A stretch of DNA of 64,000 nucleotides from Clavelina lepadiformis (lineage: Eukaryota > Chordata > Ascidiacea > Aplousobranchia > Clavelinidae): positions 8,186,501 to 8,250,500 of the forward strand of contig NC_135243.1 of the NCBI RefSeq assembly GCF_947623445.1, read 5' to 3'. The notes beneath the pieces are model-generated. The model saw only the letters and a program-made list of their open reading frames with translations. It did no database searches and was not told the DNA's origin. Each line of letters starts with the position of its first letter. The stretch's first letter is position 1. Position numbers and translations under genes: made by a program. Below, piece by piece: positions 1 to 64,000 of the stretch.

Positions 1-1426
1 ATGGCTAGAAATTGTTTTGCTTTCCGTTGTTTTAACAACATTCGTTTGTGAGAGTAGGCCTACACGTCGAGTGACGTTAATATGCAGTTGTGACGACAAT
101 GATGACAACTGGATGGAAGTGTTTGAAGAGATGCAGCAAAGGATGCAAGATCTGGAGAAAAAATTAGGTGAGCTAGCAGAGCAAATTAGCTAAAATAAAT
201 AATTCTATAATAGACGTAAGTAAACAATGTTTAAAATGTTGATATATTTCGAAAAAAAAACAAATAAAATTTTCAAAATGATTTTTACTACAATAAACAT
301 CTGGTGTATATGATGTATAGCCTACTGCAGTTACAGTATCTTAAAACATATTTCGTAACAGCACAAAATGCTAAAGATTTAAGTCATTTGAAAAGCAAAG
401 ATTGCAAAGATGTCTTTGATTCTGACTTCAATATTACTGGACTTTGTGGAATAAATGTAGGAGGAGAAATCAAGCAAGTGTTTGTGACATGGACACAAGT
501 GGAGGGAAATGGTTGGTAAATATTAATAAAAGTTGGTTTTTGAAAGCGATTGTATGTAATATCTTTGCAAAAACTTTTGAAAAAATTGTTATCTTTAACC
601 CCAGGTATTTCAACGAAGGATTGACGGAAGCGAAAAGTTTTATGGAGACTGGAGTTCTGACACCTACTGATTTTGGAGCAAATCCGGCCGATTTTGGCTT
701 GATAATTAGTATTCTTAATTTCTTACAAAACATTACAATAAGTAAAGACAGATATCATAACCCCGAATCGTTATTAAGTTTGGAATCTCTCCATCAAATC
801 ACAAGCAGAAGATATTACGAGTAGAACTTGAAGATGCAGAGAGCAACATGGCTTACGCTGAGTATAGGTAACTAGTTGCTACTAAATTTGACAAAGCATT
901 TAGTTATTTGTTGGCTTAAGCATTTATATAAGCATTTAGGGAATTATTTGTATGCATCCAATAAAATTTGTAGTATGATATTTATTGTTTGGCAGTACCT
1001 TTTCGATTGGACCAAGATCGGGAAATTACGTTTTGACTGTCAATGGATACACAGGAAATGCGAGTAAGAGATATAAGGCATGTATAAGTATAGTCTTTCG
1101 TATATATTCACAATCTTGCCTGTGGACTACTTTGATAGGTGTAAAACTTAAAGCAAGATTAATTTAATTGCAGGCGATTCGTTTACTGAGCACAATAATC
1201 GACCCTTCAGCACAAAAGATCAGGGTCATGATAATTACGAAGGTAACTGCGCACAAATCTTTTATGGTGCTTGGTGGTACAGAGCCTGCCACACTTCAAA
1301 TCGCAACGGTTATTACTTGACGCCTGGGCCTGATTCAACTGCAAGGGGAATTGACTGGAAATTCTGGAAAGGAGAGCATTACTCCATGGCATGAAGAGCG
1401 CTCAGATGAAGATACGACCTGCTTAA
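1..1426 (+). pseudogene. Fibrinogen C-terminal-domain (ficolin-like) secreted protein gene, decayed; 5' end outside window
   Basis: Exons can be traced at about <1-167, 362-515, 605-704, 779-867, 996-1063 and 1174-1426. Exon 1 encodes a hydrophobic signal-like stretch (WLEIVLLSVVLTTF), then a short coiled coil (EMQQRMQDLEKKL). Later exons encode a fibrinogen domain: DCKDVFDSDFN, CDMDTSGGKW, VFQRRIDGS, HQITSRRYYE, NYVLTVNGYTGNA, NYEGNCAQIFYGAWWYRACH. The frame breaks repeatedly. One T is missing between QVF and CDMD near 484. TGA follows SSDTY near 664. The frame shifts again at the DF-W-L motif near 700, where no GT donor is seen. A shift and TAG follow RRYYE near 822. Near the end an extra ATGGC-like repeat puts TGA at 1392-1394, while the expected tail KSAQMKIRP reads in another frame to TAA at 1424. 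The other spliced genes here show no such lesions, so decay is more likely than poor sequence. The family binds sugars in innate immunity or acts in matrix; this copy is probably inactive. Confidence 0.8.
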
Positions 1427-1464
1427 AAATGTTAATCTAACGATAACTTTTAAAAATAGTAAGA

Positions 1465-1470
1465 AATAAA
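1465..1470 (+). terminator. Polyadenylation signal AATAAA of the fibrinogen-like gene
   Basis: AATAAA lies about 40 bp after the ancestral stop codon, as expected for the 3' end of the fibrinogen-like gene. Confidence 0.5.
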
Positions 1471-2458
1471 GTTCCAATTAAGGGAATCAAAGGCTTATAC
1501 ATACGATAGAATGGTACCGGAAATTTCACACTAGTCCGCGCAGACAATAATATCAAAAAGCGTACGAATGTTATTGCCAATAAACCTTCCTTTTATGAAT
1601 CCATTTTGGTCATCGTTACTTATCGTTTCCATACGGTTGACCACATAACCGCGACGCGTCTTTCCCCGATTGGTGGCCTGCAGGCATTGTTGTGTAATGG
1701 GGTTTACCTTTGATGCAGAGCATGGATCAAAATGGCATTCCAGATATACGGACCCAGAATAAGAACTTTCGTTCTTGTTGTTTTTTACGGGTCCACTGTA
1801 AAGAATATTTTGTCATCGCTTTACTGTACAAGTCTGTTAGCGACTTTTCTTATATGTTCTTAATCCACGAATTTTATATTATAATACAAGAGAGGTGTGT
1901 TTATTCTACACGCCTGGTCAGGAGTGGGCCGTGAAAGCGGTGAACCGTGAAAGCTTTTCTAAAAACTCAGACAGACTAATTGATTAGACATTAATTGATA
2001 AGAGGCGTTAACGTCTCTTGGTAATGACTATACGAGTCTTTTTAGTGTTTAAAAATTTAATGGAAAAAGCTATTAAGTTGTTTTCATATGATATATTACT
2101 GTATAACTTAAAACTTAATCTAAACGTAAATTTGAATTTATGGTAACATTCTACATTCTTGGTAGAATGTACTTGGTTTACGTTGGTAACATTCTACTGT
2201 AATGGACAATACAATATGAATAATGCCCACAAATAAATTCTTCAGTTTTCATGAAATTGCGTATTCTTAACTGCTAGTTATATGCAAGTGCAAAAGCGTC
2301 TGGGTTTTAAAGAAGTAAAGGACGTCGTTAATATGCAGTTTAATGATAGTGACTTGTCAAACGCTTTTTCTAACAAAAGGAAATGATAAAGCAAGTATAC
2401 GAGAAAAAATGTAAGCATATATGTTGGTTCACGGTAAAAAGTAACAATGGCGTCAAAA
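1471..2458. other. Intergenic stretch, no gene recognised
   Basis: AT-rich DNA between two convergent genes. A small imperfect hairpin built on ACATTCTAC/GTAGAATGT occurs at about 2148-2206. No coding signal is convincing on either strand. Confidence 0.5.
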
Positions 2459-2464
2459 TTTATT
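2459..2464 (-). terminator. Possible polyadenylation signal of the epimerase gene
   Basis: AATAAA on the minus strand about 190 bp past the epimerase stop codon. It is the first canonical hexamer seen downstream. Confidence 0.35.
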
Positions 2465-2649
2465 CAACTATAAAACGCCAAAAGGAAACTATTATTTGAA
2501 AAAGTACTTTTTTATCTTGAATATGTACAAAGTTTAAAAATCAAAAAGAATCAAGATAAATAAATACTTGAAATACTGAGAGACATTTTCAATCTGTTAA
2601 ACTGGAATGGTGAACAAAAAGAATTACACTAAAAACACAGTGTGGCCAA

Positions 2650-5600
2650 TCACACGTTCTTACATCGAGGTATTTCGTCAGCACGCAAATTAGGAATGAT
2701 TTTGAGTAGCTCGACAATTCCCTCTTCCATGCTTATGTGAGCCTTGTAGCCCAAGTTGCGTATACGCTCGTAGGATACCGCGTAATCGCGCTTGTCTGCG
2801 TCCGAACCGCTGTTGGATTCGGTGATGCTGCAGCCTTCCACGTTGTTTTCGATAAGCTTGGCGACCTGAAGCTTGGTCATGTTCATTGATTCGTCTCCAA
2901 CATTAAACGGCTTTCCACTCATGGCTCTATAAAGGGGAAACAGTGAAACGTATTAGCTAATGACGAAAGGTGATCCTACGAACATTAAAGTATAGTTTTC
3001 AGTCTTAGTTTAACAGAGATATAACAATAACCAAACTTTCAATACATGGGACTAAAACTAATTTCGTAGCCACGGGGACCAAGTCTTTCAAACAAGAGCT
3101 AGGCGCAAAAATGTCTTAAGCGTTACAGTTATATTTACAGTATAAGCATACGGCATTTAGAGATATAGAAGTTGGATTGTGCTCAGCGATATGTAGTTTA
3201 AAGGCTAAAATTATCCTCAAAGTATACTTAATTTAAGATGCTCAAAATATCAGGATTATAATGAAAGTAAGGATGCATAAACAACGTATAAGAACAAAGA
3301 ACGAAATGCAACAATGTGTAAGAGAAATAATAAAATGGTTGTGACAATAATTGGCAGAATGATGTCCGTATTTGCATAAAAGAAAGAAACCTATTCCAGC
3401 ACATGAATAAGCACTGTTGACTAACTAATTCCAGTTTTCAACTTTTTAAAGTTTGCAATAATGAAGTTAAGCCTTTGTGTAGATTTATAATGGCTTTGTC
3501 ACGAAATTTTCACGTACTAATTCTTTTTATAATAACAAACGTGTTATAGTTTAGCAACGCACTATTCTTATACAGTATATCACTATTGATTTGTTTTTAG
3601 ATCTATATTTAGAGGTATTTCACCCACGATGCGTGACTTCGTACTGTGGAGTACGAATGTTTTGTGACACTTGTTATTCTTTTTATTGTTTTTTTTTGTA
3701 AGTTGTAAATACACGAAATTTAGAGCTTTTACGCCCTCCCCTTTTCAACTCTTGCCCAAGGCAGGTTACACTGCCCGCGATTCCTTGTCTCGCTCCTAAC
3801 TACGGTAAACTTCGCGGTGGTGATGGGAACTTGGTTTTATTCTACGTTTAGAGTTTGCTTAAGGAGCACTGGTGCTTTTATTGGCAGTAAGTGAAGAACG
3901 TTGATTTTATTCTACATATGCTCGAATGAACGTTATTAAAAGTTAGAAGATACAGAGATTGGCTATGTGACCAGAAGTAAGAGCAGGAAGTTTCCTGAAC
4001 TGGAGAATTTAGCGCGACACTTGTACAAAAACATGTCCTTGGGCTGATGGCAAAGATAAATTCGGGGTACGTGAAGTATGACATCAAATACTGCCACGTT
4101 AGTTTGATAATAACCTAGGAAAAAGTTCACTATCAAGCGGTGTACCGCTTGAGGATTGAGATTGGGGAAAGTGCATGGTCGGTTGGTCGCTGATATAGCT
4201 GTTGCGTAGGAGCTGAGAAATTCTTGCATATTGTGTCGAATCAAACTCAAGATGCTTTCTGCGTTTCTTACGTTGCTGCGTGCACAGTAGGTTGTTCGTT
4301 GGACTCCTTTTATTTTCTTTGTGTGTAAAAGTGTGCGACTACATTTAAATCTAGCAGTAAAGTCCAAATTTTCTTCGCCTATAGCATAAAACCTGTCTCC
4401 GAAACTACAAGTAGCAAACAGCAACATTAGCAGAAGCCAAAATTGCAAAAAATCAAATAGGTTCCAGCTGGAGTTATCAGGGATTAATTGATTTAGACTT
4501 TAGAGTTTGATTAGAAAGTAGGTATGATTTCGGTATAGTTTAGCAAGTGGGAACTTTTAAATGAAGTTACCACTTATTCAAAATCGCACCTAACCTACGT
4601 TTATTACTGGTGTAATGTTAGCTAAGTAAAATCTCACCAAACGTTCAGCATAAATCCAAACAGTCTCATAAGAAAATACACCAAAAACACACAAATTTCA
4701 TAAAAATATATTTGACTACTAATCACGAAAATGGCCAACCTCAACCAAAGTCTGTCTTGCCTCGTTCCTAACAGTAACGACAAAATTTCAGTTATAGGTT
4801 TGGCAAAAGCACACAGAACTTACTTGTAATGTTGCAAAGAGAATACAAATGCCCGCGCCGCGTCTCTGACGTGAAGGAATGTTCTTCTAAATCCTCCCTC
4901 GTACAGGTCAAAGGTCCTCATGCTTAACGCCTTCGAAGTCAGGTCGTTGACTAACAAGTCCAGGCGAAGTCGCGGGGAGACCTGCACAACAAAATACGAT
5001 CACGTGACCATATCTTTGAGGTTATAGATTCGCTTATAACCACGTGAAGTTTGCTCTTGCTGCTCCATGGCTATATGCCGGATGAAAATCAACACTTGAT
5101 CACAAACTATTCAAATCTTCTTCGATTGATTATTACTTAGAATTGTTTTTCGGTGTTTGTGTTTCATCAGCTCAAGCTAGATCGGTTTTTAAGTATAATT
5201 TGCAACATGTACCCTACTTCAGTGTTCAGTAATATGCCTAATACTGTAAATTGGTAAACTTCACACACAATTACCTGCAGTAGGTATATATTTCTGTAAA
5301 AGCACATGGTACCAAAAATTGTCTTAAGTTTTACGTGCAGCTCATTGCTCTTCTATAGGGGTATTATAATTGTGTATAGAACACCAGTATACCCGTACCA
5401 CAATATTTTCAGCTTTCATAAAAACTTACTCCAAACACAGTTGCGAGGCGGAGCGCAACGCCTCCGGCTGCAATGGCAACTTTCTCGCCTTCCGCCTTCG
5501 TTTCACCATAAAGAGTGATTGGGCTGATGGGAATTTCTTCCGTGCAAATTCCAGTAACGATGCCATAGCATGAACCTAAACGAACGTTACTTATTATTAC

Positions 5601-7898
5601 GTAGCAGTGAAATACCTGGTATGTTTCATACCCTTGAATTTGCTTTTATTAAAGTATGACGTACTTTGGGACACTTATCACGTCACATTCTAAACACGTA
5701 ATCAGTGTAGGCCTAGTGACCTACCGGTTGAAGCGTACACAAGCTTTTTTCCGGGTTCCATAGCATTCACAACATTTTTAGTGCCTTGTATGTTGATCGT
5801 CTTTGCCAACTCCGGGTCTTTTGAGCATGCTGGATAGCCAACGATGGCTGCTAAATGTATGATGGCATCTGCTTTCTTCACCACCTTTGAAAAAGACAAT
5901 TCTTTGTTAATTGTGAAGCCACAATGGAACAGGTGTGGACGTTATGCTTCACTGGACAGGTAACAATTGATTGAACATATCTATCAACTGTGTGTAGGAT
6001 AGAATATTTCGCAATGAACTTGTAAATGCCTTAGGCATATTGACTTTTCAGTTCGGCATTTTTGTAATTACAGTGGTTTTCTTTGTAATAGCTGTGGATT
6101 ACAGTACCTTATTTGAAGCTATGTTTTTGAGTTTTCAATATTAAGATCATATGAACAACTTAGTAAACTCAGATATTCAAATTACAAATTAAAATGATTT
6201 TACAGTCACGGGAAAAGACTCACGAAATCTTTTGAACGTGTAATTTTTTGGTAGATAAGACATTTTTTGTAAATATTGGACCAACAAAGCGAGAAGCAAC
6301 CCATTAATGGAACTACTGCTGTTTTTTAATGCGTGGACGCTATACCCTTACCAAATTTTTTAGGAAATAAATTTATCAAAAAATCTTTGCTATTTGAAGA
6401 CATTTTTTTAAGGTATGGCTTCCGGTTCATCTGCGTCACAAAACTAAAACGACATAGGCCTAGCGCCCTAGCCTAACTAAACTGAAAACGCCAAGAAAAG
6501 TTTTGAATAGATTTGCAGAAATATTCTTGATTCGGCCTAATTCATTGAGCGTTATCACCAAAGATTTCATATCGAGTCGAATCCTAAATTAACATTTGAA
6601 ACAAATCGTGACCAACTTGGAAACAACCAACAGTGCCAGACAAAGGCATGATTTATTTTATTTTGCACTAACGGGTAACAGCACCAGAGTTGTAAACTGG
6701 ACTCGTAATGTCAACCCGAACCCGAAAATTTATTTGAAGCCCGATTTAGGCCCGAAAGCTAAATTTAATGAATAGATTAAAGTCATCTTTTGATGCTATT
6801 TTTTGACTGTCATCGTTTTATAAATCACGCTTTTCTCTCTGCGGGAGGTTTTTAGCACATTCGTGAAAAGAAAGTGAAATTACGACTGAAATGTGGCAGA
6901 GTGTGAGTACAAATTGGTCCGAATCTGGCCCGAATTTTTTTTGAATTTTCAAACTTAAATCCGAATTTGAACCAGATCTGAAAAGCCCAGCCCCGACTAA
7001 CAACTCTGAACAGCAGCATTACGTAACTATAACATAAAAAACTGGTTTTTCAACATATGATATTTTTATGCATTACCGCATCCTATAACTTAAAGATGGT
7101 TGATTAACTGTACGTATAATAGCCCAGGGCCTTATTATAACAAAGAAAATTGCTACTCGACCGCAAACATGCCTCCAAAATGGGAACTATCATGCTGTCT
7201 TTAAACACGTACAGAGAAGATAAAACTAAAACGTTCGATAGCTTCATCCATCTTACCTCGGCAACTCTCTTCTCATCCAATATATCACCGTTGATGATGG
7301 TCAAATTGGGGTTGTTTGCGACGGACTGTAGTGACGAAATTCCCCACCTGCGCAGAAGTGCGAATGTCAAAGATTTTATAATTAATTACTGTAATTGCCG
7401 TGCACACCATGTATTACGGAGAATTGTCTTTTATTCACGACTGACAGATATAAATTGTTTTGGACAGCCAATCGATCGATTAAATTTAGTAAAGGCGTCT
7501 TAGACATATTTCGTAATAGTTACATTTTCATCGGTAAAATTACAATCGCTTATAAATTGAACAGAATGGATCAATAAAAGTGTCTTATTTTCAAAAAGAC
7601 TAAGTTACGTTACGCCAATTTAAAAATTTACTGTACACCAGTTTCAGCTTGTTGAAACAATAAGTTTCAATACAATTACCGTGTCTTGTATTTAAAAAAC
7701 AATACTTAATAAGGTGCTATCATCACATGCACACAATTTAACAACCACAACGTACTTGAAGATGTCGTACACGATCACATCGTAACCGTCATCCAGTAGA
7801 AGTGGAACAATGGAAGATCCGAGATACCCCGCTCCTCCTGTGACTAGGACGCAACGTATCTCTTCATCATCACGACCGTTTGGCATTCCTGGACTCAT
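2650..7898 (-). CDS. NAD-dependent sugar-nucleotide epimerase/dehydratase (extended SDR)
   Basis: Six exons in transcript order: 7898-7756, 7347-7257, 5884-5725, 5575-5430, 4981-4824, 2926-2650. All junctions are GT-AG with consistent phase, giving 324 residues, the usual length for extended short-chain dehydrogenases. The N-terminal Rossmann loop is [10 protein letters not shown] (about residues 19-28), an acidic VYD ends strand 2, and HLAAIVGYP follows in the third segment. The catalytic tyrosine and lysine are in YGETK (Tyr154, Lys158), preceded by the conserved YAST segment. The C-terminal half has [22 protein letters not shown] and RRTFLHVRD, typical of NDP-sugar epimerases and dehydratases. 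No signal peptide is seen, so the enzyme is probably cytosolic. The exact substrate cannot be told. The motif wording ([20 protein letters not shown]) is closest in my memory to bacterial family members, but five introns show a settled animal gene. Introns hold a MITE and a possible nested reading frame. Confidence 0.9.
3963..4448 (-). CDS. Possible nested intronic gene for a small secreted protein
   Basis: An uninterrupted 161-codon frame lies in the last intron of the epimerase, on the same strand. It begins with a good signal-peptide-like segment ([17 protein letters not shown]) and then has a mixed soluble region with several cysteines (near [31 protein letters not shown]). The frame ends in a hydrophobic LLLLLVT tail. 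It is long for random DNA of this composition, but no family is recognised and no partner exons or promoter are seen. It may be a chance frame or part of an old repeat. Confidence 0.3.
   Translation of the reverse strand: MQFWLLLMLLFATCSFGDRFYAIGEENLDFTARFKCSRTLLHTKKIKGVQRTTYCARSNVRNAESILSLIRHNMQEFLSSYATAISATNRPCTFPNLNPQAVHRLIVNFFLGYYQTNVAVFDVILHVPRIYLCHQPKDMFLYKCRAKFSSSGNFLLLLLVT
6685..7008. mobile_element. hAT-type MITE in an epimerase intron
   Basis: Terminal inverted repeats CAGAGTTGT...ACAACTCTG are flanked by 8-bp direct repeats AACAGCAC (6677-6684) and AACAGCAG (7009-7016), one mismatch apart. The 8-bp duplication and CAG...CTG ends are typical of hAT elements. The interior carries CCCGAA/TTCGGG-rich repeats and no coding frame. 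Confidence 0.8.
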
Positions 7899-10176
7899 TT
7901 TTACTTTAGGCGTAGAGCAAATAACTAAAACTTAATTGCTTTTTCTGTAAGAAACGTTTTCCAATTAATTGGGGGAGCACCTTACACATAAAAGTACTTT
8001 TCTACTTTACTACCTTAGCCGGGTATCTAACAAATCTTAGATATAATTTTCTTTTGTTCAGTCACAGAATCGACAAGGCACAGTTCCTTCTGCGGCGTGA
8101 ACTTTTGCGAAGCTTAATAGTAGATTTGGCTGTGAGTTTTTATTGAATGTCATGGAACTAGTTAGCCCGGTTGATCAGGTGAAAAGAGCGCCGTAAGGCA
8201 TGACATTCTGCCACGTCCTAAGCGTTATAAAATATAGAGTTCATGAGCAATATAGTACTGTTACCGGCCTTTTTCTGTTGCTGGTTCGAAGAAACCTGCA
8301 GTTAGCTATATGAGATTGCATAGCAAACGGCCAAAACAAGACACTTCTACATAGCACTACTGGTTTCGGTAGAGCAGTCCTTTGTTATACAATAAAGGAG
8401 GCGTTATCAAATGAATAAGTGCTTCTGGCCGAAGGCAGACAAGACTGAAAATCAGAAAACAACGTTACACTCCTCCTCCTCCTCCAATCAATTTCACTTA
8501 CGTATTGTTTGAACATCAATTAGCATAACTGGCTATATTTGTTACTAGCCACTATTTTGTTACCCAAATGAATTTACGAATTATTTAAGGGAACCCTTTC
8601 GACTACGGATACCATAGTGGGCCACGGAACAAAGGTTTACAAAAACGAATCTTTACACACAGCAAAATGGCACACAAGTGGCAGAAACTACAATTACCAC
8701 ACCAAAAATAGAAAACGCAAATTTAACAACGTGTAGTATTTTTATACAGATAATGTAAACACAACATTACATTACAAACCACAGCAAAATTAACTTGGTG
8801 TAAGACAAATTTAGACAGCATGATTATATTAACACAATAACACAAACAAAATAAAGAGTATCGGTGGGTTACAAATCACGCTTCATGCCAATAACACTAC
8901 AAAAAGTATAAAAACGTGGGAACCCACAAATACGATTTTTAAAAGGCCCAGGGACAACAGGCTTAAACAAGCGAGTTCAACTCGTTAACTCACGCTTTTC
9001 TCGTTTTGAAAATTGGAATAGAGCAAAACGAGCTCACACGTCTTTTTGGTCTGTCAAACTCGACCCATACGTATATCGTGGATCTCCACGCTTAGAATCC
9101 AGTTACCCAAGGCCGGATTAATCTGGTGCAGGGTCTATAGCGCAAAAAGGCTGCCCTAGTATTTTTGGATTATATTGGAAATTGTCTTGTCTCTATGATT
9201 CAAAACTGTAAGTCCAGTATATGCATATCGGCGAAAACGGTCAGGTCAGCCTATAAATTTGATTTAAAGAAAAATTCGTGTTTGAGGAAACTCTACAAGA
9301 AGCTGTTTCTTATAACACTTGAGCCAAAACTGAAGAAATGAAAGTTTGAGTAGAAGCTTCGAGCTAATATTCACCAAAATCTAGCGTATAAATCTTCAAG
9401 CCATTAATAGTAGTAATTAATTTTACAACCATTAATATCAAACAAAAGGCTGTTAATGAAAAATCGTTGTTATTATTATTAGAATTATTCAAAACTGCAA
9501 CAACTACAGCAATCCGAACCGCTTGTCATATAATCAGAAAAAGATATATACATGTTTTAGTAGCACTGGTAAAACCGGTTATTCCAAGCATGTGGCAAAC
9601 ATATTTTCACTTTGACGTAAATGTAGGTCTCGTTTTTTTTATGCGGCCTATATATACAGACAGCACGTAACAAACCTGTAGTACCGGTCGAATAGTTTCT
9701 TAGGTGACAGACAAGTTAAACAAGAGACCTTTAAAGTGTTGCTTCCTGGACAATGATGATATAATCATTGCCAGATGCGTTATGAGGTCACGTTGTTAAA
9801 TATGCATCCATAGCCTATTGCAGGTATACAACTCAAAACGTAACAGATTACATTATCAAATCATTTCTATCAACTAATTACATTATACTGTAGTTGCATT
9901 AATTATATCAGTCAAATTATAGTTACAATGGCTACATTCTGCTGCAGTGGATATAGCAGACAAGCTGCTGACCTTTTTTAAAAGACAACACTGGCTATGG
10001 TTATTTTCCAGTATTATCGTCGTTGATAGACTTATTTCCAAGCACTCATAGAATATCCTTAAATTTTATAATAAATTTGATTTATGCGTTGAAGTATATC
10101 AATGCCATAACTGCCATGCACCAATTTCCTGGTACAGGAAAAAATGACTAAGGTGTAACTTCTCTATATCATAGGC
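7899..10176. other. Intergenic stretch upstream of the epimerase, no gene recognised
   Basis: This should contain the epimerase promoter and 5' UTR, but no clear motif is seen. At about 9112 a segment reading AAGGCCGGATTAATC looks like one end of another MITE family, and no matching second end was found. Confidence 0.4.
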
Positions 10177-10454
10177 CATGGGCCGGCCTTAGGCCAATCC
10201 GAGAGATGCGACTACGTTGGGCCCCACGCTGTTTGGCAAAAAAAATAACAATTTAGCTTTAACTTTGCGGAAATCACAAGGTTATTTCTCAATTTCTTCT
10301 CCATGAAAACTTCTGGTGAAAATATAGCTGATTTACAAAGAGTTGATATTCAGTTTACATTCTGATACTAAATTATTACCGCAAATTAAGTTGTTAAAAA
10401 TCGGCAAGAAATCCCATTATCAGTTCTTGCTTGCACTTGCTAAGGCCGGCCCTG
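10177..10454. mobile_element. MITE with GGGCCGGCCTTAG ends
   Basis: The left end CATGGGCCGGCCTTAG and right end CTAAGGCCGGCCCTG are inverted copies, one base different in length, about 278 bp apart. CAG/CTG-like ends suggest hAT, but no clean target duplication is visible, so it is an old or altered copy. No coding capacity. Confidence 0.65.
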
Positions 10455-10766
10455 AATATTCAAATATAGCCTTGATGCGAACTTAACACAAAGCACGCGA
10501 TAACTAATTACATGCCCCAGTCGGAGCTTACTTATAAACACGTCAGAGCAAGCTCTTTGTAATGTAGTTCGATAAAATTAAGATACGAAAATGCCTTTAG
10601 GTGGAAAAAACACAAATGAAAACCGAAAAGAGCCCGCGGTAAAATTTTTTAATCTTTTGCCATACCACCATATTTCCATCTTGAAAACAACAGCGACTAC
10701 TCATGACGAACTATGTTGATAAAGTGCAACAATGAAATTTTCGTTGTAAAAAGTTTGTTCAATATA

Positions 10767-11529
10767 CAGTCGACTCCGCTTAATTCGGACACTTTGGTTC
10801 CGCTCACTTTTGGCCGAATTAAGCGGAGAAACGGCTTTGTCCGAATTAAGCGGAAAATTAATTGTTCGTTTCATGGTCATGCGTAAAGGCAGACAACGCA
10901 TTTAAAATACTGTTGTGTTGCGTAATAAATGAATTGCAGCTGCGCTATACTGCAGTAATTGGCACTGATCGCACAAAAAGCACAAGAGTTATACCTTCAG
11001 GTTAGTTGTATTGTACAGTATTTCGATACCAAACCATTCAACAAATGCCGTATATCTGTATACTGTATTTTGATGTCCCCACCAACCCAGCTAACTGCCT
11101 AACTGTCAAGGAAGCGTCTTTATTTTTTTCTTCGTTTACTTTAGTGAGCAATTTCACTTTTTCTGCAAAACTTTTCTGTACCATTCTGTTTTACAAGATG
11201 GACGCAATTGTACCGAAGTAAAAGCGACTATGAAGCTGGCACGGCCTTATATCAGTTCATTGTCGATTGTTACTGCATCGATCGTCATTGTTTCACCATA
11301 ATCACTCATAATGTAATTGCATCTTGTGTTAAAACGGACGAAGCACTGTTTATTGTGTCATAACCTAACTATAGGAATTGCGAACCTGTGTCCGAATTAA
11401 GCGGAGAATTGTCCGAATTAACGGGAGTTTTTTACGTTCAATTTTTACTTTTGTTCCGTTCCCGAGCATTTTGGCCGAATAAAGCGGTTGTCCGGGTTAT
11501 CCGGTGTCCGAATTAAGCGGATTCGACTG
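10767..11529. mobile_element. pogo/Tigger-like non-autonomous DNA transposon
   Basis: Ends CAGTCGACTCCGCTTAATTCGG and the inverted CCGAATTAAGCGGATTCGACTG are each flanked by TA (10765-10766 and 11530-11531), as in Tc1/mariner-pogo insertions. TIR-like words (GTCCGAATTAAGCGG or its complement) recur inside both ends, near 10813, 10848, 11390, 11410, 11472 and 11505. About 763 bp long with no transposase frame. Confidence 0.85.
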
Positions 11530-12175
11530 TAGTATGTTGTATTTTGACGTGTAGAGAAAGGTTTTAGTATCTTGAACATAAATCGTTCAACAAATACAGA
11601 TGAAGGATAATATATGAAAGGCATAAAAATATTTATGCATAATGTAAACATGTAATTCACTGCATTTGCTTCTTCTAATTATTTCATATTGGTCGCGACA
11701 GTTCTTTGTTTTTCATTGTTGCCTATTGCCGAAAAAATCTTTATCATGTACGGAATAGGCTACCACAATCATATTCCATCAGATATTAGTAAAACTGGAA
11801 TTGCCTGCATGTGTTTCCATATCAAACGATAGAAACCAAAACTGCCAAGAGACTTTAATCTACCCATGGCACGCACCTTGGCAATTAGCATGAAAATATA
11901 CGAACAATGGCACTATATAGGTTATAACAACAAAATTATGAACAACGCTTAAAACACATAAGTTTTCTGATTTGTTATTGGTTTTACCTTGATAGCTAAA
12001 GTGCTTTATCACGTCCATCACGTCTGATTGCCGATTATATCCCGAGGTGTCATATATTGCCTGCTATACTTGTCTTAACCTATAATGTCCTACAAGAATT
12101 CTCGTGTTTGGAGAAAAGGCTTTTATGAACACAAAGGGCAGCCTTAATTGCTGCTCTTATAACTGATGCTGAGGT

Positions 12176-12381
12176 ATATGCAACCGGTGCATAAGAAATC
12201 TATACATGTGCATGTCTCACCCACTCAAAGTCGGATGAAACGTACAATACATGTACGTTTACTAAAAACAAGGCAAACACATTTTTTGTATGCGTTTGCA
12301 TTTCTACTCGTACATTTTATCCGTAGTTGAGTGAGTGAGACATGCGCATGTGTAGATTTCTTATGCATGAGTTGCATACCT
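12176..12381. repeat. Foldback (long imperfect inverted repeat)
   Basis: The left arm beginning TATGCAACCGGTGCATAAGA and the right arm ending CTTATGCATGAGTTGCATAC are inverted copies of about 65 bp, sharing ACATG.GCATGTCTCAC, around a loop of about 70 bp. It looks like a small foldback MITE. No coding frame. Confidence 0.7.
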
Positions 12382-13383
12382 TAGCGGCAATCAATATATA
12401 ATCTGTTTCAATTTTTTGAAAAAGTTGGATCCTCACCACAGACACGAAAATGCATAGCTGACGAAGTTTGCTTTTTGTCAATGCTAGAGCGAGGAAGTCT
12501 GTCGCCTTTTTGGCTTTTTGGCATTGACCGTTAGCTGGAGGCAACAGTTGTCTTATAGTCACTAATTCTCAAGACACGTTATAGATTGCACGTTAAACTA
12601 CTTTTTATTTTTAAGAATCGACATAAAAATCGACTAATTCGAATTCCTAACTAATCCTTCTACTTGCAAATGGACTAAATGGTTCCGCCATGACAAACAT
12701 TTGAGGCCACAGTGCTTGTGGGTTGCTGACTCTGATTGTTGTTATTCGCTTTACCGAGCTCACCGCCAGGAGGTTGATAACATGAACTAAAAGAATAGCT
12801 GAAAATCCTTTGATAAATTTTTCCAGCAACCCTGTACATTGCAGCACTTTCTGCAATCATCATATTTTCCCGTAAGTCGTTATATCTTTTAAACAATATT
12901 ATTATCATCAATAATTAATTGCTGAGCATATATCAGCAGCCTATACATTCTTTAATTTTACTTCCTACATAACATGGAAGCATACTCTGCAAAACGTTGC
13001 CAAATTAAGCACTGCTTTGTCTCTTCCAGCTAACGTTGAACGTGTTTGTCTTGGTTCTAATAATTGTATCAAATCAAAGAGGGCCTTTACAAATATATGA
13101 AGATGTCACTATGAGATCAGATTACGTCACATGTTATTAACTTCTTTTTATTTTACCGTTTATATAATGTGATAATTGTTTGTACAAGTTATTTGGTGAT
13201 TCTATTGCAGTGTTTTGGTTTTAGTTGGTTGTCAGTGCTTATTTTACTTCTCACGCCTTATGCGTTTCCTTATCAGTATAGTCTCACACCTTTTGTAAGT
13301 TATAAAAGCCGTTCTTGAATGACTTGAGTGGTTCAGTTTGGTTTATTCGTTGGTTAGGAAATAAAATTGCTCACGTCAGTAAA

Positions 13384-13457
13384 CACGTCACGTCACGCCA
13401 CGTCACGTCACGCCACGTCACGTCACGTCACGTCACGTCAAGTCACGTCACGTCACG
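13384..13457. repeat. Short CGTCA tandem array
   Basis: About fifteen tandem copies of the 5-bp unit CGTCA, with single-base variants (CGCCA, AGTCA). Confidence 0.9.
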
Positions 13458-13580
13458 GAAACACGTCAGAGCAAAGGTAAGCAGTTGAAAAGCACAACCC
13501 ACACGTATCTCTCTCAGCTTCCCTGCTGAAAATCAAAAAAGTATCCGTTGTACCACTAAGTGCAGTGCAGTAAAAACATT

Positions 13581-13602
13581 GTATTATTATTATTATTATT
13601 AC
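13581..13602. repeat. (TTA)n microsatellite
   Basis: A simple trinucleotide run of about seven units. Confidence 0.85.
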
Positions 13603-15225
13603 TATAATAGTTTTTGATCTATTTTATCTTTTAAATTTTTGTCCATCTTTGGTAATAATTATGTTTATGCCTTTCCTTTTATTTATGCTACAGACTATTG
13701 ATGCCCGCTGTGGGCAAAATTTATTTCTGTTTGCAATTGACAAGCTGGCTCTTGGTTTAATTATATATTCAACTTGTACCACTAATACCTTCATCTAGGC
13801 TTATATAGTACACCCAAGCAGACGTTCAAAACATTTCTCAACGGCCTTTAAAGAGTATTTGGTTTATAAACCTATTGTTGATTTGTTTAGTTACAATTTC
13901 AATATCTTTAGCGTAGAAAATTCCCTGGCCGCAGAGGACTTGGTGATTGTCACAAATTGCTCCATTCGATAAACGTAAACAGGGCAATGTCGTCATAAAA
14001 AGTAGAATTCCCCACAGTTGCCTTCAAGTTATTGATGGTTAGGACTGATAACCAAACCAGCACAAGCTTTTACATTCCTAAGCGTTTGTCCATAGCATAT
14101 GTAAGTGTATTTGTTTGGATAAGTTTATTTGTTGTTAAAATACTTTAAGATTATTTCGGTTGATTTAAACCAGCCAAAAAAGGCTTCACAAAATGTTTAT
14201 AGTGTTATAGGCCTAAAGGAAATCAAATAAATTTGTGTACAAACGCCAGTGACTCCACTACACCTATTGAATATTATAGAAAAAGATGTCATACAAACGT
14301 TGATATCATTTAGACTGTGTTACAAAAAATTGTTACACATATTCTTTTTTTTATAATATGTTTTATTTGAATAAAAGCATATAAAACCCGTTTGTGTAAC
14401 TGGGGAATCTTTTCGTCAAGCACAAGCCAGTACGTTGTACACCACGCTTATGGCGAACGGCGGCACCAATCAAACTTTCAGGCAAGATATCTCATAAGTG
14501 TAAGCTTGTATACTCATTGTAGCGCGTTGCGCAAACAATCTAAAAGCATCATTTGCCCAAAAACGAAACATCGCACCAAACGAGATACGCTAACGCCGAG
14601 GTGTAAACAGGCTAAGCTGTAATAAAACTTAAGTGATAAAATTACAATAGACTTCAATACACATGATAAAGTATTTAAGTTAATGAACTTTTACAGACGT
14701 CAGATGTGAAATAAGGTGAAATAAAATGGCTGCATAGGTAGCATATATCAAACAGTGTCAACGGTAATTAAACGTTTCTTATACGGCACCAAATTTCGTA
14801 ATGTTTGGATAAATTACATCTTTCGCTAAGCCTGCCACTTATGACGTTTGGGTTTAGCTTCAAAAAACGCTTCACACCGCAGCTCTAGATTACATAAAGC
14901 ATGATTTCCTTCTAAGCCCGTTTGTTAAACATTTCAAGTCAAAAAATAAATATTAAACATATAATTGTGATATGCTAAGACGCTAAGTCAAATAATAACT
15001 AGATTCAAAAACAGAAAGCTTTGTTGTTATTAGAGCGATAATGTTCCGACTTCTGAGTTCAATTAAGATGTTTTGGGGATATTTTTTTTCAGTTATACTA
15101 ACATTCATTTCTACTTCATAACCTGCCCGGAGGCAACAGTGCCATCTTTACTTGGGTTAAGCGAGAAGCTATAAGGCTGTCTGCAGTAGTCCGAAAAAAT
15201 ATCGAAAGGACTCTTAGAAACCGCT
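13603..15225. other. Region upstream of the Ly6-globin gene
   Basis: No complete gene is seen. At about 14434-14487 a short stretch (CACGCTTATGGCGAACGG, then ACCAATCAAACTTTCAGG) resembles the heme-binding exon of the globin gene downstream, with gaps. It could be an exon relic or chance. The promoter and 5' UTR of the Ly6-globin gene should lie at the right end. Confidence 0.35.
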
Positions 15226-18200
15226 ATGCAGGGAATAACTATGAAGCTTGCTTTGTTTTTCTGCGCCTTGACAACTGTCTACAGGATTACCGATGGTGAG
15301 TTTTTTAAAGCGTTTAAAAATATCAAACAATAAAGCTGTCGCTGTTATTGGTATTTAAATGTAGTTTGCTGAGGCACAATTGTAACAATCAGGAACGCAA
15401 GTGTCGATAGCTGTGACACTATATTTCTGGATTTTAAACAAGAATGCAAACAAAGATTACATTGTTGTTTAGCAATACAAACTTTTTCTTTTTAACTTTA
15501 AAAAGTAAATGGACGTTAAAAGCATATCTAGGTTTAAAGCTAACATAGTATTTCCTTTCATTTGGCCGCTTAACTTTCACACACTGCATTATAGTTTATC
15601 TGGGTGTCCCAATAAAACTGAATTTTCGAACAAAGACTATCGGATTAAAAGCAAAATTGACGCTATAAGAATGCAGCAATACTGGTTCCGATAAAATCGT
15701 TTACTTGGCACACTTTTGTATAGACGCCAGATTTTTATCAGTATTACCCGTTAAGTTGCTTGATTTGGATGAATCAATATTTCAACTTTGTGTTAAGTCA
15801 TGGCAGGAATATCATTGTAGATTCGTTGCAAAGATCTCGGCTTAATGGGATAAGATATTATGCCCACATCCGATACAGTGACGAAAGAGGTGAATCTTAT
15901 TAGAGTGGAAGCTCATCAGATCGACTTCGGTTAATTAGAAATTTTCGACAACACAAATCAGCTTCACTTTTCTCAATATTCAACTAATTTAGCTATAACT
16001 TCGGACAACTAGTAGCTATTTGATCAGTTTCTTCAGCTTCCCCTTCACGTACGCAATTTTTTGAAAAGGTTTTACAGCTGCAAATTTTCTGTGGAAAAGA
16101 TTGTTCATGTTTTCGTTTTCATTTCTGCTTCTATTCTCGGACAACTTAGCATCTAAATGTTTCTTCTGTGGTTATATTGCCATGTTGAACATCCAGTGTG
16201 GCAATCTTTGTTACCTCTGTTCCGACCTTATCCAATTTCTAAAAACTTCCTTGGTGCCATTAAAGTAAACCGAAGAATATATTTTTCATTTTAAAATGGG
16301 TGAAAGCATAACATTTTTAGTTTATTGTGTTTGCTTCTAATTTATACGCATTTATACAAGATGGAACGCTAGGAAATATGTTCAGTGTCAAGGACCGTCA
16401 TTCTAACAAATCAAATAACGGTTGAAGCACTATAGACTTACAACAAACCTATATGTAAAATGATCTTAGGCTTCTGTTTGACTATAATTAAGCATAGAAC
16501 AAAAAGGGATTTTTTTTGCAAATGCTCCATGCATTGCTATGAATAAAAACCACCAACGCGAAATAGCAACGTTTTACTTGAAACACATGCTTATGTATAT
16601 ATCAAACATCAAAGACAAATTACTTAGTTCTGAATATGATCGTTTTGTCATTCATTGTGGGCTGAATTATATTCGAAAAATTTTAAAACCTAAATCAACT
16701 CGACTATATACAGATTTTCGCACAAAATATGTTTAATTTTTATAACAGGTATCAACTGTTTTGTGTGCGAAGATGAAGTCAACACTCAGCAATGTTTAAA
16801 CTCGGGCGAATTAAAGTCGTGTGAACCAGGAGAGGTATATACGAGAACAATTTTCTATGTATCGTATATTTTCGTTTTCTCGTATATTTTCTAGGAAGGG
16901 GGCAAATCTTTATACTGTATATAAGCGACTACATGTCTGTTAACATGCGTACACACCGAATTTATAGTATTATCTTAATCGGAATAACCAACTACAGAGG
17001 AAAGTACTATACAGCATTTACCTTCAACATTAACGTTATTTTTATGATTGAGATTAAACTGTAGTATATAGGATTTGGGGTATGTATATACAGACCAGCT
17101 TGGAACTTATTTTTTGTAATCAATAAAATTTGTAAAAACTGTCTTAATTAGCTTGCTACGCATGGTCATATACATATACATATAATGTATATACATATTC
17201 ATATACATGTTAATATTCATTTTAACAATCTATAGGTTATATATGTCGATTGGTACAAACTCTTGTTTATCTTACTAACTTACGTTAAGATTATGTTTGT
17301 GTTACTTTATCAATCGCTTATCATATGAACAGTCAGTAATACAAATAAGCTCATGAATTAAATCATTGTTCAAATTTCTTGATTTTCTGAGCTATATTTA
17401 GGTCTGCCTCAATGAAGTTCGCCGAAAAGGTGACGGAATAAGAATTACAAAACGTTGCAAGCAACCGACAGCTTGTCAAAACAATTATTTGCAGGTTTGT
17501 GATATCTATGATATTTAATAAAATTTTCGTGTCTTTTATGCAGACATAGATCTTTAAGTTGATAGAAGAAGATGTGACTTTAAGTCATTTAAATTTTGAT
17601 TTTCGTTTTTTTCTTTAAAATGCTTTAGTGCAATATTTTTATTTTCATTTAATCAAAGTACACTAAAATATCAATGCTTGTCATATATCGAATAGTTTTT
17701 TGGGGTGTGGTTTTCCAAGTCCATAATCTGCTCAAATATATAATATATTTACAACAAGCGGTTTCCGAGGTTATAAACGTTATAAGGAGGCTTGGCTCGT
17801 TCAGTTTACAGTGTACACATACTATTAGCGGCCGCACATAGCTAAAATAAAACCGCAAAAAAATTAAAAACTATAACGTGAGTCTTTAGCAAAACCGAAA
17901 TTGTAGTTTCAGTCCATAGCAGGAAACACCTCAAACCAATCAATTTACCTCATAGTAATGACTATCTTCTTTATCTGATAATTATAATTCACTCACGGAT
18001 TAAGGGCATTTGAAAAGTTTAAATACTATTCGGGTTTTCAGAACATTTGTAACATTTTTCTATAGATTAACCTATGACGCAACCAGAATTATTTAGGTTG
18101 ATAAATAATTAATTCATATAATAAATATAGTTTAGTGAGAAATATGTGTAGTGTACTATATAGGCTAGTATAGTGACCAAGACATTGTAAAATAATTAGG

Positions 18201-21200
18201 AATGTAAAACGATTTCATGTTAATTTAATCCACGGACGATTATTACAGAAAACCCAAGTGGACCCAAATAACATTCGTCGGCTAAATCTTCTTTGAGTTT
18301 TAACTAACCGACCACCAAACAAAATAAAACACTGTGGTGCTATATGCAAAGCGAATTCTAGGCAATGTTACGCTGAAATAAACTTCTTATACATCGCTGT
18401 ATAACAAAAGTGTTGATTTTAGAACGACAACGGAGTGGTACACCAGTGCAACGCCAGAAACCCGAACTTTGTTTGCCGCTGTTGTTGCCAAACTGATGAA
18501 TGCAACGCTGCCTCTTTGCCTTGTGTTGGAGGTAAGCTTTCAATAAGGGTCAATCTAAATGACATACGATATAAGTCTTACAAATAGGCTATAATATGCT
18601 ATAATATATATACTATATACTATAATATACTTATAAATGTATTGAATATTTAAATTACCAATATTATATGTCGGAGAATATATCATGTGTCCTGCGAAAT
18701 ATTCAGTTGTGTAGGCTATTCAATCGTTATGGCGACTTCCCGTCATATCATTTGTACGTCATGACGCACAGGATGCTTTGGGGCAATCTAGTTGACTCAT
18801 TCTGTAACGGGAGTAACCCAGAGATAGCACAATCAAGTATCATGCTCTTTTGAGTTAAGAATCAGTTTCAACTTTCAACTACAAAGTTGTTCAGATTTTG
18901 ATAAACGTTATCTGTACTTTCATCGACGATTTGTAACTGAACTGAAACACAAGATTTGTAACTGAATTAATATGCAATATTAACGATGTCAGCCCCTGTA
19001 TTTCATTGTAATATCGGTTAAAAATCACTTGGTTTCAACCAAGCGCAAAAATAGGTTTAAGATATTCTCTTTGCATTTGTCATAATCTTCAGCTTAATTT
19101 GCTCAGTTGTTAAATATCATATAAGTAAGCTATTAACAAAAATTTGAAGAAGATACTATAATTATAATAAGATGTACGTGATACCGGTTTATTGCTAGGT
19201 TATCCAGACGACTCAATTTCTGAGCCGCAAAGAAGCGAACAGCTTTTCTCCGATGACGAAGTTAATACGTTGAGATACTCTTGGAATGATCTTGTTCCCT
19301 TCGGTTTGGACACCGTTGGACTTCTGATTTTGCGCAGGTCTTAGGACATAAGTCTTTTAATTTTAAATCTCCATTTTATCCGGTCAATTTATATTTTATA
19401 ATTTAATCTTAATGTATAAGAGGTAATGACGTTACAACTTGCCGCAATACAACCTCTATATATGCGTGGCAAGCATCGATGAAAATGTTATCTTAGATTT
19501 TAAAGTAAAAAAGTGACAAATTTTTGGTTTGTTTTGCTTATAAGAAGATAACAATTATTGCCAGCAGCGTGGGCATTATAGAAGTGTTTATTAAAACTAT
19601 CTCGATCCAATGCAACAAATTCAAAAATTAAAAATAGTTTTTTATTGCGTAAAATGGATTCCACAAAAATACAAATCAAAAAATAACATATCCTTATTTT
19701 TTGTTCCATTCCTAATAACTTATTTGATTTGCTTATAATAGAAATGTTCTTTTCATTTTCTATCGTAGACTCTTCAACGACTATCCCCAAACCCGACAAC
19801 TCTTTCCCAGTTTAGACATACCCCAGGATGAATTACTTTCTTTAGAGCAGTTATCCGAAAATCCGCTTGTTGTTCTTCACGCAGAAAGGTAAGACAAATC
19901 ACATACTTTTTGTAGTATAACAGAAGATAAATATTTCCTGTTGGGAAAATGAAACAAACTTGTTTTGAAATTTTTACCTACTTTTTATTATTATAGGGTT
20001 GCCAACGCTGTAGACAACATAATTGCCATACTGGAAGAGCCTGAAATCTTAGTCGAATTTCTTACGTGGCTTGGCGAGCGCCACGCTGCTTATGGCGTGG
20101 AACCAATCAACTTTGAGGTAAATGTGGTTTATTCTAAATGTTTTCGAAACCAACTTTACTCTATGCAAAAGTCTGGTCGGCAATTGTTTGTCTATAAGTT
20201 ATATGCTTAATTGTCATTGCATGTATTGAAAGACGTTTAGCGTTTAGGATTTAGGGAATGTAAGCTTGTCATAGTACAATGCCGTATATGTTGTTTTGCA
20301 AAAAAGAAAAGCAGTTAATCGTCCATTATAATCAACCTGCAACCGTGTTTGTGCACTAATAATTTGAATATTTGTATCTCTACATAGTCAACTGCATGTT
20401 ATCTAAAAAAAAACGCAATCTGTTTGTGAAATATTAGCTTTGGAAACTATGAGAAAGCAAATGTGATCTATCTATTTGGACATGTCAAACCCAGTCACGA
20501 CTTTAAGTGTCTTTGAGCATAACTGCATATTTCCGTCGGTTCGTCCGCAAAGTATACGAGTTACAAATATTCATAATCAAGCAAACGTTGGTTTAAAAAT
20601 TCTCAACAACACATCACTTTCGCTGCGAGGTCTGTCACCGAAAAGAAATCTTCTAACAACTCCATCAAACATAAACGATATTCAACCGGGAGTTTTTAAG
20701 TAGATACAATTCAAAAGTATGAAAGCATCACGACATTAACATAAGCACAAAAAGGACAAAAATTTTAAAATCACAAAGACAAAGTTTGCGAAGAACATAC
20801 TGACACAAGTACAAGACATAAAACCACGGTTTAATTTCATCAAGCGATAAATACAAAGAGAGACCATGTACAATTCACCATATTATCTGTAATATTTGAC
20901 GGTTAATAACCTCAAAGCGCCAATTCTTTTTGTTGTGCGAGGACAAAGTTTTAAGCACATGCGCAACTAACTAAAATCAAACAGAATTAAAACGAGAAGA
21001 AAAAAGTGTTTACAAGGTGCGTGGGTGGAGCAGGTGCAGCATACTTGCTTGAACGGTGCCTGAGTCGAGCTGGAAAGTAATTATACCTGTATAGGGTAAA
21101 AGTGTTGATATTTTGTAGATAAAAGCATGCACAAAATATAGGGTGACTGTCCACAATACAGTCATAAACATATCATACTATATCACATTGCAATATACAC

Positions 21201-21434
21201 ATAGAAATTACTATATATAAGGCAAAAAAACAACGCATACATTTAAGTTCTGCTGTCTTGTGTTTGCAGTACATGGGGCATGTGATCTTAAACACTATAC
21301 AGGATACCTTTGAGCTTCAGGATGATTCCGAAATCTTGTCGGCTTGGGCAAAAGCTTACGGAGCAATCCGGCAAGTTATTGTTGACACAATAAGGTCATC
21401 AATAAAGGAAGAATCATACGAGCCAGCAGAGTGA
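15226..21434 (+). CDS. Secreted Ly6/uPAR-domain and globin fusion protein
   Basis: Eight exons: 15226-15295, 16749-16834, 17402-17494, 18423-18531, 19199-19337, 19769-19888, 19997-20117, 21270-21434. All junctions are GT-AG and in phase, giving 300 residues. Exon 1 is a signal peptide (MKLALFFCALTTVY). Exons 2-4 (about residues 24-119) form a Ly6/uPAR domain: CFVC at the start, paired cysteines through the middle, and the closing CCCQTDECN (CC-x4-CN) hallmark. Exons 5-8 (about 135-300) form a complete globin: Trp148 (A12), Phe178 (CD1), distal His203 (E7, in LHAERV), proximal His235 (F8, in LGERHAAYGV). The E7-F8 spacing of 32 equals that of neuroglobin and cytoglobin. Introns fall at the classical B12.2 and G7.0 sites, plus one at E10.2. 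There is no hydrophobic C-tail, so no GPI anchor: a soluble secreted heme protein is inferred. Function is unknown; the Ly6 domain would suit receptor or partner binding. Confidence 0.9.
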
Positions 21435-21697
21435 GAACAAACTGAAAAGCAAACCTTGTCAATATATTTAACGTTGACGTAGTACTGTATGTATTGTATA
21501 GTTGTCTTAACATTCATTGGCACGCCATTTAATTTTAATTGTCTTAACACATATAGTACTACGTTTTCTTCTGACATGTTTGTGATGAAAGTATAGCACG
21601 GTAAGCGTATACGTTAACATTTCTAACTTAACATTCCATTTTGTTGTACTTTTGTTGAAGATACATAATCTTTAAGCGGTTCTTTTTATTTCTTTTT

Positions 21698-21703
21698 AAT
21701 AAA
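21698..21703 (+). terminator. Polyadenylation signal AATAAA of the Ly6-globin gene
   Basis: AATAAA about 265 bp after the stop codon, following a T-rich run. It is the first canonical hexamer downstream. Confidence 0.5.
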
Positions 21704-23274
21704 AGGTGTCGTATCACACGAGTTACTGTAGGTAGAATATGTTTACCTTGAGGCAAGGTTGTAACTTACGTCATAACAGACTAAAAATAAATCGTAAAAT
21801 GCTTTTGATCGTTTTCACGGAAATTTCACAGTTATCTCAAACAAGTATTTGATATTTTTGTTGATAAAGGTAAAAATATTTTTTTATGGTTGTACGAGTT
21901 TTATATCAAGTTTTTATATATGTAATATTACAGTTTATATTTAAGCAATCATGAACGGACCATTTTCGACAGGAGTAGATACTTGCAAAATGCGATAATG
22001 CCTAACGTAGCCATGAAAAATACACAAAAAAATTTGTAAATTGAATTCCAATCAATAATTAATTATGTGCAATTATTTCAATGAATAGACTTTCATCTTG
22101 CTGAAAATGTATCGGTTTACAAGTTTTTTCTTGAAATAATTCTGTTTATTTCTTTTTCTTCAATCACGTTTCCTTTGAAATAGTGCAATAACTGTACCAT
22201 AGGCTAAACATGACCTGTCATCAAGGATACAAGTCAAGGCTTGTTTTCTTTCTAAAACAAGAGATTTAGTAAAATATTATATTCTTGCGTATCATGAGAA
22301 TAGGAAGATTGTTAAAGAAACTCGTTATTTTATAAATAGATTTTATGTTCAACATTTTTCAATAAAATTCTTTTCTATTTTACCTTAGAATTATAGGCAT
22401 AGCCCATACGTGACGCACAGCAAAACGTACCGAGAGCGCTGCTAATTATAGTGGCTAAGCATGATCAAAAAGTTCAGACACTATATGGCGCAAAAAAACT
22501 TTGGTGTTTGTTGGGAAATCTACGCTTCACTTTTATAACAAAATATCGTTACAGAAGTATAAAACAGTCTAGATATTTCCTTAGATTAAAGTAAAGTAGA
22601 TGTTTTGTTTACACACGTTACGATGGCAGCAACATAAAAGCTACGGTAAAGGAATTTGTCAAAAATTTCTCCATATAGAGTTTACTATAATCTATTGACT
22701 CCAAGTGGTGCCCTAAACACTTTTGAAATATATTTTTTAGTTGTATACCAAAATATATTTGGCTTATATATACCTCAGAGTTTGACTAACCTACATGACA
22801 GTGAGATGTCATTTTTGTCTTCTTTCCCTGGAGTAACTTTACGTAAAACTAAACAGGAGTAAATCGTATTATCTTTTGCTTATGGAAATCTGTTCTGCAA
22901 ATTTTCACAGTTTTTACTCCAGGTGTCGAGTCATTTTTATATAACTTATAAGGTCCCCAAATTTTGATCTCGAGTGAATGTTCCCCTGAGTACGGAAAAG
23001 ACGAAATTGCCTTGTAAGCTAATGGCATGTAGATCTTCATAAACTGGAAAGTTTGATCATTCTAAACGAAAGGATGCAATCATAAAGTGAACACATCGAA
23101 CTAAACCGAAAACAATCCTCTGTGTTTAGTGTGTGTTGTTGCCGGTGTTAAAAACTATTGCATTAGTTGAAATTGATGTGAAAAAATAAACGCTTTGAAC
23201 TAATCAGCCCATCACAAACAGGCTAAGCTAATACAACCGGAATGAAGCTTAATACTAAATACTAAGTACTAGTA
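21704..23274. other. Intergenic stretch, nothing recognised
   Basis: AT-rich DNA up to the LTR retrotransposon. No frame, repeat or RNA gene could be supported. Confidence 0.4.
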
Positions 23275-23278
23275 CTAA

Positions 23279-23686
23279 TGTAACCAAATTTTTTCTGACC
23301 AGGTAAGCTCCCCGCTTAACGGCTAGTCAATTAGCCAGACTGTCTTATTTTTACGAGTCTTCCTTAGATAAAAACAAAGGTCTTCACTTTATTAAAACCA
23401 AACGTAGACTGATCAGACACTAGCTCAACACCACACAGCCGAGCGCAACATTCCCACAAAACCAATTCCACGCGACTAAGGAATCCCCGTGGGACGCTAA
23501 ATCCATTACTAATTGGGCCCTCGGGCTAACGATCTGAGACGTCACGAGTATAAACAAGTAAAACACGGCATATCGTGAACATGCATAAAGACAATGCGAA
23601 TAAAAACGGTGTATAACGTGATGGATATAAAAACGGTGTATAACGTGATGGATATAAAAACGGTGTATAAAAATACTCTCGTGACA
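23279..23686 (-). repeat. 3' LTR (element orientation)
   Basis: 408 bp. Differs from the other LTR by one extra copy of a 27-bp tandem unit (ATAAAAACGGTGTATAACGT...) at about 23598-23670 and a few substitutions, so the insertion is young. Confidence 0.92.
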
Positions 23687-23766
23687 TCCCCCCCAGACCA
23701 GTTCTTTTCCGGCCCCGGAAAAGTTATTCAACATCCGGGTAAACGACCATCGTTTGTAGCTCCTTG

Positions 23767-24687
23767 TTAATCGTCTGGCGCTCCGTTGTTGATGAGCACC
23801 ACGCAACCAAAACCGACCGTCCAGCTTGGTGAACATCCGTCCCCTGGTGTCGTTGACGACTCCACTGCACAAAAATCACTCGATTGGCTCACTTCGTGAT
23901 CGTACCGAGACAAACTTACGCCCCAAATGAGCTGCTTGCTGGCTGGAGCAGACTCAGCGGCCTGCTCTTCGGGAGCTGGAGTTTCAGCAGCTTCTTCAGC
24001 TGGAGCAGACTCAGCGGCCTGCTCTTCGGGAGCTGGAGTTTCAGCAGCTTCTTCAGCTGGAGCAGACTCAGCGGCCTGCTCTTCGGGAGCTGGAGTTTCA
24101 GCAGCTTCTTCAGCTGGAGCAGACTCAGCGGCCTGCTCTTCGGGAGCTGGAGTTTCAGCAGCTTCTTCAGCTGGAGCAGACTCAGCGGCCTGCTCTTCGG
24201 GAGCTGGAGTTTCAGCAGCTTGTTCTGCTGGAGCGGACTCAGCGGCCTGCTCTTCGGGAGCTGGAGTTTCAGCAGCTTCTTCGGCTGGAGCAGACTCAGC
24301 AGCCTACTCTTCGGGAGCGGGAGTTTCAGCAGCTTCTTCCGCACATATACGTTTTCGTACAGTGTAAGCCAACGAAGATATTGCTCTGTCGGCATCGAAT
24401 CGAGTCCCATTTAATACTCGATATTTGTTACTCTCCGTAGAACAAATGGGCTGCCTCGCTTCGGTACCTCTTCTCACCAACTCATCGTACTCTAAATCGA
24501 AAAGCGACAAGTCTCTGCCTCGTACATCCCAGCTTAAATCTTCATCGAGGCTGTTAATTAGAAGATGCTTCTTTAAAGCAGGATTCGCTTCAATCGTCGT
24601 ACAATAAGCGTCGAAGCGGTTGAAAAAGCTTTGGAAATCTTCGATGGGCTCATATATTGGTGGAGGAATAGCGAAACAGATGGACAT
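23767..24687 (-). CDS. Gag-like protein of the LTR element with repeat-rich tail, one internal stop
   Basis: The frame starts with an MSICFAIPPP leader. A helical gag-like region follows (EDFQSFFNRFDAYCTTIE, ALKKHLLINSLDEDLSWDV), a pattern seen in retrotransposon gag proteins that resemble SCAN/PNMA-type capsids. The rest is an acidic tail of about seven 20-residue repeats (AAETPAPEEQAAESAPAEE). A TAG at 24304-24306 replaces the CAG found at that place in every other repeat unit. After it the same frame stays open to TAA at 23767-23769. It is either a recent nonsense mutation or a readthrough site. No zinc knuckle is seen. Confidence 0.65.
23940..24340. repeat. 60-bp tandem array inside the gag-like frame
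   Basis: Nearly seven copies of a 60-bp unit (begins GGAGCAGACTCAGCGGCCTG) with few differences between copies. Several frames on both strands stay open across it only because the unit is a multiple of three. Confidence 0.95.
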
Positions 24688-24753
24688 CGTGAAACTTCCA
24701 CAAGTTTAGTCGAATAATTTCCTTGACTGCGGGATCCTGGCGCGCTCGCCAAT

Positions 24754-25134
24754 TGTAACCAAACTTTTTCTGACCAGGTAAGCTCCCCGCTTAACGGCTA
24801 GTCAATTAGCCAGACTGTCTTATTTTTACGAGTCTTCCTTAGATAAAAACAAAGGTCTTCACTTTATTAAAACCAAACGTAGACTGATTTTACACTAGCT
24901 CAACACCACACAGCCGAGCGCAACATTCCCACAAAACCAATTCCACGCGACTAAGGAATCCCCGTGGGACGCTAAATACATTACTAATTGGGCCCTCGGG
25001 CTAACGATCTGAGACGTCACGAGTATAAACAAGTAAAACACGGCATATCGTGAACATGCATAAAGACAATGCGAATAAAAACGGTGTATAACGTGATGGA
25101 TATAAAAACGGTGTATAAAAATACTCTCGTGACA
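24754..25134 (-). repeat. 5' LTR (element orientation)
   Basis: 381 bp, with one fewer copy of the 27-bp unit than its partner LTR. It ends in GGTTACA on the minus strand, directly before the primer-binding-like site. Confidence 0.92.
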
Positions 25135-25138
25135 CTAA

Positions 25139-27458
25139 GCCCTGTACAAAGAATGGCATCAGGACTCGTCAGAATTGACATGTTTACTTTCATTTTTCAT
25201 TGTATATGTTGCTTTTCTTGTCACATTGATACGGCTTGTTAGCAAGATTTTTTTTTATAGCTGCAGCTAACGTTTCGTTCCCTTCTTTTTGCTTTGAAAG
25301 CGCACGGTTGGACCATGTGGAGTTTTTATTAGTTTTATGCCAAGTTATCTGCATATATAGGGTAAAGAGACAAATATAACATGTTAACATGAAGCCTTAC
25401 CTGTGAAACTCAGCAACTTACACGTAATGTGAGTGACCATACTGCCGTATACTACCACTGGTGACGATGGGCAGAGTTGACTAATTCTTATAAACAAGCT
25501 TACCAAGTTTACAGCCATTATTCCCACCAGACTGCAGACTGCTAACTTTAAGTGGTTCTCAACCGGGGTGCCATTTACGCTTCGCAAGGGTGCCGCAAGT
25601 TATTGCGCACTAATCACTAGTCCAGGAAAACGATTGCGAAAATTATTTTTATTTAATGCAGAAACTTTTTGGTTTGACTGTGGGTGCCGCCAAATCTTTT
25701 GGTTGTTTGCAGGGTGCCGTAAGCCAAAAAAGGTTGAGAACCACTTAAGACTCTTAGTAGTTCGTGCGGAATAAAAAACTATGGTCTCCATAATGCCAGC
25801 AAAATTATAATAAACAAGCGATGACGACAAGACTTTACATTACGTGCACACTTTGCAAACTTTTAGAAGCAATTAAAGGACCTGAATAGGCAACAAGATA
25901 TAAGCATTGATATAATAGCGTATATAGTTTGATTAAGTGTTTCATACCAAAGAGCACTGTGTATTAAGACGGATTTGGCGCAATTGCAAAATCAAGAAAC
26001 ACAATTCAAATCTGCTTCGTGATTAGTTGTTTTTTGTTGGCTTAACCATATCTAAACCGGGTGCGCGGTTTTTGTAGGTTAATAGCAAAAACATCTGGCT
26101 TCCTGTATACATCATAATTGTAAAACTAAAGAAAGTGCATTTAGTGTAAATTAGGTATTTGTACAAGTGATAAACTTCTAGAAATTTTTCTTGTTATGCC
26201 GCGCCCCCGCTGTGCGGAAAACCAGCTGACCGCGAGAAGAGAACACAAGAGCGTATATACTGTATTTCTCACAAGTATTAATTAATTATTATTCATTACA
26301 CAACAAAAAACTAATGTAGTTATGATATTTTGGGATGGTAAAAATGTCGGATTTATAAACTCGGAAATAATGACACACAATACTGCATTCGGTTGAAATT
26401 TTACAAAGTTCTCCCAACAATTTAACCATAATAATTTTTGGATCAACTTAACAACAGTGAAAGTTTAGTTTGCTCTATAGGACTATTGTTTGTTTATTAA
26501 GCCAAAACAAATTTCTAGACCTTTTCTTTAAAAGATCATGCTAGCAGCTATAGGTGTTTGGATACGTTTGTATTATTATAACACACCTCCAAACAGTGAG
26601 TTTGGAAGTTTTCTTCAAAATATTTGTTTCTGTGATCTTGCACTTTGAAATCTGTTCCTGTTAAGCCTAAATCAATATTTTAAACATCGGTTCATATAAC
26701 CAACACCATCCTTAACCCTTCTCCATGTTATCGTTGATGACATTGCGTAAACCAGTATAGGCCTGCACCGAAATACCCTGCCAGAAAATCCGGAGCATAA
26801 CAAGTTTGATTTGTGTGATTGTGTTTTGGATATTGCATATTTGTTTGCAAGTAAATATTATAGTCGGCTCTAGAGGATTTTTGTAAGTTTACGTTTTTAG
26901 TGTAAGTTTAAAGTTTTGTTGTCTTTCAGTTATTAATTCATTATGGCCGAAATTACCCTGTTGTTGTAGTCCTAGCGTAGGGTATAGTTAAAAGTAAATG
27001 ATTGTTTTTTTTACTACTTCTCTTACTGTACAGTATATAAGCATTGGTTTTGGTTTCAAACAATGAAACTAGCAATAAATAAATACCAATTTAACGTTTT
27101 AACAATAGATAAATAAATATCAAATAAAACTACAAACAATAACCCTTCAGTACGATATTACACTTAAGTAAACCTATAACCCAATAAGTACTCTTTGCAT
27201 CAAAACATATTAAATATTTTTTCGTTAACTATGACGTACAGCAAGCAGTAATATTTATTCAAGATTATTTGTCCGAGATTGAATTTTACAACGACTTTGT
27301 TCATAACAAGAATGTGTTTCCAAAACTTGTTTTTCAGACAATATCATGTTTACTCAGACAGGTATTGCGCATATATAAATAGGGCTTCTTATCGAAAAGC
27401 GTTAGTAATAAAATTCATGGACAAGTATCTGAAATCTGAATCTGAAAAATCTGAAAAA
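25139..27458. other. Intergenic stretch between the retrotransposon and the COX cluster
   Basis: No gene could be supported. It contains one degenerate MITE. At about 27428-27460, just before the duplicated segment begins, ATCTGAA-type words are repeated. Confidence 0.4.
25550..25746. mobile_element. Short hAT-like MITE
   Basis: The left end AGTGGTTCTCAACC and right end GGTTGAGAACCACT are perfect inverted copies 195 bp apart, with GGGTGCC/GGTGCCG words inside both. The outermost C/G bases appear mutated and no clean target duplication remains. Confidence 0.7.
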
Positions 27459-28292
27459 CTAGGCATCTGAAAATTTGTAAAATCGGGCAAAAATCCATAT
27501 TACATAGGAAATCAAAAGAAAAGGATTCGTTGCTTTGAAGACTATTTTTCTGCTTGAACATTCACCGAGATTTCACTCAACACTATTTACTTTTGATTTT
27601 TTGCAAGAAAGGGTGATATATGTGCTTGATTTTATTCGATTAACTTGCACGACAAACAAAACAACTCGGGACCAACAACTTTTTTCATTTTTCACGCTTT
27701 AGAAAAGCATCAATAATGGTGATGAACTGTGAACTACATATCTGACAAAGTTAAATACTTGGGATGAATTTATAAAACCAAATATTAAGCAAAGAAAAAA
27801 ACTGGGTACGCTATACCTATATAAAAACGCAATAAATTGAAATCTATCTCAGAGAATTAGAGAAAAAATTAGAGAATAGTTTGTCATTATAATACATGCA
27901 GTTGATTATATAGATCTTTCAAATGTTACGACATATTTGCATGATAACGATGCAGTTAGGATATTTAGAATAAGATTAAAGAGATTAGTAAGATTAGGTT
28001 AGATTAGTAAGATTAGTATAAGATTTAGAATTTTACATGACAGGACAATTCCGAAACAACAAACGTATACCTTTACCATGTAAAGCATACACTGTACTTG
28101 TAGTAAGCCAAGGTAGACTTTGTATTTTACGATACCAAAAGATTGTTTCAAGAAATAAAAAATGCAAATTTAATTTCATGATCTTTAGACAGAACAAAAA
28201 CATCTTGTCTAAAAAGAAAAGGTTAATCACCATTGAAGTCAAATTTTCATCAAACTTTGTTTGCGATACGGCTCTTTAAGAAACGTTATGTT

Positions 28293-30453
28293 TTACAATT
28301 CCGACTTAGAGTCCTTATTCGACGTTTTTCCACCAGAAGTTGGCGGTTTCTTCAACGACCTACTATCGTCGTTGACGCCGTCCTCCACGGGCTCCCCTTC
28401 GATGATATTGAGAAGAATTTGACTGGAATGGTCGTCTTTCGGGTTCAAATTGCTTTCGATCGGCTCAAAGTCAATGTCATCACGGACTTTGAACGAAATA
28501 TCTGGACAACCTTCGACGTTACGGCATACAAGTTCCTGTCGCAAATGAAAGTTTTCTTTCAGATTTCCATACGTTTATTGCGACTAGTATACTGAATGTC
28601 GATTAAAGTAAGTTAACTTAAAGACGGGGTATAAGATTCTGTAGCATGAGTTTATATGTTATATGTGTGTTGTTATTATGTAATATGTTACTGTGTTTGT
28701 TGTTGTTTAAATGTCAAAAAAGTTATTGTTATTTAGCAGCAAGAGGCTAGGCGCGATAGCTATATGATCATTAAGGGTACAACGAAGCAACCATGATATT
28801 GCAACAAATAATTCACCTGAAGGTTGGTAGTTTTGATTATATTCATGCCTTTGTCTCCTCCGAAAGTGCTCGGTTTCCACCAATCAGGAGAACTAACGGG
28901 ATTTCCGATCAATCCTGCGTTCGATCCGAAAAAAATGTTAAAAACAATCAGCATAAAACCGAATAAACTTTGAAATTCCGGTATCCAGATGTACAGTATA
29001 TCTACATGTAAGAGTTTGGCATCTAGACTTATACCTTTAAGAGAGTAGGGGGAACCGATTTCTGTCAAAGTCTCGCCAAAAACCTGCGGGTGTCGACGTT
29101 TTTCCAAAATCATCCCAACAAAGTACTCCAAAGCATCAATATGTCCATAGAGCTTTTCAAGTTCCGCAGCCATCTCAGTTTCCCCTAAATCGCAAGGAAA
29201 AAACAAATCTTAAAAGCACAGAGAAACGATTCTCGTTAAGATCATTTTTGCTGCTGTTGTGGTGCGGTACCATGAACACATAGTTTAAGTATTCAATAGC
29301 GGTAGATTATTGTGGTAATGGTATGTTAAGCGCAGCGATAATTTGCTGTGTATTACTCACATTATTGATTAGTATGAGCCGACTTATTGTCGGTGCACTG
29401 TCTTACGTCCCATCACAATGCATGAGTATGTAGCATTTTCAGTTTTTTTGTTGCTGTAGTTCAGGCATGCACAACATACGGCCCGCGGGCCGCATGCGGC
29501 CCGCAAAACCTTTTCATGCGGCCCACGAGATATTCCGTGATTTCGTTCGTTCAAGCATTTTCTCCACGGTTACAGTTACATAATCAACGAATCCGATGCT
29601 TTACCGCCGATAAGCGTTAAAAACAACTAGATACTGTAGTGCGAGAGGCAACCGTCTCCTGACAGTAACCATCTTCTCAACGATATCTCTTATTCAACGG
29701 GTAATCGGTCACATTATATAAAGTAGGCTACACGTTAGTTACAACAACGTTAGCACGCGGCCCGCGAAAAATATTTTTTCCCTAAAACGGCCCGTGTACT
29801 GTTTTGAGTTGTGCATGCCTGCTGTAGTTAAAGGACTCATTGCACGATACCATACCGCGTTAACTCATTTTTTTGGTTACTTTGCAACTGATTTCTCAAT
29901 TTACTGTTTATCTAATTAATTTTTTTTGTTTATTTATTCACAATCTTGTGTTTTGTTTTACGCGACGTTTGTAATTTCCTGAAGATGACCAGCGTAATAA
30001 GTGCATCAAGCTTTATTTTTATGACGACAACGATCGGCGCGTATGTCGTGTAGTTGTTGGACTTCCTGCATTTTAAGCCCTTAGTTTGTATACATGTGTT
30101 CCACAAACTTTTATTGCGCTTTAATATTTTGGCCATATAGCCAGCTATCATAGCTTTTGCTGCTGTATTTGATCCTGGGAGCTGTTATAGGTTATAGGCT
30201 TTGAGCTCCAATATTCTATCATGATCAGCAGTAATAAACATTTGTTACAGTGGTTAGAATTGGTCTTACACGGGTAAGAGTGTAATTATACAAACAACCA
30301 AACAAACTTTGACACGTTAGCAATAGACGAAACAGAAAAATGCTTACACGGACATTACAAACAAACTTGCAAACCTGTAAACTCCTCAAAGCTTTTATAA
30401 GGTTTCATGCCGAACTTTACTCTGTATTTGTTAAATGGTTGCAAACGCATGTT
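28293..30453 (-). pseudogene. Duplicate COX terminal exons 10-12 plus a stub of exon 9
   Basis: Exon copies lie at 30453-30375 (3' part of exon 9 with its donor), 29184-29035 (exon 10), 28914-28817 (exon 11) and 28535-28293 (exon 12). All three complete exons keep their frame, GT/AG borders and lengths (150, 98, 243 bp). Their protein is almost identical to that of the proximal copy; in exon 12 Glu replaces Val and Asn replaces Thr. The aspirin-site serine (GSPYSLK) and the C-terminal KSEL ER-retention-like signal are kept. There are no upstream exons, so it cannot be a gene alone. It could serve as an alternative 3' end of the COX gene by splicing from exon 9 past the proximal copy, or be a dead duplicate, or an unmerged haplotype in the assembly. 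Confidence 0.75.
29462..29821. mobile_element. hAT MITE inserted in duplication unit A only
   Basis: Ends CAGGCATGCACAAC and GTTGTGCATGCCTG, flanked by the perfect 8-bp duplication CTGTAGTT (29454-29461, 29822-29829). The interior is rich in GCGGCCCGC words. The matching place in unit B (about 32484-32491, CTGAAGTT) is an empty site. Confidence 0.93.
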
Positions 30454-30530
30454 GAATCAACAACAAAGCTGAAAGCAAGTTTGTCTTATGTGAGCGAAAC
30501 TGGCTTTACGTTCAGACCCACAAAGTTAAG

Positions 30531-33116
30531 CTAGGCATCTGAAATTTTGTCAAATTGGGCAAAAATCCATATTACATAGGAAATCAAAAGAAAAGGATTC
30601 GTTGCTTTGAAAACTATTTTTCTGCTTGAACATTCACCGAGATTTCACTCAACACTGTTTACTTTTGATTTTTTGCAAGAAAGGGTGATATATATATGCT
30701 TGATTTTATTCGATTAACTTGCACGACAAACAAAACAATTCGTGACTAACAACTTTTTTCATTTTTCACGCTTTAGAAAAGCATCAATAATGGTGATGAA
30801 TAGTGAACTACATATCTGACAAAGCTAAATATTTGGGATGAATTTATAAAACCAAATATTAAGCAAAGAAAAAAACTGGGTACGCTATACCTAAATAAAA
30901 ACGCAATAAAATAAAAATTATCTTAGAGAATTAGAGAAAAAATTAGAGAATAATTTGTCTTTATAATACATGCAGTTGATTATATTATAGATCTTTCAAA
31001 TGTTACGACATATTTGCATGATGACGATGCAGTTACGCTTAACATTTAGAATTTTACGTGACAGGACAATGCCGAAACAACAACCGTATACCTTTACCAT
31101 GTACAATTGTACAGTATATACTGTACTTGTAGCAAAGCAAGATAGATTGTGTATTTTACGATGCCAAAGGATTTTTTCATGAAATAAAAACTGAAAATTT
31201 CATTTCATGATCTTTAGACAGAACAAAAACATCTTATCTAAAAAGAAAAGGTTAATCACCATTATAGTCAAATTTTCATCAAACTTTGTTTGCGATACGG
31301 CTCTTCAAAAAACGTTATGTTTTACAATTCCGACTTAGAGTCCTTAGTCGACGTTTTTCCACCAGAAGTTGGCGGTTTCTTTAACGACCTACTATCGTCG
31401 TTGACGCCGTCCTCCACGGGCACCCCTTCGATGATATTCAGAAGAATTTGACTGGAATGGTCGTCTTTCGGGTTCAAATTGCTTTCGATCGGTTCAAAGT
31501 CAATGTCATCACGGACTTTGAACGAAATATCTGGACAACCTTCGACGTTACGGCATACAAGTTCCTGTCGCAAATAAAAATTTTCTTTCAGATTTCCACA
31601 CGTTTATTGCGGCTAGTATACTGAATGTCGATTAAAGTAAGTTACGGACTTAAAGACGGGGTATAAGATTCTGTAGCATGTGTTTATATGTTATATGTTT
31701 GTTGTTATATTATGTAATATGTTACTGTATTTGCTGCTGTTGTTGTTGTTTAAATGTCAAAAATGTTATTGTTAATTTGCAGCAAGAGGCTAGGCGCGAT
31801 AGCTATTTGATCATTAAGGGTACAACGAAGCAACCATGATATTGCAACAAATAATTCACCTGAAGGTTGGTTGTTTTGATAATATTCATGCCTTTGTCTC
31901 CTCCGAAAGTGCTCGGTTTCCACCAATCAGGAGAACTAACGGGATTTCCGATCAATCCTGCGAAAAAAATGTTAAAACCAATCAGCACAAAACCAAATAA
32001 ACTTTGAAATTCCGGTATCTAGATGTACAGTATATCTTCATGTAAGAGTTTGGCATCTAGACTTATACCTTTAAGAGAGTAGGGGGAACCGATTTCTGTC
32101 AAAGTTTCGCCAAAAACCTGCGGGTGTCGACGTTTTTCCAAAATCATCCCAACAAAGTACTCCAAAGCATCAATATGTCCGTAGAGCTTTTCAAGTTCCG
32201 CAGCCATCTCAGTTTCCCCTAAATCGAAGGAAAAAACAAATCTTAAATGCACAGAAACGATTCTCGTTAAGAACATTTTTGCTGCTGTTGTGGTGCGGTA
32301 CCATGAACACATAGTTTAAGTATTCAATAGCGGTAGATTATTGTGGTAATGTTATGTTAAGCGTAGGAATAATTTGCTGTGTATTACTCATATTATTGAT
32401 TAGTATGAGCCGACGTATTGTCGGTGCACTGTCTTACGTCCCATCACAATGCATGAGTATGTAACATTTTCAGTTTTTGTTGTTGCTGAAGTTAAAGGAC
32501 TCATTGCACGATACCATACTGCGTTAACTAATTTTTTTGGTTACTTTGCAACTGATTTCTCAATTTACTGTTTATCTAATTAAATATTTTTGTTTATTTA
32601 TTCACAATCTTGTGTTTTGTTTTACGTGGCGTTTGTAATTTCCTGAAGATGACCACCACAGTAAGTGCATCAAGCTTTATTTTTATGACGACAACGATCG
32701 GCGCGTAAGTCGTGTAGTTGTTGGACTTCCTGCATTTTAAGCCCTTAGTTTGTATACATGTGTTCCACAAACTTTTATTGCGCTTTAATATTTTGACCAT
32801 ATAGCCAGCTATCATAGCTTTTGCTGCTGTATTTGATCCTGGGAGCTGTTATAGGTTATAGGCTTTGAGCTCCAATTTTCTATCATGATCAGAAGTAATA
32901 AACATTTGTTATAGTGGTTATAAATGGTCTTACACAGGTAAGAGTGTAATTATACAAACAACCAAACAAACTTTGACACTTTAGCAATAGACGAAACAAA
33001 AAATGGTGACACAGAATTTTCAAACAAACTTGCAAACCTGTAAACTCCTCAAAGCTTTTGTAAGGTTTCATGCCGAACTTTACTCTGTATTTGTTAAATG
33101 GTTGCAAACGCATGTT
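30531..33116 (-). repeat. Tandem duplication unit B (COX 3' end, proximal copy)
   Basis: The copy contiguous with the rest of the COX gene. It carries the 3' part of exon 9 and exons 10-12. Compared with unit A it lacks the hAT element. Confidence 0.93.
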
Positions 33117-36100
33117 TCTGGAATCGATAATAGCCCATTTCGACACGTCTCTGGTTGAATACCCCTGGCTCTTTCCACCGGCAGCCTATAAACACATTTT
33201 AAACAAATATCGTAGTCTACAGAGATCGAAATTGGACTCTGATGTAAGTCACGTTATAGACCTGAGTATGCTGAGTATAGTTGCGTGTATTGGCGTCTAT
33301 ATAACGTTATGCGAACCGTCACCAAACTTTCCAATTGCTCTATTAAATTTGTGTATAAGTGCAGTAGTTGGCTCAACTCATCGACAAACTTACCCTTCCC
33401 GCAAATTGAGTGGAGAGCTCTTTAACCATGGCCGCCATTCCGGCATCCACAAAGGGCTTGGGATTGAAGAGGAGGTTCCTGATGGCGTATGCGTGGTCGT
33501 TCACCCTTATGTTGTCGGGCATGAGCGCGTGCCAGTGATAAAGAAGGACAAATTCGACGTGAATTTGATTGTGATAAGAGAAGCCTTCATCGTGCATAAT
33601 GGTCGGATCGTAGATCAGCTGATAGTGAAAGCCACTGAGATGTTGGACATAATCTTCAATCACTACTTTTATGGTTTCTCCTAAAAGGACACAAGACTAC
33701 GCGTCATGGTGCTCTGGATTATTTCCATTTTCATTTCATGTGACCATGTTTTCTGTTATTACATAGGATTTTTTATAACGTCTAATTCAGGTCCTACCGG
33801 TGAGGATCAATCTTGCTGTCTGAAACAAGCGCTCGTCATCCCAAAATGGATTTTCTTCTTTGAGTACGTCACACACTCGGTTATGTTCCCTACGAGAAGA
33901 TAAAGATCGCATCAATTCAAAGGCTGTCTAGCGTTCACCCCTCTGTACTTGTTTGTCTTCCATGGTCTCAGTCACCAAGACACAAAACTCAACACTCTTA
34001 CCTCAACCAAAGCGTCGAGAAAAAGAGAAACGTGGGCATGACGGCAAAGCCTGGATGGCCGATTGCAAAATCGTAGCCCTTTGGAACTTTATCGATGCCA
34101 AACATCGTAACGTTGGCGTCCTTTATTTGGGGAGGAAACGTTTCTCCGTTAATCACGGAGTATTTCAGCTTGCCATCCTTCATCAGTCTCAAAGTCTTTT
34201 GTCGCTCCTGAGTGTTCCCGTAAACGTGTGAAAGATCCACCTGTAATATGGGTTTGTTATCATTCCGCAAATTGCTTATAACTCACCAGTTGTATGTTGT
34301 GTAAACATTAAACAAACGAAATTAGTGTGTACAACAAATCAAAACGGTTGTGAAAACAAATAAGTCGCAAATAATAATAACAACATTCACTGCACATCCA
34401 AGCAATATTCGTAATCCCTACGCCATATCATTCTTCCTCAGCTCATCACTACGTCAGAGGCACATGCAGTTACAGTCCTTTAATTATGATTTCTAAGCAG
34501 GCGTGTTTAGTGTCTATCATGCAGCGGCACATCCGCATGATTAATTCTACAGCAGCCTACCGATTAACATTTTATTTAGTTTAATTGGAATGAGTAAGTT
34601 ACGTTGGGAAGTACGTAATTCGTGCTGTGTACAATATGTTTACAGTACGTTAAGATTGGTGCGGTAAATGTCTTTAAATAGGCTTAGGCGTATGATATGG
34701 TGGTGGCATCCTACTAAAAACAAGTGCTATACGCCTATTCATATTAGTACAAATGCATACTAATAGGAATTTCCCGCTGGTAAGCAGACATTAAAAGTTT
34801 AGAAACTCAAGCAAAATACAAACATTTGCACGAATTACTATAAAACATATTGAATCGTAACAGCAGGGTTTTTTTTAAGGTTTGGTTTGGGTGACCGCTA
34901 AGTAGTTTTAAGAGACCGCAAGTGTTTCATTTAAATATCAAAAAATAGCCATATTTGCTTAAACGAATTATTTATTTATTATTCCCAAATTTTGGGAAAC
35001 CGCTGGAGAAATTTGGGGGACCGTTTCGGTCACCCAAAACACCTTAAAAAAAACACTGCGTAAGAGCATCTAAATGCAATCCATATCACTTACCGCGTTA
35101 TCTCCCCATTGATAAGGCATGCCGTGCTGTATATCGGTCTTGAAAAATTGGTGGGTAAAGTGCTGGGCAAAGAAGGGAAACATGACAGATGTGCGGACTG
35201 GGCAAGGCTCGAACTTGGATCTCGTGAAAAATTTCTTAACCAGCATGTCGGGATCGGGAAGGTTATCGGGACCTTAAAATGCAAAGAAATGTCTTGAAAG
35301 AAGTAAAGCAAATAACGCTCAATGGAATGTGTTTATTAAGTTGGACAAGATAAACTTGAAATAAATTGTCATACGTAGCAAAGTGTAGCTCGGTTTAACA
35401 ATAACGTTTTAGTTTTAATTGTCGGTGCTGTAAATGGCATCTTATACCCACCAATAGTTCCCATAGGCTTTGGGCAATTCTTTGGAATAGCAGGCAGAGT
35501 TCGCGAGTAAACAGAATTATTGGCGTATGTGTCCCAGGTAGGATAGGTATCAAGGGCTTTGAACGGTGTTGGTTCTGGGATAATTCCGGTACGTACTAAA
35601 TATATGAAGAATCATGAATGTCATCAGGTTTCACGAATGCAATTAGATAAAAAAAGGCGCAGATATCGGCTCCTCGTTACTTACATTTCAGTACATTTTT
35701 CATGAGATATTTACTCAGCCAAGTAATGTTGTTGACAATTCTCCAAACAAACTTCACATGAGTCAAAGCGACAGTCATGAAGCTCTTTGACGGCCTGAAC
35801 ATGTTTGTAATTTTCGTCATCCATGGAACTGTAACAAGAAGTTCGTTGAAAACTGAAGCTCGAGTTGCTTCGACATATGTTACCTAATTTGCAGTTCCGC
35901 AAAAGCCCAGTAAAAGAAAGAGAGATTGTAAATTGTAAAAGTAACAGTTCACAGTAATTTACCGTTATCACAGTTTTTTCCGAAGTAACCAGTTCCGTCG
36001 CAGTAGCATTTGTATTCATCTGCAGTGCGTGGGACGCAAACACCTCCGTTTTGGCAAGGCAATGAACAGCACGGGTTAACTGTTTAGAAATAAAGCACGA

Positions 36101-36434
36101 AAGATAAAAACATCGCCTCAAAAGTTATTTCATTTGAAAACAATTTACCAAAAGAACGCTAAATACGCGTGTTGCTGACAGATTTTAACAAAATGATTTG
36201 TCTCAAAAAGTCTTTATTCGTTTCACGTACGGCTTAAACGTCAACACAGGCAAAGCGGGGATAACCAAAAGGAACACGACATCCAATTAAACTTCAAACA
36301 CAACAGAAGCACAGTGGAAACTGTGGTTTTAACATTATGAGATTAATTCTAAACCCAGGATACTTACAGCTTGCTGATGATGTGGAAATAGTGTAGAATA
36401 GCACAAAGATTACACTCAGTAATCTTAGCTCCAT
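31322..36434 (-). CDS. PTGS: Cyclooxygenase (prostaglandin G/H synthase)
   Basis: Twelve exons in transcript order: 36434-36368, 36079-35963, 35828-35685, 35595-35452, 35272-35094, 34240-34002, 33889-33798, 33680-33394, 33185-33038, 32218-32069, 31957-31860, 31564-31322; 635 residues, every junction in phase. Order: signal peptide ([13 protein letters not shown]), EGF module ([12 protein letters not shown]...YFGKNC), membrane-binding helices, then the heme peroxidase/cyclooxygenase domain. Present are substrate-gate Arg111 (Arg120 of the sheep enzyme), distal His198 (AQHFTHQ), catalytic Tyr375 and proximal His378 ([11 protein letters not shown]), and the aspirin-site Ser520 (GSPYSLKG). The end is KSEL, an ER-retention-like signal. 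It should turn arachidonate into prostaglandin H2 in the ER lumen. It lies head to head with two COX genes on the other strand, with the dermatan-sulfate epimerase between. A second copy of its last exons follows downstream. Confidence 0.96.
34864..35058. mobile_element. hAT-type MITE in COX intron 5
   Basis: Inverted ends CAGGGTTTTTTTTAAGGT and ACCTTAAAAAAAACACTG, with GGGTGACCG/CGGTCACCC just inside. They are flanked by 8-bp repeats CGTAACAG (34856-34863) and CGTAAGAG (35059-35066), one mismatch apart. Confidence 0.85.
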
Positions 36435-39400
36435 TGTGTTTAACGTTACTTAACAACACCTAACAAAAGCCTTTTTAACCAGTGCAAGCTCTATGACAAA
36501 ACAAAGAAGTGCGTAATGTTATTCTATTTCATAGCATCTTGCTTACTTTGGTACTGTACTTCCTAACGTACACGATAAACGCGCTTGAACCTAATCGACA
36601 CTTAAATGCATTATTCATCCGGTCTTCTATAATTACTTGGTAACACATTCGAAAGCGTTTTTGCACTATATTTGCAGTTTTAGAAGCGCCAAGTACACAA
36701 ACACGTCACAAAAAGTATTTATCACAACTTTTAAGAACTGCGCTTCTTTTAAACATACTTTCTGCGCTACAAAAGGTTATTGTAACTGGATACAGGCTGA
36801 GGTGGCTATAGAAGATACTTAACCTATGTTTTTCCCAAGCTCTTTTTAGCGCTGTATGTAACTGAGGACATCTTCATAACTTTCTTTCTTAGACACTTTC
36901 TTCATAACTTACACGACCAGAATTTCATTTTTATCACCCCAGACAGTGAAACAAAAGTCTCCGGTTGTTCTTTTCATGTGATTGGGGCCGGCTTACGCGT
37001 CAAAGCAGTGTAATAGAATAGAATTTCATCAAATTGTATTGTATTAAGAAACAATATGGATGTCGCTGGCATGGAACTTACTACAGATGGTGTATTTCGT
37101 GAACATTACACATGTAAAATATTGCTTATTGATGTTTACCAATTTTTAGCTGTTGCACATTTGTTTTTGCTTTAGTTTTGGATCATCATATACTGTAGCC
37201 TGAAACACACTAATTTTTATAATTGCCTAAAGATAGGCATATCATATTTTCTGATTGAAAACCGGGACGTTTCAGAACAACGAGCCTCAGATAAATGTGG
37301 TTCATGTTTTACTATTTTCCTACTTGCCTACTATTACTGAACTGGTGAAGGCGCTGACAATCAACCCACTACTGGACCAATTATTACCTGCTACAATGAC
37401 TTACCAATTGCTTTCACATTTAACACTACGAAACAATAACACGCATCAGGCATTACTCTTCAGCAAGTTGGCCAAACAGACCAATCACAGCATGCTAACA
37501 CTCGTATAGTGTAGAGCAGGGCTACTCAACTATTCTTAGCAAAGGTCCAGTAACAAAAGTTCAAAATTTGCTTAGGTCCGTTATAACTCTCATGAAATAA
37601 CTTAGTCATACAAATGTATTAAAATACGGTATATAATATAATAATTCTCTGGATGGGTATTAATTTACCACTTACATACTCGCTGATTAATTGAATAAGT
37701 AGGAATAACAAAACTAATGATGAACGATTTCATTTGCGTAAATACTGAGACAGATAAAGTCCGGATTCAACGCTGAAAAGGACCGCGGTCCGCCAGTTGA
37801 GTAGCCCTGGTGTAGAGTGTAGACTGTAGGGCAATGCTGACTGACTATCCACTATATGAGTATATCTATCCAAAGCTGCTACTCATTGCAGATTCAGATT
37901 GGTAACTGATCGACTAAATTACTCACGAAAATTTATTTAGTAACAGACAACCCTTGTCATTGTTTTAAAAAGCCCCGTGTTTTTGTTTGGAAGATACTTT
38001 ACTAATGCGGAAGTGTAGGATATAAATTAGGCACGTTCCATAACAGCTAAACCATCTAAATGATTCATTAGCGAGTTTGCCCACAACAATACGACTGAGG
38101 ACATCTCAGATACATATAACAATACATAACATAACAATAACATACATATTCAAAAAAGTTTGCATAGCAAACAACGTAGTTTCTAAAACGTTTTAAACAT
38201 ATTGTATCCACAAAGTATCCCAAGCAAAAGCTAATACAGCCTTACAATACAGACGACACCAGACAAGTAAACTAAAGCGTTGCAGCACAGCGCAGTGGAA
38301 AAACGAAATCGTAAGTCAATCCATACGATGTCGCGTCAGTAGTCGCCGGGTTACGCGATCGCAATTGTCTGTACGTAGCCTAACTGAACGCGTTTGGATG
38401 CGTTACGCCCTGACCCTGATACCAAATGTGTAATACAAAGCTACATAGCTCTTATTGGGGTCACAAAATTTTTAGAATACTGTTATTTTCTTCACGATTG
38501 TAACTTTGGCTTTTGCTTTTTATGTATAGTCAACGACACATCTTACATGTAATCAATCATGTCTTTTTATACATTTACGTTTAGCGTAATAGGATTTCTC
38601 AATTGATTTATCGTTTTCCTCACAAAGTGTACCATTACTCTCAAAAATCCATTTGACTTGCAGTAGAAATACTTTTGGATTGTTTGCGACTTTTGCATGG
38701 TATTTTGTTTGCAAATATTTTACTGTACAATACATTAAAAACATATTAACAAAACTTGAAATAAAAGATATGTTTCATATGCAAACATTGATCTGCGACT
38801 GTATCATTGTATAGACTTTGGCACTCAGGCAGACTTTATTTTATGGCGCCATTGCTGAGGGTGACAATTTCCGGGGTGGTTATTAAAGATATTCGATAAT
38901 CATACTATACTAAAATCATGACAAAAAATGGAATACTTATGCATGTGAGGAGGGCGCAAATTATTACATTGTGTCAGCGAATGAGATAATAAGCACCCAT
39001 GAGCTGCGTCAATAACAGGCGAAGTAAAAAAAAATAAATAAATTTTTAATAACTTAGATATAAATACGACATTAAAGATGCACCACAATATTTGTGGATA
39101 AATGAGAATAATGCACAACATCGATAGCACATAAAGAAAAACAGCACACAAATGATTGGGCTTCAGGATGACTCGTATTAGGCTACTGAAAAAATGGATA
39201 AAGGTAATGTAACTGTTCGTATAAAAAAGGCTGCAATAGAGTCAGCTATTACGTTCATGTGATTATAGGTGAACATCCAGGCATCAAAGGAAGTTGAACA
39301 ACATTGAGGTAAACTGTATAGCGCATAGGTTAGCTGAAGTGCAGTCAATGTTTTACAGGTAAATTAGGGGAAGCGGTTTTTGGTTTTGCGTTTTGGTTTT

Positions 39401-40928
39401 GGTCTTGCGTTTGCGTTTTGGGATGCAGCATGATACGTTTCTGTAAGTTCGGCGTGGTTTTCAACAATTACATTTATCCGTCTTTTGAAGTTCTACATTT
39501 CGACTTAGTTCTTCCAAAGAAAATATTTGGCTCTAAAATTTGCATTTGTTCCTTGCCTTTAAAATCTGGTGTCGCATAGTTGTGATAAAACGGTGAAAAT
39601 TTGATCATCGATACTGTTTAACTTATTAGAGTGAAGTCAAGTATTTTCAAGTGCTGTTGGATCGAGTCAAGTAAAGTCACTTTTGTATTTCCTTAGAAAG
39701 AAACTCGAGTCAAGCCAAGACTCTGGAAAACGTGACTTAAGTTGAGTCGAGTCTCTAACTCCACCACCAAGCTAACTGCAGATGTTTTTGGAACACAAAA
39801 TCCGAACAAGCTTTATTCGAAATATCCAATTACCTGCAATAATGCTTCAGAAATTTTGAAGCTGCCACGAGAGCGAGCTTCTCTACTCATGATGAAAATA
39901 TTCGACAACATTCTTAACTTTAAAGAAGACAATAGCAGCAGTGACCAATCTTTGCAAGCGTCCGGAATTGATCTCAGAGAGTCGATATTGTAGAGATAGA
40001 TATAAAGGTATGTTGCAGAAAACTTAAACAAAGGCAAGCAAAACAAAAAAGTATATATACAGTACATGTAAAAATGATGAACAAAATGAGTTACTTCTGG
40101 CGTTTAACCCAGTAAGTCAGTTTTGTTGTTAAAAATCTAAACATCATTCATATAAATCAGAGAGTTATTAATGGAAGATTTTAAAAAGTTTGGATTTTGA
40201 AGTTTGAATTTATTTTTCAGAAATATTGGATACATTAATGGATTTGTTCTTCGCAAAGCCGCCAAAAAAGTTCCAAAAAATTGTTTTACCAATGAATTTG
40301 AATTTTGGAGATCGTGTAATAGTTTGTGATTGCACTCGATTGCTTTCCCATGATAAAGTATGACATGGAATGTTTTTTTGTTGCAATCGATACCCCTGTG
40401 CACAAGTTATAATTTTCCAGATCATCTAAACCAGATTACAGATTACAATAAAACTCACTGGTACTTTTCTTTGTGTAACAACTGTTTTATATGATCTCCT
40501 TTACTACTGTCTCGTATTGATAAATAGGAGTTGTTTAGAGCATTTCTGTGGCATTTTTCCTCCTCTGATCTAGCAAACTCTGGACGCTTAATTTTAAACA
40601 GTGATCTTTTATTTTTCCAGTTATCCGTCCAGTATGTACACCCTGAAATGCAGCAGTTTTACATTTTGGAATGCACTCTAACCCTAAAACCTAAAACCAT
40701 AATCTAATTTTTCAATCCAGGAGGAAAGTAATGGTAGGTATAAGTTATTATGTTGTGATATAAAAGTTATGTTTCTTATAACAATAAACTCTGAAAAATT
40801 ACTTTAAACGTTTGCTTTTTGGAGAGAGTGAGATGGTGACAGGCCAACCTAGCCTAAACTTTAACATAGAATAGGAAAATACTTCCACCCGATTAATACC
40901 ATAGTACAGTAGATAATTACGGTAGTAT
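36435..40928. other. Gene-poor stretch upstream of the minus-strand COX gene
   Basis: This should include the promoter of the minus-strand COX gene. Only a hAT MITE is clearly supported. An 83-codon plus-strand frame at 39742-39993 (TADVFGTQNPNKLY, LNFKEDNSSSDQSLQ) has protein-like composition but no partner exon or recognised family. GTCAAGT-type words recur near 39640-39760. Confidence 0.4.
37517..37809. mobile_element. hAT-type MITE
   Basis: Perfect inverted ends CAGGGCTACTCAACT and AGTTGAGTAGCCCTG, flanked by the perfect 8-bp target duplication GTGTAGAG (37509-37516 and 37810-37817). 293 bp, non-coding. Confidence 0.93.
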
Positions 40929-41279
40929 TGTTACGCTAAATTCTTCTTTTCTGGCTCTTCCCGCTTCTACGGCTAGTCACATAGCTAGCGTTTGCTCTTC
41001 GAACTTTTAATAATATTTAATTTCTTCATTGGTACGCAATAAAAACAAAATTCTTCATCATTCATCAGTAAAAACACAAGTCCATCTTACCGAGAACAAA
41101 ACGTAGAAATCCCGGTAAAACTCTTGTCCACAAAACCACTGCGTTATCAACTATAATTAAGGTGTGAGAGTAGAAATTGCGGGCAGCGTCTAAAAACATA
41201 TCAAAGTGCAGTGCTACATTAACACGCCTGTCAGCATGTCTAATACACGAAGAATCACCAAACGTGAAATTTGATGACA
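40929..41279. mobile_element. Probable solo LTR related to the retrotransposon at 23279-25134
   Basis: It starts TGTTACGCTAAATTCTTC and soon has CCCGCTTCTACGGCTAGTCA, matching the LTR words CCCCGCTTAACGGCTAGTCA of the complete element. It goes on with similar ATAAAAACAAA...TCTTCA and AAACGTAGA segments, and ends TGACA. No second LTR or internal region is seen. Flanks GTAT/GTAG are at best a worn 4-bp target duplication. Confidence 0.55.
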
Positions 41280-41375
41280 GTAGGCCTATAACATAGTCAT
41301 TTTTCCGGAATTTTTTATCATCAATTCTGATTCAAAATTCTTCAAGAATCGAAGTCCTTGTATACCTATCATAAG

Positions 41376-41741
41376 CTCAGCGTCGTCAGCGTCGTCAGCG
41401 TCGTCAGCGTCGTCAGCGTCGTCAGCGTCGTCAGCGTCGTCAGCGTCGTCAGCGTCGTCAGCGTCGTCAGCGTCGTCAGCGTCGTCATCGTCGTCAGCGT
41501 CGTCAGCGTCGTCAGCGTCGTCAGCGTCGTCGGCGTCGTCAGCGTCGTCAGCGTCGTCAGCGTCGTCAGCGTCGTCAGCGTCGTCAGCGTCGTCATCGTG
41601 GTCAGCGTCGTCAGCGTCGTCAGCGTCGTCAGCGTCGTCAGCGTCGTCAGCGTCGTCAGCGTCGTCAGCGTCGTCAGCGTCGTCAGCGTCGTCAGCGTCG
41701 TCAGCGTCGTCAGCGTCGTCAGCGTCGTCAGCGTTGTCAGC
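41376..41741. repeat. 9-bp satellite array (GTCGTCAGC)n
   Basis: About 40 tandem copies with rare variants (GTCATC, GTCGGC, GTGGTC, GTTGTC). As the unit is a multiple of three, several frames on both strands stay open, encoding runs such as VVS or LTT. No start context or flanking homology suggests a real protein. Confidence 0.95.
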
Positions 41742-44700
41742 GACCCTATAGAGCAGAGACCTATAGTGTGCTTATTCAACCTTGACGCGTTTTTAAGTTT
41801 TCTGCAGTTTCCATCCTTATTGTTAGCAGTCTTTCATACTACCACAAGAGCTCTTTCGACAGGACGGGGCCCTTCCAGTTTCAACAGCTACATTCTACAA
41901 TACATTTACAAATACTGTATTTCACTCCGTTTATGAGCATTCTGATTCCCACTTTATCTTATTTAAATTTTTCTTTAGTGATCGATTTATCACGGTCTGC
42001 AACAACAAAATATACACTTCTAAGTTTTCAAACTCTGAAGTGAGCGTAAGAAGCATAGTTCTTCCATTGCAGAAACAATTTAATTTTTACCTTGCGTTAA
42101 AAACAAACGGTTCGACTTTATAAAATATTTAACCGCTCTATACATAACAACATATAGTTCACAATGCACCTATAATAATTACTTGGCAGCGAAAACTCAG
42201 AGTTGTTGCTTAGATATAACTTCAGTTTTACGTTCCTAGTCGCAAAACACAAAAATCTTCCACGTTCCAGAAGAAGGATGCCCAGGACAAAGTAACTATG
42301 AGGCAACTAAGCGAAGTCATGAATCCCACCATAGAACGCACTATTGCTGTATACGCTAAAACGTAGATTTTCGGTTTTAGTTCAATCATCAAATCGGATT
42401 GGGATAAACATCAAAATTTGAAAAAAAAGCGTTAACAAACAAGAAATGGAAGTCAGTGTTGTCAAAAACTTATCAACCGGAAACGTAACGTCGCATAAAT
42501 CTCTGATCGGTATCTTTCGATATGGAATGTATGTTATTGTGGTGATTATTTCTGGAAGCCGTGTGCAAGTAACCATCAAAACATGCAAATTGTGCATATC
42601 GTCTTCTCCTTCCAGAGAAGAAAGCTTGTTGTAAGGTAATGAGAAAAAAAATAATTTTGACAATAGTTTATTACTCCATGGCATAGACACGCAATTGATA
42701 GCCTTGCTTCTGCCGCTAACTGACAGTAGAGGGATAGGCCAAGAAAATAGCTCGTTTCTCTGAAAAAACGTATTCTTTAGGTTTTCACATAGGCTTATAT
42801 ACTTCAATTAGAAAATTATTGGATTGTTTTATTTGTCTTTGATGGTCAATCGCAAGCGCAGAAGTTCGGTGTATTACGCACAAATTACTATATTCGAAAT
42901 ATTTCGGTGGAAACTCGGCGCTTTCATCAAATGGCTTTTGAAAAATCTAACACCAGATTTGAGACCCGTAGATTGTACATGATGGATAACTTATAAGTCT
43001 ATGTTCTTGCACAGGATATTTTTTATAACGCAAACCTCTTTGTACAGGTTTCACGCTAACAAACAAATTTTGATTATAGCTGCTTGGTAGGGACTCATGA
43101 TAGCATAGATAGATGGCTATAGCACTAATACCGATACTTACCCGCACAAATCGGCTACGGAAAACATTTCCATCAAAGAGTGATGCTTTTTGCATTCTTG
43201 AGATGGGCTCACCATGAAAATGCCTTCTTTGATTATTCCTTTCCTAAAACAGATTGCATATAACTTAGTAATGAAACTTTATACAGTGATGAAATTCAAG
43301 CTTAGTAGCTTGAAAATACTTGAATACCGTAGAATACGTCTACTTACAATCTTTGGTCAGATTTTATTTTTCAAATTTTCCAATGTTATACACAGACTTC
43401 TTACGCTCATAACTTTGTCCACGAGACACCGTAAAACCTTTATTTGCCTTTTAATTACATAACTATAAGTGAAATAAGCAGTGCAGCAAGGCAAGTGTCC
43501 TAAATTACTAAGAATAACTCAAGTTTTATCCAAATACTTATCACAGGCTTATACAGACCTACGAGTTATTTTGAGGTGTCATTGTAACAAAAACTCATCA
43601 ACGCTTCTTGCGACTCTGCCTAATGATTGTGATTGCGCATTATTCTTTCCCTGTGCCGGGGTTTGGGAGCTGGACGTAAATGTTGCTTTTTTCTTGTTTT
43701 CACCCTCCTTTTTTTAACCAATTTAATGCGTTTTAAACAGTTGACTAAAGTGGTCATTCAGGATCTCTGGCGGTCCATTACAATGAAAAATAATTGAGAA
43801 GTAAGATGAACCTACTATGTGAATTGATGAATCTACTTGTTTTGTTTAGCTATAAATCACTTCATTAAACCATGCTATTAGGTTGTCCCCATTCGGCAAC
43901 GAAATCATAAAGTTTGTTTTGCAAGTCTGCTGACACCAGTACCCATTTTCAATGCATGTCTTTGGATTCGTATTCGATTTGGCAAATCTTTACAGTCAAT
44001 TCGGGTCGGTAGAAAAAACTACAAGTTTTATTTTTGGTTAAAGCTACATCTTTTACGACAAATTTTTTTAACGTTTTTGCAGGCCTACAAATGCTATTAA
44101 GATGGAACCGAAAATTTGACGGCAGTTGGCATAGCGTTATAATCGACAGCATTGTGACGAAATTGTAAAAACCACCACATATTACGTTACGTCCCGTTTT
44201 AATTCAATGCAAAATACAGCGTTTCCACATATAGACAGCGCTGATAAAACAACTTGGACCATGTGACTATGCAGACCCATCATTTACACAATATACAAAG
44301 CGGAAATCGTTTATAACGGTTAGAGTTAGCAATACCGTTATTTTGTCGTTTTATTGTTGCGTCCTTTCATGCGTTATGTTTTTCTATGCGATGCCAAAAG
44401 CAAATGCGTGTAAAACCAACCGCAGTTAATAATTTTCTTTTGTTAGTGCTTGTACTTGGTTGGGAAAATATTAGTTGCCTCAATTTTTCTTCTATAGACA
44501 ATTTGTTATAAAACAAACGAAAAATTAAAATATAATTTTTTGTCTCTTTTCTCCCTCACCTATGGGGTCGTGTTTCTAACTCGACATCCGGGTTTGCCGC
44601 AAACTGACAAGAGAAATCACATTAACTGGGATTGCACATTACAGCAAAAAACAAAAGCTACTTTCCATGTGTTCCAAGTCAACTTAACCCACGGACGATT

Positions 44701-46805
44701 CAACCCAGGACGATTAAGCATAGGATGACCCAACGAACATACGCGTGTTAAATTGTCTTTGGGGTTGCTCACCCTGGGTTAAATCATTCGTGAGTTGAAT
44801 TGACCAACCATCATTTTAACACCGTTCTTGCTGAACGTATTTAAAAACCAAAACCTTCAGTAAAAAGTCATAAGTTTGGTTATAAATTTGTCTATAACAA
44901 CTAATAAAGCATTTCATCTTTTAGTGGTGGAATCTAAATGTGAAAAAAGTGCAGCATAATAGAAATATCGTCTAGTATATTGATTATATAGTTGCCATTT
45001 ATACAAGCATGCACGATGTAAATTATTTCCCTGTAATGTAACTAAATATTCAGTAATCATTTACGTCATTAAGTCTTGTCATCAAGTTCTCCACTTCTAT
45101 CAGCAGGGAAGCAATATTCGTTTTGCAATTCTTCCTTAAGTATATATTTTTATTTGCAAAGCAGGCTTTTAGTGAATTTGCAAGAAAGACGAGAAAGATA
45201 TTGTTAGTTGTAATAGAACGTTTTATCAGAATGAGTAATTCAATTTGTATACACAATTTATTGCATTTTACAATACGTTTCGTTGTCGCCTCACAGTTTA
45301 ACACTAAATACTGTACCAATACTTCTGCAGACACCAGTAATGCTGCAAAACATTTATCATTTGCCCCGTTGAGCACTTTATCACGATTTCTATGCAATTT
45401 CTTTTCAAAAAGACCAAATTTGCAGTGAAAAATACCAACTATAAGGCACATTCATAAAGTTGCTCCAGAAATGTCAAGGGAAAAAGCTGTAAAACGCAAC
45501 TCAATAAACATAAGTGGAAACCAGCGTGTGCCGTTTTACCATGCAGTGCTGTGCATTAATGCATAACCACCAGTGAACTGTGTGAATCAAAGCTTTGTAT
45601 AAGTAAAAGTATAACCAAATCGTTTTGTAGTTTTTAGTCATTTATTTTCCTACAAGGTAGTGTTATTCCCGTGAGCGTTTCTTTCCATCATTGCGATAAA
45701 GTTACCAACACAGGATGAAGGTAATTGGATCGTGCATCATCGTGTGACAATATAAAAGTAATTGGAACACCATATTACTTATAAAACGGAAATTGATAGA
45801 AAAAACGAATTAGATCATTTGTCGTATTTGATCGTGTATATGGCATGCAGGCCTGCCACTGTATTTTTAGTCGTAAAAAAGCGTTCAGTTTCATATACAG
45901 GCAACGTGCGATATTTTTCGTAGTTACTGAATAACAGATATAGAAAAAGTCCATTTTGGGCCACCAGTAACCAGCGGTATAACAACCTTTCTGTTTGCTG
46001 ATGTTCAAAGCGACGCAGATGCAAATGGGTGCAAAGTCGACCTTGAATAAGGCCAGAGCATAAAACTGGTTATACATAAGCGCAGGTTAGAAAGAATTTT
46101 CGACTGCATTTGTCTGGCAGCTTACTTCGGACCCTGGGCCAACAATCAGGCCAACTAGTAAGCTAATGGCTTAGTATAATTCTAACAGCTGTTGCAGTTT
46201 ACTCCCAGATTAACCCTACCCCAATTAGACTGTATCGATTCAATGCACAATCGGTAAAAAACCTGGCTACAAAAACAATTTCTGTCATAAGATTTAAAAT
46301 TTTCTGAGATTTCCAAAATCGTTACTTGGCCATCACCCGATATTTGATTCATATTATTTTACCTGGCATTTTTCAAGATATTGATTTATTTGTGCGAATA
46401 GACACTTTACCCGCGATTAATCACCTTGATTTGAGTCAAGAGTGATGCTCCATTAAGCATAAAAAGAGCCATAGCAAAAGAAAACCTCTTTCTCATACCC
46501 TTTGATTTTCATGCGTTGCAGCAGCAGGAAAGCCGAAAATTCAAGGTTGATACAATGTTGTACAACTTGCAAAAGTCAGTGTTTCACACAAAATTATACA
46601 TGTAATTAGATTCATATTTGAATTCAAATCGAATGCCTTTGATGCCACCTTATGAAAGTTGATTGTCCTTGACTCTAAAAAGAGTATTTTTCTTGTAATT
46701 AGCAATTAAAATATGTGATTTACTGTAATAGCCTACACACTTGTTTCTGTCTAGAAGTGATGAGCTTAGTTGGAATAGGGTTAATTAGAGTAAATAACAT
46801 TTATA
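41742..46805. other. Gene-poor stretch upstream of the epimerase/sulfotransferase gene
   Basis: No gene is firmly supported. On the minus strand, frames at 43195-42947 (with an internal CGG|GTAAGT donor-like site), 42807-42382 and 42306-42118 could be exons of an unrecognised gene. A 133-codon minus frame at 45451-45050 has no family. Near 44682-44812, TTAACCCACGGACGATT faces an inverted, diverged TTAAATCATTCGTGAGTT copy, a possible worn MITE. Confidence 0.35.
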
Positions 46806-49800
46806 ATGAATCGAAAATGCGAGTTGCTGGTTTTCCTTTTCTGCATGTCTTTCGTCATTTTATCCTCAAGCGAATCTAATCATCCGATGCTCTTTTTCTC
46901 CGAAGAGGATTTGCCGAAGATGCGAGAAAAAGCTGAATCAAGCCATCGCCGCATCACTGCCTTGATAAAAATAGCAGGACAAAGATTAAAAACAAAATCA
47001 AAAGATTACTTGCCACCCGAGTCTTTCGAAACATTTGGAAGCAAATGGAACGAGCGTTACGGCAATAGCCTGTGCACGTTTGCGTTTTATTGTACGCTTT
47101 ACCCTGGCGACGAAGAAGCTTTTAACCTGGTAAGATATACTCCATTTTGGATATGGATTTATGTTGACATATGGCTTGATTAACCACATGTTGTCTATGG
47201 ATTTTGTAACTTAGTTTTGCTGCGTTCGTTGATTACTTATATGTTGTAGTGACGTATTGAATGAACTAAGGCTACTAACTGGTTAAAATCATACACACAA
47301 TCAATAATTTCCAAAGCAAACTATTTACGGCAGCTAACAAAACTGTTCAGGTTACACGTACATGAGGTTTAATGGAAAGAAACCTTTACAGAACTAACTA
47401 TTGCAATGACGCAACGCCGTAACCCCTCTTCAGTTTCTTCAAATATATTCAATCTATTCCCAGATAAAAACTTACATGGACCGTATGGCGTCGTATCCGG
47501 ATTGGTACGTCACATCCAGTCGCGGGAATGATGAAGTTCCCATTGGACACAGCTTAACAGGATTCGCAACCGCGTACGATTTTCTTCATGGTCGCTTCGA
47601 AGACGAACGAAAAAAAGTTTATCTTGAAAAGATAGTGGAAGTGACGTCAAACATGTACCGCCTGATGCGCAGCAAGTGGAAAGCATGGGCTCGGGAGCAC
47701 ACTCACAATCACGCCCCAACTAATATAGTTGCTGTACTACAAGGAGCTTTAGTGGCGAAAAAACACGAAGTAGAGAAAGGTGATCTTTCAAAGATACGAG
47801 AAACGGTTTGATTGTCCATTACAGTCTTATTCTGTTCTCTTTTTAATCTAGATATGTTCTATGTCACCAATTAGCCATTAAAGTATTCATGAAAACGTAA
47901 CAAATAAATTATTCATTCCAATACATAATACATCTTTAAAATTACCCGATTGATGCCTATAAACATAGTTTTATATGTTGAATTCGAAATGGATTAAATC
48001 GTGACTAATCTGATTCGATTCCTAACAGTTTGAGAACTTGGTTGTGATGGTTGGTTCATTCAACTTTTCTTCTTCTTTTCTTTCATTCAACCAAACTTTT
48101 ACATGTTTCATAGCCAATGTATGGAAGGAGAAAGCTGTCGAATTATTGGAAATAGGATTGAGGACATTACAATTGATCCCTGATGGCAGTAGCGACGAAG
48201 GCGTAGCTTACGCATCCTACGCTGCCAGAGGATGGATGCAATACATTTTTTTGGCAAAGCGTCATCTGGGCGTCACTCATGAAAACCACCCTTGGTTAAG
48301 GAACCATTTCTGGTTGTACTACTCTACCGTCTTGCCTGGTTATTACGGCAGCGTTGGAATTGCAGATTCGAATGCTAACTGGTTTCACGGTCCATGTAGC
48401 CAGCTGGTCTTTCTGGACGCATTTGTGATGAAGAATGGCTATGGTAACTGGCTTGCGGATCGCATTCGAGAATCTAGGATGGAAAAAAAGCTTTTTCTTC
48501 CGGATTGGACTCACGAATACAGTACCGTCCACCTTGAGTTTATATTTTATGATGAGCGCATACAAGCCAGACCCCCGCCCAAGCACTTCGAAAAACTTCA
48601 TTTTTTTCACGATTGGGGTGTGGTAACCTACGGGGGTGGACAAGCTTTGAAGGACGGCAATAGCTTTCTATCGTTTAAGTCAGGCGCAGTGAATGGAGAA
48701 GCTATTGCTGACTCTGTTGAGCAACGTTTGTTCAGTGACATAATCAGACCCTGGGCAAGCATTAACAGCGGGCACGAACACCCGGATCAGAATTCTTTCA
48801 CGTTTGCCCCAAATGGACGCCGTTTCATCACCGAGGCGCTCTACGGACCTAAATTCACTCACCTTAACAATGTCTTGACTTTTTCCCCGTCCAAAAGCGC
48901 TCAGTGCCACGAACCTTGGGAAGGGCAAATTGGAGAATGTAGTAAATGGCTAAATTACGAACATGTCCCGGTCCCTAGAGGCAAAGTTGTCACGGCAACG
49001 AATTGCGGCGACATGGTTCACATTGCTGGCGAAGCAGTAGATGCTTATAGGCAAGTAAATACTAAACAAAAAGCTTCTATCTGTCACAAGACGGTATAGA
49101 ATAGCAATAGGGTTTGTCAAACTGTTTTTTGTATTTTTTTTCATTCTTCTTTTTATAACTTACATTACTTAAGTAATTTAACATAGAGCAATGTGCTATC
49201 GTCTTGGATTTAATTTGCAGTTCAGAATTGGCGCTAGAGAGTGTACAACGGTCAATGGTTCTTCTCAATCCTGAAGTCCTTATTGTTGTTGATAGCGTTT
49301 ATCTCTCAACGAGGAGCCATTTGCGAAAAGCGAGCGCCTTTTTTCACAACATCGATTCTGCTTTCAGGCAAACTCAGTTTCAACAGTTAAACGGTAAAGA
49401 GTCTAATTTCTGTTTTTATTAATCTTTGTTATTAGTTTCGGCAACACCAACAGCGTCACTAGTACAACAAGGTATGGCTTTAGCAAATTATTTTCTAACT
49501 TCTTTTCTAACTAAGCATGTTTACGTAATTTCAGGAGCTGAAATTCTTCACGAAGACGGGAGCTATCGATTCGTTTGGCAACTTTGTGGCGGTGATTCCC
49601 CTAAACCAACACTACATGAAGAAGCCATCGCCACTGAAGGGCCACCAAGAACGACTCACTACGTGAACGTAACATTCCCTCTGAAGCCTGGCAAACTCAC
49701 TCGTATGGCGTACGTATTTTTTGGACCAAATTCGAAGGTTGAGTCGATTCACTGTCCGAAGACTGGACCCGATCATATAATAAAATTTTCCGCAAAAGTA

Positions 49801-52493
49801 AACGGCATCCACTATAAATTAACTTCCATGCCGCTTAACGCAACGCTGAAGACAAGAAACGAATTTTTGGGCTTCGGAGGATACTTGCGCGTCGAAAATA
49901 ACAACAGCACATATTACTTTGGGATGGGTGACAATTGCAATCTGAAGGATTATCCACAAACTCCAGTTTTCTTAAAAGAACTGAGGCTTCCGGTGTTATC
50001 ATCGTCAGGAAAAGTTACAGAAAAAGAAGAATGTTTCAGCAAAAGTTCTGTATGGCACTGCGTCTTCTTGTACTCGTTTTTCGTCTATTTCATCATTATT
50101 ATAAGAACAAAGTCAGATCGTTATTATAAAAGGTAAGTGTACGCAACTAAGTTCAGTCCCATAGACACGCTTGTTTGATAAAATTTCACTATGCATCCTA
50201 TGTAGTACAGTATAGAGGTAGTACGGTATATATGTCTCTAATCTGCTTTATTCTACTAAGTTTTTACGTGATTTTAGGTATTATGTTTTTTGCTTTCTTG
50301 TATTATCCGTCACCTGGATGGTCGTCACACTTTACTTCTCTACTCGTGCTGCCTGTGGGCCTGCTTCAACTGACTCTACTGAAACTGAGCAGGCCATTGC
50401 TGAGAATAAACTGTGAGGGAGTCAACGTAGAATTGAAAAATTTTCCGCATAATTTTTTTATTCTTTAAACATTTATGACACTTTAATTTTAGCCTCACTG
50501 CCCCAAAAGCTTCCCTCCCTATCCTTCCTATGGTGGTAATTACGTCACTACCCGGTTCTGGAAGTGAAATATTGGAAACGGTTTTTCTTAATTCGAGTGA
50601 TTTCACATATTTATCAACTCATGACGTCACAATTCCAGTACCGGATGACGCAACGAAATTTAATCCTTGCTACTGGCCAAAGAACGACATTAAAGTAAGA
50701 AAGTTGTGGCGTCATAATTTCTCGTGTTTAGCTGCTGTTTATAGCCTGAGCATTTTTATACGACTAACTTAATTCCGTGCAGTTCTTGGAAACGAAGTCG
50801 AAAACGGCCGGTTGGTTCCTCTCAATGAAAACAGAACCTTTGAGTTTCTTCAATAATATTCCTGAAAAAAACCCGAGAGTGTCCTATGCTCGACGAAGAA
50901 TAAGAGAATTAACAAAGAACTCCAGCCCCGCAATCAATTTGTTGAACGGTTATTGGAACACAAAAGTAAAAGTTGATTTAAGTTTGATTTGAGTATCACA
51001 AAGGCATCCATTTTGGGAAATTCGCAGTCAAATTTGCTGCAAGGTTAAATTACAGTACTGACGTTACATAGATAGTCAAGACACGAAATGTTGATAGTTT
51101 TTTTACCGCAAGACGTCGCTGTTCATTTATTGGCAACGAAACGTATCACAAGTTTTAAAACAACCCAAATCTTTACTCCATATATTTTTAATTTGTAAAT
51201 ATAAGTGGAATTGTTTTCCGAAGACTTGTTGTCGTCGGCTAGCGCTAAACCCAGTGTTCCTGATCACTATTACAGAATGTTCTTCGGTATAAGGAAGACA
51301 CATAAAATGCTATTGCTTTTGTTATTTATAAATCCATATAGTTAAAAAGTGCCATTTTCATATCAATAAATTTATTACATTGAGAAAATAAGTGCGTCAA
51401 TCTGAGCGGGTTACCGCATATAGGACAGTTAGAATTAGACCCCGCCATGTAAAGCGAAACTCTTTGTGATTGGCTGATGACTAATTCTTTTCCTTTTATC
51501 TCTGGTTTGTATTTAATATTGTTGTGTTGCGTTTAGTTGATGAAATAATTGGTAAACATTTAGAACGTACTTTATTACAGATCTCATGGCTCAACGAGGT
51601 CTTGGGAGAACAAATGCGGTCAGTTTACGTAGTGCGTGACCCACGTGATTGGATATACTCCCTGATCCGTGACGATTTAACGATGGATAAAATGAGAATG
51701 TTAGTAATTTGGACGAACACAACTTTACTGCTGTTATCATAGCATCACCTGACTAGGAAAAAGTCTTAATTTATAAACTTTTTATGCAGTCAGCAGGTGC
51801 TCTTAAGAAATTTTCTTCATCCTGAAACATGTCGCTCGCCAACATGGCTGCCCCGACCTTATCGACAAACACAAAGTCACGTGACCGATAACTTGATTGA
51901 AATACTTTCCATGGTATGGAAAGCTGATGTGAAAACTGTGATCGGAAATGCAAAATCACTGCACATTGTACGGTTTGAAGACATTCTTACAGATCCTCAT
52001 AAAACGGCGGCAAAACTATTGATGCAGTATGGGATAACGATTTCCTTGCCTCAAATAAATCGCATTACGAGGTAAAGTTTTGCTAAAATTTTACCAGAAA
52101 ATTTATACTGTGCATAAACTCTGGTACAGCTTTTGTGCGTTGTAAGCACACGCTTGTTTTCAAACGACATTTGTAATTATTTGATTTATTGTAGTTGTTT
52201 CATTACCATTATTTAATTATTTGAAAGTGTAATAACAAGCTTATTTCGCCAGTGAACAAATATATCAAGCTATTAATAACCCTAACGGTATCACTGCACA
52301 GTATTTAACGCAGTCGTCGTGTTAGCCTGCTTACTTTTTCAGGGCAGCACATAGCGGGTTCTATAATATTTATTACGAAGGTCCGCTCCATAGAGATTAC
52401 GCCGGTCAATGGAGAGGAAAAATGACGCTGAAAGATGTCAAAATCATAGAAGATATTTGTCGAAACCTCATGAAGCAATTATCGTACTTATGA
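46806..52493 (+). CDS. DSE: Dermatan-sulfate epimerase with C-terminal sulfotransferase-like domain
   Basis: Eleven exons: 46806-47129, 47464-47805, 48128-49050, 49221-49393, 49535-50132, 50278-50412, 50493-50694, 50783-50965, 51581-51699, 51790-52071, 52343-52493; 1143 residues. A signal peptide (LLVFLFCMSFVIL) precedes the epimerase domain, which converts glucuronate to iduronate in chondroitin/dermatan sulfate in the ER-Golgi. The three catalytic residues known from human DSE are kept: His about 191 (HNHAPTN), Tyr about 250 (GVAYASY), His about 438 (GHEHPDQNSF). Two membrane spans follow (HCVFLYSFFVYFIIII and YYVFCFLVLSVTWMVVTLYF). The C-terminal part has both PAPS-site motifs of sulfotransferases (VITSLPGSGSE and VYVVRDPRDWIYS), as in vertebrate DSEL. 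Intron 3 uses a GC donor (AG|GCAAGT). The exon 3 acceptor is the least certain border; 48129 is within a base or two, and an in-phase AG at 48028 would add 33 residues. Confidence 0.93.
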
Positions 52494-52649
52494 TAGCGCT
52501 TAAGATGTTTATTACAGTTTAACTCAGTGACATTACATGATTTACAAAAATCTCATTCGATGTTTTTTGAAAAATATTCCAGACTTATACAGTATATATA
52601 ATCTACAAAGTTGATGTTGTCTGAACTGTGTTAACCAAATTTTTGAGTA

Positions 52650-52815
52650 AAATAAAATAAAAAGCAGGATATAGTTAGGTACTTTGAAGGTTAATTTTAT
52701 ATTTTTCGACACGAGCTTTCGCAAGCATAAATTTGCTTCTTCAGGTGTACTGTGAAATGATCACAGTAACATAAAGTTAACCTTCAGAGTGTCAAACTAT
52801 GTCCCGTTTTTTATT
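52650..52815. repeat. Imperfect inverted repeat after the epimerase gene
   Basis: The left arm ending ACTTTGAAGGTTAA (to 52694) and right arm starting TTAACCTTCAGAGTGT (52787) are inverted copies extending through a GGATATAGTT/AACTATGTCC pair. The centre holds GAGCTTTCGCAAGC and GCTTCTTCAGG words. It looks like a small mobile-element relic of unknown class. Confidence 0.5.
52651..52656 (+). terminator. Polyadenylation signal of the epimerase/sulfotransferase gene
   Basis: AATAAA about 160 bp past the stop codon; a second lies at 52860-52865. Confidence 0.45.
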
Positions 52816-52865
52816 TTACAGCATGTAATGTTTGGTTTGTATTTTTCAATTTTACGTGAAATAAA

Positions 52866-54721
52866 GTTATAAACGGCTTTCCGAAACCTGTAATTCTTGT
52901 CCTATTTGTCATACTTGTGATACCCTTTCTGACTTACAGTTTTTTTGTTGTTTTGATGACAAAAACTTTAAACGTGTCTTAACCCCAAAGTTTTTCTCAT
53001 GAATCATAAAGCAATTTTTGTTATTACAGAAACTGACGCAATATTGTGTGAATGACGTTTCCATTTTAGCGGTTCCAGTTACTATATTTCTCGAATTGGT
53101 TTTTCCGAGAAAAGGTATTTAACTGGATTTACCTTTGTTATTGAGATTATTTGGGATCAAACGACTTAGGTTAATAAAGTTCATTTGAACTTTCTTTAAA
53201 CGTGCCGTAAATCGTTTTCAAATATCCTGTTGTCATTTCATAAGGTTTACAAAAATAGCTTAGGAATATTTCTTGCTCAAAAACATTGCTTTATATAGCG
53301 TTGAAAAACATCCCTGTTTTTATCCAAAAAGCCAAGCAGTACATGCACGATTTCAAATCATTCACTGACAATTGATGGTTTTCAAAATCTGACGTGTACA
53401 TCGGGTGAGGTTTCAGATGCGGGACCTATACTTGTACATCCGGCAAGCATGCGACGGGATCATTTCTTATGGTGTAGCTTTGTCTTTTTAATTCTGGGGC
53501 ACGGATCATTGCATAGCAGCCTTGTCTGCTGGGATAAGTTTGCTTCATAAGTGCTTTTTGACGTCTATATGCTGGATTTTCTTTGTCTTGCCTTCTCACG
53601 CTATCTGAGTCGAGCCTTTTCTATTCTTGCGTGGTAATGAAATCTCGACAGTTATGCCGTTGCAGAATTTTGATGCATTTAATTTTTGCCTAACAACAGA
53701 TGTTATCAAAGCTCTAGGACAATAAATACCTCCCAAACGGAAGGGGCTTGGCACTTGGTCCCCCAAAATGTCTGAAATTTCAGCTAATTTAGTCGATCTT
53801 AACCAAATTGCGATCTTAACGAAATTATCTATGAACTCTTGTTTGCACAAAAGATTTCCTTTCCTTAGGTTTCAATTAGTCTGCGACGAGACACCAAGGT
53901 ATCAATAGTGACCCTTTCGTTGAAGCTGTAAAATTTGGCCGATTCTGATGCCTTTCACAGGTGAGAAGTGCGCTGTTTCCTTGTGGATAAAGCAACAAAG
54001 TCAACCGCGAAATACAAACTTGCTGGGAAACTTGTGTCAATAAAGACGACATTTTACGCAAATGACGCAAAAATCATTTGATGTCGGTGACGTTAATGAC
54101 GCATTACGTAAAAGACGTTTACGCAAAATTCTTTTCCCTGCCCCAACCATATATGTGACGTAACAAGAAATAAGTTAATACCCTTTTTTAGTAAAGTAAA
54201 CAAACTCAGAAACGATTCCTATATACCTTAGAATTTTGCTTACGCTATACTGTGACGAAATGTTAAGCGCCATTTGTAATCTAAACTTATACATTTTCAC
54301 CATATATACAAGGACGTGATCATTTATTATTGTTTTTTATCCTTTGGCATGACTAACTATAGTAAATATTCTTATCTCGTGGTTTTAAGTTGTTTGATGT
54401 GATGATAAAAGGATCTACAAGCCATATGAAACGACAATCTTCTACGTCTAAAACGGAGAAAGAATTTCAAGTGTAAATTGAAACATTTCTTTGCGACATT
54501 TGAGTTTTTGAAAGACGTAATCGAGACCGGAAGCCTACGTCGTGCGTCACATTGTATTTCGGGTTGCCGCAACTCTTCAAAACATAGGGTTGAAAAAGGC
54601 AAAATATTTCCCCTGTGTATATAAATACTAGCATACCATCATTCAACTTTATCATTGACTGGCAATCAACGAAGCAAAAAGTATAGAACTTCTATTTGCT
54701 TTTCATTTGCATGTTTTATTG
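52866..54721. other. Intergenic stretch, possible decayed element
   Basis: No gene is supported. On the minus strand between about 54070 and 53450 two adjacent frames (with LLLYPQGNSALLTCERH and AIWLRSTKLAEISDILG) read protein-like but are broken by stops and shifts, as in a decayed mobile-element gene. No family could be named. Confidence 0.35.
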
Positions 54722-54729
54722 TGCTAGAG

Positions 54730-55084
54730 CAGGGGCGGGCAACTTCTTCGGTCGGCGGGCCTGATATGAGAAAATGAAGTACTTGGCGGGCCGGATTCCT
54801 GAATCGATACATTAATCGTGTATTTATCCACCTATGCAAGGAATAAATTGTATTTAATGTAAACTTTAAGTTTTAAGCATAGAGACCAAAAACAGTATCT
54901 TAAAGTTCTTCTTAAAGAATAACTAACAATCAATATATTTGACGTAGTAAGCAAGTAGTGAGGGATTGCGACAGACTGTTATCGCACCCCACATTATCAT
55001 GTAAGACTGGATACTGTCTGCGGGCCGCTCAAAACCTCGTCGCACGCCGGGTCCGGCCCGCGGGCCGTATGTTGCCCGCCCCTG
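54730..55084. mobile_element. hAT-type MITE upstream of the second COX gene
   Basis: Perfect inverted ends CAGGGGCGGGCAAC and GTTGCCCGCCCCTG, flanked by the perfect 8-bp duplication TGCTAGAG (54722-54729 and 55085-55092). 355 bp with GGCGGGCC/GGCCCGC words inside. It lies about 100 bp upstream of the COX start codon, so it sits in or beside the promoter. Confidence 0.94.
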
Positions 55085-55181
55085 TGCTAGAGTTAGTGCG
55101 TCATAACTTAGACGTTTCACTGTAAACATATTAAGTTGTGTTTTTGATTTATTTACCCAGGTGAATTAAAAACTGTTTAAA

Positions 55182-58100
55182 ATGCTATTATATTGTTATC
55201 TACTGCTATACACTACTTCTGCAATTGCTTCAGCCAATGAATCGACAGCGGCTTTAACAGAAGATTGTAAGTTTTACTTTTAACTTTGGTTTGCTCATTT
55301 TTTAATATTTTTTACTTGCGATAGAAACTTTTTTGAGTAGCTTGACTACATGTCAAGAAACATAAATAACTAATAAAAAGATGTTGACTTTAGCTAAAAC
55401 AAATTTAAAAAATTTAAAATTATTTCATAACTAAACATGTTCTTATTGCAAGATATTTTCCAAATATGAAAAAAAAATCTAAGTCTATGCTAGACATTTA
55501 AACCTATAAAACTGTTTGCAGTCAATCCATGTTGTTCGTTTCCATGCCAACATAACAGCGTTTGCATGGCGCTTGCATCGAATTCCTACGAATGTGATTG
55601 CACCACTACAGGCTATTATGGTGCAAATTGCGAAACACGTAAGTTCTTAAAATGGTTCTTCTTATTTCTTAGAAACGCGTTTAATTCTTAGAATTCAAAA
55701 TTTAGAGAAGTCTGCTCTATTGGGTCAGTCAGCATTTGCTTTACGGTAAAGTAATTATCGCTTTGCCGTATCGAGGTTTTGCAGAAAGCCGAGACCCATG
55801 GCGGTTTTAGGCGGCGGCCATCATTTGTTTTTAGCTATTTTTACTGTTTTGGCGGGACAAATTGGCCAATTTCGACCCTTCTGAAGAGGTGGTCCATTTG
55901 ATTGCGGATTTTATAGATTTCATCGTCTTCGATTAAGTGATTTGGTCGATTTGATTACAAGCATACTGCGTTTATATGTTACAGCACGGTTGTGCAAATC
56001 GGCCATTGGTATTCCGTTTTCTTTTGATATGGTCAGTACGTATTTTACGTATTTTTTCGAATACCTCATTTTTCAATACCTCATACGCATTCTCACCGAA
56101 ATTACCGTGTCGTTAATATACGATTTGCAATATAGTTGTGTAGACTCCACAAAGCAGGTAATTTTAATTTCACTGGAGCGCCAGTGCTGGTAACCATAAA
56201 AAGAGCAATGAAGGCAAAACTGACACCATTTTTAAGCAGATTATATATCAGTAATGAAATGTTTGTTTCACAGCCTACATCAGTACTACAGTGGTAAGTT
56301 GGTTAAAGCCGTCAAAAACCACTCTACATTACACTCTAACACATTTTCCATGGATTTGGAAGATCGTGAACAGTATTTCGTTACTAAGGCGATTTCTGAT
56401 GAAGGCGGTGTTAAAAGGTTAGGATTGTAAAAAAGTGAAAACACTAAAGTTATAAACTTTTTGTTTGTGTTTAAAAAGTGGCTAAAAGTGTAAAAATGTT
56501 TCTCACCTCTTTTTGCTCAGTACTATTGTTTTTTTTTTGTAGTAAGAATTGGGTCGATTGTCGAACCCAGCCCATATGGGGCATTAACAAGCTACCCCAG
56601 CTGGGAAACTTACTCCAACAAAAGCACCTACGTTAGAACCTTACCAGCCGTACCCGAAAACTGTCCGACCCCTATGGGTGTGAAGGGTGAGTATTTCGTA
56701 ACAATTATATAATGTTTTATTGTTGTTTAGCGTGTATATTTGTCAAGTATTTTCGAGCAATTGGATAAGTTCAAAACTTTTTGCAAACGACGATATTAAA
56801 TTTAAGAAAACATAAACATTTTTTGAATTTTATTACTACTATTGTATTTTGTAAAAGGAAAAAAATATTTTCCGGACGCTGATATGCTGGTGGAAACGCT
56901 TTTCCGCCGACGAAAGTTCGAACCGTCCCCGATCCGCACATCACTTGTTTTTCCATTATTTGCTCAACACTTCACTCATCAGTTCTTTAAAACAAACACG
57001 TCTAAAGGCTTGCCGCACCAATGGGGACAACAATCTGTAAGAAAACGAGTTCATCTGAAAATAGACACAACAACAACAACACGTTTAAATAAACTTTAAA
57101 CACGTTTAAACTTACACGTTTAAAACAACAACATGTTTAAATCTACGAATAGTTCAAGTTTTGCACTTCCCTTCTTTCGTAGGTCGATTTATCGCACATA
57201 TACGGACATACCCAGGAGAGACAACACGCCTTGCGGCTCCACATCGATGGTAAAATGAAGTCTTCAAACATCGGAGGTGAAATGTTTCCTCCGCTTGTAG
57301 AAGATGCTCAAGTTTTGATGGACGGCATTGACAAAGTACCACAGGAATATCGCTTCGCTGTCGGACATCCAGGTTTCACAATGCAACCGCCGTTGCTCTT
57401 CTTCGCCACCCTGTGGCTAAGGTAAATATACTCTTAAAATATGTCGACTCGACCCTCTGAGTTTCAAAAAAATTATGTGCCGTCCACTTCTTTTACAGAG
57501 AACACAACAGAGTTTGCGACATTTTGAAAGCGGAACACCCAAACTGGGATGACGAGAGACTTTTTCAAACAGCAAGACTTATTTTAACCGGTAAGAGGTT
57601 TTTCATTTTTGCGTAATTGCTTAAAAATTGTTTTACACTAATGTGTACTAAAACCGGTACATTTCGTTCCATTTTTCGGTTCCAGTTAACTGATTGTTTT
57701 CTATTCAGGTGAAACCATAAAGGTGGTTATAGAAGATTATGTTCAGCACATCAGTGGATATTCCTACAAACTTATTTACGATCCAGAGCTTATCTTCGGA
57801 GCCGGTTTTTCCTACCATAACGAGATAGCAGTAGAATTTCAGCTTCTTTATAGATGGCATGCTCTTATGCCAGACGATTTGACAATAAACAACCAAGCTT
57901 ATCCAATCCGTAACCTTATCTTCAACCCAAAGCCTTTCGTCGATTCGGGCATGGCAACACTGGTCGAAGACATGACGTCACAATTTGCCAGCAAAGTAGG
58001 TTTTCACATGACAAATAAACTCTTCGGTTTGACCAATATTTTTTCAGTTTTATTTTAATTTTAAGTGTACTACATTTTAGGTAGCCGGCGGCAATAGTCA

Positions 58101-59216
58101 AGGTGTTGCAACTTTAGGAGTAGCACGTCAAGCGATTATAGACGGCCGTCGCTTAAGGTTGCAACCCTTCAATAAATACAGAGAAAGGTTTGGAATGACA
58201 CCATACAAAAGCTTCAATGAATTCACTGGTAGGTATAAGAAGATTTTATAGAGAACCAAACAAAACATTGTGCTAGAAGCATTTCCATACTTTAAGTGTT
58301 TTAACTGTGAGGACAAAAAAATCATGCCATTCTCGTAACTGTGTCATCATAATTTTTCAAGACGACCCCAACATGGCACGGGCCTTAGAAGAGCATTATG
58401 GCGACATCGACGCCGTAGAATTCTTTGTTGGCATCATGCTCGAAAAACGAAGATCTTCGCAGTTATTTGGACAAACGTTAACCGAGGTTGGATCGCCTTA
58501 CTCCTTGAAAGGTATCACTCTCATGCAACGTAGCCTTGGATTCTAGTATCATTTTATATCATATGACGTTAAAATTGACACCGAACTTGATTCTTCTGTT
58601 AAATCTCAGTTTTTTGAGAGTTTGATTGACAACTGACGGTATTTGATTGTTTTGTCATCGGTGCAGGTCTCTTTGGTAACCCGATAGGTTCGCCTGCCTG
58701 GTGGAAGCCAAGCACTTTCGGCGGAAAGAAAGGCTTTGACATTATCAAGACCACAAGCTTGCAGGTGGGTGTACATTAATTGGTTTATCTACACTATTGT
58801 GATGTGATCTAAGTTTGTAATGCCTGAAAAGCCGGAAACTTTATAGCAGTGATTGAAACGGATGTAACTGAATCTTTTTAAAACGTCAGGGTTTGCTTAA
58901 AGCTGAGTTTTATCGCATTTAATTTATACTAACTCGCACTTTGTCTTACACGTATGTTGTGCAGACGCTCGTTTGTCGCAATGTCGAAGGTTGCCCTAGA
59001 ATTTCATTTGAAGTACCCGTTGGTATTGCTTACCGGCCAAAAGTCAACGACACACAATCCATCCACAGAAACGACAACTCTTCTGAGATTCTCATGAAGA
59101 TAAATCGAGGTTACCACGTTGAAGATCAGATTATCGAGCATTCAATCATAACCTCCGATGTACAAAAAGAAACTACTATTTCAGACAGCCCAAATCGGCG
59201 CAAGACCGAACTTTGA
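55182..59216 (+). CDS. PTGS: Cyclooxygenase (prostaglandin G/H synthase)
   Basis: Twelve exons: 55182-55266, 55522-55638, 56274-56417, 56543-56686, 56858-57036, 57183-57421, 57499-57590, 57709-57995, 58081-58228, 58362-58511, 58667-58764, 58965-59216; 644 residues. Signal peptide ([15 protein letters not shown]), EGF module ([12 protein letters not shown]...YYGANC), membrane-binding helices ([18 protein letters not shown]), then the catalytic domain. Arg117 (gate Arg120), Gln200 and distal His204 (AQHFTHQ), catalytic Tyr381 and proximal His384 ([11 protein letters not shown]), and aspirin-site Ser526 (GSPYSLKG) are all present, and the end is KTEL, an ER-retention-like signal. It should be an active prostaglandin H2 synthase. 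Exons 3-11 have exactly the same lengths as in the minus-strand COX gene. Exon 6 is 98% identical to exon 6 of the next gene, though their other exons differ widely. Confidence 0.97.
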
Positions 59217-60833
59217 ATGCTTTCAAGAGTGGTCAAAACGCTTGTGTTTGTCTATATTTATTGCAAAACACTCACTATAGGATAACAATTTGTTTTGTTT
59301 TTGTTTGATTTTGTTTTTTTATTATTGACTGTTTTATGCTTTTGTTTTTTTTATTGATCATAAGTATAGTTTACAATACACCATATTACCACCATTATTA
59401 TTATTATTAACATAACAAAAGCAGAGCAATGCTGACCCCAAACACGCTTTTTGACGCGTTGAGAGAAAATTTAAAGAGCTCTTTTATCCTCAATTCGCTC
59501 ATAAAAACATGCGTTCAGCCTTACAACTCAACAGACCAGAAAAACCTTAAACGACGTTGAAAACGTCTAAACATCGTGTCTCGATGTGATTGTTACGACA
59601 TAATGAACAGCGAAGGCAAAGCAGTGATTACAAATTAACTTCAGTTTTGGTGCTGTACTGGAATACTTGTTGATACAATAAGTTAGTCTTCATCAATGGA
59701 AAAGTCTACATTTGAAGTTGTGTCGGAGTTGTCATACTGTTTCAAAAGTCAGATTATGTATAGCGGGTTACGGTGTATAAGACTGTAACCTAAATTCAAT
59801 GTGAGGAACGACAAATCTTGCCAACTTTGTATGGGAAATAGAAACGTTGTTTAATTGGGCAAAAGCTTTTACCTTACAAGATTTAAAAGGCAAGAAGTTT
59901 AATTATTTTACCGCGCTTAGAGAAGCGTTGACTGCGATTGACTAGGCTTAGACTCTTGGTAATATAAGATTATTTTTTCGGTTGGCTTAACACTTTAAAA
60001 ACGAAACAAATTACTGAACTCGACCGTAAAAATATGTTCAATGTTCATGGCGCATAACTCAGACGAGCGGCAAGTATTGTCAAGCTAGGCTATTCCATTA
60101 CGAGAATCTATGTAATATCATTATATGAAATTTATTTCAGTCCCTAAAAGTAGCATAATTCATTGTAATTAGTTATCATAATATTCTCTGTTGCTTTTCC
60201 AATAGGTCAGTGTTGCCAAACGAAAGTTGCAAAAAGAAACTAAAGTTCAAAATAAAAACTGCTAAATCTTTTTCTATGTAAACACAGTGCGAAAACTCTG
60301 TAACTTAAAGTTTGAAGAAAAAAACTAATTGAATCACTTTACGTAATCCAAACGTGGGGAATTTCTGACAACCATATCCGTTTCAGATACTTCCTAAGCC
60401 TTAGTATGATATTTTTGAGCTATGGTTAAAAATTCGTAAAGCAACAATAAATTGAGCTAAATGTAGCTTCTCGAAACTAAATTGGCAACGCAGAGTAAGG
60501 ATTAGTCTAGGGTAGACATCACCCATGGTATACACAGCAATGTACAGCACTTCGCATTGCTGTAATAGTGTTTAAAGTGACTATTTTACCCTTAGTAGCA
60601 GTCACCTGTTCAAGATAGGCAGCTGGGTTAGCAGAATGGGTATCCGAAGGGACGATTGTAGTTGCTTGGGAAGTAATTGAAGTTATTGTTGTTTAGATTA
60701 GAAAGCAAGCTTAGATTAGGTTTAGTTTACTGTGTTATAACATTTCAGTTAAATTAACAGTAAATTGTGAAAAATAGCTTCGCATGTACAATTTTTAAAA
60801 ACAAATTGGTTGATCATACTGACCACTACCGAT
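59217..60833. other. Spacer between two COX genes
   Basis: Holds the 3' UTR of the upstream COX gene and the promoter of the next. No AATAAA is seen in the first 250 bp; a short ATT/TTA run lies at about 59392-59409. No other gene is recognised. Confidence 0.4.
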
Positions 60834-63800
60834 ATGATATCGTCATATTATAACTTCCTGGTTGCAGTTATGGTTTTCTCAGTCGCAACAAGCACATACG
60901 TAACGGATTCAAAGGAAGCAACGTCATCGGCGTCAGACCAGTCGCTGCGTAAGTCATGAAATAAGGCAGTTATACATATGGTGTGATACGCTCCAATGCT
61001 CCACACTCTTAATGCAAAAATTGTAAGTTTTATCAAATGTTTTGGCATTTTTTCCGTATATGAAAACAGCTTTACTCAAACGTTTCAGACGATCCGTGTT
61101 GTTCTTTTCCATGTCTCAACAAAGGGGTGTGTACATCATCATTGTCTAGTTACGAGTGTGACTGTCATGCTACCGGCTTCTACGGAGCAAACTGTGAGAT
61201 ACGTGAGTAGAGTTACGAGTTACGTTACTACTCGCGTACATCGTGTAATCCATTTCAAAATACAATTTGTAATAGTACTATTAGTTTACTGTATTTATAA
61301 TACTGATAGTGGACTGTTGTTGCCAATGATATGTTTCTAAGAACAATGCTAAACCACTTGTTTGTAAGGTTGTAAGGCTTAGTTATCTGTCATAAGTTTT
61401 TTTCTATCAGCATATTTTGGGACAAGAGTGAAAACGTGGCTTAAACCTCGCAAGGAAAACCTGCATTATTTCTTCACGCATTTTCAGTGGCTTTGGAAAA
61501 TTGTTAATAACACAACATGGTTGAGGAGATACCTCATGAAAGTGGTGTTGCTGAGTAAGACAAAATGTCTAAACGTGAAAATATCTAAACTTTGTATCAA
61601 TTTCCTTATATGACTATATTACAAGCACGAGTGTAATTATAAAGCCACTAGACATTTAAGTGCAAGTTATAATAAATAAAATTAACGTGATTTATGACAT
61701 CTTTTTAATTTTGTAAAGTCAGAATGAAGTCAATTGCGGAACCAAGCCCATACGGTGCTCTGACGAACTATCCTTGCTGGGAAACGTACTCAAACAAAAG
61801 CATGTATGTTAGGACGCTACCCCCGGTCCCACAAAACTGCCCAACTCCGATGGGAATTGAAGGTAAAACCGTATGACTAACGTATATGCTATATATAAAA
61901 AGATATCTTTGCAGTCCCTATGCAGAAGCTTCGCAAAATGGCTACTAAACGAAACATAGTTTTATATGCAAACCTTCGAAACAATTCAATGAAACCACGA
62001 TTTTTCCATCTAATTGTGTCAATGTTAATGCAGTAGGACGTCACAATGCAGGTTTTACATATCCTACGACGTTAATAACCAGGTAAATATCAATAACCTC
62101 CCTTTTGAGAGCGGCATGCCTGGGTGAACAAACGCTTAGACCTTGTTAAACAACAAAACAAACTCATTACGAGCGTGCCGTCGATTGCTAACATGAAAGA
62201 TCTTTGCATTCAGTATCAACATTTAAACTTACTTACACGGGAAATTTCTTAGAGGAATTGGCTTTCAAGAAGAAAAAATAAGACGTGTCATATAGACTCC
62301 GGGTTGCCGAGTTATAAAGTATATAACCGGAAGCTACGGCATGCTTGAAGCACAAATCAGCCTTCACATTTTGCGATTAAAACTCAACTTACGGGGCTTC
62401 AATGATTTGAACCACATAGTGTATTATCAGCAACTGCAACATTTGCTTTGCCTTAAACTATACGATCAAACTTTTTACTTCCATTAGTTAACTTATATAA
62501 ACTTGTATTATAAGTTACATTATTACTTATTTAAGTTATATCATAAGTTAATAGTTTAATATATAACAATCGATGGCCTAACAGTATACTCAAACACAAT
62601 CACCGTGTTTGTTCGGCACTTTTGCGTAACTTGCTTCTTTTTGCTTTTAATTACAACAGTGTGTGTATTTTAGGCAGAAAAACGTTGCCCGATGTTGATC
62701 TATTGCTGCAGAAATTTTTTCGAAGGCACCAGTTTGAGCCTTCTCCTACCCGCACGTCGCTCTTGTTTCCACTTTTTGCACAACACTTCAGTCATCAGTT
62801 TTTCAAGACAGACTGGCAAAAGGAACTGCCCCACCAGTGGGGCCAAAATTCCGTACGTTTGCGTATATAATATGTATGACCAGTGTTGTATGGACAATAT
62901 GAAGAATTGCAGAAAAAAGCGGCGATAAAATGCTTTTAAAGCTTTTGAACAAAAACAAAGTAAATGCTGTCAGATAAATGTTTGCAATCTACATTAACAC
63001 TGCGTCTTTTTGTTTCCAATCGCTTTCATATATAGGTCGATTTATCGCACATATACGGACATACCCAGGAAAGACAACACGCCTTGCGACTCCACATCGA
63101 TGGTAAAATGAAGTCTTCAAACATCGGAGGTGAAATGTTTCCTCCGCTTGTAGAAGATGCTCAAGTTTTGATGGACGGCATTGACAAAGTACCACAGGAA
63201 TATCGCTTCGCCATCGGACATCCAGGTTTCACAATGCAACCGCCGTTGCTCTTCTTCGCCACCCTGTGGCTAAGGTAAAGTGATTGTTGCTGACATGACA
63301 TGTGTTCCTGTATTTTGTGAAACATTTTACAACAGTATTTCGATAGCAAGTACAGTATTTTCAAAAGATGTTTAGTTAAAAGCAGTTTTAGTAAGTAAGC
63401 TTTAATTTTTGGCGGCAAAAAAGTGTAATAGCATGCGATTTGTGAACACTGAAGCACTATTATTGTTTCAGGGAACACAATAGGGTCTGTGACGTTTTGA
63501 AAAAAGAATATCCATCTTGGGACGATGAAAGGTTTTTTCAAACCACACGTCTTATACTCATAGGTGCATTATATTAAAACTATACGCGTTTAAATGATGG
63601 TTTGAAAAGATTTAAGTGTTAATTTTTTGTGTAAATAATTTAATCAAATCGATGCAACAGTGCTTGATGAAAGAAGGAAAATCATCTGCTGTTGTGTGTA
63701 ACAAAGGCTGTAACCCATAATACTGTTATGATAAGACGAGCACTATTTCGTTGCCGTCGTCTCCAATTTTTTTATGTCATGCCTTATTCAATCATGTTTT

Positions 63801-64000
63801 ACTTAGGTAAAACGCTGAAAATAATTATTGAAGACTACGTACAGCACAGCAGCGGCTACTTCTACAAGCTTATCTTCGATCCGGAAATAATTCACGATGT
63901 TGGGTTTTCCTATCACAACGAAATAGCATTGGAATTTCAATTGCTTTACAGGTGGCATTCTTTGACACCAGACCACATCAAAATTCAAGATCATATTTAC
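60834..64000 (+). CDS. PTGS: Cyclooxygenase (prostaglandin G/H synthase), 3' end outside window
   Basis: Exons 1-8: 60834-60948, 61089-61202, 61411-61554, 61719-61862, 62674-62852, 63036-63274, 63472-63563, 63807->64000. The ATG at 60834 is preferred to that at 60870 because it gives a fuller signal peptide ([18 protein letters not shown]). The EGF module ([12 protein letters not shown]...FYGANC) is one codon shorter than in its neighbours. Arg126 (gate Arg120), the AQHFSHQ distal-histidine motif, and catalytic Tyr390 with its proximal histidine (LLYRWH) are present. The window ends about 93 bp before the expected exon 8 border, so the aspirin-site serine and C-terminus cannot be judged. It is a tandem paralogue of the gene ending at 59216; apart from exon 6 the two are clearly diverged. 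Confidence 0.95.

What the first reader, a model, noticed from the sequence alone, without database searches (positions are those of the whole stretch)
15226..21434. Secreted Ly6/uPAR-globin fusion protein
One spliced frame joins a signal peptide, a Ly6/uPAR domain with the CC-x4-CN hallmark, and a whole globin with Trp A12, Phe CD1, His E7 and His F8. I know of no described globin with a three-finger domain. The fusion is supported by eight in-phase exons; the junction (exon 4 end to exon 5 start) is phase 1, which matches the phase-1 border at the start of the Ly6 domain and so allows domain shuffling. A secreted heme protein with an adhesion or receptor-binding module could sense or carry O2 or NO at the cell surface.
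Basis: partly seen in the sequence, partly recalled or inferred. Interest (0 to 1): 0.93.

Follow-up and report, generated by a model that had tools for sequence, protein, structure and literature searches.

The report
Secreted three-finger-globin fusion in sea squirts
A sea squirt gene joins a small protein-binding module of the Ly6 type to an oxygen-binding globin, and another sea squirt has the same fusion, where the module had been described only as uncharacterized sequence.

Summary
The window lies in the ascidian Clavelina lepadiformis. The eight exons read in frame to 300 aa, identical to NCBI's 'cytoglobin-2-like'. Two Ciona proteins align end to end (44-45%), keeping 14 of 14 cysteines of the first domain and the heme-pocket residues of the second. 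One is Ciona Gb-4/hb4, already in print as signal peptide + 'uncharacterized sequence (133 aa)' + myoglobin-like domain (PMC10650076). So the fusion is not new, but its first domain was unnamed there. I identify it as a Ly6/uPAR (LU) domain nearest to LYPD1. Pfam misses it, and the link runs through a family of related modules in the same genome. The module has phase-1 borders. In 8 of 16 fetched module regions Sushi and/or VWA matches follow, so LU looks shuffled in tunicates, whereas a 2019 review thought it probably not a true mobile module. Stand-alone Clavelina globins share the fusion's three globin introns; three of four begin with Met at the A helix, suggesting that LU exons were spliced onto such a gene's 5' end. 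Secretion, heme binding and LU-guided docking are inferred. Both AlphaFold models leave the LU part at low confidence.

The parts
15226..15295 (+). Exon 1: signal peptide (ends in phase 1); a second in-frame ATG at codon 6 aligns with the Ciona start
   Evidence: 12-residue hydropathy maximum 2.07
16749..16834 (+). Exon 2: LU domain, Cys 1-4 (C27, C30, C39, C48); starts in phase 1, ends in phase 0
17402..17494 (+). Exon 3: LU domain, Cys 5-7 (C54, C71, C77); phase 0 at both ends
18423..18531 (+). Exon 4: LU domain, Cys 8-10 with CC-x4-CN (C104, C105, C110, N111) plus C92, C101, C103, C117; starts in phase 0, ends in phase 1
19199..19337 (+). Exon 5: linker and globin helices A-B (W148); starts in phase 1, ends at B12.2
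19769..19888 (+). Exon 6: globin B-E, Phe CD1 (F178) and His E7 (H203); ends at E10.2
19997..20117 (+). Exon 7: globin E-G, His F8 (H235); ends at G7.0
21270..21434 (+). Exon 8: globin G-H, C-terminal tail and stop; no strongly hydrophobic GPI-type tail (maximum 12-residue hydropathy of the last 40 residues 1.06)

Best explanation
One gene makes a secreted two-domain protein: a signal peptide, a 14-cysteine LU (Ly6/uPAR) domain of the LYPD1 kind, a short linker and a complete 3-over-3 globin. Origin (inferred from the anatomy): a signal-peptide exon and a three-exon LU module with symmetrical phase-1 borders, of a kind present in many copies in this genome, were spliced to the 5' end of a stand-alone globin gene, turning its start region into linker. 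Action (inferred): the LU domain is the address label. It docks the globin to a partner on epithelium or in the matrix, plausibly at the siphon, where Ciona Gb-4 is reported. The heme (His E7, His F8, Phe CD1) then handles O2 or NO locally, by binding, buffering or redox chemistry, and not as a bulk blood O2 carrier. Shown: gene model, domain content, same architecture in Ciona, conserved pocket and cysteines, module family. Inferred: secretion, disulfides, heme binding, docking, chemistry. I put the architecture at about 0.95 and the docking-plus-local-chemistry role at about 0.35 (lowered from 0.4 on checking, because the Ciona paper itself calls the tissue specificity uncertain).
Against: No transcript data were available. 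P0001 matches no LU model of Pfam. Its isolated domain reaches only E 0.15 with PF00087, under the cut-off. The profile of the three fusion domains alone gives LYPD1 at E 0.032 only. The two AlphaFold models leave most of the LU part under pLDDT 50 or at 50-71, and the 50 Foldseek rows shown are all globins. The module has three exons, where a review describes two as typical for LU genes. The LU domain of the Clavelina fusion is 52% identical to two other ascidian modules but 40% to Ciona's. The globin tree does not resolve the fusions as one group: 50% of bootstraps. The authors of the Ciona paper say that the tissue specificity of Gb-4 'remains uncertain', and their primers lie in the globin part (my reading of the forward primer), so their RT-PCR does not prove the joined transcript.
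Confidence: 0.7

Rival explanations
1. The LU part is only a secretory or folding aid, or an oligomer-forming cap, and the protein is a plain extracellular O2 store or carrier in the body fluid.
For: Yano et al. class Gb-4 as 'invertebrate extracellular globin' (PMC10650076). The globin pocket residues are kept. Ciona carries three N-glycosylation motifs in the globin part.
Against: Ciona Gb-4 is reported in the siphon (specificity called uncertain) and not induced by hypoxia. The LU domain keeps 14 of 14 cysteines and a NEVRR stretch, more than a mere leader would need.
Confidence: 0.3
2. The fusion arose twice: LU modules were joined to globins independently in Clavelina and in Ciona.
For: The Clavelina LU domain is closer to most Clavelina modules (up to 52%) than to Ciona's (40%). 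The globin tree leaves the fusions unresolved: 2 changes, 50% of bootstraps with one.
Against: In the LU tree the fusions form one side of a branch, with weak support (78/49; 80% of bootstraps; several long branches). Among the rows compared, and apart from the other Ciona protein, Ciona's LU is nearest to Clavelina's fusion (40 against at most 38%), and the globins are each other's nearest (46 against at most 38%). Domain order is the same, with a short linker of similar length.
Confidence: 0.15
3. Two neighbouring genes, an LU protein (exons 1-4) and a globin (exons 5-8), merged by gene prediction.
For: Both halves are complete domains, and reading on into intron 4 would give a short stop-ended tail.
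Against: The globin half has no start codon of its own. The exon 4/5 border is in phase. Two Ciona proteins have the same join.
Confidence: 0.03
4. The N-terminal cysteine-rich domain is not LU but an unrelated disulfide domain.
For: No Pfam LU hit for the full protein; low-confidence model of this part; one of five rows of the fusion-only profile is an unrelated designed protein.
Against: The two family profiles find LYPD1/LYPD6 and other three-finger proteins only. The ten-cysteine order and the Asn after the tenth cysteine match the published consensus.
Confidence: 0.03

Closest known systems
Ciona Gb-4 (hb4, CinHb4; Q70PH6)
   Same: Same order of parts, end-to-end alignment, 44-45% identity, 14 of 14 domain cysteines and the four heme-pocket residues named here kept. 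Described as signal peptide, 'uncharacterized sequence (133 aa)' and myoglobin-like domain (PMC10650076). That P0002 (Q70PH6, 'globin precursor', 293 aa) is this Gb-4 follows from name and length.
   Different: The LU nature of the middle part is not named in the parts of that paper that I read (parts 1-3 of 5), and 'Ly6' occurs 0 times in its main text. Ciona has three N-glycosylation motifs in the globin, Clavelina none.
LYPD1 (Lynx2) and LYPD6/LYPD6B, LU-domain proteins
   Same: Best PDB matches of the module family, with the cysteines aligned along the domain.
   Different: C103 has no partner in the LYPD1 alignment, and C117 lies beyond the end of that chain. Three exons in place of the two that a review calls typical. 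No GPI-type tail. Fused to a globin.
LU-Sushi-VWA protein of Clavelina (P0003) and LU-VWA protein of Styela (P0004)
   Same: Same LU module at the N-terminus behind a hydrophobic start; 52% and 39% identity to it.
   Different: Continue into VWA (and, in P0003, Sushi) domains and not a globin.
Androglobin and other chimeric globins
   Same: A globin fused to another domain in animals (abstract of PMC13331133 seen in the listing).
   Different: Androglobin joins a permuted globin to a calpain protease domain in a ~1500-residue protein. Here the globin is uninterrupted, predicted secreted, and joined to LU.
Starfish LyAr2, an LU domain in a GPCR-like receptor
   Same: An LU domain of LYPD1 likeness attached to a non-LU part (PMC11595613, passages).
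   Different: The partner is a membrane receptor, not a globin.
Extracellular globins of annelids and other invertebrates
   Same: Globins outside the cell, as discussed for Gb-4 in PMC10650076.
   Different: No LU domain is mentioned in the passages read.

Membership tests
Globin (3-over-3) | Sequence profile | tested here: met
   PF00042 64.7 bits, cut-off 22
Globin (3-over-3) | Proximal His F8 and Phe CD1 (with distal His E7) | tested here: met
   H235, F178, H203 aligned to cytoglobin and invariant in 3 of 3 fusion proteins; helix names recalled
Globin (3-over-3) | Globin fold | tested here: met
Globin (3-over-3) | Ancestral introns B12.2 and G7.0 | tested here: met
   Exon 5/6 and 7/8 borders; positions described as conserved in PMC3087553 (passages); the assignment to helix positions is mine, by recalled comparison
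Globin (3-over-3) | Binds heme | not testable with these tools
   Needs protein
LU (Ly6/uPAR) domain | 60-90 residues with ten ordered cysteines and Asn after the tenth | tested here: met
   C27, 30, 39, 48, 54, 71, 77, 104, 105, 110 and N111, 84 residues from first to tenth Cys; consensus from PMC6600238; that C104 and not C103 is Cys 8 is my assignment from the LYPD1 alignment
LU (Ly6/uPAR) domain | Recognisable by profile | tested here: met
   Met through the module family. Pfam alone misses it, and the fusion-only profile is weak, E 0.032
LU (Ly6/uPAR) domain | Three-finger fold | tested here: inconclusive
   Strands predicted, but mostly at pLDDT under 70; fold lists filled by globins
LU (Ly6/uPAR) domain | Disulfides 1-5, 2-3, 4-6, 7-8, 9-10 | not testable with these tools
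   Needs protein chemistry or a structure
LU (Ly6/uPAR) domain | Exon set flanked by phase-1 introns (called general in PMC6600238; the two-exon layout it calls typical is not found here, there are three) | tested here: met
   Exon 1/2 and 4/5 borders are phase 1
Extracellular globin | Signal peptide and secretion | tested here: inconclusive
   Hydrophobic N-terminus only; SignalP was reported for Ciona Gb-4 by others; no secretion assay
Vertebrate cytoglobin (the NCBI name) | Orthology to vertebrate cytoglobin | not tested
   Only one vertebrate row was in the tree. PMC3087553 says that Ciona globins are not 1:1 orthologues of vertebrate globins

The most novel reading that the evidence does not exclude
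The protein is a secreted gas-gated ligand: the LU domain binds a cell-surface receptor, perhaps of the nicotinic kind that LYPD1 relatives act on, and ligand or redox state of the attached heme changes that binding, so that local O2 or NO is read out at the siphon or tunic epithelium.
Probability: 0.12. Interest if true: 0.88.

Novelty: new variant of a known kind. Interest (0 to 1): 0.62.

Why it matters
It gives a name to the unexplained half of a globin with a signal peptide known in Ciona and shows that the architecture is shared by ascidians of two orders. [quoted passage not shown] In Clavelina the same kind of module precedes a globin in one gene and Sushi and VWA domains in another. 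If the heme protein is really addressed by an LU domain, it offers a testable case of a targeted extracellular globin in close relatives of vertebrates.

Tried and rejected
Two-gene reading: rejected, since the globin exons hold no start codon and Ciona has the same join. Pfam family scans of the genome for Globin and UPAR_LY6 found nothing. The six-frame search works exon by exon, and the UPAR_LY6 control rang in none of 14 genomes, so this shows nothing. A protein query worked. AlphaFold: two models, with 3 and 5 sequences, left the LU part weak. VIA-align and Foldseek listed globins only in the 50 rows shown by each, and no LU match appeared in those rows. Third homologue search with residues 20-121 found only P0001 and P0003 among 6 candidates. 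It did not even return the Ciona proteins, so its sensitivity was low. The fusion was seen in Clavelina and Ciona only. A divergent one in Styela or other tunicates is not excluded. Paper searches, PMC library only, 9 answered: globin/Ly6/uPAR/tunicate, Ciona globins, chimeric globins, three-finger/Ly6/ascidian, LYPD and LU, Clavelina/globin, LU with von Willebrand, complement control and exon shuffling. No listing or passage that I saw names an LU-globin fusion. Ebner et al. 2003, cited as the first report of hb4, was not read.

Rows dropped: for the module alignment I used 11 of the 22 Clavelina loci L008-L009 and L011-L030. The rest were overlapping or near-duplicate views of the same modules (among them L019, which is P0003's gene), or lacked a clear first or middle exon in the 3 kb held (L011, L024, L026, L029, L030). 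For module companions I asked for 36 regions and received 16.
Full report
What the window is. The window is C4:8186501-8250500 of a 209 Mb genome. The gene's product is identical to an NCBI protein of Clavelina lepadiformis, whose contig length equals that of C4. Clavelina is an ascidian of the order Aplousobranchia.

The gene. Eight exons with AG/GT borders give 300 aa. The identity of this product with the NCBI protein shows that another annotation reached the same model; I cannot see what evidence that annotation used. There is no in-frame ATG between the last upstream stop and exon 5, and the product has Met only at 1, 6 and 248, so exons 5-8 cannot start a globin by themselves.

Same architecture in Ciona. 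Of the 6 proteins returned at E<=0.01 in the profile search, three have both domains: P0001 and two Ciona proteins, P0002 and P0006. The other three are P0003 (LU, Sushi, VWA), P0004 (LU, VWA) and P0005 (a 202-residue protein from a JGI contig, with a globin domain). P0002 and P0006 align end to end with P0001 at 45 and 44%. The 14 cysteines after the signal peptide are invariant, as are W148, F178, H203 and H235. Ciona belongs to another order, Phlebobranchia.

What is in print. Yano et al. 2023 (PMC10650076; [quoted passage not shown] They report expression of Gb-4 only in the siphon, but add that its tissue specificity remains uncertain; they report no induction by hypoxia, and a SignalP-5.0 prediction; its presence in body fluid could not be shown. 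The forward primer for Gb-4 encodes FDYMGPV (my translation), which lies in the globin part, so their RT-PCR does not test the join. 'Ly6' does not occur in the main text.

What the first domain is. Pfam gives no LU hit for the full protein. Scanned alone, the isolated domain reaches only PF00087 (Toxin_TOLIP, snake toxin and toxin-like proteins) at E 0.15. Over the 16 module rows scanned at E<=10, 13 touch PF00087 (best 8.2e-06), 10 UPAR_LY6_2 (best 0.0004), 2 UPAR_LY6 (best 0.0011) and 1 Activin_recp (0.003). A profile of 13 modules without the fusions finds the domain in P0001 at 4.6e-25, P0006 at 1.2e-13 and P0002 at 2e-13, and does not report the one bacterial-type globin row in that file (search space set to 177635). 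A profile of the same 13 matches LYPD1 at 3.1e-07 and LYPD6B and LYPD6 at 5.7e-05 to 2.4e-04; 7 of 7 matches at E<=1 are three-finger proteins by name. With the fusions included, LYPD1 is at 1.4e-07 and 10 of 10 matches at E<=10 are. That candoxin, short neurotoxin, PSCA and SLURP-1 are three-finger proteins is recalled; TGFBR2 is listed among LU proteins in PMC6600238. With the three fusion domains alone the match to LYPD1 is weak, E 0.032, and one of the five rows at E<=10 is an unrelated designed protein. The ten cysteines and the Asn after the tenth fit the published consensus (PMC6600238, sections 4 and 18 read whole, other passages seen). Of the four further cysteines, C92 and C101 have partners in the LYPD1 alignment, C103 has none, and C117 lies beyond the end of that chain. 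C103 and C117 are missing together in module L027, which suggests that they pair with each other.

The module family. A search of the genome with one Clavelina module gives 79 exon-level matches at E<=0.1 on eight contigs, a lower bound that includes exons of the fusion itself. In 16 of 22 loci looked at by pattern, the three parts of the module are all seen in order; in L008, L020 and L027 the second and third parts lie in one open frame. Downstream of the module, on its strand, 8 of these 16 have Sushi and/or VWA matches at E<=1e-3 (L038-L042, L047, L048, L050; in L047 and L050 only Sushi-type matches). In L047 and L051 my pattern did not see the module itself at the start of the region. None of the 16 has a globin match at that threshold. 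Nearness within 9.6 kb is not proof of one gene; P0003's own locus (L039) is the one shown case, since P0003 is annotated as one protein, and P0004 of Styela is another such protein. So the LU module is found in more than one setting in ascidians. The review that doubts LU as a bona fide mobile module names a few other settings, and a starfish LU domain in a GPCR-like receptor is in print, so the present case adds to a short list. The review describes two exons per LU domain, split at the tip of loop 2. Here there are three exons with internal phase-0 introns between cysteines 4 and 5 and between 7 and 8, so the gene layout is atypical.

Origin. Four other Clavelina globin genes (two at C4:8.35-8.37 Mb, about 145-165 kb from the fusion, one at C4:22.1 Mb, one at C2:3.83 Mb) can be spliced at the same three places as the fusion's globin, B12.2, E10.2 and G7.0 (I chose the splice sites by eye). 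B12.2 and G7.0 are described as ancestral, and E-helix introns as variable (PMC3087553, passages). Three of the four start with Met directly before the A-helix stretch; in the fourth (L032) I saw no in-frame ATG in the stretch read. The simplest history is that a signal-peptide exon and LU exons were spliced by a phase-1 intron onto the 5' end of such a gene. Whether once or twice is not settled. The LU tree keeps the fusions together in 80% of bootstraps with weak branch support (78/49) and several long branches, and the globin tree is undecided (50%). Within the rows compared the two globins are each other's nearest, 46% against at most 38%. I favour one origin.

Function. LU loops generally bind proteins, and relatives such as Lynx2/LYPD1 and LYPD6 act on nicotinic receptors (PMC11595613, passages). 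The named heme-pocket residues are kept, and the globin's best match among solved structures is cytoglobin. There is no strongly hydrophobic tail of the GPI type. I therefore read the protein as a secreted globin addressed by its LU domain. The reported siphon expression and lack of hypoxia induction in Ciona fit a local role better than bulk O2 transport, but the authors call the tissue specificity uncertain. This last step is inference, and on checking I lowered it from 0.4 to 0.35.

Noticed in passing
G000 contigs C1, C3-C9; L036-L051: A large LU-module family in Clavelina (79 exon-level matches at E<=0.1), with Sushi and/or VWA matches downstream in 8 of 16 regions fetched, which bears on the view of LU as a non-mobile domain.
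   Followed up: partly
G000:C3:20733781-20992843; L044-L046: Eight matches to the last LU exon spread over about 260 kb; in the four copies read (L044 twice, L045, L046) the stretch CNGGPPTSVCTCCCSKDLCN is identical, a sign of recent local expansion.
   Followed up: no
L033/L035 (C2:3.83 Mb) and L034 (C4:22.1 Mb): Stand-alone globins with unusual positions: Leu where E7 His is expected (L033), Gly where Trp A12 is expected (L034).
   Followed up: partly
L032 near 4120-4250 and L031:6026-6151: L032's globin has no in-frame ATG in the stretch read, and L031 holds a second, partial globin exon on the other strand; possible pseudogenes or unrecognised exons.
   Followed up: no
L008, L020 and L027: LU modules whose second and third parts lie in one open frame, apparently without the intron seen in the fusion gene.
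   Followed up: no
window 47410-50136 (+): Long open frames (133, 357 and 237 aa) that look by recall like a dermatan-sulfate epimerase-type gene; the two longer ones gave no Pfam hit at E<=0.01.
   Followed up: partly
window 41284-41936 and 23767-24440: Long low-complexity repeats open in several frames: a trinucleotide-like array, and an AAESAPAEEAAETPAPEEQ-type repeat.
   Followed up: no
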